DNA of 43,496 nucleotides from a virus: positions 1 to 43,496 of the IMG/VR virus record IMGVR_UViG_3300047409_000572; one strand, written 5' to 3'. This document shows, piece by piece, positions 1 to 43,496 of the stretch (positions within the stretch are counted from its first letter, which is position 1; the number at the start of each line of letters is the position of its first letter). The notes below the pieces were generated by a model that was given only the letters and a program-made list of their open reading frames with translations, searched no databases and was not told the origin of the DNA. The translations under genes were made by a program, and so were the position numbers.

Positions 1-127
1 TCGAGTAGCCCGGCCGTTCCGGCTGGGCGAGTCATCCATGTAGCGGGCCCTGAGTGACCCGTGAATCAGCCACGTCCACATCTCCGTCCCGGAAAGGATT
101 CGGCATGGCCGACAACGACCAGCTGTT
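1..127. repeat. 127-bp exact direct repeat of the window ends (circular contig overlap), left copy
   Basis: Bases 1-127 are identical to bases 43370-43496. The repeat holds the last codons of the prohead protease gene (its stop is at 6-8 here), the gap before the capsid gene, and the first codons of the capsid gene. Genes run unbroken across the joint, so the molecule is circular or circularly permuted and the true unit is 43,369 bp. The length 127 equals a common assembler k-mer size, which argues for an assembly overlap and against a real terminal repeat. Confidence 0.97.
8..28 (+). other. GC-rich hairpin between protease and capsid genes
   Basis: The arms are bases 8-16 and 20-28. They pair over 9 bp with one G-U wobble around a 3-nt loop, starting on the last base of the protease stop codon. 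No T-run follows, so it is not a typical intrinsic terminator. It may slow decay of the capsid mRNA or mark a processing point. The same hairpin is present at 43377-43397. Confidence 0.45.
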
Positions 128-1358
128 GAACTTCTTCGACAGCGAGAAGCAGAAGCACCTGGACGCAGCCCAGGAGATCAACAACAAGGCCAAGAAGGAA
201 GGTCGCAACAAGACCGCCGAGGAAAGCGCCGAGGTGCGTCAGCACATGACGCAGGCCACGGAGTACCAGGGCCGCATCCAGGCCATGGTCGACAACCAGG
301 CCCTGGACGAGTCGATCCAGACGCTCGGGCGCAAGCTGGCGACCGAGCCGGAGACGCAGAAGCCGGCCGGCGCCGTGCGGACGATCGGTGAGGCGTTCGC
401 CACGTCCGAGGGCTACCGCGCGTCCCTGAACAAGGACGGCAAGGTGCTCTCCGGCCAGTGGACCACGCCGGACGTCGAGGTCCCGCAGCGCGTCGCGTTC
501 GGTGCGACGACCGGCACGATCCTGGAGAGCGACCAGCCCGGTGACAGCCTGCCGGTGGCGCCGTTCCTCCCGGACGTCTACACGCCGGGGCTCCGTCAGG
601 GCCCGCTGACGTTGGCCGATCTGTTCTCGCAGGGGCAGACCGACCTGCCGGTGGTCCCGTACCAGATCGCCACCACGCGGACCCCACCGGCGGACCACGG
701 CGTCACCGCCGAAGCCGGAGAGAAGAAGGTGGTCGACTTCGCGTTCGACAAGGCGAGCGTGACGCTCGAGAAGCTGACCGCGTTCCTCAAGGTCTCCGAG
801 GAGCTGTATTCGGACTACACGGCCTTGCGCGACTACATGAACGGCCAGCTGCCGCTCATGGTCCGCCAGGACGAGGAGTTCAAGCTCTCGACGGAGATCT
901 ACGACACCGCGGATGACAGCGGGAACGCCGAGGCCTCGGACATCGACGGCGACAACGGGTTCGACGCGATCGCCTCGGCGATCAACGCGATCCAGTCGAT
1001 CGCCTTCTGGGAGCCGGACGGGGTCTTCATCCACCCGAACGACTTCTGGACGCTCGCCGTGTCGAAGTCGACCGTGTCGGGGGACTACTTCTCCGGTGGC
1101 CCCTACGTGGCGCCTGCGCGCTCGCCGTGGGGCGTGCGCACGGTGATCTCGCTGTCGGCGCAGGAGGGGTTCCCTCTCGTCGGGGCGTTCCGTCAGGGCG
1201 GCCAGGTGTGGCGCAAGGGCGGGGTCCAGGTCGCCTCGACCAACTCGAACGAGGACGACTTCAAGAACGACCTCATCGCGATCCGGGCCGAGCAGCGTGT
1301 CGGTCTGGCCGTGTACTACCCCGAGGCGTTCAAGGTCGCGGACATCTCCGGTTCGTGA
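105..1358 (+). CDS. Major capsid protein (HK97 fold, phage capsid family)
   Basis: Product of 417 aa that forms the icosahedral shell. Residues 1-100 are charged and helical (MADNDQLLNFFDSEKQKH onward) and look like the delta/scaffold domain that the prohead protease removes in HK97-type phages. The rest matches the capsid fold, including a long stretch around residues 200-270 ending in LKVSEELYSD, typical of the family. I chose ATG at 105 because GGAAAGG lies at 91-97; an in-frame upstream GTG at 54 would add 17 residues with no ribosome site. The gene follows portal and protease on the circle, the standard HK97 order. Assignment is by motif and position. Confidence 0.95.
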   Translation: MADNDQLLNFFDSEKQKHLDAAQEINNKAKKEGRNKTAEESAEVRQHMTQATEYQGRIQAMVDNQALDESIQTLGRKLATEPETQKPAGAVRTIGEAFATSEGYRASLNKDGKVLSGQWTTPDVEVPQRVAFGATTGTILESDQPGDSLPVAPFLPDVYTPGLRQGPLTLADLFSQGQTDLPVVPYQIATTRTPPADHGVTAEAGEKKVVDFAFDKASVTLEKLTAFLKVSEELYSDYTALRDYMNGQLPLMVRQDEEFKLSTEIYDTADDSGNAEASDIDGDNGFDAIASAINAIQSIAFWEPDGVFIHPNDFWTLAVSKSTVSGDYFSGGPYVAPARSPWGVRTVISLSAQEGFPLVGAFRQGGQVWRKGGVQVASTNSNEDDFKNDLIAIRAEQRVGLAVYYPEAFKVADISGS

Positions 1359-1365
1359 CGGGAGC

Positions 1366-1408
1366 GGGGCGGGGGAGGGAGATAGCCCCTCCTCCCCTCC
1401 TCCGCCCC
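1366..1408 (+). terminator. Long GC hairpin after the capsid gene (attenuator or partial terminator)
   Basis: Arms at about 1366-1381 and 1392-1408 can pair over some 16 bp with one wobble and one bulge around a roughly 10-nt loop. It begins 8 bases after the capsid stop and ends before the ribosome site of the methyltransferase gene (GGAGGAG, 1414-1420). There is no T-run after it. Its likely role is to reduce read-through from the strongly expressed capsid gene into the modification genes, or to protect the capsid mRNA 3' end. Confidence 0.55.
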
Positions 1409-1425
1409 TGACCGGAGGAGATCCG

Positions 1426-1929
1426 ATGGCGCTGGAACGGATCGACCCCGACACGGCTTCATCGGAGGAACTCGACGTACACCTCGAGCGTTACCGGTTC
1501 GCGGCCGAGCACGCGCTGATCGGTGAGCGTGTCCTCGATGCCGCTTGCGGCACGGGCTACGGCCGGGCCCTGTTCGAGCCGTGGGCGGACTGGATCGGCG
1601 TAGACATCGCCGGCGGCCACGACATCATCCAAGCCGACCTGACCCTCTGGCAGGGCTGGCGTGACCTCTGGTACGACGTGTTCATCGGGCTCGAGACGAT
1701 TGAGCACCTGTCGTCGGTCGAAAACTACGTGGAGATGGCGAAGGCCGCGAGCCGAGCCATCGTGCTCTCCACCCCGATGATCCCGACCGTGGGCTCCAAC
1801 GAGTTCCACCTCCGGGACTTCTCGCCAGCCGAGGTCGTCGCGCTCTTCTCCGGGGACGGCTGGCAGCTGCAGAGTTACCAGGAACAAGCGTCGATCTACG
1901 GATTGTTCGGTTTTGTCAGGAAGGCCTAA
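1426..1929 (+). CDS. SAM-dependent methyltransferase (class I, small)
   Basis: Product of 167 aa with a Rossmann-type methyltransferase core. The SAM-binding loop is VLDAACGTGYGRALF near residues 36-50, then GVDIAGGHDI (motif II, about 57-66), and a motif V/VI-like segment ending IETIEHL-type sequence near residue 91. The start is ATG at 1426 with GGAGGAG 6 nt upstream. The target cannot be read from sequence. Because a glycosyltransferase follows in the same block just after the capsid gene, methylation of a virion-attached sugar is a reasonable inference. The 3' end overlaps the 3' end of the leftward HNH gene by 14 bp. Confidence 0.82.
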   Translation: MALERIDPDTASSEELDVHLERYRFAAEHALIGERVLDAACGTGYGRALFEPWADWIGVDIAGGHDIIQADLTLWQGWRDLWYDVFIGLETIEHLSSVENYVEMAKAASRAIVLSTPMIPTVGSNEFHLRDFSPAEVVALFSGDGWQLQSYQEQASIYGLFGFVRKA

Positions 1930-2464
1930 TCGCCCTATTGGCTGCCTGCTCTTTCGCGGTTGCCCATCGGACATTGCCAGGCTCGTAGTTGCCGTCGTTG
2001 TTGACCCTGTCGAGACTGCAACCCGCAGGCCGCGGGCCAAGATGTGTCTCGATGTAGTCGCGGAATGTTGGATAGTCCTGCCAATCCTCACAGACCTTGA
2101 TTCCACGTCCGCCGTAGCGGGGGAACGCCTTCATGTTTCGGCGCTCGCATCGCTCTTTCATCCCGCGCCACGTCTGGTAGAGCGGTCGCGCCCTATATGC
2201 ACGCGTGGTTTGTTTCGCCTGCTCGCGGTGGGACTCGTACCAGTCATGAGATCTGGTTTTGGTCTCTTCAGAGTGGCGTTCGTAGTATCGGGCCGAACGT
2301 TCGTGGATCTGTGCTGCATTGGAGGCGTGGTAGAGACGAACGCGTTCCCGTACTTCTTCGCGATGCGCCTCATAATAGCGGTGGTCGTAAGCACGTTTGG
2401 CCTCTGTGCATCGACTACACCCGCAGGTCTTGGCTCTTGCGGTCGTGCCATGCGGTGGGGTCAT
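1916..2464 (-). CDS. HNH / AP2-type homing-endonuclease-like protein (antisense insertion)
   Basis: Product of 182 aa. The first half is rich in Tyr, Arg, His and Glu and carries CGCSRC; the second half has the motif series of phage AP2/HNH endonucleases: a TWRGMKERC block, PRYGGRGIKVCEDW, and CSLDRVNNDGNYEPGNVRWA near the C-terminus. Such proteins nick or cut DNA and spread as selfish genes. It is the only leftward gene in the structural half, is wedged between two rightward genes, and is visibly poorer in G+C (line 2041-2100 is 50%), all signs of recent insertion. No convincing ribosome site is seen before its ATG at 2464. Confidence 0.85.
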   Translation of the reverse strand: MTPPHGTTARAKTCGCSRCTEAKRAYDHRYYEAHREEVRERVRLYHASNAAQIHERSARYYERHSEETKTRSHDWYESHREQAKQTTRAYRARPLYQTWRGMKERCERRNMKAFPRYGGRGIKVCEDWQDYPTFRDYIETHLGPRPAGCSLDRVNNDGNYEPGNVRWATAKEQAANRAIRPS

Positions 2465-2505
2465 CGCAGCCCAGACGATAGCGTGTTCGCCTTCCGGCGG
2501 GCTGC

Positions 2506-4674
2506 TTGATTCCGCGGCTGCTCCACCGGATCTGGCTGGGATCCGCCCCGATCCCGCCGAAGGCCGAGGATCACTGGGCCTCGTTCGGGCGGCTGCATCC
2601 GGGCTTCGAGCTTCGCACCTGGACCGACGCCGACGACTACTCGTGGCTCCGTAACCGCGAGCTCTTCGAGCGAGCGAGCACGTGGACGTCGCGGTCCGAC
2701 GTGCTCCGCTTCGAGCTCCTCGCTCGCTTCGGCGGCGTTTACGTCGATGTGGACGTGGAGCCGGTCCGCAGCTTCGAGCCGCTCCTCACCCATGGCGCGT
2801 TCGCAGGTTGGGAGGATCCGCACGCGATCTGCGGCGCCGTCATGGGCGCCGAACGAGGTCATCCGGCGATCGAGGCCCTGATCGTGGGCCTCGGCTCGTG
2901 GACGCAGGGACGACCGACCGCTCCGCCGAACGTCTGGGCGGGCCCGACCTACCTCACCGCGCAGTGGGCCGGACGGGAGGATGTGGCTCTGCTCGAGCCG
3001 GCCGCGTTCTATCCGGTCCACTGGAGCCGTCCCCGGAGCCGCAGCCGGCCACAGCCGGAGACGTTCGCGATCCATCACTGGGAGCGGAGCTGGGGTCGGG
3101 TCAAGGAGCCGAAGCTCTCGGTCCTGATGGCCTGGACCGACAGAGGCGACGGCTGGCGCCGGGACGTCAAGGACTGGGTCGAGCGTTACTGGAGAACTCA
3201 CCTGCCCGAGGCGGAGTTCGTCCTCGGCTCGGACGGTGGCCGGGAGCTGTTCAACCGGTCCGCCTGCTTCAACGATGCAGCAGCGCGCTCGAGCGGCGAC
3301 GTCCTGTTCACGCTCGATGCCGATTGCGTGTTGGATCCAGCGGTCATCCGCCAGGCCGCCACCGCCGTGACCGATCATCGGGTCTGGGCCGTGCCCTGGT
3401 ACACGAACTATCGACTGACCGAAGAGCGCACCTCGCAGATCATCGCCGAGGACCCGGAGCGCTTCGACCCCCCTGATCCTCCCGGGATCAGATGGTTCGA
3501 TGGCCGCGAGGCCGGTATCGGGATGCGGTTCGCCGGCTTCTGCGAAGTGATCCCCCGCGCAGCGTGGGAGCTCGTCGGAGGGATGGACGAACGGTTCGAG
3601 GGCTGGGGATCCGAGGACATCGGGATGATGCTGGCCCTGGACACGTTGTGGGGTCCTCACATCGTCCCTCGATCGGGAGCCCTGCATCTGTGGCACGAGC
3701 GCCCGATGAACTCCGGCACGATGAACCCGACGCGCGAGCTCGCCTACTGGGAAGCCGCCGGCGATCCAGCGGCGATGCGAGATCTCAGCGGCGCACGAGG
3801 TAGCGAGCGCTCGAGCGACCATGTGCGGGCACCCGCCGGATGGCTCGTGAGCAAGCCGCCCCGGCCGGACCTGAGACGGATGCGATTCCTCAAGACCGTG
3901 AACGTGCAGACGCCGCCGCCGCCGGCCCGCGCCTCGAAGCTCTCGATCCTCGTCGCGTTCCGCGATGCAGACGGCACCAGGACGGCTCTCTGGAACCTGA
4001 TCCGAGCGAAGCTCGAACGTGAGCTGCCGGAGGCCGAGATCATCGTCGCGAGCGACGACGGTGAGGATCCGTTCCACAAGACGCTCGCGATCAACCGCGC
4101 TGCGCGCGAGGCGAGCGGCGACGTCTTCGCGATCTGGGACGCCGACTCATGGGTGGATCCGCAACGGGTCCGAGAGGCGGTCGAGGTCGTCTCTGAGCTG
4201 CCTCGCTGGTGCCGCCCCTGGAGCTCCAAGCTCAAACTGAACGCGGAAGACACGGCCCGGATCCTCGAGCTCGGGGACACCTGGGATGGGCAGTTCGATC
4301 GCACGAAGGGCGGCAGGCCGGAAGGCCGGACACCCTTCCCGTTCGCGCCGCCGCTGATCCTGACCCGCCAGGCGTGGGAGACCGTCGGCGGTATGGACGA
4401 GCGGTTCCGTGGTTGGGGCCATGAAGACTCGGCCTTCGCGTTCACGTTGAACCGGTTGGTCGGCCAGCAGCGTTCGCTGCCGGGCACCTGCATCCACCTG
4501 TGCCATGACCGCATCAGACGGACCGGAGACGACCTCTGGCCCGGGCAGACGCAAGAACAACGTCAGGCGAACAGGACGCTGGAGCTGTCCTACAGACGAG
4601 CGCGCACGCCTGAGCAGATGCGCGAGCTGATCGCTTCGCGACCCATCAACGAGGAAAGGATGAGCCATGCCTGA
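2506..4674 (+). CDS. Three-domain glycosyltransferase (GT32-like plus two GT-A/GT2-like domains)
   Basis: Product of 722 aa. Residues 1-190 resemble the DXD sugar-transferase (GT32-like) family: IPRLLHRIWLG at the start, then RSDVLRFELLARFGGVYVD followed by the DVD metal site at 81-83. Residues about 203-410 and 478-690 are two homologous GT-A domains, each opening with KLSVLMAW or KLSILVAF, with DAD sites at 271-273 and 545-547 and an acceptor-site block GGMDERFxGWGxED near 358 and 625. The start is TTG at 2506; a stop lies at 2479-2481 in frame and no ATG or GTG fits. The antisense HNH gene sits directly upstream and may have displaced the original leader. It probably builds a short glycan on a virion protein. 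Confidence 0.87.
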   Translation: MIPRLLHRIWLGSAPIPPKAEDHWASFGRLHPGFELRTWTDADDYSWLRNRELFERASTWTSRSDVLRFELLARFGGVYVDVDVEPVRSFEPLLTHGAFAGWEDPHAICGAVMGAERGHPAIEALIVGLGSWTQGRPTAPPNVWAGPTYLTAQWAGREDVALLEPAAFYPVHWSRPRSRSRPQPETFAIHHWERSWGRVKEPKLSVLMAWTDRGDGWRRDVKDWVERYWRTHLPEAEFVLGSDGGRELFNRSACFNDAAARSSGDVLFTLDADCVLDPAVIRQAATAVTDHRVWAVPWYTNYRLTEERTSQIIAEDPERFDPPDPPGIRWFDGREAGIGMRFAGFCEVIPRAAWELVGGMDERFEGWGSEDIGMMLALDTLWGPHIVPRSGALHLWHERPMNSGTMNPTRELAYWEAAGDPAAMRDLSGARGSERSSDHVRAPAGWLVSKPPRPDLRRMRFLKTVNVQTPPPPARASKLSILVAFRDADGTRTALWNLIRAKLERELPEAEIIVASDDGEDPFHKTLAINRAAREASGDVFAIWDADSWVDPQRVREAVEVVSELPRWCRPWSSKLKLNAEDTARILELGDTWDGQFDRTKGGRPEGRTPFPFAPPLILTRQAWETVGGMDERFRGWGHEDSAFAFTLNRLVGQQRSLPGTCIHLCHDRIRRTGDDLWPGQTQEQRQANRTLELSYRRARTPEQMRELIASRPINEERMSHA

Positions 4675-4855
4675 AGACACGATCGTGGACCTCGGGGTGC
4701 ACACCTGTGGACACGCCGTCGAGGCGCACAGCGACGCCAACGGCTGCGAGCTCTGCGACTGCATGGAGAGCCTGGGCCGCGACTTCTCAGGCGGCGGCGG
4801 TGGCGAAGCCGCGGTCATCGAAGCACCGACCGCCGAAGGCGGCGCGCACGGGTGA
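4667..4855 (+). CDS. Small Cys-rich protein, unknown function
   Basis: Product of 62 aa whose ATG overlaps the end of the glycosyltransferase by 8 nt, with GAGGAAAGGA at 4651-4660 as ribosome site. It has CGH near residue 14 and CELCDC near residues 28-33, a possible metal-binding knuckle, then a Gly-rich linker and an acidic tail. I do not recognise the family. Tight coupling to the glycosyltransferase suggests co-expression. Confidence 0.7.
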   Translation: MPEDTIVDLGVHTCGHAVEAHSDANGCELCDCMESLGRDFSGGGGGEAAVIEAPTAEGGAHG

Positions 4856-5154
4856 GGGGTCTTCAGCTCCGAGGTGGCGCGGTCCGGACCGATGGCAAGG
4901 ACGTGACGGTCGAAACGCCCACCGCCGACCTGCGTGGACGAGCTCTCGTCTCGAACCCTCGCACCGATGCGCTGATCGTTCCCCGCGACGAGCCTCTGAC
5001 GGAGGTCTTCTGTATCCGCTGTAAGGGCTCGGACATCGTCGTCAAGGTGAAGTTCCCCTACGACGAGGGCTACCAGATCGCGCTCTGTCGTGACTGCGTG
5101 AAGGACCGGCCGATGGGGCAGCCCATCGTCCTCGACATGGAGTTCGTCCGCTAG
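4852..5154 (+). CDS. Small zinc-ribbon-like protein, unknown function
   Basis: Product of 100 aa starting at GTG 4852, overlapping the previous stop by 4 nt (GTGA). The C-terminal half has two CxxC pairs, FCIRCKG and LCRDCVK, about 22 residues apart, the pattern of a four-Cys zinc ribbon. The N-terminal half is short strands with no clear motif. It may be a minor virion or assembly protein; the role is not known. Confidence 0.72.
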   Translation: MRGLQLRGGAVRTDGKDVTVETPTADLRGRALVSNPRTDALIVPRDEPLTEVFCIRCKGSDIVVKVKFPYDEGYQIALCRDCVKDRPMGQPIVLDMEFVR

Positions 5155-5163
5155 GAGGACATG

Positions 5164-5691
5164 ATGGAAGAGCACGTCAAGATCCTGCTCCGCGATCGGC
5201 CCGAGATCGTCGGGGTCCGTGGGGACGGATCTCCGATCTACGAGGTCGTCGGCGGCGCGGTGACGGCCCTGTGGTACGGGAACGCCTTCATCTCGCTCGC
5301 GAACAAGCTCGTCGACATCGACTCGGACACGATCAAGACGATGCTGACGACGTCGACCTACGTCCCGAACCAGGACACGGACGACTTCAAGAACGATGTG
5401 ACGAACGAGGTCTCCGGCACCGGCTACTCCGCCGGCGGCACCACGCTCACGACCCCCGCGTCGCTCTACACCGGCGGCACGAACGTCTGGAACTTCGATG
5501 CCGATGACGCCGTCTGGGCTTCCTCGACGATCACCGCCAGGAACGCGGTCATCTACGACTCGACTCCCGGCACCGATGCCACACGTCCGCTGATCTCCTA
5601 CGTGGACTTCGGCGGGGACAACTCGACATCCTCGGGAACGTTCACGGTCCAGTGGGCCGCGGGCGGCATCGTGAAGGTCACGGTCTCGTAG
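5164..5691 (+). CDS. Phage structural protein (conserved, likely head or tail decoration)
   Basis: Product of 175 aa (177 if ATG 5161 or 176 by context is used). The ribosome site AGGAGG at 5153-5158 is 5 nt from ATG 5164 and only 2 nt from ATG 5161, so 5164 is preferred. The central part, NKLVDIDSDTIKTMLTTSTY, then DFKNDVTNEVSGTGY and WNFDADDAVWASSTITAR, matches a conserved small virion-protein family seen in many siphophage genomes. It is Thr/Gly-rich and strand-forming, with no signal peptide. Its exact place in the particle is unknown. Confidence 0.75.
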   Translation: MEEHVKILLRDRPEIVGVRGDGSPIYEVVGGAVTALWYGNAFISLANKLVDIDSDTIKTMLTTSTYVPNQDTDDFKNDVTNEVSGTGYSAGGTTLTTPASLYTGGTNVWNFDADDAVWASSTITARNAVIYDSTPGTDATRPLISYVDFGGDNSTSSGTFTVQWAAGGIVKVTVS

Positions 5692-5696
5692 TAGCG

Positions 5697-6875
5697 ATGG
5701 CCCGCCTCTTCACAGCAGGGGCGGAGACGAACGACGCGACGAACCTCGAGGGGTTCGTCACGACGATCCCTACGATCGTCACCGATGTCGTCCGAAGTGG
5801 ATCGCGAGCGTTCTCGACCGACGGACGCTGGGACATCTCTGGGGGTGGAACCCTAGGGCGGACCTATAACGTCCGTGCCTACTTCCGCTGGAGCGTCCTG
5901 CCGACGAGCGATTCCGTGATCCTGGCGGTCCGCGACTTCACGTTATCTGCGCTCATCAGGTGGTTCTGGACGAACAGCACGGGGACTCTGGACTTGGAGG
6001 TGGGACCTGGGTTAGCGGTCCAGGCGAGCTTCACTCCAGTAACCGGTGTGTGGTACCGGATAGAGGCCTACGTCAGCATCGGCTCCGGTGCCGTGGACAC
6101 ATGGGGCGGTGCGATCAACGGCGGCATCCTAGCCTCGGGCAGCGGAGCGAGCATCAGCGACAACGTCCCGACGAACCTCGTCTTCCAACCCGGGACGGGT
6201 GCCACGGCGAGATACGACGACATCGCTGTGAACGACTCCACCGGGGCAGCGCAGAACGCTCTGCCGGGCGAGGGCAAGGTCGTCTTGCTCCTGCCCATCT
6301 CGGACAATGCTCGAGCAGCGCTCTGGACAGGTGGAGCGGGCGGCACCACCAACCTCTGGGACGCGGTGAACAACACACCGCCGGTTGGCTTGGCCTCCGC
6401 GTCGGCGACGAACACATCACAGATCGAACATGCCGGCGGCGCAGCCGGTACCACAGACGCCTACGACGCCAACATGACGACGCCGGCGACGGCGGGTATC
6501 GGCGCGAGTGACACGATCAACTGCGCCCTCTTCATGGAAGTCGACGGCGAAGACATCGCTACGGGCACGAAGCTCCTGAACTTCGAGGTGCTCTCGAACC
6601 CCGTGATCGCATCTCCCGGGAACGTCACGGCTGGCAATGACGGCGGGGCGGAAGGCACCTACCCGACCCTGTGGGTCGTTCGGCGAAGCGCTCCCGTTTA
6701 CGGGTCAGCGCTCACGGTCGGAACATCGCCGGTGATGCGAGCTCGCCGTCCCGAAACCGTGTCTCGTGTAGCGAGCGTCTGCTTCATGGGGATTTACATC
6801 GACTACACACCCCGCCGCGGTCCGCCGTTCGACGGCGCAAGGCGCCTCGTTCGGAACAGCCTCCTTCGACGTTAG
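5697..6875 (+). CDS. Phage structural protein with LamG/jelly-roll-like domain
   Basis: Product of 392 aa starting at ATG 5697, 5 bases after the previous stop. Residues about 50-190 read as a concanavalin/LamG-like beta sandwich (WYRIEAYVSIGSGAVDTWGG, then YDDIAVNDSTGAAQNALPG), a fold used by phages to bind sugars. The second half, from GEGKVVLLLPISDNAR on, is also strand-rich and ends in a short basic tail. It fits a head fibre or decoration protein that binds surface glycans. Family known from phage virion proteins; its location in the particle is inferred. Confidence 0.7.
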   Translation: MARLFTAGAETNDATNLEGFVTTIPTIVTDVVRSGSRAFSTDGRWDISGGGTLGRTYNVRAYFRWSVLPTSDSVILAVRDFTLSALIRWFWTNSTGTLDLEVGPGLAVQASFTPVTGVWYRIEAYVSIGSGAVDTWGGAINGGILASGSGASISDNVPTNLVFQPGTGATARYDDIAVNDSTGAAQNALPGEGKVVLLLPISDNARAALWTGGAGGTTNLWDAVNNTPPVGLASASATNTSQIEHAGGAAGTTDAYDANMTTPATAGIGASDTINCALFMEVDGEDIATGTKLLNFEVLSNPVIASPGNVTAGNDGGAEGTYPTLWVVRRSAPVYGSALTVGTSPVMRARRPETVSRVASVCFMGIYIDYTPRRGPPFDGARRLVRNSLLRR

Positions 6876-6885
6876 GGAGTCCAAC

Positions 6886-7083
6886 ATGAAGATGCAGGCC
6901 CTGGTCATGGTCACCGTGAGGCTGCCATTCGACGCGGAGATCCCGACGCTCGAGGAGGCCGACGAAGCCACCGTCAGTGCCGCGCGATCGGCCGCGGCAT
7001 CGCAGGCTGAGTCGATCGCCGCCGAGACCTTCAAGGCTCACGACGTGGCCGCGCTCATCGTCGAAGAAGTGAGCGAGGCATGA
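6886..7083 (+). CDS. Small hypothetical protein
   Basis: Product of 65 aa with AGGGAG (6873-6878) before ATG 6886. It starts MKMQALVMVTVRLPFDAEIP and continues as an Ala/Glu-rich helix. No family recognised. It overlaps the next gene by 4 nt (ATGA), so the two are translationally coupled. Confidence 0.65.
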   Translation: MKMQALVMVTVRLPFDAEIPTLEEADEATVSAARSAAASQAESIAAETFKAHDVAALIVEEVSEA

Positions 7084-7574
7084 TCGGGCTCGGGCGTCTT
7101 TACGACGTCGAGTTCCACAACGTCTCGGTCTCGGCACAGCAGGACTTCTTCTACATCAAGCCCGCGGCAGACAAGATCTGTGTCGTTGAGGCCGTGTATC
7201 TGTCGAACGTCGGGATCGGCGCTGACGCGGGAGACGCGCAGGAGGAACTCTTCGATGTACGGCTCGCCTACGTGCCCGCGACGGTAACCGTAGGTTCGGG
7301 CGGGAACTCGTACACACCGACACCGAAGCTCGTGAACGATACGGCTGCGGGCTTCACGGCCAGGATCAACGACACGACGAAGGCGACGTCATCCGGAACG
7401 ATCATCTGGCGGCACTCAGACGGCTGGAACGTTCGCGTCCCCTACGTCTACCTCCCGCCTCCCGAGCATCGCGATCTCGTCGCGAACGCTGCCGCGATCA
7501 CGTTCCAGCTGAACTCCACCCCCACGGACGCGATCCTCATGAGCGGGACGATTCTCGTTCGGGAGATGCCATAA
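7080..7574 (+). CDS. Phage structural protein (conserved small virion protein)
   Basis: Product of 164 aa beginning at an ATGA overlap. The sequence YDVEFHNVSVSAQQDFFYI, the TPTPKLVNDTAAGFTAR segment and the end ILMSGTILVREMP follow the pattern of a conserved all-beta virion protein often found near capsid or connector genes. There is no signal peptide or membrane segment. It probably decorates the head or a fibre base, together with the two larger structural proteins just upstream. Confidence 0.7.
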   Translation: MIGLGRLYDVEFHNVSVSAQQDFFYIKPAADKICVVEAVYLSNVGIGADAGDAQEELFDVRLAYVPATVTVGSGGNSYTPTPKLVNDTAAGFTARINDTTKATSSGTIIWRHSDGWNVRVPYVYLPPPEHRDLVANAAAITFQLNSTPTDAILMSGTILVREMP

Positions 7575-7591
7575 CCAGGAGGGGCTAGCCG

Positions 7592-10201
7592 ATGCCGGAC
7601 GTGTATCGGCGCCACTACCAGCGTAGGGCGGCCCGGAAGGCCGTCTGGGTCGGGTCGAAGTCGACGCCGGCGAGCGTCACGATCGTCGTGCCTGCGGCGG
7701 CCGCCGCAACCGCTGATGCGCTGACACCAGTCGTCAGGGTCAGCCTGCTTCCCGCGGTCAGTACGGCAACGGCCGACGCCAACACGCCGACGATCAGGGT
7801 GACGCTCCTGGCGCCGCTCGCGGCGGCAACTGCTGACGCGGTCACCCCGACCGTCAAGGTCACCCTGCTGCCCCCGGTCTCGGCAGGGACCGCCGATGCC
7901 AACGCTCCGACCCCGAAGGTCGCGCTCCTACCGGCCGTCACGACCGCGACGGCCGATGCGAACACACCGGTCGTCAAGGTCTCGCTGCTCCCTGCGACAG
8001 TCACGGCCACGGCTGACGGGATCGTCCCCGCGGTCCACGCCAGCAGCCTCGTCGCAGCTCCGCTCGCGACAGCCACTGCCGACGCACTGACGCCCACCGT
8101 CAAGGTCACCATCGTCGCGCCGATCGCGACGGCAACGGCCGACGGGAACACTCCGACCATCCGGCTCACGCTTCTCCCGGCTGCGAGCACGGCAACCGCG
8201 GACGCCTTCGCACCGACGCCCAAGGTCACGGTCCCGCCGAACAGTGCGGCAGCCACGGGCGATGCTCTGGCCCCCACGCCGAAGATCACGGTCATCGCTT
8301 CGATCGCGACGGCGACCGCAGATGGTCTCGCTCCGACGGTTCACACGGACGTCAACATCGCCGCGCCGACGGCGACCGCATCCGCCGACACCTTCAGCCC
8401 GACCGTCCGGATCACCCTCGTCGAGCCGATCGCCACCGCCACCGGTGACGGGCTCGCGCCCACACCGAAGATCACCGTCGTCGGAACGCTCGCGTCGGCC
8501 ACGGCGGACGGGATCGCCCCCGCGTTCTCGACGAGCGTCACGATCGCGGCACCCACCGCCACAGCGACGGCGGACGCGAATGCTCCGATACCGCTGAGCA
8601 CGAGCTCGCCGGCGACGGCCGCCGCCGCCGGCGATGCGAACACCCCGGTCGTCAAGATCACGATCCTCGCCCCGCTGGCGACCGCTACTGCTGACGCGCT
8701 TGCGCCGGCGGTCCACACAAACGTCAACATCTCGGCTCCGACTGCCGCTGCTACCGCAGATGCGGCTACGCCGGTCGTTCGAGTCACCCTGATCGAACCG
8801 ATCGCGACGGCCACAGTCGATGGCCTCGCCCCGACTCCGAAGGTCACGGTCCTGGCGCCGCTCGCAGATGCGGCGGCCGCCGCCCTGGCACCGTCGGTCC
8901 ACACCGACCAGACGATCCTCGCGCCGACGGCAGCTGGCGCTGCGGATGCCATCTCGCCGGTCCTCCGAGTCACCGTCATCGAGCCGATCGCCACCGCGAC
9001 GGCCGATGGAGTCGTCCCGACCGTCAAGGTCACGCTCGTCGCGCCCGTGGCCTCGGCGACAGCCGACGGGCTCGCGCCAGCCGTCACGACGACGGTTCTC
9101 GTATCGGCTCCTACGGCCACGGCGACAGCCGTTGCCCTGGTCCCTGCCGTCTCGACGGACTCGAACACCACGGTCTCGGCTCCCACTGCGCAAGCCAGCG
9201 CAGACGCGACCGTTCCGGTCGTCAGGATCACGCTGCTGCCGGCGACCGACGCTGCTGCAGCTGATGCCTTCGTTCCGGTCATCAGGATCACGGTCTTGGC
9301 GCCGCTGGCAACGGCGACAGCAGATGCGCTGGCGCCGACGATCGAGGCCAGCAATAGCGCGACCGTCCAGGCGCCGACGGCGACCGCCACCGGGGCCGGC
9401 GTCACGCCCACGGTCCGAGTCACGATCGTCGCGCCACTCGCTGCCGCCAGCGGCGACGCGAACACTCCGACGCCGAAGGTCACGGTCCTCGCTCCGCTGG
9501 CCACAGCCTCCGCCTCCGCGCTGGCGCCGGTCGAGACCGAGACGATCCTGCCGGCCACCGCGTCGGCCAGCGCCGCAGCGAACACCCCGACCATCCGGAT
9601 CACGGTTCTGGCTCCTGCGGCAGCAGCAAGCGCCGCGGCGCTGGCCCCGACCATCACGACCACGGCGAGCCAGACGGTCCTGGCTCCGACCGCAGCAGCC
9701 ACGGCAGCGGCTCTCACGCCGAGCGTCAGCGCCGGCGGGTCCATCTCGGTCCCCGTCGCTGAAGCTACGGCTGCCGCACTCGCACCGAGCGTCCGGACCG
9801 GGATCACGATCAGGGCTCCGGTGGCCGGAGCGACGGCCGCAGGCCTGTCACCGAGCGTTCTCAGGGACTTCGTCGTTCATGCCGTGACGGCGGCCGCAAC
9901 GGCCGATGGTCTCCCGCCGATCGTCAAGCTGACCATCGGACCGGATGCAGCGGAGTCCTTCGCGGTGGCTCTGCCACCGGCCGCGCTCCACAAGCTGATC
10001 CAGGGACAGACGGCCGCCGCCCTCGCTGCGGCCCTGAAGCCTCACATCTTCCTGAACAGGTCCGAGTGGAAGCAGCATCACAGCGACGGCTGGCCGCAGT
10101 CCGAGGACGCCCAGTGGCCGCAATCGAACGACGAAGGATGGCTCGTGGGTGTCGGAGCAGGGTGGCCGCAGTCCGATGACGGCAGTTGGGGGGCCGGATG
10201 A
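7592..10201 (+). CDS. Giant 20-residue-repeat protein, probable virion fibre
   Basis: Product of 869 aa with GGAGGGG at 7578-7584 before ATG 7592. Residues 1-25 are basic (YRRHYQRRAARKAVW). From about residue 30 to 810 the protein is a run of some 35-38 repeats of about 20 residues with a core like VTLLAPLATATADALAPT, sometimes lengthened to 22-24 residues. The composition is almost only Ala, Thr, Val, Pro, Leu, Asp and Lys. Residues 825-869 differ sharply: Trp-rich and acidic, with GWPQSxDxxW repeated. The alternation of a hydrophobic strand and an ATATADA turn suggests a beta-solenoid or extended fibre. Its last base pairs overlap the connector gene (ATGA). I infer a head or neck whisker; no enzyme motif is present. 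Confidence 0.82.
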   Translation: MPDVYRRHYQRRAARKAVWVGSKSTPASVTIVVPAAAAATADALTPVVRVSLLPAVSTATADANTPTIRVTLLAPLAAATADAVTPTVKVTLLPPVSAGTADANAPTPKVALLPAVTTATADANTPVVKVSLLPATVTATADGIVPAVHASSLVAAPLATATADALTPTVKVTIVAPIATATADGNTPTIRLTLLPAASTATADAFAPTPKVTVPPNSAAATGDALAPTPKITVIASIATATADGLAPTVHTDVNIAAPTATASADTFSPTVRITLVEPIATATGDGLAPTPKITVVGTLASATADGIAPAFSTSVTIAAPTATATADANAPIPLSTSSPATAAAAGDANTPVVKITILAPLATATADALAPAVHTNVNISAPTAAATADAATPVVRVTLIEPIATATVDGLAPTPKVTVLAPLADAAAAALAPSVHTDQTILAPTAAGAADAISPVLRVTVIEPIATATADGVVPTVKVTLVAPVASATADGLAPAVTTTVLVSAPTATATAVALVPAVSTDSNTTVSAPTAQASADATVPVVRITLLPATDAAAADAFVPVIRITVLAPLATATADALAPTIEASNSATVQAPTATATGAGVTPTVRVTIVAPLAAASGDANTPTPKVTVLAPLATASASALAPVETETILPATASASAAANTPTIRITVLAPAAAASAAALAPTITTTASQTVLAPTAAATAAALTPSVSAGGSISVPVAEATAAALAPSVRTGITIRAPVAGATAAGLSPSVLRDFVVHAVTAAATADGLPPIVKLTIGPDAAESFAVALPPAALHKLIQGQTAAALAAALKPHIFLNRSEWKQHHSDGWPQSEDAQWPQSNDEGWLVGVGAGWPQSDDGSWGAG
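7680..10020 (+). repeat. Coding tandem repeat, period about 60 bp
   Basis: The DNA repeats with a 60-base period through most of this stretch, giving one 20-residue protein unit per period. Units have diverged at many silent and some coding positions, and a few are stretched by 6-12 bases. The reading frame stays open throughout, so selection on the protein is likely. The low-complexity codon use also creates long false reading frames on the other strand. Confidence 0.88.
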
Positions 10202-10863
10202 TCCCGTTCATCAGCGCGTTGGATCTCGGCGCGTACCTGGAGCAGACCCTCGACGACTCCGACCTCCTGGTCGAGATCGCGCTCGACGCCGGATGCCAGA
10301 TGGTCCGTGATGACATCGGGCAGCGGATCAACCTCGAACGGAGCCAGCTCGAGCGCCACGACGGGACGGGCAAGGAGAGCGTCATCCTCCGGGAACTCCC
10401 CGTCGTCGAGGTGCTCCAGGTCCTGGAGGACGACGTCGAGCTCGTCGAAGGAGACGACTACGTCGTCGTCGGTGGCCGTGTTGGCATCCTCTATCGCAAG
10501 GGTGAGACCTGGAGCTGGAGCTGGCGCTGGGGGACACACCGGTGGTCCTTCGGACGGCAGAACGTCGAGGTCGTCTACGACTCGGGCTACGCCGTCGCCG
10601 AGGGCGACGTCGTGGAAGCGGGCTCCGGTGACGATCCGGTCGTGGACAGGGTCCCGTCGAGTATCCGTCTCGTCGCACTCTCCGCCGCTGCGCGGGTCTT
10701 CCGTGCACCGACGCTGCAGGCTGTCGCCTCCGGCATCACCGGGGAGAACATGGGTCCGTACTCCTATACGTCGAATCCGGCCGTCGCGCAGACGATCGCC
10801 GCGGGGCTCCTCGAGGACGAGAAGACGTCTCTCAACCGATACAGGGTTGGGAACGGGCCGTGA
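10198..10863 (+). CDS. Head-tail connector / adaptor protein (HK97 gp6-like)
   Basis: Product of 221 aa. ATG 10198 overlaps the previous stop (ATGA), and a G-rich ribosome site lies at 10188-10193. The N-terminal helices (LEQTLDDSDLLVEIALDAG) followed by a strand region and a long C-terminal Ala-rich helix match the adaptor family that docks below the portal. Four joining genes follow one another here in the usual order (adaptor, closure, gp10-like, terminator), which supports the call. Confidence 0.75.
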   Translation: MIPFISALDLGAYLEQTLDDSDLLVEIALDAGCQMVRDDIGQRINLERSQLERHDGTGKESVILRELPVVEVLQVLEDDVELVEGDDYVVVGGRVGILYRKGETWSWSWRWGTHRWSFGRQNVEVVYDSGYAVAEGDVVEAGSGDDPVVDRVPSSIRLVALSAAARVFRAPTLQAVASGITGENMGPYSYTSNPAVAQTIAAGLLEDEKTSLNRYRVGNGP

Positions 10864-11240
10864 GCTTCGGAGCGCCGCAGGCACTCGACAGGCTCTTCCC
10901 GGAGACCGCCGAGCTGCAGACCGGTGAGCAGTCCTTCGATGAGCAAGGTACCGAGACGATCACCTACACGACGCTCGCCTCCGAGGTCGCGGTGCAACTC
11001 TCGACCGAGGCATCGGTGAGCCTCGTGCAGACGGGCGACGGCTCCTTCGAGGTCCGTGGGCGCAAGGCCATCCTCTACGGCTGGTGGCCGGAGCTGGACG
11101 AGCGCTCGCGCATCATCGTGGATGGTCACACGTACCACGTGCGCGGCGTCTCACCGGACTCCTGGGGGATCGCCCTGGCCGACAAGGGCTGGACGGTCCT
11201 CGTGGTCGAGGAGCGCAACGTGGTCGAGGGCAGCTCGTGA
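10860..11240 (+). CDS. Head closure protein (SPP1 gp16 / head-tail joining type)
   Basis: Product of 126 aa from GTG 10860 (GTGA overlap). It is a small all-beta protein (VRGRKAILYGWWPELDERSR, then DGHTYHVRGVSPDSW), the pattern of head-completion proteins that seal the connector after packaging. Position between the adaptor and the gp10-like protein is standard. Confidence 0.72.
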   Translation: MSFGAPQALDRLFPETAELQTGEQSFDEQGTETITYTTLASEVAVQLSTEASVSLVQTGDGSFEVRGRKAILYGWWPELDERSRIIVDGHTYHVRGVSPDSWGIALADKGWTVLVVEERNVVEGSS

Positions 11241-11578
11241 TCTCGGTGAGCGGTGTCGACGAGACGATCGCGAGGCTCCTCGGTATCGCCGCCAAGGCGG
11301 AGGTCGCCAGGATCGAGGGGGAGCGCAAGGCGGCGGAGCCGGTCCTCAGAGCTGCCCAGGACGGCGTAGCGGTCGACACGGGAGCTCTCAAGGGAACGCT
11401 CCGGATCGAGGAGCGCGAGGGCCATGCGGCTGTGGTGGCCGGGGATGACAACGTCGACTACGCGGCGAAAGTGGAGTTCGCTCCCGATAACGAGCCCTTC
11501 CTCCGTCCCGCCGCGGATGACGCGACGGGCGACGCGGTGCACGAGATCGAGAACGCCATCGGGGACGTGATCCGATGA
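11237..11578 (+). CDS. HK97 gp10-like tail completion protein
   Basis: Product of 113 aa from GTG 11237 (GTGA overlap with the previous gene). The segment AVDTGALKGTLRIEER and the ending EPFLRPAADDATGDAV are signature blocks of the HK97-gp10/tail-component family. It helps join the tail to the head-closure ring. Confidence 0.85.
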   Translation: MISVSGVDETIARLLGIAAKAEVARIEGERKAAEPVLRAAQDGVAVDTGALKGTLRIEEREGHAAVVAGDDNVDYAAKVEFAPDNEPFLRPAADDATGDAVHEIENAIGDVIR

Positions 11579-11967
11579 TGATCGAGGAGCTCCTCGTCGA
11601 GCACCTGAAGGACGACGGGGCGGTCTACGCCCTCGTGGGGGAGCGCATCTTCGCCGGCCGCAAGGTGCTCAACCAGGAGATGCCGCTGATCGCCTATCGG
11701 CGGGTGTCCACGCTGAAGACGATGACCCACGACGGCCCCTCGCTCGCCGGTCCCCGGTTCGACTTCTTCTGCTGGGGCGAGAACGAGACGCAGGCACGTC
11801 AGCTCCGCGTAGCGGTCTCGCAGGCGTTCGACGTCGCGACGACGCCGGAGTTCCGATCGTTCGTGGAGAACGAGCTCGAGCAGGAGTTCCCGCCCGCGTC
11901 CCTGCCGGTCTGCGTCGTCGATGTTCGCGTCTGGTTCGACCCGGCCATCGAAGCCGAAGCCAGCTAG
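11575..11967 (+). CDS. Tail terminator protein (DUF3168-like)
   Basis: Product of 130 aa from ATG 11575 (ATGA overlap; ATG 11578 is also possible). The sequence VYALVGERIFAGRKV, the segment PLIAYRRVS and the later strand RFDFFCWGENETQARQL fit the DUF3168/tail-terminator family that caps the tail tube and stops polymerisation. It is followed by an 84-nt gap and then the tail tube gene, the usual order. Confidence 0.8.
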   Translation: MMIEELLVEHLKDDGAVYALVGERIFAGRKVLNQEMPLIAYRRVSTLKTMTHDGPSLAGPRFDFFCWGENETQARQLRVAVSQAFDVATTPEFRSFVENELEQEFPPASLPVCVVDVRVWFDPAIEAEAS

Positions 11968-12051
11968 TCCAGCCGCATCCCAGGAGGTGTCTTTGGGCTG
12001 ACCTTGCGCTGTCCGCATCACGAACGCGACCACGAGTAGAAGGAGAACACG

Positions 12052-12450
12052 GTGACGACGCAAGCACAGAAGGCCCAAGGCTTCACGATCCAGTGGGGCG
12101 CATCGACCGTCCACGAGGTCCTCAACTTCGACCTCCCGACGGATGTCAGCGAGCTCGACGTGACGAACCATGAGTCGGGCGGCTTCCGCGAGTTCATCGG
12201 CGGCCTCATCGACCCAGGGACCGTCACGTTCCCCGTGAACTACAACGAGACCGACCACGGCGCGTTCCTGGACGCCCAGGGCGACTCGTCGCTCGTCGAC
12301 ACGCTCACGATCACCCCGCCCGACAGCTCGACGTCCTGGACCGTGGACGCGTGGGTCAAGGGGTACACGGTCCACGCGCCGGTGGACGGCGCCTGGACGT
12401 GCGACATCACGTTCCGCCTGACGGGGCTCCTCCAGCACGGAGCGTCCTGA
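12052..12450 (+). CDS. Major tail tube protein
   Basis: Product of 132 aa from GTG 12052 with AAGGAGA at 12040-12046. It is an all-beta protein with FTIQWGASTVHEVLNFDLP near the start, EFIGGLIDPGTVTF mid-way and a C-terminal strand DITFRLTGLLQHG, matching the small tail-tube family of siphophages. It polymerises around the tape measure as the tail tube. The start of a new ribosome site after the only gap in the tail operon fits high expression. Sheath genes are absent, so the tail is not contractile. Confidence 0.85.
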   Translation: MTTQAQKAQGFTIQWGASTVHEVLNFDLPTDVSELDVTNHESGGFREFIGGLIDPGTVTFPVNYNETDHGAFLDAQGDSSLVDTLTITPPDSSTSWTVDAWVKGYTVHAPVDGAWTCDITFRLTGLLQHGAS

Positions 12451-12845
12451 TGACGGTCCTGTCCAGGGACGCGATTCTCGACGCTCCGGACACGGAGTAC
12501 GAGATCGTCGACGTGCCCGAGTGGGGCGGCAAGGTCCGCGTGAAGTCGCTGACGGGCGATGAGCGGGACACCTACGAGCAGTCGATCATCGACCAGCGCG
12601 GGACCGTCACTGCCGCGAAACTCGTGGGCGCGCAGGCTCGCCTGATCGCCCTGACCGCCGTCGATGACGACGGGGCGCTGCTGTTCACCGAGACGGACGT
12701 CAGGGCGCTCGGAGCGAAGTCCGCTCAGGCCCTGAGTCGCGTCTTCGACGTGTCGGCCCGCCTATCCCGTCTGCGGCAGAGGGACGTCGAGGAGCTCGTG
12801 GGAAACTCCGAAGGCACCCAGGGCGACGCTTCGCCCTCCGATTAG
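12450..12845 (+). CDS. Tail assembly chaperone G
   Basis: Product of 131 aa beginning at TGATG overlap with the tube gene. It has the usual acidic and helical chaperone pattern (VRVKSLTGDERDTYEQSI, ARLIALTAVDDDGALLF) and ends shortly after a slip site. It binds the tape measure during tail assembly. The longer product G-T is made by -1 frameshifting at 12800-12806. Confidence 0.85.
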   Translation: MTVLSRDAILDAPDTEYEIVDVPEWGGKVRVKSLTGDERDTYEQSIIDQRGTVTAAKLVGAQARLIALTAVDDDGALLFTETDVRALGAKSAQALSRVFDVSARLSRLRQRDVEELVGNSEGTQGDASPSD

Positions 12846-13015
12846 CTCTCGCTTTCGGGTGCCCTTCCGTTGACGAGTTCCTGCGGTCCCTGTCTTCGCA
12901 GCAGGTCGCTGAATGGGAGGCGTACTTCACGCTGGTCTCTGGACAGGGTGGCCGCGATCCCGACCAGACGACTGCGAACCTCACCGCATGGCTCGAAGCC
13001 CATGAGGGGCGGTAG
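12450..13015 (+). CDS. Tail assembly chaperone G-T (programmed -1 frameshift product)
   Basis: Reading shifts back one base at the heptamer GGGAAAC (12800-12806), which is in the correct X-XXY-YYZ phase of the G frame (GTG GGA AAC). Downstream the new frame is open for 69 codons to TAG 13013-13015. It encodes RRFALRLALAFGCPSVDEFL, then LSSQQVAEWEAYFTLV, the classic T-domain pattern. The fusion is 188 aa. No independent start serves the T part. The tape-measure ATG follows 3 bases later. Coordinates should be read as join(12450..12806, 12806..13015). Confidence 0.88.
12800..12806 (+). promoter_or_regulatory. -1 ribosomal slip site GGGAAAC
   Basis: This is a canonical slippery heptamer, close to the GGGAAAG of phage lambda. 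It lies 36 bases before the G stop codon and in the right phase. Confidence 0.9.
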
Positions 13016-13018
13016 CTG

Positions 13019-16000
13019 ATGTCGACCGTCTCCGAGATCTGGGTCAAGATCAACAGCGACATCTCAGGCCTTCAGCGCGGTCTCCTTTCGTCGGGGACCG
13101 AGCTGAAGGCCTTCTCTGCTACCGCGGCTCAGACGGCCGGCACGACCTCATCGTCGGCAGCGAAGATCGAGACGTCCTACGGCGGGATCGGTGGAACGGT
13201 CCAGAAGCTCGGGCCTGTGTTCATCGCTGCCGGCGCGGCCGCGGTCACCGGGATCGTCAAGGGCATCTCGGCCACGCAGCAGTGGGCCGGCGAGGTCAAG
13301 ACGCTCCAAAGGGTCACGGGCCAATCGGCCGAGGACGCTTCGCGTCTCGCCACCGCTGCGAACACCCTCGGGATCTCGACGTCGACGCTCGCGACGAGCT
13401 TCGGTCTCCTCGGGAAGAACATCATCAACGGGTCGGCGAACCTCGAGAAGTACGGGGTGACGACGAAGGATGCCACGGGCAACACGCTCCCGTTCAACGA
13501 CATCCTCGGGAACATCACTGACAAGTTCGTCTCGCTCCCGAAGGGGATCGAGCAGGCGACGTTCGCGCAGAACGTGTTCGGTCGCGGAGGCAAGGCGTTG
13601 ATCCCCATCCTGTCGCAGGGTCGCGCCGGCCTCGCTTCGCTCGAGGCGGCAGCCGACAAGTACGGGACAACCCTGTCCCAGAAGGACCTGGACGCATCGC
13701 AGGCGTTGACGATCGCGCAGAAGGAGCTCGGGGAAGCGTTCAAGGGCGCCGAGATCTCTATCGGTCGCGACTTCATCCCGGTCCTGACGTCCGCCGTGGA
13801 GAAGGTGACCTCGGTCGTCGAGGTGATCCACAAGATCCCGCAGCCGGTCCTGTCCGCGGGCCTCGCCTTCGTGACGCTCGCCGGAGGCGCGGCTGCCGCC
13901 GGCAAGGTCGTCGGGTTCCTGCAGGACGGCTGGACGAACCTCGGCAACACGCTCGGCATCACCTCCAAGGTGACGGAGACCGCCACGGTCGTCTTGGATG
14001 AGAACACCGCCGCGGTTGTCGGCAACACCGCTGCGCAGGGCTCCTGGGGCGTCGAGGTCAACTCGGCCACGAACGCCATCTCGACGGCCTCTGACGTCAT
14101 CGATGCGGGCACGAAGGCGACGGAGGCCTCCACGACGGCCGTGGTCTCCGACACGGCTGCGCAGGCCGCTCACGCGGCGGCGCAGAAGGGCACCATCGCG
14201 ACGACCGTGAGCCAGATCGCGGGACAGCGGGCCCTGTTCGATGCGACGGTTCTCGGGACCGGAGCGACCGGGGATGCGGCGCTCGCTCAGACGCAGCTGT
14301 TCGAGGCGGAGGGCCTCGCGACCTCCGGGATGGTCGCGGAGACGGCGGCGTGGAAGAGCTTCGGCAGTGCTGGCGTCTTCTCGATCCTGAACTCCGGGCT
14401 GGCGAGCACGGCTGCGGTGCTCTACGGGACGGTGAAGGCGGTTGGGTTCGCCAAGGATGAGTTCACCGACTTCTTCCGGGCGCTCGTCGAGCATGTGAAC
14501 GTAGCCGAGAACACGCGACGAGGCCTCGAAGACATCGGGAACGCGATGCGCCTGTTCGGGTTCGCGGTGCCACACCTCACCAACGATCTGGGTGACTTCC
14601 GTAAGGGCGTCGACGATGTGCAGGCCGGACTGCAGGACGGCTCGATCAGCATCGAGGACGCCAAGACGAAGATCGGCGAGCTCGCCGACAAGTACGGGAT
14701 CGCGAATCTCAACGTCAACACGTTCACGGACAACCTCGCATCGCAGGTCGGGGTCGTGGACAAGGCCGCGATAGCGGCAGCGAAGCACACCCGTGCGATG
14801 CAGCTCCAAGGGCTCGCCATCGGGGAGCTCGCGAGCCACTCTCGGACGGCCACCGGGATCCTCGACCTCATGGGGGAGAGCGCGGCGCAGTTCGGCGCTG
14901 ACGCGCGCAAGGCGTTCCTCGACAGCGACAAGGCGTTCAAGACGTGGGCGACGGACTTCCGGTCTCAGGCCGTCGATGCGTGGAATCAGTTCCGAGATTC
15001 CGCGAGGACCTCCATCGACTTCACGGGATCCATGCTCAAGGATCTGGAGTCGTCGGTGACGGCGGCGCAGCAGGCCCTTGCGGGTGATACGTCGGGGCTC
15101 GGGAAACCTGAACTGGCGAGCCTTCGTGCCGCGGCGCACCTGACCGCCACCGACATCCTGCACACCTTCCAGGCGGCGAAAGCGCAGACCGTTTCGTTCA
15201 GCCGTGACCTCATCGAGATCGGGAAGGTCGGAGGCCAGGCTGGGAAGGATCTTGCGGCCTCCTTCCTGGCTGCTGGAGACACACTCGCGGCGCAGGTCGT
15301 GGCGGACGCGCCGAAGAAGCTCCAGGACAAGATCGTTGGCGCCTTCGGCGCTTCGGAGCACGCCGCTGACAGCTTCTCGACGAAGCTCACGAACGCGATC
15401 GTTGGTCCGCTCGATGACATCTCTGGGCTGCTGGAGGCGATCGCGAAGCATTTCGGGATCGACGTGTCGTTCCTGGATCACGGCTCACAGAAGAAGGCGG
15501 ACTCCCTCAAGACGACCCTGGACTCCATAGCGAAGCACCACCGCGGGGAGATCGACCTGGACACGACCCAGGCGATGGCCGCTCTGGCGAACCTCATCGC
15601 CCGGGAGCATCAGGCGTTCTCCGACGGGAGCGGACCTGTCAGCGTTCACCAGGTCCACGAGGGCGGCCTCATCATGCACACCGGCGGGATGGCAAGCCGG
15701 ATGCACTCGGGACGCCTGGCTGCCGATGAAGTGCCGACCGTGCTGCAGCGCGGGGAGTTCGTGATCCGCAAGCACGCCGCTGCCGCGCTCGGCACGTCGA
15801 CGCTGCGCAGTCTGAACCGGATGCACGCTGGTGGAGCGGTCACGCGGATGCACTCCGACGGTGCTGCAGCGGCGTCCTCCGAAGATCCGAACGCTGGTTT
15901 GACCTGGGGTCCGCGGCCTGTCCCATCGAGGAACGGCAAGATGTTCCTGGATTGGACCGGGCCTATCGCGAGGGGCATGAGCCCCGGAAATGCGATGAAC

Positions 16001-17149
16001 TTCTGGAACCTCAGGATCGGCCGTCGGGTCATCAGCCCTAGTGGTGATCCCACGGTGCGCGTCAGTGCTGACCTTCCTTCTGACTACGTCGATCAGACGG
16101 CCCAAGCGATCACCACGAACGACATGCGCCGAATCCGGTTCCGTCATCCCGTTCGGACGTCACAGGCTTGGCAGGCGACCAATACCTGGGTCCTCGAACA
16201 TGAACTGGGACACGCGCTCGGCCTGGGGCATGTGGGAGCCCGCTACAACATCATGTCCCATCCCACCCTCGGTCGACAGGTGTCTTCTGCTCAGCTGGCG
16301 GTTGTGCGGCAGTTGTGGCCGGGCGGAACGAAGTTGCACGCTGTAGGCGCGGTCAAGCGGATGCACGCAGGCGGCGCAGCGCTTGCTGCCGACACGGCTA
16401 CCGCAACGTCTAGCTACGGAGTCCGACCCCCTCCCACGCGGAACGGTCAGATGTGGATGGGCTGGACGGGTGGCTCCGATAACGCTCATCCCGTGCGAGC
16501 GATGGGCTGGTGGAACGACCGTCTCAATGGACGCTACGTCCAACAGCACGCGAACCCGTCTCTCCACGTTGCCGCGGATCTCGGACCGACGATGTCCAAG
16601 GAGTACCTCGGCTACACGGATTTCAACCTGCGGAACGTCCACCTCAACCCGATCATCAAGACCGTCCAGGATCCGGCGTGGAACCGGGTTCTGCGGCATG
16701 AGATGGGACACGGGTTCGGACTCGGTCATGTGACGAACCCGAACAACCTCATGGACCGGGACCTCACCGGTGATGCGATCGATGCTACGCAGGCCAAGCA
16801 GATCAAGAAGTGGTTCCATCCGCCGACGATGCACGCGGGCGGCTTGGCTGCTGACGAGGTGCCGGCGATCCTCCAGACAGGTGAGTTCGTCATCCGCCGC
16901 CAGGCGGTAGAACACATCGGCGTCCCGAAGCTGCGCGAACTCAATCGCCTGCATGAAGGCGGCCCGGTCACGTCCTCCCCGCTGACGCGGGACGGGTCAG
17001 ATGAAGCAGCGCTCGAGCGAGCCTTCCGGAAGGCGCTGCGCGCGGAGCTTCCTGGTGCCCTGCTAAACCAACGCGTGAAGCTCAACGTCGACCGAAGGAA
17101 GCTGTCGCGCTCGCTCGATGACGACCTGCTCTCAGATGGGCACTGGTAG
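13019..17149 (+). CDS. Tape measure protein with two embedded zinc metalloprotease (metzincin-type) domains
   Basis: Product of 1376 aa, the longest gene, directly after G-T. Residues 1-850 are a typical tape measure: coiled, Ala-rich helices and a hydrophobic part (VLSAGLAFVTLAGGAAAAG near 280-298). A module with LAADEVPTVLQRGEFVIR (about 901-918) occurs again as LAADEVPAILQTGEFVIR near 1277-1294, a usual C-terminal tape-measure block. Between the copies lie two related domains, each starting RPxPxRNGxM and each with a metzincin site: HELGHALGLGH at 1061-1071 with Met1079, and HEMGHGFGLGH at 1227-1237 with Met1245. All three zinc His, the catalytic Glu and the Met-turn are kept in both. They could cut peptides or host envelope proteins during DNA entry, or trim the tape measure. 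The C-terminal 60 residues are basic and Leu/Arg-rich. Confidence 0.93.
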   Translation: MSTVSEIWVKINSDISGLQRGLLSSGTELKAFSATAAQTAGTTSSSAAKIETSYGGIGGTVQKLGPVFIAAGAAAVTGIVKGISATQQWAGEVKTLQRVTGQSAEDASRLATAANTLGISTSTLATSFGLLGKNIINGSANLEKYGVTTKDATGNTLPFNDILGNITDKFVSLPKGIEQATFAQNVFGRGGKALIPILSQGRAGLASLEAAADKYGTTLSQKDLDASQALTIAQKELGEAFKGAEISIGRDFIPVLTSAVEKVTSVVEVIHKIPQPVLSAGLAFVTLAGGAAAAGKVVGFLQDGWTNLGNTLGITSKVTETATVVLDENTAAVVGNTAAQGSWGVEVNSATNAISTASDVIDAGTKATEASTTAVVSDTAAQAAHAAAQKGTIATTVSQIAGQRALFDATVLGTGATGDAALAQTQLFEAEGLATSGMVAETAAWKSFGSAGVFSILNSGLASTAAVLYGTVKAVGFAKDEFTDFFRALVEHVNVAENTRRGLEDIGNAMRLFGFAVPHLTNDLGDFRKGVDDVQAGLQDGSISIEDAKTKIGELADKYGIANLNVNTFTDNLASQVGVVDKAAIAAAKHTRAMQLQGLAIGELASHSRTATGILDLMGESAAQFGADARKAFLDSDKAFKTWATDFRSQAVDAWNQFRDSARTSIDFTGSMLKDLESSVTAAQQALAGDTSGLGKPELASLRAAAHLTATDILHTFQAAKAQTVSFSRDLIEIGKVGGQAGKDLAASFLAAGDTLAAQVVADAPKKLQDKIVGAFGASEHAADSFSTKLTNAIVGPLDDISGLLEAIAKHFGIDVSFLDHGSQKKADSLKTTLDSIAKHHRGEIDLDTTQAMAALANLIAREHQAFSDGSGPVSVHQVHEGGLIMHTGGMASRMHSGRLAADEVPTVLQRGEFVIRKHAAAALGTSTLRSLNRMHAGGAVTRMHSDGAAAASSEDPNAGLTWGPRPVPSRNGKMFLDWTGPIARGMSPGNAMNFWNLRIGRRVISPSGDPTVRVSADLPSDYVDQTAQAITTNDMRRIRFRHPVRTSQAWQATNTWVLEHELGHALGLGHVGARYNIMSHPTLGRQVSSAQLAVVRQLWPGGTKLHAVGAVKRMHAGGAALAADTATATSSYGVRPPPTRNGQMWMGWTGGSDNAHPVRAMGWWNDRLNGRYVQQHANPSLHVAADLGPTMSKEYLGYTDFNLRNVHLNPIIKTVQDPAWNRVLRHEMGHGFGLGHVTNPNNLMDRDLTGDAIDATQAKQIKKWFHPPTMHAGGLAADEVPAILQTGEFVIRRQAVEHIGVPKLRELNRLHEGGPVTSSPLTRDGSDEAALERAFRKALRAELPGALLNQRVKLNVDRRKLSRSLDDDLLSDGHW

Positions 17150-18244
17150 ATGTGGTCCGTCGACATCCACGACCTCGACGGTTCGCTGCGCGTCAGCAAC
17201 CTCAAGTGGACCTCGCTGTCGTTCACGCACGTCCTGAATGCTCCGGGAGCCTGCGAGATCGGCGTCAAGATGACGAAGGTCGCGCGAGCGGACATCGAGC
17301 CCGGGCAGTCCGACTACAAGATCTATCAGGACGGGACGCTGCGGGCCGAAGGCCGGATCTGGACGGCGAAGCCGGACACCGGGCAGGACAGCCTCTCAGC
17401 CAGCATCACCGGTGAAGGCATCGCCGGCATCTTCGCCCGCAGGACCATCGACTGGGAGACCCGCTACGAGCCGGTCTCAGAGTCACCGACGAACATCAAC
17501 ACGCAGTACGGGCTGTCCCAGGAAGAGATCCTCGCGGACCTGATCGCGCTGACCCAGGCGGAGGATGGCGGGGACCTCGGCATCACCCCTGGCGCCCACA
17601 CGGGAGGAGCGCATCTCCGCCGGCGCTGGTACTGCGCGGAGGACGGCGCGTTCCTCTCGGACATCTTCGATGACTTCGCCAGCCTGTCTGATGGCATCGA
17701 CTGGGCCATCACGCCGACCCTGACCGACGACGCGAGTCGCACGCTGGTCACGTTCAACCCGCACCGCGGCACGGACAAGACCGGGACGATCGTGCTCGAT
17801 GGCCCGATGTACCTGGACACGCTCTCCTACGCGATCGATGCCGGCCAGATCGTGACGCGAGGGCACTCGGTCGCCGAAGGCGACTGCGACCCTGCGATGG
17901 GCGACGTCACCGATGACGCGGCCCTCGCGTCCTACGGGCTGCTCGAGGACTTCGAGGGCTCGAACTCGGACGATCCTGACGATGCCGGCGAGCTCGCCGC
18001 CACGCTCGTCTCGCCGCATCCGGTGGTCGGGACGGACCTGGAGTATCGCCTCCCGCTGGGGCCCGCGATCGGGGCCTTCGACGTCGGAGACCGGATCCGG
18101 GTCATCGACGCCGACCGGCCGGGATGGCCGCTGGACATCGACGCTCACGTCCAGGAGATCGAGGTCACGGTTCAGCTCCCCGACGACGACGATCACACGG
18201 TCGTCCGCGTGAACTTCTCCCAGTGGTTCGAGGAGTCCTCCTGA
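17150..18244 (+). CDS. Minor tail protein (distal tail / baseplate hub, Gp37-like)
   Basis: Product of 364 aa, its ATG directly abutting the tape-measure stop. It opens with strands such as DIHDLDGSLRVSNLKWTSLS and contains SQEEILADLIALTQAED and a C-terminal block GAFDVGDRIRVIDADRPGW, the pattern of siphophage tail-tip hub proteins placed right after the tape measure. No protease or lysozyme motif is seen. The next gene starts inside its stop codon. Confidence 0.68.
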   Translation: MWSVDIHDLDGSLRVSNLKWTSLSFTHVLNAPGACEIGVKMTKVARADIEPGQSDYKIYQDGTLRAEGRIWTAKPDTGQDSLSASITGEGIAGIFARRTIDWETRYEPVSESPTNINTQYGLSQEEILADLIALTQAEDGGDLGITPGAHTGGAHLRRRWYCAEDGAFLSDIFDDFASLSDGIDWAITPTLTDDASRTLVTFNPHRGTDKTGTIVLDGPMYLDTLSYAIDAGQIVTRGHSVAEGDCDPAMGDVTDDAALASYGLLEDFEGSNSDDPDDAGELAATLVSPHPVVGTDLEYRLPLGPAIGAFDVGDRIRVIDADRPGWPLDIDAHVQEIEVTVQLPDDDDHTVVRVNFSQWFEESS

Positions 18245-19704
18245 TGGACACTCGTTACCCGCGCCACTCCGCGAAGGACAGGAAGAAGGACGCGAAGCAT
18301 CGCAAGAAGTACCGGCGGCACAAGCACAACCCGTGCCCGCACGCTCCGCGGCAGCTGGACTCCACGACCGAGCTGACGGGCGTCTTCTTCAAGCACCGTG
18401 GCCGTAAGCGGCACAACAACTGGGGCGCCCGGTTCCGTTGGACCGAGGTCAACACCGACTCCGACGGCTTCCCGCTCATCGTCCTCCGCTACGCGGTCGA
18501 GATCGACGAGTCCGCGAACGGGACCGACTGGTTCCTCTCCTCGCGGCATAACGTGCCCGCGAAGGACGACTTCGACGCGAACCACTCGGACCATCTACGT
18601 GTCTTCCACATCCACGGGAACCTCGCCTACCGCTACCGCGTGCGGGCGATCTCCGCGAACTGCAAGGCGGACTGGTCCGCCTACTACGTCCTCGGAACAC
18701 CCGAAGACGCGCCTCCGGCGCCGTTCGACGTGGAGATCCTCCGTGCCTCTCACGGCATCCGGGTCCGCTGGCACGCGGACATGGACAACGATGACGACGA
18801 GATCTTCACCCAGGACATCGCGTACTTCGTCGGTCAGCTCTGGATCAACCCGGACTTCGGACCCGAGCTCAACTTCACCGCCACGAATGCGGGCGACCTC
18901 TTCACGACTGGCAGCGCGCATGGGATGTCGGACGGCGACCCGCTCATGCTCTCGGGCACGGTGGGGGCGCTGAATCTGCCCGCCGGCATCAGGCCGTGGA
19001 AGGTCTACCGCGCCGACGTTCAGTCCTCGACGACGTTCAAGCTCGTCGGGTTCCAGACGCTCGCGCCGATCACGCTCACGTCGGACGGTGACGGCGTCGC
19101 GCATATCGGACTGGTCAAGGCGGCACGGCACGTCCACAAGCACCATCACATCTACCGGCTGGACACCGAGGACTTCGACGAGGACACGCGGTTCTACGGC
19201 CGTGTGCGGTCGCACTCGGACCACCGGTCGAAGTCGGACTGGGTGCCTGCAACGGCCCCGGACGGTAACGACGACCCTGGCGCTACGCCTACCGGCCGGA
19301 GGCCGGCGTGGCATCGGCACGTGTTCGTGTTCTCGTTCCTGGACCCGGTCGGCGTGGGTCTCTACAAACGTCCCACCCGTGCGGACGACGACTACAAGAT
19401 CCGGCGCGTGACCGCGTCGTTCCATAAGGCCGGGACGGGGGACGACACGAAGTTCGACATCAAGATCAACGCGGGGACGTTCGTCTTCGATGAGGACTTC
19501 TCGAAGATGGTCAACGTCGCGGACGGGACCCGTGACGGGTCCTCGAAGCAGATGGTGAACGACGTGATCGAGCGCGGGGACCACATCCGCGTGAAGTGCG
19601 AGCAGCTCGCGACGACCCCACCGGAGTTCGGGACTATCCACGTCATCTGCGACCGTCTCCGCGAGGGTCCGACTTCCGATTCCGGTGGCGGTGGCGGTGA
19701 GTGA
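18244..19704 (+). CDS. Minor tail protein with fibronectin-III-like repeats
   Basis: Product of 486 aa; ATG 18244 overlaps the previous stop (TGATG), with GAGGAG at 18229-18234. The N-terminus is strongly basic and His/Lys-rich for about 40 residues, then two strand-rich modules with YAVEIDESANGTDWF and HLRVFHIHGNLAYRYRVR resemble FnIII repeats. A His cluster HVHKHHHIYRL lies near residue 300. The C-terminal third carries a further beta domain and a Gly tail. It likely forms the tail tip or a fibre. Confidence 0.65.
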   Translation: MDTRYPRHSAKDRKKDAKHRKKYRRHKHNPCPHAPRQLDSTTELTGVFFKHRGRKRHNNWGARFRWTEVNTDSDGFPLIVLRYAVEIDESANGTDWFLSSRHNVPAKDDFDANHSDHLRVFHIHGNLAYRYRVRAISANCKADWSAYYVLGTPEDAPPAPFDVEILRASHGIRVRWHADMDNDDDEIFTQDIAYFVGQLWINPDFGPELNFTATNAGDLFTTGSAHGMSDGDPLMLSGTVGALNLPAGIRPWKVYRADVQSSTTFKLVGFQTLAPITLTSDGDGVAHIGLVKAARHVHKHHHIYRLDTEDFDEDTRFYGRVRSHSDHRSKSDWVPATAPDGNDDPGATPTGRRPAWHRHVFVFSFLDPVGVGLYKRPTRADDDYKIRRVTASFHKAGTGDDTKFDIKINAGTFVFDEDFSKMVNVADGTRDGSSKQMVNDVIERGDHIRVKCEQLATTPPEFGTIHVICDRLREGPTSDSGGGGGE

Positions 19705-20965
19705 CCCAGACGGGTTCTGGACCACCTTGCTGGACATGCACGTAGGGGACTGTCCGAGCTTCGCGTTCAAGGATGCGGCGTTCACGATGGTCGATGGGGG
19801 TCTCACTGCAACGCTGCCGTCCTATGCGGCGGGAGATGTGCTGGTCCTCGGCTACCGTCACACCACGGGGACCCTGACGGGTTGGGACTTGGGGTTCCTG
19901 TCGAGCAGCGGGGCGAATCAGTTCGAGACAGCGATGCGGATCGCCGACGGCTCGGAGGGATCCTCCGTCTCGTTGCCGAGTGGCAGCGGGTATCCGGCGG
20001 TCATCGCGTCCTGGACGCCGACGTCTGCGGTCACGCAGACATCACCATCGGGGTCTCCGCCGTTCGGGAATCAGGATGGATTCTTCGGGTCTCAGACCTC
20101 GTCGGTTGCAGGCGGCGATACGCCGGGGACGTTCCCCGTGTTCGCGTATAGCCAGCTGGTCGGAGCCCCGGATCTCGGCGAGGTCGACTCGTTCTCCATC
20201 GCGTTCGTCCTGACAGCTGGGTCCTTTCCGTCCTACAACTGGAATCACGAGACGGAACGTGCGCGGTTCCTCGATGGTGGCTCGGGTTGGGCTGCCCTCG
20301 TCGCTGATGGTCAACACGACACCACGACGACGAGCGCGTCTCCATCGACCGCCCCCTCGATAACTTGGGGTGTCTCGACGTCGAGCATCTATCACGGCGC
20401 GATCCAGTTCCTTTGCGGCTACCCCCAGCCCGGGGGTGGCGTCAGCGACTGTGAGATCACGTCTTACGGCGACCTCATCAATGACGACTTCGCGGATGCG
20501 CTGTCACTGTCGGTGTTCCCGGATTCGTCGTTCCTATTCAGCGGCGGCTTCGCGGGCTCGCATTCCCCGATCGATGGCGAGACTACGGTCGGTGCGACGA
20601 AGGAGTCCGGCGAACCAGATCACAACGGGAACACCGGTGGGCATTCAATCTGGTTCTCCTACGTGCCGCTCGATAGTGGCGTCTTGTACCTGGAGGTGGA
20701 TGGGAACGGCACGGATTCCATCGGGAAGAAGATGCTGCTGGCCGTTTACACCGGTGCGTCGGTGGGTGCACTGACCGAGATCACCTATGACGTGACCGCG
20801 CCGGACCCGGAGGGCGGCTTCGGCACGACGAACGCCTGCGGTGAGATCACGCCGTTCACCTATCTCGAGGCGACCGTCACGTCTGGCACGACGTACTACA
20901 TCGCGGTTGACGTCGCCGATGGCGACACGGTGAAGGCGATCCTGCTTCAGGGCAATCTCGAATGA
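19697..20965 (+). CDS. Tail fibre protein with C-terminal PPC-like domain
   Basis: Product of 422 aa from GTG 19697 (in-frame GTG at 19685 and 19691 are alternatives; all overlap the previous gene slightly). Residues 1-230 are a Ser/Thr/Gly-rich beta region with no clear family. The last 150 residues resemble a bacterial pre-peptidase C-terminal domain: NDDFADALSLSVF, then GATKESGEPDHNGNTGG, HSIWFSYVPLDSGVLYLEVD and LLAVYTGASVGALTEITYD. PPC-like modules help secreted enzymes bind surfaces, so this is probably an adhesin. Confidence 0.7.
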   Translation: MSDPDGFWTTLLDMHVGDCPSFAFKDAAFTMVDGGLTATLPSYAAGDVLVLGYRHTTGTLTGWDLGFLSSSGANQFETAMRIADGSEGSSVSLPSGSGYPAVIASWTPTSAVTQTSPSGSPPFGNQDGFFGSQTSSVAGGDTPGTFPVFAYSQLVGAPDLGEVDSFSIAFVLTAGSFPSYNWNHETERARFLDGGSGWAALVADGQHDTTTTSASPSTAPSITWGVSTSSIYHGAIQFLCGYPQPGGGVSDCEITSYGDLINDDFADALSLSVFPDSSFLFSGGFAGSHSPIDGETTVGATKESGEPDHNGNTGGHSIWFSYVPLDSGVLYLEVDGNGTDSIGKKMLLAVYTGASVGALTEITYDVTAPDPEGGFGTTNACGEITPFTYLEATVTSGTTYYIAVDVADGDTVKAILLQGNLE

Positions 20966-21783
20966 CGTACCCGGTACTCGCCAGCTACTCCGTCTACCAA
21001 GGCGCGCAAGCGACCGACCACGACGTCCCGTATCCATCGGGCACCGTGCCTGGCGACCTGCTCGTCATGTTCGTCGGAACGAGCAACGCGCTCATCACCC
21101 GGAGCGCGGGCAGCACGACCTGGAGCGGGCGAGCCATCGCGGCTGGGGCCTCTCAGGCGATGTGCCTCTGGGCCAGCCCAGTGGTCGGCAGCGAGGACCA
21201 CATCAATCTCGACTTCCCCGGTGCCTCGACGTCGCGCCTCGTCGCGATCACGCTGCGCTTCACGCCCGACCCGGGGATGATCTTCTTCGGCACCGATGAC
21301 CCGTACTGGATCGACCCATCGGGCCAACTGTCGAGTGGATCCTCTCCCTTCGTTGGATTCGGGGAGGACACCACGAACGGCACAGGAGACTTCACGATCG
21401 CGCCGACGAAGCTGCAACTGGACGAGACGGACTATCAGGACAACCCGCCGACCTACGACCACAACATCAACGCCGCGCAAGACCTCCGGTGGATGCAAGC
21501 GTTGGTGACCAGCGACTACGACAGCACGAACGGCGGCAACCTCGGCGGGGACAACGCGCTTCCTTCGACACCGTCCGGATGGACGTTGCTGGACCAGGTA
21601 GAGGACGTCACCAACGCGACGATCAACCTACGGCTCGGCGTCTATTGCCGCGAGGAGCACGCGAACGAGGTGACGTTCCCGTCCGCGACGGTGACCGGCG
21701 ACAGGTTCGCCGCCATCGGCGGGATCGCGGGGTTGGTGTTCCCTCAGGGCACCAACTCGGACGGCGACGGCTTCTGGGGCTAG
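20962..21783 (+). CDS. Tail appendage / fibre protein
   Basis: Product of 273 aa from ATG 20962 (ATGA overlap). It is a beta-rich, Asp/Asn/Gly-rich protein: VPGDLLVMFVGTSNALITR near the start and FPSATVTGDRFAAIGGIAGL near the end match phage fibre modules that follow tail-tip genes. No enzyme motif is seen. Its repeats of YxxNxxNxG-type turns suit a receptor-binding shaft. Confidence 0.62.
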   Translation: MTYPVLASYSVYQGAQATDHDVPYPSGTVPGDLLVMFVGTSNALITRSAGSTTWSGRAIAAGASQAMCLWASPVVGSEDHINLDFPGASTSRLVAITLRFTPDPGMIFFGTDDPYWIDPSGQLSSGSSPFVGFGEDTTNGTGDFTIAPTKLQLDETDYQDNPPTYDHNINAAQDLRWMQALVTSDYDSTNGGNLGGDNALPSTPSGWTLLDQVEDVTNATINLRLGVYCREEHANEVTFPSATVTGDRFAAIGGIAGLVFPQGTNSDGDGFWG

Positions 21784-21793
21784 GAGGACGGCC

Positions 21794-22564
21794 ATGACGG
21801 TCAGATGGCAATGGGCACGCGCCGACGGCGCTCCTGACTGGCACACCGGGACGCCGAAGTTCGAGCCGGTCTGGGAGAACTGCTACGACCTGCTCCGGTT
21901 CCACAAGGGGAGCGGCTTCGGCGTGGAGCGCCGGCCTGACGGTGCCACGCACAGGATGCGGCTTCACGAGGTCGACGACTTCCTCCAGCAGCAGATGCCG
22001 TCACAACCCCTCGACACGAAGTACATCGTCAAGAGCGAGAAGGACGGGTTCGCCCTCGCCTTCCGGCGACATGAGGTCGTCGATCCCGAGGCGAAGCAGC
22101 TCGAGGACTTCCTGCGCGCTCAGATCGGTGATGGCTACGAGCTCGGCTATGCAGGCCCGACCCTGTACGACTGCTCGGGGCTGACGCTCGCTGGCATCTT
22201 GGCCGTCACGGGGGAACTCCTTCCGCACAAGGCAGGATTCTCCCCGGCGGTGATGCCAAGCCAGCTCCACGATCCACGGATCATCCACATCACGCGGGCG
22301 CAGCTCAAGCCGTTCGACCTCCTGTTCCATCACGGCGATCAGGTCGCGTGCGACCACGTCTCGACGTACCTGGACAACGATGGTCCCGGCGGCAATGGGC
22401 GTGTCATCGACGCGGAGCCGCACTCGACGAACGCGCCGTCCGGATGGCCGACGTCGCAGACTGGGACCGGCGTGCGGATCCGCCCGATGAACTCTGGCTG
22501 GTACACGGATTGGGAGCACGTCGTCGCGATCGGCCGCGTAGCGGCGATCAACGGGCAGCCCTAG
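21794..22564 (+). CDS. NlpC/P60-type cell-wall peptidase
   Basis: Product of 256 aa with a strong AGGAGG at 21782-21787. The catalytic Cys is in the family motif YDCSGL (Cys127), and a catalytic His is likely in CDHVSTYLDN (His187), with His210 a possible third residue. The N-terminal 100 residues (with a Trp-rich start) are a separate domain that may bind the wall. These enzymes cut D-Glu/mDAP bonds in peptidoglycan. No signal peptide is present. Position after the fibre genes and before membrane proteins fits either a tail-tip lysin or the endolysin. Confidence 0.85.
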   Translation: MTVRWQWARADGAPDWHTGTPKFEPVWENCYDLLRFHKGSGFGVERRPDGATHRMRLHEVDDFLQQQMPSQPLDTKYIVKSEKDGFALAFRRHEVVDPEAKQLEDFLRAQIGDGYELGYAGPTLYDCSGLTLAGILAVTGELLPHKAGFSPAVMPSQLHDPRIIHITRAQLKPFDLLFHHGDQVACDHVSTYLDNDGPGGNGRVIDAEPHSTNAPSGWPTSQTGTGVRIRPMNSGWYTDWEHVVAIGRVAAINGQP

Positions 22565-22585
22565 TCCCCCCTAAGGAAGGTGGCG

Positions 22586-22618
22586 ATGGACGCTCCATAT
22601 GAAGCAGGTGAGAACTGA
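22586..22618 (+). CDS. Possible 10-codon leader ORF
   Basis: ATG at 22586 follows AAGGAAGGTGG and the stop TGA overlaps the next ATG (TGATG). It may be a coupling leader for the coiled-coil protein. It is very short and could be chance. Confidence 0.25.
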   Translation: MDAPYEAGEN

Positions 22619-23280
22619 TGACGAACGGCGACAGCCCTCCCGTACCGGACCCGACCATCTTGACCACGGAGCAGCTGCTTCGGACGGTTGGGGCGGAGCG
22701 CGACTACGTCGATGGCAGGATCGCGGTCCTCGTCGAACGTCTCGACGCGATCGATCGCGCAACCAAGCTCCTGAACGAGACGGTCAACCGCGTCCCGACG
22801 GACGTGCAGCGCGAGGTGTCGCATCTCCGTGAGTTGTCCGACGAGAAGTTCGTATCCATCCAGACGCAGTTCAGAGAGCGTGATACGCGACAGGAGCGCG
22901 AGAGTCGGGACAACAAGGTCGCCGTCGATGCTGCGTTCGCGGCTCAGAAAGAAGCAGCCGGGAAGCAGGAGGACACGTTCTCCAAGGGCATCGACAAGTC
23001 CGAGGCTGCGACACAGGAGACCATCGGGAAGCTCACCGAGTTGTTCCGCACGACGAACCAGGCGCTCTCGGACAAGGTTGACGACCTCAAACAGCGCCTG
23101 AGCGACGTCGACAAAGCCCTCCAGGAGTCGATCAACCGGGTCGCCGGAACAGCGAATGCAGCGGTGGCAGAGAAGCGTGGCGCGACGAACGACCGTGCCG
23201 GTCTCTACGCGGGTCTCGCTGCGCTTGCCGTCATCATCACGCTCGGTATCGCTCTCTCAGCATTCCTCGCATCGCGGTGA
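22618..23280 (+). CDS. Coiled-coil protein with C-terminal membrane anchor
   Basis: Product of 220 aa. Residues 25-185 are charged, heptad-like helix (for example TELFRTTNQALSDKVDDLKQ) and residues 198-217 form a single hydrophobic segment (AALAVIITLGIALSAFLA) ending in a short basic tail. There is no signal peptide. Such tail-anchored coiled coils occur beside lysis genes of actinophages and may act as a holin-like or spanin-like protein, or a wall-to-membrane spacer. It starts with TGATG coupling to a short upstream ORF. Confidence 0.7.
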   Translation: MTNGDSPPVPDPTILTTEQLLRTVGAERDYVDGRIAVLVERLDAIDRATKLLNETVNRVPTDVQREVSHLRELSDEKFVSIQTQFRERDTRQERESRDNKVAVDAAFAAQKEAAGKQEDTFSKGIDKSEAATQETIGKLTELFRTTNQALSDKVDDLKQRLSDVDKALQESINRVAGTANAAVAEKRGATNDRAGLYAGLAALAVIITLGIALSAFLASR

Positions 23281-23339
23281 GGCTGATGGCAACGCCGTCC
23301 TCCGAAGTCCCATAAGCCCGCTGGGTTAGGAGTTCCCCG

Positions 23340-24152
23340 ATGTCTAAGAGAGCTTGGATCGTCTTGCTCTGCGTCGTGATCGTCGTCCTCGTGTTCTGCG
23401 GGGTGCCGCGGGTCGTGAACTCGGAGACCCGTGAGGGGACGTTCATCATCAAGTGCACGTTCTCCCACCGGGCGCAGGTGGACCCGATCGTGTCGCCGGG
23501 GATCCAGTCGGACCACGAGCACACCTTCACCGGCAACGACACGACGGGCGCGGACAGCACGTACTCGACCATGGTCGGCGCTACGACGACCTGTGCCGAC
23601 CGTGACGACACGGCTGGCTACTGGTTCCCGACGCTCCGCCGTCCGGACGGCACGCCGGTCACGCCCATCTTCTCGTTCGCTTACTACAAGAACCTCCCCG
23701 TCCGATACGGCACGACCCAGGCCTTCCCGCCCGACTTCCGGCTGATCGCGGGCGGGCTGGCGAACCCATCGCACACGTTCTGGGATTGCTTCAACACGGG
23801 TGGCAAGTTCTCCACACCGCCGGTCTGCTCGGGCTGGGGGAACTATCTCGTCACGCGGGTGCAGTTCCCGTCCTGTTGGGACGGGGTGAACCTCGACTCC
23901 CAGGACCACCGTTCGCACATGGCCTACGGGACGAGCTCGTCGTGCCCTGCGGCGTTCCCGGTGAAGCTGCCACGGATCAACTTCTTCGTCCGCTGGTGCG
24001 AGAACTGCGGGGGTCCCGGCTACGTCTTCTCCGATGGCACGACCGTGATGCACGCCGACTTCTGGAACACCTGGCGGCAGTCGGCGCTCGAGGCTCTCGT
24101 CGTCCGCTGCCTCAACGCCGGGATCAACTGCGGTCAGATCAAGACCGCCTAG
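23340..24152 (+). CDS. Secreted or membrane-anchored DUF1996 protein
   Basis: Product of 270 aa with AGGAG at 23328-23332. Residues 5-24 are one hydrophobic segment, a signal anchor. The rest follows the DUF1996 pattern step by step: DPIVSPGIQSDHEHTFTGN, a DDTAGYWFPTL segment, FPSCWDGVNLDSQDHRSHM and CPAAFPVKLPRI, with conserved Cys and His. DUF1996 proteins are secreted in actinobacteria and fungi; their activity is not established. The position between wall peptidase and CAP genes suggests envelope work, possibly carbohydrate or wall binding. Confidence 0.83.
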   Translation: MSKRAWIVLLCVVIVVLVFCGVPRVVNSETREGTFIIKCTFSHRAQVDPIVSPGIQSDHEHTFTGNDTTGADSTYSTMVGATTTCADRDDTAGYWFPTLRRPDGTPVTPIFSFAYYKNLPVRYGTTQAFPPDFRLIAGGLANPSHTFWDCFNTGGKFSTPPVCSGWGNYLVTRVQFPSCWDGVNLDSQDHRSHMAYGTSSSCPAAFPVKLPRINFFVRWCENCGGPGYVFSDGTTVMHADFWNTWRQSALEALVVRCLNAGINCGQIKTA

Positions 24153-24156
24153 GGCG

Positions 24157-24561
24157 ATGCGACGGCTCGCCACGGCCGTCGTCCTGGTGGTGCTCCTGAG
24201 CGTCATGGCATGGGCGGTTCCCCACCGCGCCGAGCGGAGTCTGTTCCGGCTCACGAACCATGAACGCACGGTCCGCGGTATCGGCACGGTCGTCTGGGCG
24301 AAGAACCTGCACAAGGTTGCACGAGCCTGGTCGGTTCATCTCGCGACGTTCCATCACCTCGCGGATCCCGAGAGGCTCTACTGCGACTATCAGGGCGCGA
24401 ACGTCGGCGTCTCCAACACGATCGGAGCCATGCACAACGCATGGATGGCTTCTCCGGCGCACCGGATCAACATCCTCGACCCGCGGTTCCATCGCTTAGG
24501 CGTCGGAACGATGCGGGACGCCGCCCACGACCTCTGGGCGACGGAGATCTTCTGTGGCTGA
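24157..24561 (+). CDS. Secreted CAP (SCP/PR1-like) domain protein
   Basis: Product of 134 aa starting 4 bases after the DUF1996 stop. Residues 1-21 are a signal peptide (MRRLATAVVLVVLLSVMAWA, cut likely after about residue 21). The body has CAP-family blocks: TNHERTVRGI, a conserved helix, GVSNTIGAMHNAWMASPAHR, then FHRLGVGTM and LWATEIFC. CAP proteins are small secreted proteins with lipid-binding or other external roles; peptidase activity is rarely proven. Occurrence in a phage lysis block is unusual. Confidence 0.85.
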   Translation: MRRLATAVVLVVLLSVMAWAVPHRAERSLFRLTNHERTVRGIGTVVWAKNLHKVARAWSVHLATFHHLADPERLYCDYQGANVGVSNTIGAMHNAWMASPAHRINILDPRFHRLGVGTMRDAAHDLWATEIFCG

Positions 24562-24638
24562 AAGGTGGTGATCGCCTAACGACGTGACTCGTTTCCGAAG
24601 CTGCGGCTCCGCCGCGGCGCGACGGAAGGAGTCCGCCT

Positions 24639-25106
24639 ATGCGGCGCTTCGTAGCAGTTCTCACCCTCGGCGTCGTCTTCCTGGCGGCGCCTTCTGCATC
24701 TGCACACTTCATCGGCGACGTGGGCTTCCGAGCGGCACCGCCGACGCACCACCATCACTGGCACCCCCTCGCGGCGCAGACGGGCATCCCCGCGCCGGAG
24801 CCATCCCCAACGGCTCAGTCGTCCTATCCGGCGATCCTCGGCGGCGGCGCGTTCCAACTCTCAGCCGTCCAGGTAGCGGGCTACGCCCGCGGAGCGGGCT
24901 TCCCCGAGTCGGTCGTCCCGACGATGGTCGCGATCGCGGCGCGTGAGTCCGGCTACAACGCCCACGCCGTGAACCTTTCCTCCGGCGCCTGCGGTCTCTG
25001 GCAGCTCTACCCCTGTCCGGGCATCGCGTTCCTGGATCCGGCCACGAACGCCGCAGGCGCATTCGCGAAGTACGAGGCCTCCGGGCTCGCGCCCTGGGGA
25101 TTCTGA
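24639..25106 (+). CDS. Secreted transglycosylase-like (SLT/lysozyme-fold) protein
   Basis: Product of 155 aa with AAGGAG at 24625-24630. A signal peptide (residues 1-22, ending SASAH) precedes a HHHHWHP stretch and a short Pro/Ser linker. From about residue 75, the domain has the SLT motif order: VAIAARESGYNAHAVN with the probable catalytic Glu103, then SGACGLWQLYP and FLDPATNAAGAFAKYE. It would cleave the glycan strand of peptidoglycan after export by the host. It may be the endolysin or a second wall hydrolase beside the NlpC/P60 protein. Confidence 0.82.
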   Translation: MRRFVAVLTLGVVFLAAPSASAHFIGDVGFRAAPPTHHHHWHPLAAQTGIPAPEPSPTAQSSYPAILGGGAFQLSAVQVAGYARGAGFPESVVPTMVAIAARESGYNAHAVNLSSGACGLWQLYPCPGIAFLDPATNAAGAFAKYEASGLAPWGF

Positions 25107-25117
25107 AGGGAGGCAAC

Positions 25118-25498
25118 ATGCAAGGCTTCGCAGTCGTATTGGCCGTCATCGTCGGCCTGTCGCTGTCGGTCGCGAAGGCGGTCGACTTCACCCGGAACCT
25201 TCCGTGGTTCAAAGACAAGGCCATCGGGTCCTGGGTATGGAACGCTCTCGCGTTCGTGTACGGGCTCGCGCTCTGCGTCGGCTGGCAGCATTCGGTCGTC
25301 AACGATCTGTTCGCTCAGGTGCCAGCTCTCGCGAACGTGAACCTGGGCGAGAACGCCGGCTACATCATCTCCGGGCTGATCGTCGGCGGAGGTGCTGGGT
25401 TCGCTCACGAGGTCCTCGACGCTCTGTCGGGGATCGCCTCGGCGTCCCACGCCACAGCTGCAGCAACGATGGAGACCACCGACACATCAGACCTCTAG
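25118..25498 (+). CDS. Holin-like membrane protein
   Basis: Product of 126 aa with AAGGGAGG at 25106-25113. Hydrophobic segments lie near residues 4-22, 41-60 and 82-100, with a short hydrophilic end. The size, the number of segments and the place next to a wall hydrolase and before the terminator fit a holin that makes pores at lysis. The sequence itself is not diagnostic. Confidence 0.7.
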   Translation: MQGFAVVLAVIVGLSLSVAKAVDFTRNLPWFKDKAIGSWVWNALAFVYGLALCVGWQHSVVNDLFAQVPALANVNLGENAGYIISGLIVGGGAGFAHEVLDALSGIASASHATAAATMETTDTSDL

Positions 25499-25527
25499 AC
25501 GTCCGCTGCCCCGGCGGCGACGGCGAT

Positions 25528-25560
25528 CGACCCCCCGGCTCCGGCTGGGGGGTCGTTTCG
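25528..25560 (+). terminator. Rho-independent-type terminator at the end of the late operon
   Basis: Nine-base arms CGACCCCCC (25528-25536) and GGGGGGTCG (25547-25555) flank a 10-nt loop, followed by TTTCGTGT. It lies 29 bases after the holin-like gene and 10 bases before the end of the opposing lipoprotein gene, so it can stop late transcription from running into the lysogeny genes. The hairpin is symmetric and may act in both directions. Confidence 0.8.
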
Positions 25561-25564
25561 TGTC

Positions 25565-26014
25565 TCAGTGTGTCGAGAGAGTCTGAGCTGCCACGTCGCA
25601 GGTCCAGCCGTTGCCATTCAGGTCGGTCTTCCCCTTGATGGGGTTCAGGAGCCTGAAGCTGTCGACGTCGCATTCGACGCTGGTGAAGATGCTCGCCTGG
25701 ACATGCAGCTCGACAGAGCCCCCGTCCTCGACCTCCACGTTGTGACTCCAGTGGCCATCGATGCGGACGGTGATCGTCTTCAGCAGGCCATCGCCCGGGT
25801 CGAAGGTGATCCTTGCGGGCTTCTCGGGCAGTCCTGGTCCGGTGTTGCCGGTGACCTCGTAAGTGATCGTGAAGGTCTCGGGACCGGAGGTCGGTGGCGG
25901 CGTGGGGAACGCCGGAGTGGGCGACGCCGACGACGGGGAACTCGGCGCGACAGTGACGGTCTTGGCCGAGCAGCCAACCAGGGCAAGGATGATGAGCGGG
26001 ATTACGCGTCTCAT
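25565..26014 (-). CDS. Secreted lipoprotein, MmpS-like domain (probable prophage-expressed)
   Basis: Product of 149 aa. Residues 1-15 are a lipoprotein signal (LIILALVGC) with the lipid-bearing Cys15. A Pro/Ser linker follows (residues 20-45), then an MmpS-like beta sandwich: TFTITYEVTG near 47, ITFDPGDGLLKTITVR near 69, and VQASIFTSVECD with a Cys pair near the end. Its ATG overlaps the integrase stop by 4 nt, so it is translated from the same leftward mRNA as the integrase. An outward lipoprotein made with integrase and repressor is a candidate superinfection-exclusion or lysogenic-conversion factor; that role is inferred. Confidence 0.78.
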   Translation of the reverse strand: MRRVIPLIILALVGCSAKTVTVAPSSPSSASPTPAFPTPPPTSGPETFTITYEVTGNTGPGLPEKPARITFDPGDGLLKTITVRIDGHWSHNVEVEDGGSVELHVQASIFTSVECDVDSFRLLNPIKGKTDLNGNGWTCDVAAQTLSTH

Positions 26015-27000
26015 GGAGCACCTCTTCTACTCTCTGGGCGGCTGGTGCGCAAATCGGCAACGGCGAGCCTCGCGAGCTCCCTGTCCCCGGCTGCGTACAC
26101 GGTCAGCTGAGACGTGTCCTTGTGGTTCATCAGGCCGGCTGCAACCAGCGGCGGGATTCTGGGGTCGTTCGTCACCCGATAGGCGAAGGCGTGACGGAAC
26201 AGATGCGGCCAGGCCTTCACCCCGGCGCGTTCCCCGGCTTCGTTGACCCAGCTCCAGAGCTGCCCGGAGCCGACCCCGACGAGCGTCGGCCGGCGGCTAG
26301 CCGCGTGCTTCGGATGCCACGCCCGGAGCTCCAGGAGCCGCTCGCAGGCTCGCACAGCGGCGGGGGACAGGGGCGACTCATAGGGATCGTCGTTCTTCGC
26401 CACGCGCCACCACACCCACGGCCCTTCGGGCTCCTCAAGGTGGACGTCCTCCGGCATCGCTGCGACGAGAGAGCCGATGCGGGCACCGGTTTCGAATGCG
26501 AGCTCCATGGCCGGGCGGGCCCGCGGGTCGATCCGCTCCGCAGCACCGAAGACGCGCTCCAGCTCCTCGTCGGTGAGGTTCGGAGGCCTCCCGTGGCGCC
26601 TCCGGCGACGAGGCTTGATCGCGCCGAGCGGATGGCGGGCGATGATCTGGCGGTCGAACAGGTAGCCGTAGAACGACCGGAGCGCCTTGATCGCCTGGTT
26701 CCGGGCTCCGCCCTGCTCGGGGAGGTCGCGGAGGTACAGGACGACGTCGTCCGGCGTAAGAGCCAGGGGATCGCGGCTGCCGAGCCACTCCGGCGCCGCC
26801 ACGACCCGGCCGACGAGGTCGACCAGGACGTTCCGATACTGCCGACGCGTGTTCGCGTTGCAGCGGCCGGAGACTTCGAGGCTCAGCTGCCAGCGGAGCA
26901 TCAGCTCGTGCACCGACGCTTGCGCCGGCCCCGTCCTCTCTGGGGAAGAAAGGCCCTCCAACACGGGGTCGGGCGAGCGTAGCGATAGGGTGCTCTGCAA
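26011..27000 (-). CDS. int: Tyrosine recombinase / phage integrase
   Basis: Product of 329 aa (TTG start at 27000; GTG at 26913 is an alternative and the start is uncertain). The N-terminal SAM-like core-binding domain spans about 30-130 (RQYRNVLVDLVGRV, RNQAIKALRSFYGYLF). The catalytic domain keeps Arg in ETGARIGSL (near 192), HLFRHAFA (His and Arg), a His in MNHKDTS and the nucleophile Tyr in LTVYAAG. This is the full R-K-HxxR-H-Y set except that the Lys is not placed with certainty. It inserts the phage into the host chromosome. It lies between repressor and lipoprotein; the attachment site was not identified. Confidence 0.9.
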   Translation of the reverse strand: MQSTLSLRSPDPVLEGLSSPERTGPAQASVHELMLRWQLSLEVSGRCNANTRRQYRNVLVDLVGRVVAAPEWLGSRDPLALTPDDVVLYLRDLPEQGGARNQAIKALRSFYGYLFDRQIIARHPLGAIKPRRRRRHGRPPNLTDEELERVFGAAERIDPRARPAMELAFETGARIGSLVAAMPEDVHLEEPEGPWVWWRVAKNDDPYESPLSPAAVRACERLLELRAWHPKHAASRRPTLVGVGSGQLWSWVNEAGERAGVKAWPHLFRHAFAYRVTNDPRIPPLVAAGLMNHKDTSQLTVYAAGDRELARLAVADLRTSRPESRRGAP

Positions 27001-27030
27001 CGCATCCGCCGAACGTCCCGGGTCGAAGGG

Positions 27031-27348
27031 CTAGGAGACGGCGACGAGCTGCAGGGAGCGCGGACGCTGACCGTTGAGGTACGCCCGCATAGCTTCAGGG
27101 TCCCACTCTACGAGTCGGGCGAGTTCGACATCCAGCGCATCCGCGATCGCGATCAGCGTATCGAGCCGAGGCCAGTTCTCCGCCTGGTCCGGGTTCTTCG
27201 CCTTCTCGAGGACGTGAACCGTGGCACCGGAGATATCCGCTCGCTGAGCGAGCTTCTCCTGTGAGAGCCCACGTTCCTTGCGCAGGCGGAACATGTTCGA
27301 CGCGATGATGACCAGGTAGCTCGGTCGCATCGTCTGAGGCGTCTCCAT
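27031..27348 (-). CDS. XRE-family repressor (CI-like)
   Basis: Product of 105 aa with a G-rich ribosome site (GGGGAGGGGAACC) before ATG 27348. Residues 17-75 form a helix-turn-helix: NMFRLRKERGLSQEKLAQRA, DISGATVHVLEKAKN, then LDTLIAIADALDVELARLVEW. There is no C-terminal dimer or protease domain as in lambda CI, so it is a short repressor. It faces the rightward early operon across a 106-bp divergent control region and probably represses it. Confidence 0.83.
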   Translation of the reverse strand: METPQTMRPSYLVIIASNMFRLRKERGLSQEKLAQRADISGATVHVLEKAKNPDQAENWPRLDTLIAIADALDVELARLVEWDPEAMRAYLNGQRPRSLQLVAVS

Positions 27349-27373
27349 CCCGGTTCCCCTCCCCCATACAGAC

Positions 27374-27442
27374 TTCCTGCCGGGGGGACTCGGCCACCCT
27401 ATTCCTGCCAGAAGCGCTTGACAAGACCAGAAGTTTCTTGCA
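27374..27442. promoter_or_regulatory. Candidate repressor operator repeats in the switch region
   Basis: TTCCTGCC occurs at 27374-27381 and 27402-27409, and TTCTTGCA, a one- or two-base variant, at 27435-27442. CCAGAAG occurs at 27408-27414 and 27426-27432. CTTGCAAG (27437-27444) is a perfect 8-bp palindrome over the rightward -10. The repeats flank the shared -35, as expected for operator half-sites of the XRE repressor; binding is inferred. Confidence 0.45.
27396..27424 (-). promoter_or_regulatory. Leftward (lysogeny) promoter
   Basis: On the minus strand, TTGTCA (complement of 27419-27424) and TAGGGT (complement of 27396-27401) are separated by 17 bp. TAGGGT fits the Streptomyces-type -10 pattern TAGRRT. 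A start near 27389 leaves a 40-nt leader before the repressor ATG. It overlaps the -35 of the rightward promoter. Confidence 0.6.
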
Positions 27443-27446
27443 AGAT
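27418..27446 (+). promoter_or_regulatory. Rightward early promoter, predicted leaderless or near-leaderless
   Basis: A perfect TTGACA at 27418-27423 is followed after 17 bp by CAAGAT at 27441-27446. The predicted start falls at about 27452-27455, so the ATG at 27455 is at or within 3 nt of the 5' end and no ribosome site is available. Leaderless mRNAs are common in actinobacteria. Confidence 0.65.
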
Positions 27447-27454
27447 GCGCTCCT

Positions 27455-27646
27455 ATGGCGAAGACAGGTGGACCGAAGAAGCGGCCGGGAGAGACCAAGG
27501 CTGAGGTCAAACGGCTTGTCCTGGCGGACATCTCGCCCCGAGCCATCGCACTCACCCTTGGGATCTCTACGCAGGCGGTCTACCTGCACATCCAGTCTCT
27601 ACGCGCAGCGGGGGAGCTCCCCGAGCCGCAGGAGGCCTCGGCGTGA
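27455..27646 (+). CDS. Cro-like small HTH regulator
   Basis: Product of 63 aa, the first gene of the rightward early operon, with its ATG at or near the predicted transcript start. After a basic N-terminus (MAKTGGPKKRPGETK), a helix-turn-helix is visible: DISPRAIALTLGISTQAVYL. It is the natural counterpart of the divergent repressor, so a Cro-like role is likely. It overlaps the next gene by GTGA. Confidence 0.72.
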   Translation: MAKTGGPKKRPGETKAEVKRLVLADISPRAIALTLGISTQAVYLHIQSLRAAGELPEPQEASA

Positions 27647-27837
27647 CCGCAACGAAGACCGCCGACTTCCTGATCTACCCGATCGCGCCTATCGGCGAGG
27701 CCGACTTCGATGTCTACGCCCGTAAACACGTGGCGCGGTCGTTCCCTCGGTGCGAGTTCATCGACGTCGTTAGCCAACGTCAGGTCGGCCAACGGTACGT
27801 CCAGCTGACCGTGCGCCTGCGGCGGGTAGCCGCATGA
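27643..27837 (+). CDS. Small hypothetical early protein
   Basis: Product of 64 aa from GTG 27643 (GTGA overlap). It is mixed strand/helix, starting MTATKTADFLIYPIAPIG and ending in a basic stretch (TVRLRRVAA). No known motif. It is kept open and coupled on both sides, which supports it as a gene. Confidence 0.62.
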   Translation: MTATKTADFLIYPIAPIGEADFDVYARKHVARSFPRCEFIDVVSQRQVGQRYVQLTVRLRRVAA

Positions 27838-28085
27838 GTCTCGTGGTCTACCCGCCGAACTACCGTCCTTGGCTCCCGGAGGGCGCCGCCAACCCGCTGA
27901 CCGCGCGTGAGCGCGAGATCGTCCTCGCCGCTTCGCGGGGCTTCCACGCCGAGCAGATCGCTGCCTACCTCGACATCGCGGTCGGCACCGCCAAGACCCA
28001 CAAGCAGAACATCCTGCGGAAGCTGAAAGTCGGCACGATGACCGGCGCTGTCGCGCTGTGTCTTCGACGGGGCTGGATCTCTTGA
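27834..28085 (+). CDS. LuxR/GerE-type HTH protein
   Basis: Product of 83 aa from ATG 27834 (ATGA overlap). Residues 22-80 match the GerE DNA-binding helix-turn-helix: LTAREREIVLAASRGFHAEQ, IAAYLDIAVGTAKTHKQNIL, RKLKVGTMTGAVALCLRRGW. It is a bare DNA-binding domain without a receiver domain, common as a phage regulator of early genes or host quorum responses. Confidence 0.82.
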   Translation: MSLVVYPPNYRPWLPEGAANPLTAREREIVLAASRGFHAEQIAAYLDIAVGTAKTHKQNILRKLKVGTMTGAVALCLRRGWIS

Positions 28086-28165
28086 TCGTGCTCGGGACCC
28101 TCGTCTTCGTCGCTGTGTCTGCAGGTCTCGTCGGCTTCGGCCTAGGTCGGTGGTGGATGAAGTGA
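28082..28165 (+). CDS. 27-residue small membrane protein
   Basis: TTG 28082 overlaps the previous stop (TTGA), and the reading frame encodes 27 residues: IVLGTLVFVAVSAGLVGFG as one hydrophobic helix, then LGRWWMK. It is too short for usual gene finders. Every neighbour in this operon is joined by the same 4-nt overlap, and its own stop overlaps the next GTG, so it is probably translated. Such mini-membrane proteins often modulate host membrane targets. Confidence 0.5.
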   Translation: MIVLGTLVFVAVSAGLVGFGLGRWWMK

Positions 28166-28338
28166 TCGCGGTCAAGGCGATCGACGAATGGACCGACACG
28201 GCGTATCTCGTCATCATCGGCGGGCGCTGTCCGGTGACCTGTGACTGTCCCGTCGAGTGCTCTGTCGAAGGGCCGCACAAACACCGTATCGACCCGGTGA
28301 CCGGTGAGTTCGACTTCCACGCGGAGCGGGTCGCTTGA
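28162..28338 (+). CDS. Small Cys-rich early protein
   Basis: Product of 58 aa from GTG 28162 (GTGA overlap; an in-frame GTG at 28150 is an alternative). It contains CPVTCDCPVEC (four Cys in 11 residues), likely a metal-binding or disulfide knot, and no other known motif. Confidence 0.55.
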   Translation: MIAVKAIDEWTDTAYLVIIGGRCPVTCDCPVECSVEGPHKHRIDPVTGEFDFHAERVA

Positions 28339-28454
28339 AGTCCAAGCGGCACCTCCGCAGGCGCCTGAAGATGCGCTACCGCCTCAAGAGGCGAGCAGCC
28401 GTGGCACCCGGCGGCAAGATCTCGTTCTACCGCAAGCCGCGGAGGATCCCGTGA
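28335..28454 (+). CDS. 39-residue strongly basic peptide
   Basis: TTG 28335 overlaps the previous stop (TTGA) and the frame encodes 39 residues of which about 18 are Arg or Lys (KRHLRRRLKMRYRLKRR at the N-terminal half). It ends at the next gene's GTG (GTGA). It would bind nucleic acid or a negatively charged partner. Support is from the unbroken overlap pattern. Confidence 0.5.
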   Translation: MKSKRHLRRRLKMRYRLKRRAAVAPGGKISFYRKPRRIP

Positions 28455-29098
28455 TCGCTCCCGAGATCGCTGCCGAGTTGCGGACGCAGCTGCGCATCCT
28501 GCTCCCTACGGGTCGCCGATTCCCGGTGCCTGCCTCTGACCTGGCTGAGCACCTCGGCGTAAGCGAGAGGACCGTCGGCGCGCTCGTCGCGGACCTCATC
28601 GAACAGGACGACGTCTTGATCGGGTCGGTCTGCTCGGGCGAGCACCCGGGCTACTTCCTGGTCGCTGATCTGGAGGACCTCGAGACCGGTACGGCGCATC
28701 TTGTAAGTCGAGCCCGACGAATCCACATGCGGGTCGCGAAACTGCGTCGACTGGCGCGTGAGCGCTTCTCCGAGGCCGAGGTCCTTCAGTTGTTCGAGTT
28801 GGAGCCCGCCTCTTCTTCGGGCTCGAGCTCGATCCCCGGGTCTCCCCCGGAAACCTCTGCTGTCCCTCCGACGTCGGGCGACTCGAGCTCCGAGCCGATG
28901 CTGGGACATCATCGGGCAGAGGGATCCCATAACCGCGCTTCGCGCGGAGGCCCGGAACCCGTGGAGGTCGTCGGGTCGCTCCCGATTGAACCAAGCGCCA
29001 GGGCGAACGGGCGCCCACCGTCGAATGGCATCGGCACGCGGGAAGTCAGTGCGGCCAGGTCGCTCCTGGCCGCTCCGCGTAGCGGGAGAGGCGCATGA
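28451..29098 (+). CDS. Winged-helix-like DNA-binding protein
   Basis: Product of 215 aa from GTG 28451 (GTGA overlap). Residues 10-75 form a winged-helix pattern: PVPASDLAEHLGVSERTVGA, then LVADLIEQDDVLIGSVCSGE and YFLVADLEDLE. Residues 75-120 are a helix, and the C-terminal 90 residues are Ser/Pro/Gly-rich and probably disordered. It resembles phage regulators of replication or early transcription. The role is not known. Confidence 0.68.
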   Translation: MIAPEIAAELRTQLRILLPTGRRFPVPASDLAEHLGVSERTVGALVADLIEQDDVLIGSVCSGEHPGYFLVADLEDLETGTAHLVSRARRIHMRVAKLRRLARERFSEAEVLQLFELEPASSSGSSSIPGSPPETSAVPPTSGDSSSEPMLGHHRAEGSHNRASRGGPEPVEVVGSLPIEPSARANGRPPSNGIGTREVSAARSLLAAPRSGRGA

Positions 29099-29346
29099 CA
29101 GCCGAGGCCTTCGACTACCACTGCGCCTGCGGCGCCTTCGCTACGGGCTTCGCCTCTCGTCAGGAGGCATCCAACGCCGCGGACGTCCACACCTGCCTGA
29201 GCGGTCGGTATCCGACACGGCGAGCAATATGGATCGGTCCGGCCGGTGAGTCATTTCTGCAGCCCGGGGAGCAGGTCCTAAGGCGCGAAGACGTGCACGC
29301 GATCATCGGCAACGGCTTCCTCCGGAAGATGGGTCGTACCGCGTGA
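29095..29346 (+). CDS. Small hypothetical protein with Cys-rich N-terminus
   Basis: Product of 83 aa from ATG 29095 (ATGA overlap). It has YHCACGAFATGFASRQEA and a later Cys (DVHTC), spaced like a zinc finger (CxC-xn-HxC). The C-terminal half is not recognised. It sits directly before the RecB-like nuclease. Confidence 0.6.
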   Translation: MTAEAFDYHCACGAFATGFASRQEASNAADVHTCLSGRYPTRRAIWIGPAGESFLQPGEQVLRREDVHAIIGNGFLRKMGRTA

Positions 29347-30191
29347 GCGACGTCCGACTCTCCGGTCCGCCGCTGGCGATCCAGGTCGAAGGCAAGGGTC
29401 GACTCTACGAGCACCCGGTCACCAAGGAGCTCTACCCGTCGATCACGGCCTGCATCGGCGTCCTCGATAAGCCGGCGCTCGTCGGATGGGCTGCCAAGGA
29501 AACGGCCAAGGCCGCGTTCCAGCAGCGCGCAGCGCTGGCCCTGATGACCGACGAAGAAGCGGCCGTCGACATGCTGAAGAACGCGCGCTACCGGCGCACG
29601 GAGCGCGCAGCATCCGTGGGCTCGACGGTCCACGCGGTCTGCGAGGCGCTCGCGCGCGACGAGGACCTCCCGACGTTCGACGATCAGCACGCGCCGTTCA
29701 TCGACCAGTTCCTGAAGTTCGTCTCCGAGTACGGCGTGGAGTTCACCCACGTCGAGGCGACCGTGTTCTCCGACGAGTACCGATACAGCGGCACCCTCGA
29801 CATGATCGGGCGGATCGGCGGCTGGCTCGTCCTCGGCGATTACAAGACTGGCGGCGACCCGACGCAGGGCAAGGGGATCTATCCCGAGGTCGCGCTGCAG
29901 CTCGCTGCGGCCCGCTATGCGGAAAGCGTTTGGGACCGCCTCTCGGGGGAGCTTCACCCGATGCCGGCGGTCGACGGGTGCATCGCGATCCACCTCGGTC
30001 GCGATGGGTTCAACATCCATCTGATCGCCGCAGGCGAGAAGGCGTTCCGAGCGTTCGTCGCAGCGCGGGGCCTGTGGCCCTGGCACGTCGGAGGCGAGTC
30101 GAAGGGCGTCATCGGGCCGGTAATGAGCCCGCAGAGGCTCATCAAGGCGATCGAGATCGAGCGGCCGAGCCCGCAGCTGGAGGTCCTCTGA
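29343..30191 (+). CDS. PD-(D/E)XK nuclease, RecB/Cas4-like exonuclease
   Basis: Product of 282 aa from GTG 29343 (GTGA overlap). The RecB-family motifs are visible: VGSTVHAVCEAL with His97, Glu138, YSGTLDMIGRIGGWLVLGDYKTG-type core with Asp153, Asp166 and Lys168, and a later QLAAARYA helix. It is an exonuclease that resects DNA ends. Next to it stand a small HNH gene and a candidate single-strand annealing protein, so it probably forms a Red-like recombination pair. Confidence 0.85.
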   Translation: MSDVRLSGPPLAIQVEGKGRLYEHPVTKELYPSITACIGVLDKPALVGWAAKETAKAAFQQRAALALMTDEEAAVDMLKNARYRRTERAASVGSTVHAVCEALARDEDLPTFDDQHAPFIDQFLKFVSEYGVEFTHVEATVFSDEYRYSGTLDMIGRIGGWLVLGDYKTGGDPTQGKGIYPEVALQLAAARYAESVWDRLSGELHPMPAVDGCIAIHLGRDGFNIHLIAAGEKAFRAFVAARGLWPWHVGGESKGVIGPVMSPQRLIKAIEIERPSPQLEVL

Positions 30192-30607
30192 TGGGTCGCT
30201 GGCGCGGCGGACATCAGGGGCGCTACTGGATGGTGTCGGCTCCCGGTCATCCCGCAGCCGTGAGGGGTGCCGTCCTCGAGCACCGACTCGTGATGGAGCG
30301 GATGCTCGGCCGCTACCTCGTTCAGGGGGAGATCGTCCACCATCGCAACGGCGACCCCGCTGACAACCGCCCGGCGAACCTCGAGCTGCTGACCCAGTCG
30401 GAGCACGCACGCCGACACCTTGCCGAGTCGGGCCACCTGTCCTACCGACGGCCGCCCGCCATTCGCGTCGCCAGGGTCTGCGACGAGTGCGGCGCTTCGT
30501 TCGAGGCGGTCGGTAAGAAGGAACGAGGGCGTCGCTTCTGCACCCGAGCCTGCTACTGGGCGTATCGCCGCGGCCGCGGTCAGCTTCAGAAGGGAGTCGC
30601 GGCATGA
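30191..30607 (+). CDS. HNH endonuclease with C-terminal zinc finger
   Basis: Product of 138 aa from ATG 30191 (TGATG overlap). The HNH motif is clear: EHRLVMERMLGRYL, GEIVHHRNGDPADNRPANLE and LLTQSEHARRH. The C-terminal 40 residues hold four Cys (CDECG and FCTRACYW) in a zinc finger. It resembles free-standing homing endonucleases and splits the exonuclease and annealing-protein pair. Confidence 0.85.
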   Translation: MGRWRGGHQGRYWMVSAPGHPAAVRGAVLEHRLVMERMLGRYLVQGEIVHHRNGDPADNRPANLELLTQSEHARRHLAESGHLSYRRPPAIRVARVCDECGASFEAVGKKERGRRFCTRACYWAYRRGRGQLQKGVAA

Positions 30608-31614
30608 GCGAAGCCGCCGCGATCGAGGTCGCGCGCCGTCCGGCGATCGAGTCTGTCCTCGGCGGTGGCGACCTCCGACTGATGATCGAGCAGGCCCGCG
30701 AGAACGTCGCGGTTGCCATCGAGATCGCGCGCGGCCGCGGCTTCGTCACCGACTACGAGGTAAAGGACCGCAGCGGTGCCGTCATCGGCAAGCGCGCGTT
30801 CTTCCACCTCCAGACCTGGCAGCTGTTAGCCCACGCCTGGGGCCTCACCGTCCTCGTCGAGGGCGAGCCCACGGAGGTCAAGCCGGGCACCTGGCAAGCC
30901 AGCGCCGTCGTGCAGACGATCGAGACTGCCGCGCCCCAGGGCCGCGCTGTCGCGCTCTGCGCTCGCAGCGAACCCGGGAAGAAGTACAAGAGCGATCACG
31001 ACCTGAGCGCCACGGCGCAGTCGCGCGCAGCGCGTAACGCGATCCGCTACACGCTCGGCGACCTCCTGATCGCGGCCGGCTTCGACTTCGCTGACCCCGA
31101 CGCTCCTGCGACGAAGGAGCAGACGAAGGCGATCTGGACCCTCGCCGGGAAGAACGGCTGGGACCGCGACGAGGCGCATGAGCGCGCCGGGGTCGACTCG
31201 ATGAAGGACCTGACCCGTGAGACCGCAGCAGAGCTGATCGATGAATGGTCGACGCTCGCCGAAGGCGCCCCGGGGTCGGAGCGGTCACAAGACGGGGCCG
31301 ACGCCAGACCCGGCACCGTCGAAGTAGACCCCGACCCCGGAGCGAGTTCCGACGCGGTCACCCCCGCGGAGGAGCCCGAGGTGGGGGAGGAGGCAGTCGG
31401 GGCCAGCCCTGCCTCCTCCTCCGCCGAACCCGCGCACGATCCCGACGAGCCGGCTTCGCCGAAGCAGTGGGACAACGCGCTCAAGCTGAAGAAGCTCACG
31501 AAGAACAAGATCCTCCTTCGAGCTCGCGCGCTGTGGCCGGAGGCCGGAATCACGCAGGCCGCGCAGATCACGCATGGGCAGTTGGCGCAGATCATCGACG
31601 AGGCGATGGCGTAG
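30604..31614 (+). CDS. Candidate single-strand annealing protein
   Basis: Product of 336 aa from ATG 30604 (ATGA overlap). Residues 55-160 hold an annealing-protein-like core: FFHLQTWQLLAHAWGLTV, GTWQASAVVQTIETAAP, then SATAQSRAARNAIRYTLGDL. Residues 220-285 are acidic, Pro/Ser-rich linker, and the last 50 residues are a basic helix. The order exonuclease then annealing protein matches Red-type systems. I do not recognise a diagnostic family signature, so the function is inferred from core pattern and context. Confidence 0.55.
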   Translation: MSEAAAIEVARRPAIESVLGGGDLRLMIEQARENVAVAIEIARGRGFVTDYEVKDRSGAVIGKRAFFHLQTWQLLAHAWGLTVLVEGEPTEVKPGTWQASAVVQTIETAAPQGRAVALCARSEPGKKYKSDHDLSATAQSRAARNAIRYTLGDLLIAAGFDFADPDAPATKEQTKAIWTLAGKNGWDRDEAHERAGVDSMKDLTRETAAELIDEWSTLAEGAPGSERSQDGADARPGTVEVDPDPGASSDAVTPAEEPEVGEEAVGASPASSSAEPAHDPDEPASPKQWDNALKLKKLTKNKILLRARALWPEAGITQAAQITHGQLAQIIDEAMA

Positions 31615-31803
31615 ATGGGGCCGCTCGCAACCTGGTCCCTGATCGCGGCCGTGGTCGTAGGCCTCTTCCTCATCGTGCTGATGTTCGCCCTGGCGAGGGC
31701 TGCCGCTCGCGGCGACCGGATGTCACAGCGCTGGTTGGAAGAGAAGTGGCTGGCTGACGCGCGGCGTGAGCCGTATGACCAGGATCAGGAGCTCGGCGGG
31801 TGA
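31615..31803 (+). CDS. Small single-pass membrane protein
   Basis: Product of 62 aa, its ATG directly following the previous stop. Residues 6-27 are hydrophobic (LIAAVVVGLFLIVLMFALA), followed by a charged cytoplasmic tail. No family recognised. Confidence 0.6.
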   Translation: MGPLATWSLIAAVVVGLFLIVLMFALARAAARGDRMSQRWLEEKWLADARREPYDQDQELGG

Positions 31804-32201
31804 GGTTCGACAGCCATCTCGATCTGATCGAGCCCGCTGAGCTGGACGCCGTCCCTATCGGCGAGCTGCTCGACGCGATGGATGCGTTCTGGACCGCTAC
31901 GCGTGATGGCGACAACGGTCGGCCGCACACGGTCATCACTGAGGTTGAGCCTGAGCGACAGCGCGAACTTCGCTTCATGCCCTACCCGGAGTTCCTCCAG
32001 ACGATTGAGTGGAGCAATACGCGCTATCAGATGCTCGCCGTGGCGAACTGGAAGTGCGAGGAGTGTGGCTTCGGTGGGATCGGCAAGCGTCTCGACGTTC
32101 ACCACCTCACCTACGAGCGACGCGGGGCGGAGCTCTACTCCGACCTCGTCGTGCTCTGCCAGCGGTGCCACTACGCCTGTCACAGGATGTTCGGACCATG
32201 A
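31800..32201 (+). CDS. HNH-like protein with zinc ribbon
   Basis: Product of 133 aa from GTG 31800 (GTGA overlap). The first 75 residues are helical. The second half has WKCEECGFGG, LDVHHLTYERRGAELYSDL and VVLCQRCHYACH, an HNH-type zinc-bound nuclease fold (C-x2-C, His-His-x2-Tyr, C-x2-C). It might be a nicking enzyme or a DNA-binding protein in replication. Confidence 0.75.
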   Translation: MRFDSHLDLIEPAELDAVPIGELLDAMDAFWTATRDGDNGRPHTVITEVEPERQRELRFMPYPEFLQTIEWSNTRYQMLAVANWKCEECGFGGIGKRLDVHHLTYERRGAELYSDLVVLCQRCHYACHRMFGP

Positions 32202-33013
32202 CCTGGGTCAAGGTCGACGATCAGATGCCGGAGCACCCGAAGGTCGTCGGGCTGTCCGACAAGGCGTTCCGCTCGAACGTCGAGGGATGGTGCTACGCGA
32301 GCCGCTACCTAACCGACGGCGAGCTGCCGAAGGCATGGGTCGGCCGGCGCGCAGCGCGGGATCTGATCGGAGCTGGCCTCTGGCACGAAGGCCACGGATG
32401 CGGATCCGCCGATGAGAACGGCCGCCCCTTCTGCATCTCCGGAAGCGGCGAGGGCTACGTGATCCACGACTTCCTCCGGTACAACCCGAGCCATGACGAA
32501 CGAGCCTCAGAGCGCGAGCGGAAGCGAGCAGCCGGTCGGGCATCCGTTCAAGCGCGTGCTCAACAGGCTGCTGAACAGGACTCCGAACAGGCTGTTGGGC
32601 AGTCTGATGAACGGCCTGGCTTAGGGGGACGGGTTGGGGTAGGTGTTGGCTTGGAGGGGGGGTCCGGGGGGGAACCGCCCGGCTTCGCCGCGTTCTACGC
32701 CGCGTATCCGCGACACGAGAAGCGCCGCAAGGCGGCTCAGGCCTTCGCTGCGGCCCTGAAGCGCGATGACTTCGACGCGATCCTCGCTGGGGCGCAGCGA
32801 TATTGCGACGACCCGAACCGGAAACCGCAGTTCACGAGCCTCCCTGCGTCCTGGCTGAACGGGGATGGATGGCTCGACGAACCGCTGCCGGCGGAGTCGC
32901 AGAACTCGTTGCGCCACCACGATCGAGCCGCCGAGATCATGGGGGAGGTGCAGCGTGAAAGTGGCCGAGGCCAAGGCAACATTGGCGCTCCTGTCCGCAG
33001 TCTTCCCGCGTGA
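32198..33013 (+). CDS. Replication initiation / replisome organiser protein
   Basis: Product of 271 aa from ATG 32198 (ATGA overlap). The N-terminal domain is typical of phage replisome organisers: MTWVKVDDQMPEHPKVVGLS, FRSNVEGWCYASRYLTDGEL, and YVIHDFLRYNPSHDE. A Gln/Ala/Gly-rich linker follows (residues 105-160), then a DnaD-like helical C-terminus (AFYAAYPRHEKRRKAAQAFA). It would bind the origin and recruit the next gene's loader and a host helicase. No phage polymerase gene is seen. Confidence 0.75.
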   Translation: MTWVKVDDQMPEHPKVVGLSDKAFRSNVEGWCYASRYLTDGELPKAWVGRRAARDLIGAGLWHEGHGCGSADENGRPFCISGSGEGYVIHDFLRYNPSHDERASERERKRAAGRASVQARAQQAAEQDSEQAVGQSDERPGLGGRVGVGVGLEGGSGGEPPGFAAFYAAYPRHEKRRKAAQAFAAALKRDDFDAILAGAQRYCDDPNRKPQFTSLPASWLNGDGWLDEPLPAESQNSLRHHDRAAEIMGEVQRESGRGQGNIGAPVRSLPA

Positions 33014-33329
33014 TCCCATGCCGGCCTCGACGGTCGGGATGTGGGCCGCGCGACTGTCGCGCGACGAGGCCGAGTTCGACTTCGGCGACGCTCAGGAAGC
33101 GATCGCGACGCTCGGAGATTCACGTCCTCGGATGCCCTCGCTCCGCGAGCTCGAGGAGGCGATCATCGACGAGCGACGGGTCCGCCTGCGCAACCGGCCG
33201 AAGCTCTTCGGCGACGAGCCCGCAGGCCCGTACCTGACTTGGTCGGAGTTCCTCGAGACCCATCCTGAGATCGCTCAGCGCGTGCGCGATAACGGATGGC
33301 TCCGCAACCTCGAGCAGGAGCCCGCATGA
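32955..33329 (+). CDS. Candidate helicase loader/inhibitor (G39P-like)
   Basis: Product of 124 aa from GTG 32955, with GGGGGAGG at 32941-32948; it overlaps the previous gene by 59 nt. The helical N-terminus (KATLALLSAVFPRDPMPAST) and the block FGDAQEAIATLGDSRPRMPS are like the small loader proteins that sit beside organisers in phages such as SPP1. The identity is moderate only. Confidence 0.55.
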   Translation: MKVAEAKATLALLSAVFPRDPMPASTVGMWAARLSRDEAEFDFGDAQEAIATLGDSRPRMPSLRELEEAIIDERRVRLRNRPKLFGDEPAGPYLTWSEFLETHPEIAQRVRDNGWLRNLEQEPA

Positions 33330-33934
33330 ACGTCCCCGTCGCCGCGCTGAAGCCTCGCGCGAAGAACCCGCGACTGTCGCTCGGCGACCTCGATGGTCTC
33401 GTCGAGTCGATCCTGAAACACGGCATCCTCGAGCCCCTGGTCGTCGTCCCCGACGGCGCGAAATACATCGTCGTCGCGGGCCACCGCCGCGCAGCGGCCG
33501 CGAAGCGAGCTGGGCTGACCGAGGTTCCCGTCGTGCTCCAGGAGCTGGACGAGCTCGGGATGGAGGAGGTCGCGATCGCGGAGAACGTCCACCGTCGCGA
33601 TCTGACGCCCATCGAGCTTGGTGTTGTCCTCGCGAGCTTGATGAAGACGCGCCATCTGAACCAGCGCCAGGTCGGGGAGCTGCTCAACCTCCACCAGGTG
33701 ACGGTCTCGAAGAAGCTCGCACTCTTGCGACTCCCGAAGGAGATCATCGACCAGGTCCATGAGGGCACGCTGACCGAAGGCGAAGCGCTGGGCTTCGAGC
33801 ACGAGAGGCGAGGCGCTCCGACGCGACACAACGTCTCGAAGCCTGGTCCGAAGATCAAGCGCTGCCGCTTCGCGGACCACGACGGTCACCGCTGCGAGAT
33901 CGCGCTGTCACGAGAGTCGGAGTCTGTCGCATGA
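33326..33934 (+). CDS. ParB-like DNA-binding protein
   Basis: Product of 202 aa from ATG 33326 (ATGA overlap). The ParB-N-terminal motif is present: NPRLSLGDLDGLVESILKHG, then YIVVAGHRRAAAAKRAGLTE. A helix-turn-helix follows: LNQRQVGELLNLHQVTVSKK. There is no ParA gene in the window, so a plasmid-type partition system is not complete. It may regulate transcription or act as a nuclease-like CTP switch. Confidence 0.85.
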   Translation: MNVPVAALKPRAKNPRLSLGDLDGLVESILKHGILEPLVVVPDGAKYIVVAGHRRAAAAKRAGLTEVPVVLQELDELGMEEVAIAENVHRRDLTPIELGVVLASLMKTRHLNQRQVGELLNLHQVTVSKKLALLRLPKEIIDQVHEGTLTEGEALGFEHERRGAPTRHNVSKPGPKIKRCRFADHDGHRCEIALSRESESVA

Positions 33935-34281
33935 ACGAGCCCACGATGAAGCCCGAGTTCCGCGCAGGGCGCCTCACGCCTTCGGCGTACATCGTCGCGC
34001 TGGAAGACGAGATAGATCGGCTCAACGAGGCGTATGAGCTCGCGGCAGCGCAGGCCACGGAGAACGCGATCGCCGCGGTGCGCGCGATGGTGCAGCTCGA
34101 GAAGGAGCGCGAGGTCGCGCAGCTCATCCAGTCCGAGCTCCAGCGGATCATCAAGGAGGAGGCACGTCGTCTGAGGGAGATGCGTGGAGATCACCCCGCG
34201 GGACGCGGGATCACCGAGGTCCGAGACTCACGGCACGAGCGCCTGGGTCGGACCCTGAAGGTCGTCAAGGAGGCTGACTGA
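33931..34281 (+). CDS. Small coiled-coil early protein
   Basis: Product of 116 aa from ATG 33931 (ATGA overlap). Residues 18-85 are a long charged helix (VALEDEIDRLNEAYELAAAQ), a likely coiled coil. No enzyme motif. Confidence 0.62.
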   Translation: MNEPTMKPEFRAGRLTPSAYIVALEDEIDRLNEAYELAAAQATENAIAAVRAMVQLEKEREVAQLIQSELQRIIKEEARRLREMRGDHPAGRGITEVRDSRHERLGRTLKVVKEAD

Positions 34282-34581
34282 ATGGCATCGAGACGTTACA
34301 TGGGACGTGCGATCACCGCCGAGACGGTCGCGTTCGGCGTGGGTGGACAGCTCCATCGCGACGATGACTTTCCGGACCTTCCCGCGAAGGCTCGCGTCCA
34401 TCTCGACCTCTACGCCGACTTCGCGTCGGTCAAGCACAAGTTCCTCGAGAAGGGCGGAGTCGAGGAGATCCTGATCCTGACGATCGACACGTCGACCGTG
34501 AAGGTGCTTGACGTCGAGGAGGTACCGGAGCAGCAGGAGCTGCCTGCCGCCGAAGGCGAGAAGGTCGTCCCGATCAAGTGA
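34282..34581 (+). CDS. Small hypothetical early protein
   Basis: Product of 99 aa, its ATG directly after the previous stop. The first half is strand-rich (VHLDLYADFASVKHKFLE) and the end is acidic. Not recognised. Coupled by GTGA to the resolvase gene. Confidence 0.6.
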   Translation: MASRRYMGRAITAETVAFGVGGQLHRDDDFPDLPAKARVHLDLYADFASVKHKFLEKGGVEEILILTIDTSTVKVLDVEEVPEQQELPAAEGEKVVPIK

Positions 34582-35012
34582 GCGACGTCGCCGACCTCCG
34601 TCGCGAGATCACGTTCGTCGTGTTCGGCATCCCGACGCCGAAAGGCTCGAAGCGCGCGTTCGTCGTCAAGGGTCGTCCCATCGTCACGGAGTCCGCCGGC
34701 GAGAAGCTGAAGGACTGGTCGCGTCGCGTCTCGGAGGTCGTGCAGTCCGTGGCGGGCTCACAGCCGATGCTCGATGGTGCCATCAAGGCGGACGTCGCCT
34801 TCACGCTTCCGCGACCGAAGTCCGGTCGGAAGGCCGACGTCTGGCACGCGAAGCGTCCTGATCTGGACAAGCTGCAGAGGGCATTGTTCGACGAGTGCTC
34901 GGGAGCGTTGTTCGCCGACGATGCTCAGATCGCGGAGATCCACGCGATGAAGATCTACGCCGACGGCGAGATGCGCACGGGCGTCGAGGTTCGGCTGGAG
35001 CAACTGACGTGA
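34578..35012 (+). CDS. rusA: RusA-type Holliday-junction resolvase
   Basis: Product of 144 aa from GTG 34578 (GTGA overlap). It follows the RusA pattern: ITFVVFGIPTPKGSKRAFV, then the acidic active site KRPDLDKLQRALFDECSG with Asp95 and Asp97 and ALFADDAQI with Asp114/115. The Lys found after the Asp pair in E. coli RusA is an Arg here (Arg101). It resolves recombination and replication branches before packaging. Confidence 0.88.
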   Translation: MSDVADLRREITFVVFGIPTPKGSKRAFVVKGRPIVTESAGEKLKDWSRRVSEVVQSVAGSQPMLDGAIKADVAFTLPRPKSGRKADVWHAKRPDLDKLQRALFDECSGALFADDAQIAEIHAMKIYADGEMRTGVEVRLEQLT

Positions 35013-35329
35013 TCTTGTTCAAGCCGGAGCACGTCGAGCCCATCCTGTCTGGTCGGAAGACTCAGACGCGCCGGCTCGGGAAGAAGCGCTGGAACGTTGG
35101 GGCCCTGCATCAGGCCCGCACGCGAATGATGGACCCGACGTCGCTGTTCGCGCGGCTTCGCATCCTCGCCGTTCGCCGACAGCGCCTCCAGGAGATGAGC
35201 TTCGCTGATGTCCACGCCGAGGGCTACAACACGCACGCCGAATATATCGCTGAGTGGATGCGGATCAATCGTGTCTTCCCACCGGGGCTCGTCGTGTGGG
35301 TCGTGGAGTTCGAGGTGGAGACCGCATGA
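35009..35329 (+). CDS. ASCH-domain protein
   Basis: Product of 106 aa from GTG 35009 (GTGA overlap). It begins ILFKPEHVEPILSGRKTQTR, the signature of the ASCH domain, and ends with FPPGLVVWVVEFEVE. ASCH proteins bind RNA or modified nucleosides; the role in phages is unknown. Confidence 0.82.
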   Translation: MILFKPEHVEPILSGRKTQTRRLGKKRWNVGALHQARTRMMDPTSLFARLRILAVRRQRLQEMSFADVHAEGYNTHAEYIAEWMRINRVFPPGLVVWVVEFEVETA

Positions 35330-35700
35330 GCAGGCTGCACGGCACGCGCGAAGGCTGCGGCGATCCTCGCTGCGATGGCTGTCGACTCGTTCGCGGCCTC
35401 TACGACGCAGAGGACGCTCGTAGCGAGTCCCCGAACCGAGTGCGACGCCGCCGGCTCATGGTCGAGCGCAGAGCGCGACAGCGCGCGCGCTTCGTCGACG
35501 CCGAACCATGTAGAGCGATCCTGATGGAAGCGTCGCGTGTCGCTGGCCGGAGGCCCGAGGTCGTCGGGGCGGCCGTAGGCCTCAGCGAGAGGATCGTTCG
35601 CTCCATGGTGCGTCGTGACTTCCCGCACGTCACGTCGGAGACCGCCGACGCTGTGCGTCGACTGTTGCCGTTGCTGTCGTCGGAGAGGGAGACAGCATGA
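35326..35700 (+). CDS. Small zinc-finger/HTH early protein
   Basis: Product of 124 aa from ATG 35326 (ATGA overlap). The N-terminus has HGTREGCGDPRCDGCR, a CxxxxCxxC knuckle seen in actinophage DNA-binding proteins. Residues 70-110 look like a helix-turn-helix (VVGAAVGLSERIVRSMVRR). It may be a late regulator. Confidence 0.6.
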   Translation: MSRLHGTREGCGDPRCDGCRLVRGLYDAEDARSESPNRVRRRRLMVERRARQRARFVDAEPCRAILMEASRVAGRRPEVVGAAVGLSERIVRSMVRRDFPHVTSETADAVRRLLPLLSSERETA

Positions 35701-35849
35701 GCAACCGATGTGAGGCGACGATCACCGTCGTGGACGAGACCCATCGTTGCGTGCTGTCCGACCAGCACGACGTCGATGGCGGGAAACCACACGAATCGGA
35801 TGAACTCTCCTCTTCCGACGGCCATCCCTACTGGATCGAGTGGGTATGA
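35697..35849 (+). CDS. 50-residue hypothetical protein
   Basis: ATG 35697 overlaps the previous stop (ATGA) and its own stop overlaps the next ATG (ATGA). The sequence has two Cys and three His (NRCEATITVV, THRCVLSDQHDVDGG, GHPYWIEW), so a small metal site is possible. Such small His/Cys proteins are frequent in actinophages; function unknown. Confidence 0.6.
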   Translation: MSNRCEATITVVDETHRCVLSDQHDVDGGKPHESDELSSSDGHPYWIEWV

Positions 35850-36346
35850 CACAAGCTCCCGATCCCCGCGTCTTCGACGCCGCCGTCCGCGACGTCGCCG
35901 AGATGCTTCGCCACAACCCCGTCGAGATCGACCCGCAGACGCGCAAGGCGATCAAGACCTACTGCGGCATCAAGCACCCGAGGACCGGCCAGCCCGTGAG
36001 GCTCTGCCTCGCCTGCGAGTACCGATACGCGTTCAACGCGGCCCACGATCGCACCGTCACCGAGGACGCGAAGGTTGCGACGTCGGCATCGTCGGTCGTC
36101 GAGTCGGTAGCATCATCGAAGGCGAAGCTCAGGGGGTCCTGCGTGTTCGCGTTGGAGAAGCTCACCGGCGTGATGGAAGGCCGCAAGGCCCTGCGCAGAG
36201 CGATGTCCTCGACCTTCGCGCATCATGGTGTCGAGGCAGCGACGACCTCGAAGGATCAGCGGTTGATCTCCGACGAGGAAGAAGATCACTCGTGGGCGAA
36301 GAAGCGTGACCGCGAAGCGGCTGGCGCGGGGTTCGGTGAGTCGTGA
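35846..36346 (+). CDS. Hypothetical early protein
   Basis: Product of 166 aa from ATG 35846 (ATGA overlap). The N-terminus is helical with a CLACEYRYAF segment, and a long Ser/Ala/Lys helix follows. No known family. It is the second-last gene of the early operon. Confidence 0.6.
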   Translation: MTQAPDPRVFDAAVRDVAEMLRHNPVEIDPQTRKAIKTYCGIKHPRTGQPVRLCLACEYRYAFNAAHDRTVTEDAKVATSASSVVESVASSKAKLRGSCVFALEKLTGVMEGRKALRRAMSSTFAHHGVEAATTSKDQRLISDEEEDHSWAKKRDREAAGAGFGES

Positions 36347-36528
36347 CCTGCACGACCTGCGGTGCCGCTACGCGGCTCATCAAAGGCGAGTGCAGGACGT
36401 GCTACGCCTACCGCCGGCGGAACCACCGTCAACGCCCCGAGGAGCTGATCCTGCGACTCGCGCGCGAGCGGTTCGAGTGGTCGGAGTACGTCGGCTGGGT
36501 CAAGCGTTCGCTCGGTCGAACGGCCTGA
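36343..36528 (+). CDS. Small zinc-finger protein
   Basis: Product of 61 aa from GTG 36343 (GTGA overlap), last gene of the early operon. It has CTTCGAATRLIKGECRTCYA, a C4 zinc finger, then a basic helix. It might be a late-gene activator; inference from place only. Confidence 0.65.
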   Translation: MTCTTCGAATRLIKGECRTCYAYRRRNHRQRPEELILRLARERFEWSEYVGWVKRSLGRTA

Positions 36529-36534
36529 GGATGC

Positions 36535-36563
36535 TTGTGCTCTGACCAGCCGTTGTCTACATT
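36535..36563 (+). promoter_or_regulatory. Possible late promoter between early and packaging genes
   Basis: TTGTGC (36535-36540) and TACATT (36558-36563) are 17 bp apart in the one larger gap (36529-36655) upstream of the packaging genes. The match to consensus is weak. The same gap is the best place in the window for a cos site, though no cohesive-end sequence can be identified. Confidence 0.3.
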
Positions 36564-36655
36564 GCGTAAGACTGTCACCGGTGCGCCCCGAAGAGGCGGG
36601 TGTCCATCCCCCGCGCGGAGCGCCTAGCCCTTACGAACGGAGGTCCACCCCCACC

Positions 36656-36790
36656 ATGTCTGACCCTGTGGTCGAACCTACCCCTGACACACCCGAGGAC
36701 CCCGACGCCCCGGCGCAGCCGGCACCCCAGGAGCCCGAGACCCCGGCACCGGCGGAGCCCGCGACCGGAAGCGCAGCCGAACCCGAGTAG
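36656..36790 (+). CDS. Pro/Glu-rich acidic small protein
   Basis: Product of 44 aa with CGGAGG at 36638-36643, about 12 nt from the ATG, a wide spacing. It consists almost only of Pro, Glu, Asp, Ala and Thr (for example APQEPETPAPAEPATG), so it is likely disordered. Function unknown. Confidence 0.5.
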   Translation: MSDPVVEPTPDTPEDPDAPAQPAPQEPETPAPAEPATGSAAEPE

Positions 36791-36793
36791 CCC

Positions 36794-36964
36794 GTGCGCA
36801 GCACCGCGATCCTCACGGACGTGCAGACGGTCCCCCTCGAAGAGCTCGTCGACTCCTGGGCCGCGCAGGCCCGCAGGACTGATAGCCGTCTGAGGATGCG
36901 CGAGCTCGAGGCGCGGCTGCGCCGAGACCCGAGGTACCGAGACCACCGTCGTCGAGCAGCCTGA
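36794..36964 (+). CDS. Small basic helical protein
   Basis: Product of 56 aa from GTG 36794, 3 bases after the previous stop. The C-terminal half is Arg-rich (RLRMRELEARLRRDPRYRD). It overlaps the HNH gene by TGATG. Unknown. Confidence 0.52.
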   Translation: MRSTAILTDVQTVPLEELVDSWAAQARRTDSRLRMRELEARLRRDPRYRDHRRRAA

Positions 36965-37305
36965 TGCCCCGCGCCCCGCGCGGCCCCTGCACCTTCCCCG
37001 GCTGCCCGAACAGGGCCATGAGGCACGGCCGCTGTCTCGATCATCTACGGTTGCTCGACGAGCATCCCTTCGCCGACTTCTACCGGACGGAGCGCTGGCG
37101 CCGAACCTCGAAGGACTACCGCCGGCGCCACCCGATCTGCGAGCACCCGGGCTGCACGAAGGCCTCGGCCGAGACAGATCACATCGTGAGCCTGACCGAC
37201 GGCGGAGCCCCCTTCGACGAAGGCAACCTCCAGGCGCTGTGCCACCGGCACCACGACGAGAAGACCTGGGCGGACCGCCGTCGGCGGCAGGGGAGGGTGG
37301 GCTGA
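36964..37305 (+). CDS. HNH endonuclease beside the terminase (HK97 gp74-like)
   Basis: Product of 113 aa from ATG 36964 (TGATG overlap). The HNH fold is complete: FPGCPNRAMRHGRCLDH as a first Cys/His knuckle, FYRTERWRRTSKDYRRRHP, then CEHPGCTKASAETDHIVSLT and NLQALCHRHHDEKTW. Nucleases in this position assist terminase during DNA cutting in HK97-type phages. This one is probably part of the packaging machine, unlike the other HNH genes here. Confidence 0.88.
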   Translation: MPRAPRGPCTFPGCPNRAMRHGRCLDHLRLLDEHPFADFYRTERWRRTSKDYRRRHPICEHPGCTKASAETDHIVSLTDGGAPFDEGNLQALCHRHHDEKTWADRRRRQGRVG

Positions 37306-37451
37306 TGCGGTGTGCCTACTGCGGTGGGGACGCGACGGATCGGCCCCACCCGTTGTACGCGCAGTGCTGGGCCTGCTGGCTGAAGGCCTACGGCCGGGGG
37401 ACCCGAACCAGGGGCTGGCGGGTTGCCGCCTGGCTACGGGGGGCGGGGTGA
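37305..37451 (+). CDS. Small zinc-binding protein
   Basis: Product of 48 aa from ATG 37305 (TGATG overlap). CAYCGGDATDRP and CWACWLK give two CxxC pairs for one zinc. Unknown; lies between HNH and methyltransferase genes. Confidence 0.55.
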   Translation: MRCAYCGGDATDRPHPLYAQCWACWLKAYGRGTRTRGWRVAAWLRGAG

Positions 37452-37539
37452 AACTCTAGCGACCTGCGGCGCTCCCGAGATACCGGCCGGACCGTTCACA
37501 CGGAGGCGAGTCCTCCGAGAAAGTGCCCAGGAGGCCCAG

Positions 37540-38697
37540 GTGCCCGCGAAGACCGTGAAACGGCCGCAAGCGGCCACACAGCCCCCAGAACAGGCTCCAC
37601 CGGAGGCCTTCCGGGACCGGATCCGCGAGCTCCGGCGGGTCCCGGCCTCTGAGCTCAGGGCGAACCCCGGCAACTGGCGCCGGCACCCCGAGGGGCAGCT
37701 CCGGGCCTTGCGGGGGATGCTCGAGCAGATCGGTTTCGCCGGCGCGGCGCTCGCCTACGAAGGGCCGGAGGGCCTGACGCTGATCGACGGGCACGCCCGC
37801 CAAGAGCTCGCGGCCGACGAGGAGATCCCGGTGCTCGTGCTCGACCTGGACGAGGCCGAGGCGAAGCTGCTGCTCGCGACGTTCGACCCGCTGGGCGCGA
37901 TGGCCGGCACGGACTCCGAGGCCCTGGCCGCGCTGCTCGCCGAGGTCTCGGTGGACCAGGCCGACCTCGAGGCCCATCTGGTCACGTTCCTCGCCGGCGG
38001 CCGGAAGGCCGGGAAGACCGGCGTCGACGATCTCCCCGAGGTCGCCGCTACGCGGTCGGCGTCCGGGGCGCTCTGGGCCCTGGGCGAGCATCGGGTGCTC
38101 TGCGCCGATGCCACGGATCCCACCGCCTGGGAGCGCCTCATGGCCGGGGCCACGGGAGACATCCTGTGGACCGACCCTCCTTACGGGGTCGGCTATCAGT
38201 CGAAGCTGTCCATCGACGAGGCTGTTGCACGGAACCGGCGGCAGGACGGCCTGGACATCGCGAACGATCAGCTCGAGGGCCCAGCCTTCCGGGCGTTCCT
38301 GGCCGATGCCCTCGGGCACGCCCTGTCCTGGATGCGGCCTGGCGCCGCGGTCTACGTCTCGGTCCCGACCGGTCCTCCGATGGAGGACTTCATGGCCGTC
38401 CTGAACGGGGCCGATGTGTTCCGGCAGACCCTGATCTGGGTCAAGGACGTGTTCGTGATGGGCCGGCACGACTACCACTACCGCCACGAGGGCATCCTGT
38501 ACGGCTGGAAACCGGGCGCTGCCCACGCGTTCACCGGTGGGCGGTCGCAAGACACGGTGTGGGATGTGCCTCGGCCGAAGCGGTCGAAGGAGCACCCGAC
38601 GATGAAGCCGGTCGAGCTGATCGCCCCGGCGCTCGAGAACAGCTCCCTTCCGGGCGCCCTGGTCCTCGATCCATTCCTCGGCTCGGCTCCACCCTGA
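37540..38697 (+). CDS. ParB-DNA methyltransferase fusion, frameshifted near its 3' end
   Basis: GTG 37540 has AGGAGG at 37529-37534. The frame runs 385 codons to a TGA at 38695-38697. Residues 30-130 are a ParB-like N-terminal domain (LIDGHARQELAADE). The catalytic part has DPPY at 212-215 and the SAM motif VLDPFLGS at 375-382. The family sequence should continue GSGSTLIAAEHTG, and exactly this is found in the frame that starts one base earlier (next entry). One G missing near 38685 (GGCTCGG-CTCC) restores the reading frame. It methylates adenine-N6 or cytosine-N4 in DNA, probably protecting the phage genome. The next gene overlaps the true stop at 38817-38819, which shows the complete protein was the ancestral state. 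Confidence 0.85.
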   Translation: MPAKTVKRPQAATQPPEQAPPEAFRDRIRELRRVPASELRANPGNWRRHPEGQLRALRGMLEQIGFAGAALAYEGPEGLTLIDGHARQELAADEEIPVLVLDLDEAEAKLLLATFDPLGAMAGTDSEALAALLAEVSVDQADLEAHLVTFLAGGRKAGKTGVDDLPEVAATRSASGALWALGEHRVLCADATDPTAWERLMAGATGDILWTDPPYGVGYQSKLSIDEAVARNRRQDGLDIANDQLEGPAFRAFLADALGHALSWMRPGAAVYVSVPTGPPMEDFMAVLNGADVFRQTLIWVKDVFVMGRHDYHYRHEGILYGWKPGAAHAFTGGRSQDTVWDVPRPKRSKEHPTMKPVELIAPALENSSLPGALVLDPFLGSAPP

Positions 38698-38819
38698 TCG
38701 CGGCCGAGCACACGGGGCGGCACTGCTACGGGATGGACGTGGACCCCCGATACGTCGACGTGGCGCTCGCGCGCTGGGAAGCGTTCACGGGCCAGGAGGC
38801 GGTGAGGGTCGATGAGTAG
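38691..38819 (+). pseudogene. Detached C-terminal part of the DNA methyltransferase (frame -1)
   Basis: This frame encodes TLIAAEHTGRHCYGMDVDPR and ends VDE at TAG 38817-38819, the typical C-terminus of such enzymes. It has no ribosome site of its own, and its stop overlaps the terminase small-subunit ATG (38812). It is part of the preceding gene, cut off by the missing base. No slippery heptamer is seen at the joint, so either the phage really carries a mutation or the assembly has an error. Confidence 0.78.
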
Positions 38820-39276
38820 ACGAGGCGGCCCCGCGCCGGCACCCACGAAACTCAAGGTCATCAAGGGCGAGAAGCCCTCCCGGATCAACCAGCGCGAGCC
38901 GAAGCCCGAAGCTCCGCCCTCCGCGCCTTCGGCGCTCGAATGGCTGTCGCCCGCCGCCAAGGCGGTCTGGGACTCCCTCGTGCCGCAGCTCCATGCGAAG
39001 GGTCTGTTCACCGACTGGGATCAGGAGACCTTCGCGGTCTTCTGCGAGGCGGTCGTGCACCACCGGCTGGCTTGCGAGGCGACCGATGGCTCGGCGATCC
39101 TCGTCCGAGGAGCCCACGGGAACTTCGTGAAGAACCCGGCCCTGCAGATCGTGCGGGACTGCGCGCAGACGATCCGCGCGTTCGCTCAGGAATTCGGGCT
39201 GACGCCCTCGGCCCGGTCGGGCATCGAGCTCCCGGAGGGCGCGGATTACGACGAGGCTCGTCGCCTCTTGTCGTAG
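38812..39276 (+). CDS. terS: Terminase small subunit (P27 family)
   Basis: Product of 154 aa; ATG 38812 overlaps the methyltransferase C-terminal stop. The P27-type pattern is present: a basic start APTKLKVIKGEKPSRINQRE, a helical middle WLSPAAKAVWDSLVPQLHAK and FVKNPALQIVRDCAQTIRAF. It binds the packaging site and starts the terminase complex. It abuts the large subunit. Confidence 0.88.
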   Translation: MSRRGGPAPAPTKLKVIKGEKPSRINQREPKPEAPPSAPSALEWLSPAAKAVWDSLVPQLHAKGLFTDWDQETFAVFCEAVVHHRLACEATDGSAILVRGAHGNFVKNPALQIVRDCAQTIRAFAQEFGLTPSARSGIELPEGADYDEARRLLS

Positions 39277-40857
39277 ATGCGCTCGAGGCGGAACCCGGAG
39301 AAGGCGCAGCACGCCGTCGACTTCTTCGAGAGGCTCCTCGTCCACACGAAGGACCCCTATGCGCGGCAGCCCTTCGTGCTGGCCCCGTTCCAGCGGGACA
39401 TCATCGAGGCGCTCTTTGGCGAGGAGACCTTCGACAAGGATTCCCGCGTCTGGGTGAGGCGATACAACCTGGCCTGGCTCGAGATGGCCCGGAAGAACGG
39501 CAAGTCCGAGCTGATGGCCGGGATCGCGCTCCTGTTGACCGGCGGCGACGACGAGGAAGGGGCCGAGGTCTACGGCGTAGCGAAGGACACCGACCAGGCC
39601 AGCCTGATCTTCAACGTGGCGAAGCGGATGGTGGAGCTCTCGCCCCTGCTGTCGCGGCACTTCAAGCTCTATCCGACGAACCGCCGGATCGTGTACCCGA
39701 AGACCGACTCCTACTACCGGGTGATCGCGGCCGACGCCATGGGCAACCTCGGGCAGAATCCGCACGGGGTCCTCTTCGACGAGGTGATCGCGCAGCCCGA
39801 CGGGCAGCTCTGGGACGCCCTGAAGACCGGCTTCGGGACGAGGCGGCAGCCGATGATGGTGGCTGCCACGACCGCCGGCGACGATCCGGCGTCCTTCGCG
39901 AAGATCGAGCACGACTTCTCGGCCCGCGTCGATGCCGACCCGAAGCTCGCGCCGCGCAGGTTCGTGTTCGTGCGCAACGGCGACGCCGCGGCGGACCCCG
40001 GCGATGAGGAGGACTGGAAGAAGTCCAACCCGGCCTTCGGGCTGTTCCTCCGGCCCCAGATCCTCCGCGACGAGTACGAGTCGGCGAAGAACAACCCCCG
40101 CGAGATGCGGGCGTTCAACCAGTACCGGCGGAACATCTGGCAGGACGGGCCGTCATCGGCATGGGGCGGCATCGAGGCCTGGCCGAACGGAGCGGGGAGT
40201 GTCACTCCCGAGAAGCTCGCCGGCGAGCCGGTCTGGGTCGGGATGGTGGCGACGTCGACGAGCGATCTGACCGCGATCGCGATCCTCGCCCGCAACCCCG
40301 AGGGCAAGGGCTACTGGTGCCGCTGGCGCTGGTTCCTCCCCGAGGACACGAAGGATGCGCTCCTGCGCCGGACCGACGGCCTGGCGGAGGGCTGGTTCGG
40401 GCGGTGGATCGAATTGACCGAGGGCAACGTGGTCGACGTGGCCCGGCACACCGAGGAACTCCGCTCGCTGGTCAAGACCTATGACGTCCGAGACCTGATC
40501 TACGACTCCTCCGGCGCGATCGGGATCGTCCAGCCACTGTGGAACGAGCTGACCGACCGGATGTGGCCAACGTTCGCGTCCAACCCGTCGTCCTCCCTGG
40601 TGGATTGGGAGCGACTCCTCGCCGCAGGCGTGGGGAAGGATGCCGAGTTCTTCCACGGCGGCGACCCGGTCGCCGACTGGCAGGTCAAGCATGTGCGCGT
40701 CAAGCAGTCCACGACCGAAGTGGTCCGGATCGACCGGCGCACATCGACGGAGAACGTCTGCGGCATCGCCGCCGCGGAACTCGCGCTCCGCAGGGCCCTG
40801 CTCGCGGTCCCTGCGCGGCGTTCCGCGTACAGCGACGAAGGTCTGATGACCGTTTAG
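39277..40857 (+). CDS. terL: Terminase large subunit
   Basis: Product of 526 aa, its ATG directly after the small-subunit stop. The ATPase domain has MARKNGKS (Walker A, 70-77) and GVLFDE (Walker B, 164-169), and a coupling motif AATTAGDD near 196. The nuclease half is present, but its first metal-binding Asp, expected as GxD at 322-324, is replaced: the protein reads VGMVATSTSDLTA with Val324. Asp330 and an acidic DLIYDSS near 410 remain. So the cutting activity may be altered or shared with the HNH nuclease. It pumps DNA into the head. Confidence 0.92.
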   Translation: MRSRRNPEKAQHAVDFFERLLVHTKDPYARQPFVLAPFQRDIIEALFGEETFDKDSRVWVRRYNLAWLEMARKNGKSELMAGIALLLTGGDDEEGAEVYGVAKDTDQASLIFNVAKRMVELSPLLSRHFKLYPTNRRIVYPKTDSYYRVIAADAMGNLGQNPHGVLFDEVIAQPDGQLWDALKTGFGTRRQPMMVAATTAGDDPASFAKIEHDFSARVDADPKLAPRRFVFVRNGDAAADPGDEEDWKKSNPAFGLFLRPQILRDEYESAKNNPREMRAFNQYRRNIWQDGPSSAWGGIEAWPNGAGSVTPEKLAGEPVWVGMVATSTSDLTAIAILARNPEGKGYWCRWRWFLPEDTKDALLRRTDGLAEGWFGRWIELTEGNVVDVARHTEELRSLVKTYDVRDLIYDSSGAIGIVQPLWNELTDRMWPTFASNPSSSLVDWERLLAAGVGKDAEFFHGGDPVADWQVKHVRVKQSTTEVVRIDRRTSTENVCGIAAAELALRRALLAVPARRSAYSDEGLMTV

Positions 40858-40864
40858 GGGCGAT

Positions 40865-42193
40865 ATGGGACTTCGTAGCTGGTTCTCCAGACGTCGAACG
40901 GGCGCCATGAGCTTCGGTGATGAGGGATCGCTCTCCGGCGGGAACGTCATGGTCTCGCCCTCGCTCGAGACGGCGCTCCGACTCGACGGGACCTTCGTCA
41001 ACCCTGATCGGATCTACCGGACGCAGCCTGCGGTGCGGATCTGCGTCGATTTCCTGGCCTACGGGATCGCTCACACGGCCCTGAAGACGTATCGGAGGGT
41101 CTCCGACAGCGAGCGGGAGTCGGCGAGCGACAGCCAGCTCGGTCAGCTGCTCCTCCGTCCGAACCCGAGGATGTCCGCTTTCGAGCTGATCCTCGCGCTC
41201 GTGAGCGACTGGGCTCTATGGGACGACGCCTACTGGCTGAAGGCCCGTTCGGGCTCAGCCCTGGCGCTCTACAGGCTCCCGCCGGCCTTCGTCGTGCCTA
41301 CGGGTGGGGACATCCTGACCGGACCGAGCTCCTACACCGTGAACACGGGCTCCGCCTCGCCGCAGGTCTTCCCCGCCGATGAGGTCGTGCACTTCCACGG
41401 GTACAACCCGCGCGACACGCGCCTCGGCCAGAGCAAGCTGCAGGCACTCGCGATGGTGCTGCGCGAGGAGACCGAGGCGTCGCGGTGGCGCGCGAAATTC
41501 TGGGAGAAGTCGGCCCGGAAAGAGGGCCTCCTGAAGCGCCCATCGAGCGCGCCGGAGTGGGACCAGGCGGAGAAGGACCGTTTCCGCGAAGGATGGCGCC
41601 TGTTCCAGCGGCACGGCTCGCTCGAGGGCGAGACGCCGATCCTCGAGGACGACATGGACTACGTCGAGGCGGCGTTCTCGCCGAAGGACTCGGAGTTCAT
41701 CGCGGGACGCGAATGGGCGCTCGACACGGTCGCGACGGCCTACAACATCCCGCTCTCGGCGCTCTCGCGCAAGCAGACGCCCACGTTCGCCTCGGCGAAG
41801 GAGTTCCGCAAGTCGGTCTACGTCGACACCTACGGCCCGATCGACGCCATGATCGAGTCGACGATCGCGATGCAGCTCGTGCCGGAGTTCGACGACCCGG
41901 ATCTCTACTGCGAGTTCAACATCGCGGAGAAGCTGCAGGGAGACTTCGAGTCGTCGGCCGACGCGTTCCGCGGAGCCGTCCAGGTGCCCTGGATGTCCGT
42001 CAACGGGGCCCGGATCAAGAACAACGAGGCCCCGATCGGCGACCCGAACGACCCCAACAACCCGTTCAACATCCCGGCGACGCCGGCGAACTACGGCTAC
42101 ACGAGCCCGGATAGCCTGCCGGCGCCTCCGGCGCTGGTCGTGCCCGCGGCGGGCAACGGGCACAAAGAGATCGTCTCTCTCTTGGAGGACTGA
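40865..42193 (+). CDS. Portal protein (HK97 family)
   Basis: Product of 442 aa. Typical blocks are RIYRTQPAVRICVDFLAYGI near 46, LLLRPNPRMSAFELILALVS near 95, EVVHFHGYNPRDTRLGQS near 172 and YNIPLSALSRKQTPTF near 292. It forms the dodecameric ring through which DNA enters. Its stop overlaps the protease ATG (TGATG). The C-terminus is Pro/Asn-rich and short. Confidence 0.92.
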   Translation: MGLRSWFSRRRTGAMSFGDEGSLSGGNVMVSPSLETALRLDGTFVNPDRIYRTQPAVRICVDFLAYGIAHTALKTYRRVSDSERESASDSQLGQLLLRPNPRMSAFELILALVSDWALWDDAYWLKARSGSALALYRLPPAFVVPTGGDILTGPSSYTVNTGSASPQVFPADEVVHFHGYNPRDTRLGQSKLQALAMVLREETEASRWRAKFWEKSARKEGLLKRPSSAPEWDQAEKDRFREGWRLFQRHGSLEGETPILEDDMDYVEAAFSPKDSEFIAGREWALDTVATAYNIPLSALSRKQTPTFASAKEFRKSVYVDTYGPIDAMIESTIAMQLVPEFDDPDLYCEFNIAEKLQGDFESSADAFRGAVQVPWMSVNGARIKNNEAPIGDPNDPNNPFNIPATPANYGYTSPDSLPAPPALVVPAAGNGHKEIVSLLED

Positions 42194-43377
42194 TGAGCAA
42201 CGTTGAGCTGTTCGACGACGAGTCGGCGGTCGGGGAGTTCAAGTCCCTGATGTCCGACCCTTCGGCCCGCCAGGCGTTCGTCGAGCTCAAGGCGCAGGCC
42301 GCCGAGAGCGGTGCGCGGACGCGTTATCAGCACATCCTGCGGCTCGTCTCGGAGACGCCGTGGGCGATCCGGCCCAACGTGCTCGGCGTCATCATCGACG
42401 TCCTCACGTTCCGCGTCGCCGGCGGTCACTTCTCGGCCGAGGAGATCGCATCACGCGTCGGAGCACGTCGCACGCAGACCCAGGGGCCTCAAGGGGTTGC
42501 GGTGATCGCGCTGCACGGCGTCATCATGCCGAAGGCCGGCGGGATCCGCGAGATGTCCGGCGGGACCTCCGTCGAGAGCTTCAGGAACGACTTCAGGGCG
42601 GCCCTCGCGTCGCCGGACGTCGGCGGGATCGTGATCGACGTCGACTCCCCGGGTGGGATGGTCGACGGCGTCCCCGAGATGGCCGCGGAGATCCGCGCTG
42701 CGCGCGGTGCGAAGCCGATCGTCGCCGTCGCCAACACCGAAGCGGCATCCGCTGCGTACTGGCTCGCATCGCAGGCCGACCAGCTGGTCGCGACGAAGTC
42801 GTCGCGCGTCGGATCCATCGGGGTCGTTTCCGCTCACGAGGACGAGTCCGCCAAGAATGCCGCCGAAGGCGTGAAGACGACGCTCGTGTCCGCGGGGCAG
42901 TTCAAGACCGAGGGGAACCCGTTCGAACCGTTGTCGGAGGACGCGCGAGCGCATCTGCAGTCCATGGTCGACGAGTTCTACGGGATGTTCGTCTCCGATG
43001 TCGCCAAGGGCCGGAAGACCCAGGTCGACGCTGTACGACAGGGATTCGGCCAGGGCCGACTCGTCACCGCGACCGATGCCCTCGACACCGGGATGATCGA
43101 TCAGATCACGACGATCGACAGCGTGATCGGCGACATGCTCGTGGGCATCAACGAGCGGCGCTCGGCCGCGGCGATGGCCGCGTATCTGGGATCGAGTGGA
43201 TCGGTCACGCTTCCGAACGTCACCCCCATCGCGGCTGAGGCAGTGGATACCCCCGCGTCTGATGGGGACACGAGCCAGATAGACCCCGAGGACTCGGCCA
43301 GCGCAGCCGAGACCGAGGACACCGACGTCGAGATCGCCCTGCTGCGGGGCGATCCGACCCCGCAAGCGTTCGAGTAG
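42193..43377 (+). CDS. Prohead protease, S49 (SppA/lambda gpC-like) type
   Basis: Product of 394 aa from ATG 42193. After an N-terminal helical region with SETPWAIRPNVLGVIIDV, the serine-protease fold starts at GVAVIALHGVIMPKAGG. Key residues are Ser186 in NTEAASAAYW and the Lys238 in SAGQFKTEGNPFEPLSED, the Ser-Lys dyad of S49 peptidases, with the oxyanion stretch VDSPGG at 150-155. The last 90 residues are an acidic tail rich in Ala and Asp and may act as scaffold. It trims the capsid protein's N-terminus. Its 3' end continues onto window bases 1-8 in the circular genome. Confidence 0.9.
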   Translation: MSNVELFDDESAVGEFKSLMSDPSARQAFVELKAQAAESGARTRYQHILRLVSETPWAIRPNVLGVIIDVLTFRVAGGHFSAEEIASRVGARRTQTQGPQGVAVIALHGVIMPKAGGIREMSGGTSVESFRNDFRAALASPDVGGIVIDVDSPGGMVDGVPEMAAEIRAARGAKPIVAVANTEAASAAYWLASQADQLVATKSSRVGSIGVVSAHEDESAKNAAEGVKTTLVSAGQFKTEGNPFEPLSEDARAHLQSMVDEFYGMFVSDVAKGRKTQVDAVRQGFGQGRLVTATDALDTGMIDQITTIDSVIGDMLVGINERRSAAAMAAYLGSSGSVTLPNVTPIAAEAVDTPASDGDTSQIDPEDSASAAETEDTDVEIALLRGDPTPQAFE

Positions 43378-43496
43378 CCCGGCCGTTCCGGCTGGGCGAG
43401 TCATCCATGTAGCGGGCCCTGAGTGACCCGTGAATCAGCCACGTCCACATCTCCGTCCCGGAAAGGATTCGGCATGGCCGACAACGACCAGCTGTT
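43370..43496. repeat. 127-bp exact direct repeat, right copy
   Basis: Identical to bases 1-127; see the left copy. It holds the protease stop, the hairpin and the first bases of the capsid gene again. Confidence 0.97.
43474..43496 (+). CDS. Start of the major capsid gene (partial, duplicate of 105-127)
   Basis: ATG 43474 and the next codons are the same as at 105. The window ends here; the complete gene is at 105-1358. Confidence 0.95.

Follow-up and report, generated by a model that had tools for sequence, protein, structure and literature searches.

Enzymatic motifs within phage tape measure proteins (TMPs) have been described in several cases. A wall-hydrolase motif in the TMP of TM4 aids the infection of stationary cells (PMC1796659), and the C-terminal metallopeptidase motif of T5 pb2 has muralytic activity, the C-terminus of this protein being located at the tail tip (PMC10038345). 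The same location applies to TMP C-termini in the cases studied (PMC10038345, PMC5099701), and in a survey of enterococcal phages the only enzymes found in TMPs were transglycosylases (PMC10194240). The TMP-borne enzymes that we found described in the literature attack peptidoglycan. Here, we analyze a TMP carrying two tandem metzincin-like domains, D1 and D2, and compare it with these systems.

The window comprises the whole of IMG/VR virus record IMGVR_UViG_3300047409_000572 (43,496 bases, 66.6% GC), in which the major head protein is encoded at the start, the tail genes lie centrally, and the large terminase gene is located close to the end. The best matches of the head protein were found in Microbacterium, Curtobacterium, and other actinobacterial phages at approximately 30–34% identity, and because its nearest counterparts are the head proteins of such phages, an actinobacterial host is likely. 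The largest gene of the record encodes the 1376-aa protein that the first-pass annotation had designated as a tape measure, and this designation was corroborated by the TIGR01760 profile (tape_meas_TP901; 43.3 bits, cut-off 28.8), by matches to several PHROG tape-measure families, and by the position of this long ORF between a tail chaperone gene upstream and a minor tail gene downstream; the Pfam PhageMin_Tail profile scored 28.9 bits, under its cut-off of 33.2. The phage is siphovirus-like. The tail module ends with a separate NlpC/P60 wall hydrolase (24.2 bits, cut-off 23), of which a homologue is present in the phage of L006, a relative introduced below. The coordinates of the TMP gene, its parts, and its tail-gene neighbors are collected in the table.

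Table. Features of the tape measure gene and its tail-gene neighbors in the 43,496-base window
Feature	TMP residues	Coordinates	Strand	Basis
Tail assembly chaperone		12351..12845	+	phrog_344, E=2.6e-26
Tape measure protein (TMP), 1376 aa		13019..17149	+	TIGR01760 tape_meas_TP901, PHROG TMP families
First DEVPTVLQRGEFVIR...HAGG module	903-945	15725..15853	+	generic TMP module
Metzincin-like domain D1	952-1104	15872..16330	+	homology to D2 and L006 domain; Pfam M10
Zinc site 1, HELGHALGLGH	1061-1071	16199..16231	+	motif
Candidate Met-turn of D1	Met 1079	16253..16255	+	invariant column, 11-sequence alignment
Metzincin-like domain D2	1122-1271	16382..16831	+	L006 domain 38% identical; fold matches
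Zinc site 2, HEMGHGFGLGH	1227-1237	16697..16729	+	motif
Candidate Met-turn of D2	Met 1245	16751..16753	+	invariant alignment column
Second DEVPAILQTGEFVIR...HEGG module	1279-1317	16853..16969	+	conserved in L006
Minor tail protein, downstream of TMP		17150..18244	+	phrog_1885; 76% identical to the protein of the L006 phage
NlpC/P60 wall hydrolase, separate enzyme at end of tail module		21794..22564	+	Pfam PF00877

Elsewhere in the record, the head gene region harbors a 722-aa protein (2506-4674) with a galactosyl/glycosyltransferase domain (phrog_1721, E=1.2e-45). Just past the tail module lies a full-length DUF1996 protein (23340-24152; PF09362, E=1e-36), which is conserved in the phage of L006 (E=2e-26) and whose matches in the phage collection were limited to 5 records at 26–31% identity; DUF1996 is mainly a secreted fungal and actinobacterial domain. 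It is followed by a small CAP-superfamily (SCP-like) protein (24157-24561; PF00188, E=1.5e-10) and an adjoining transglycosylase-like protein (24639-25106; SLT, 26.5 versus 21.3 bits), and judging from these two genes, positions 24157-25106 probably constitute the lysis region.

Two complete HExxHxxGxxH zinc sites, each with a Met 8 residues past its third His, had been noted in the first-pass annotation and were confirmed in the TMP reading frame. These two sites were the only HExxHxxGxx[HD] matches in the six frames of the whole record; in a TMP of such composition, about 1.3e-4 occurrences of the motif HExxHxxGxxH are expected by chance, and one in 20,000 residue shuffles produced at least one occurrence. 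Both domains, each approximately 145 residues long, share the stretch RPxPxRNGxM, found as RPVPSRNGKM at residue 966 in D1 and as RPPPTRNGQM at residue 1136 in D2. The alignment of D1 with D2 over 148 residues yielded 30% identity with E=3e-22, and the duplication suspected earlier is therefore real at the protein level. GC at third codon positions was 0.71–0.77 in D1/D2 (15872-16831) versus 0.87 in TMP residues 1-950, and was likewise 0.77 at the C-terminal end of the TMP; the lower values in D1/D2 possibly reflect a later acquisition.

The earlier description of these domains as metzincins resembling matrixins was supported by profile searches, as Pfam Peptidase_M10 (PF00413) reached 35.7 bits on the whole TMP (cut-off 24), with the single domains under this cut-off (D1, 23.3; D2, 19.0). 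A profile built from three TMP domains (D1, D2, and that of L006) retrieved archaemetzincin (4e-4) and MMP-1 (1.5e-3) from the PDB, and when free-standing viral metzincins were included the match to MMP-1 reached 3e-11, a value partly driven by the added rows. In the AlphaFold models (mean pLDDT 58–59), a pLDDT of about 80–90 was reached in the first and last helices, in the active-site helix, and around the Met, whereas the beta-sheet part remained mostly below 40. Fold comparison using Foldseek nevertheless returned metzincins: the 50 matches listed for D2 all belonged to this clan (TM 0.40–0.48), matrilysin ranking at the top (E=1.7e-3) and snapalysin reaching a probability of 1.00, and those listed for D1 were also metzincins, albeit weak ones (E about 0.1 or worse). 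Membership of D1 and D2 in the metzincin clan is thus well supported by sequence comparison, and their metzincin fold is putative, the models being confident for the helices and the Met region. The weakness of these models, together with the varying number of domains among relatives, would suit decayed domains that merely lengthen the TMP as structural spacers. We regard this as highly improbable, since the zinc ligands, the Glu, and the Met are all retained in D1, D2, and the L006 domain despite divergence to just 30–42% identity; the Ala and Trp of helix A are likewise invariant among the 11 aligned metzincins. No cysteine occurs anywhere in the TMP, which rules out a cysteine switch of the MMP type, and by the absence of the corresponding prodomain from its sequence the TMP domains stand outside the animal-type MMPs. 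Such a prodomain is a feature of animal MMPs that bacterial M10 members do not need.

The closest relative, L006 (IMGVR_UViG_3300045284_000105), resembles the studied phage in its syntenic tail module, with tail proteins mostly 52–76% identical, and in carrying a metzincin, HEMGHAFGLAHVPTTANLM, in the position corresponding to D2, followed by the same C-terminal module. It differs in having this single metzincin and a single module copy, both D1 and the first module being absent. The L006 domain is 38% identical to D2, and a small tree united it with D1 and D2 in one group (support 80), within which its pairing with D2 was weak (support 54). The more distant L113 (IMGVR_UViG_3300000367_000015) also bears a metzincin within a TMP, after a GEYV-type module (DSVLAHLTPGEYVVRRKAVDKIG) and above the Pfam M10 cut-off; unlike the studied protein, however, this is a different TMP of 2399 aa (PhageMin_Tail, 7e-22) with one metzincin followed by a wall-peptidase-like region. 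That region (L113:6669-7400) exhibits HSMGRAVDI...HWDHVHW, a pattern of motifs that some wall peptidases share. Its assignment as a proven M15 peptidase was rejected, as Pfam gave E=0.066–0.077 and PDB matches were not significant, leaving a likeness at the motif level only. As the L113 metzincin branches apart from the D1/D2/L006 group in the tree, a separate acquisition is suggested.

The first-pass annotation had also placed D1 and D2 between two copies of a DEVPxxLQxGEFVIR block, and both copies were found, identical at 24 of 43 residues. The duplicated modules around the proteases are therefore present as described, but they represent a generic TMP module that is also found beside other inserts: GEFV/GEYV modules were detected in TMPs or other virion proteins of Clavibacter, Rhodococcus, Nitrincola, Rhodobacter, Synechococcus, and Pelagibacter phages. 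Hence, we rejected the module pair as the mark of a protease-specific duplication, given these other inserts and the combination of one protease with one module in L006. The 2958-aa TMP of L012 offers a further example, with two DTVPAxLxxGEFV modules 445 residues apart (6001-7539) enclosing an insert for which Pfam gave no match; L012 was discarded as a relative, being kin through the generic module only.

Searches for further cases indicate that metzincin-bearing tape measures are rare, the three found being those of the studied phage, L006, and L113. Close relatives were sought in viral and genome collections by back-translation of single proteins and profiles, and none except L006 was recovered. 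A broad zinc-motif scan (at least 120 matches) returned mostly small free-standing proteins, L006 and L113 being the only TMPs among the matches listed, and a narrower motif scan added three more proteins, all of them stand-alone. In viral contigs, a pattern scan for a metzincin followed by the [VI]P..L..GE module, which demands a GAG codon and limited spacing, retrieved L006 only. Among isolated phage records, tblastn with D1+D2, D1, or the L006 domain found no relative, and the L113 domain matched a cyanophage protein weakly and a bacterial region filed as Acinetobacter phage. The latter record (L132, CAKLQH020000026.1; Acinetobacter phage MD-2021a) has the chromosomal genes dnaK, grpE, and purK annotated and looks bacterial. 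Two large viral proteins, L112 (840-aa ORF) and L064 (912-aa ORF), fuse a metzincin site to regions that look collagen-like or IPT-like, and because of these fusions metzincins may also occur on virion proteins other than TMPs.

Among isolated phages, the nearest TMP was that of the Propionibacterium phage PFR1, with 33% identity over residues 90-275 in the N-terminal part; it differs from the studied protein in that an SLT transglycosylase (993-1060 of 1164) replaces the metzincins C-terminally. The TMP of MacGully also carries SLT in its C-terminal region, and a virion protein of S-SCSM1 carries a glucosaminidase after the same generic module. Because these three proteins have transglycosylases or a glucosaminidase in the C-terminal region, D1 and D2, as placed by sequence comparison, fill a known C-terminal enzyme slot of TMPs. 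Owing to this position, action on the envelope during penetration is to be expected, and we consider it probable that D1 and D2 are proteases brought along by the virion to breach the host envelope as the DNA is injected. Held in the tip-facing slot, which in other phages carries transglycosylases, glucosaminidases, or wall peptidases, they would be packed inside the tail as part of the virion. On opening of the tail they would be released along with the TMP and, before the DNA passes, would cleave some protein or peptide component of the envelope.

The shared slot could also be taken to mean that D1 and D2 cleave peptidoglycan peptides directly, as ordinary tail lysins with an unusual catalytic fold, and the muralytic metallopeptidase motif of the T5 TMP (PMC10038345) would agree with this. 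Set against such a role, which we consider improbable, are the absence of HExxH from pb2 and the separate NlpC/P60 enzyme kept beside the tail genes both here and in the phage of L006, so that the metzincins could serve another function. Metzincins are protein-cleaving enzymes, and none known to us acts on peptidoglycan; their likeness to TMP lysins is therefore one of place and not of chemistry. With a wall hydrolase retained in both phages, we infer that a host envelope protein is a more likely substrate than the peptidoglycan glycan, D1 and D2 presumably being active enzymes released at the tail tip.

Considering that TMPs must exit the tail at injection (PMC1796659) and that a contractile injection system has been reported to include a cargo protein with a zinc-protease motif (PMC12210884), D1 and D2 might instead be carried into the host cytoplasm along with the TMP, where they would cleave a host protein, for instance one involved in defence. 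The chance of this appears slim to us, as the TMP C-termini studied lie at the tail tip (PMC10038345, PMC5099701) and the L113 metzincin is joined to a wall-peptidase-like region. The chief rival to envelope opening is a maturation role, since cleavage of TMPs is known: D1 and D2 would process either their own TMP, with the DEVP/HxGG linkers as one potential site, or other tail proteins, at tail assembly or ejection. TMPs are often cleaved, T5 pb2 being cut between its hydrophobic stretch and the metallopeptidase domain (PMC10038345) and the TM4 TMP being probably processed (PMC1796659), and D1 and D2 are flanked by glycine-rich linkers and repeated modules. Even so, we deem this rather unlikely, for PFR1, MacGully, and S-SCSM1 carry wall hydrolases instead of proteases in the corresponding region, and two copies would have no obvious reason.

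Taken more broadly, it is conceivable, though we hold it with less than even confidence, that there is a class of TMPs armed with true tandem metzincin proteinases, delivered by the virion and acquired independently at least two times, which would cut a protein layer of the host surface or the TMP itself and not peptidoglycan. If the TMP does contain a proteinase, either there is a protein barrier that some phages have to overcome, or such phages bring along an enzyme of their own for processing the tape measure, and the latter, if true, would provide a genetic handle on TMP cleavage. Being small and cysteine-free, D1 and D2 are testable in isolation.

Compared with the systems described above, the TM4 TMP, with its motif 3 and Rpf-like motifs, likewise represents an enzymatic domain embedded in an actinophage tape measure (PMC1796659), but these motifs are of the peptidoglycan hydrolase or Rpf type and differ from the zinc proteases found here. 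T5 pb2, the TMP of a siphovirus, is similar in having a zinc-peptidase motif close to its C-terminus (PMC10038345), and it has one such motif rather than two metzincins. Its sequence contains no H[ED]xxH, and consequently it is not a metzincin precedent; it is annotated with InterPro IPR000834, which we take to be the M14 carboxypeptidase entry. In the literature searched, a collection of 5.39 million open-access papers, no tape measure was reported with a metzincin, HExxH, matrixin, or Peptidase_M10. The first-pass statement that such a tape measure is undescribed accordingly stands for the metzincin type, as far as this limited search of literature and phage records extends, and does not extend to metallopeptidase motifs in TMPs, which are known from T5 pb2 (PMC10038345), nor to the enzyme slot itself. 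The best structural matches remain the matrixins (M10), snapalysin, and archaemetzincin, which share with the TMP domains the zinc motif, the Met, and helix positions; those are free secreted or cellular enzymes, whereas D1 and D2 are built into a cysteine-free tape measure.
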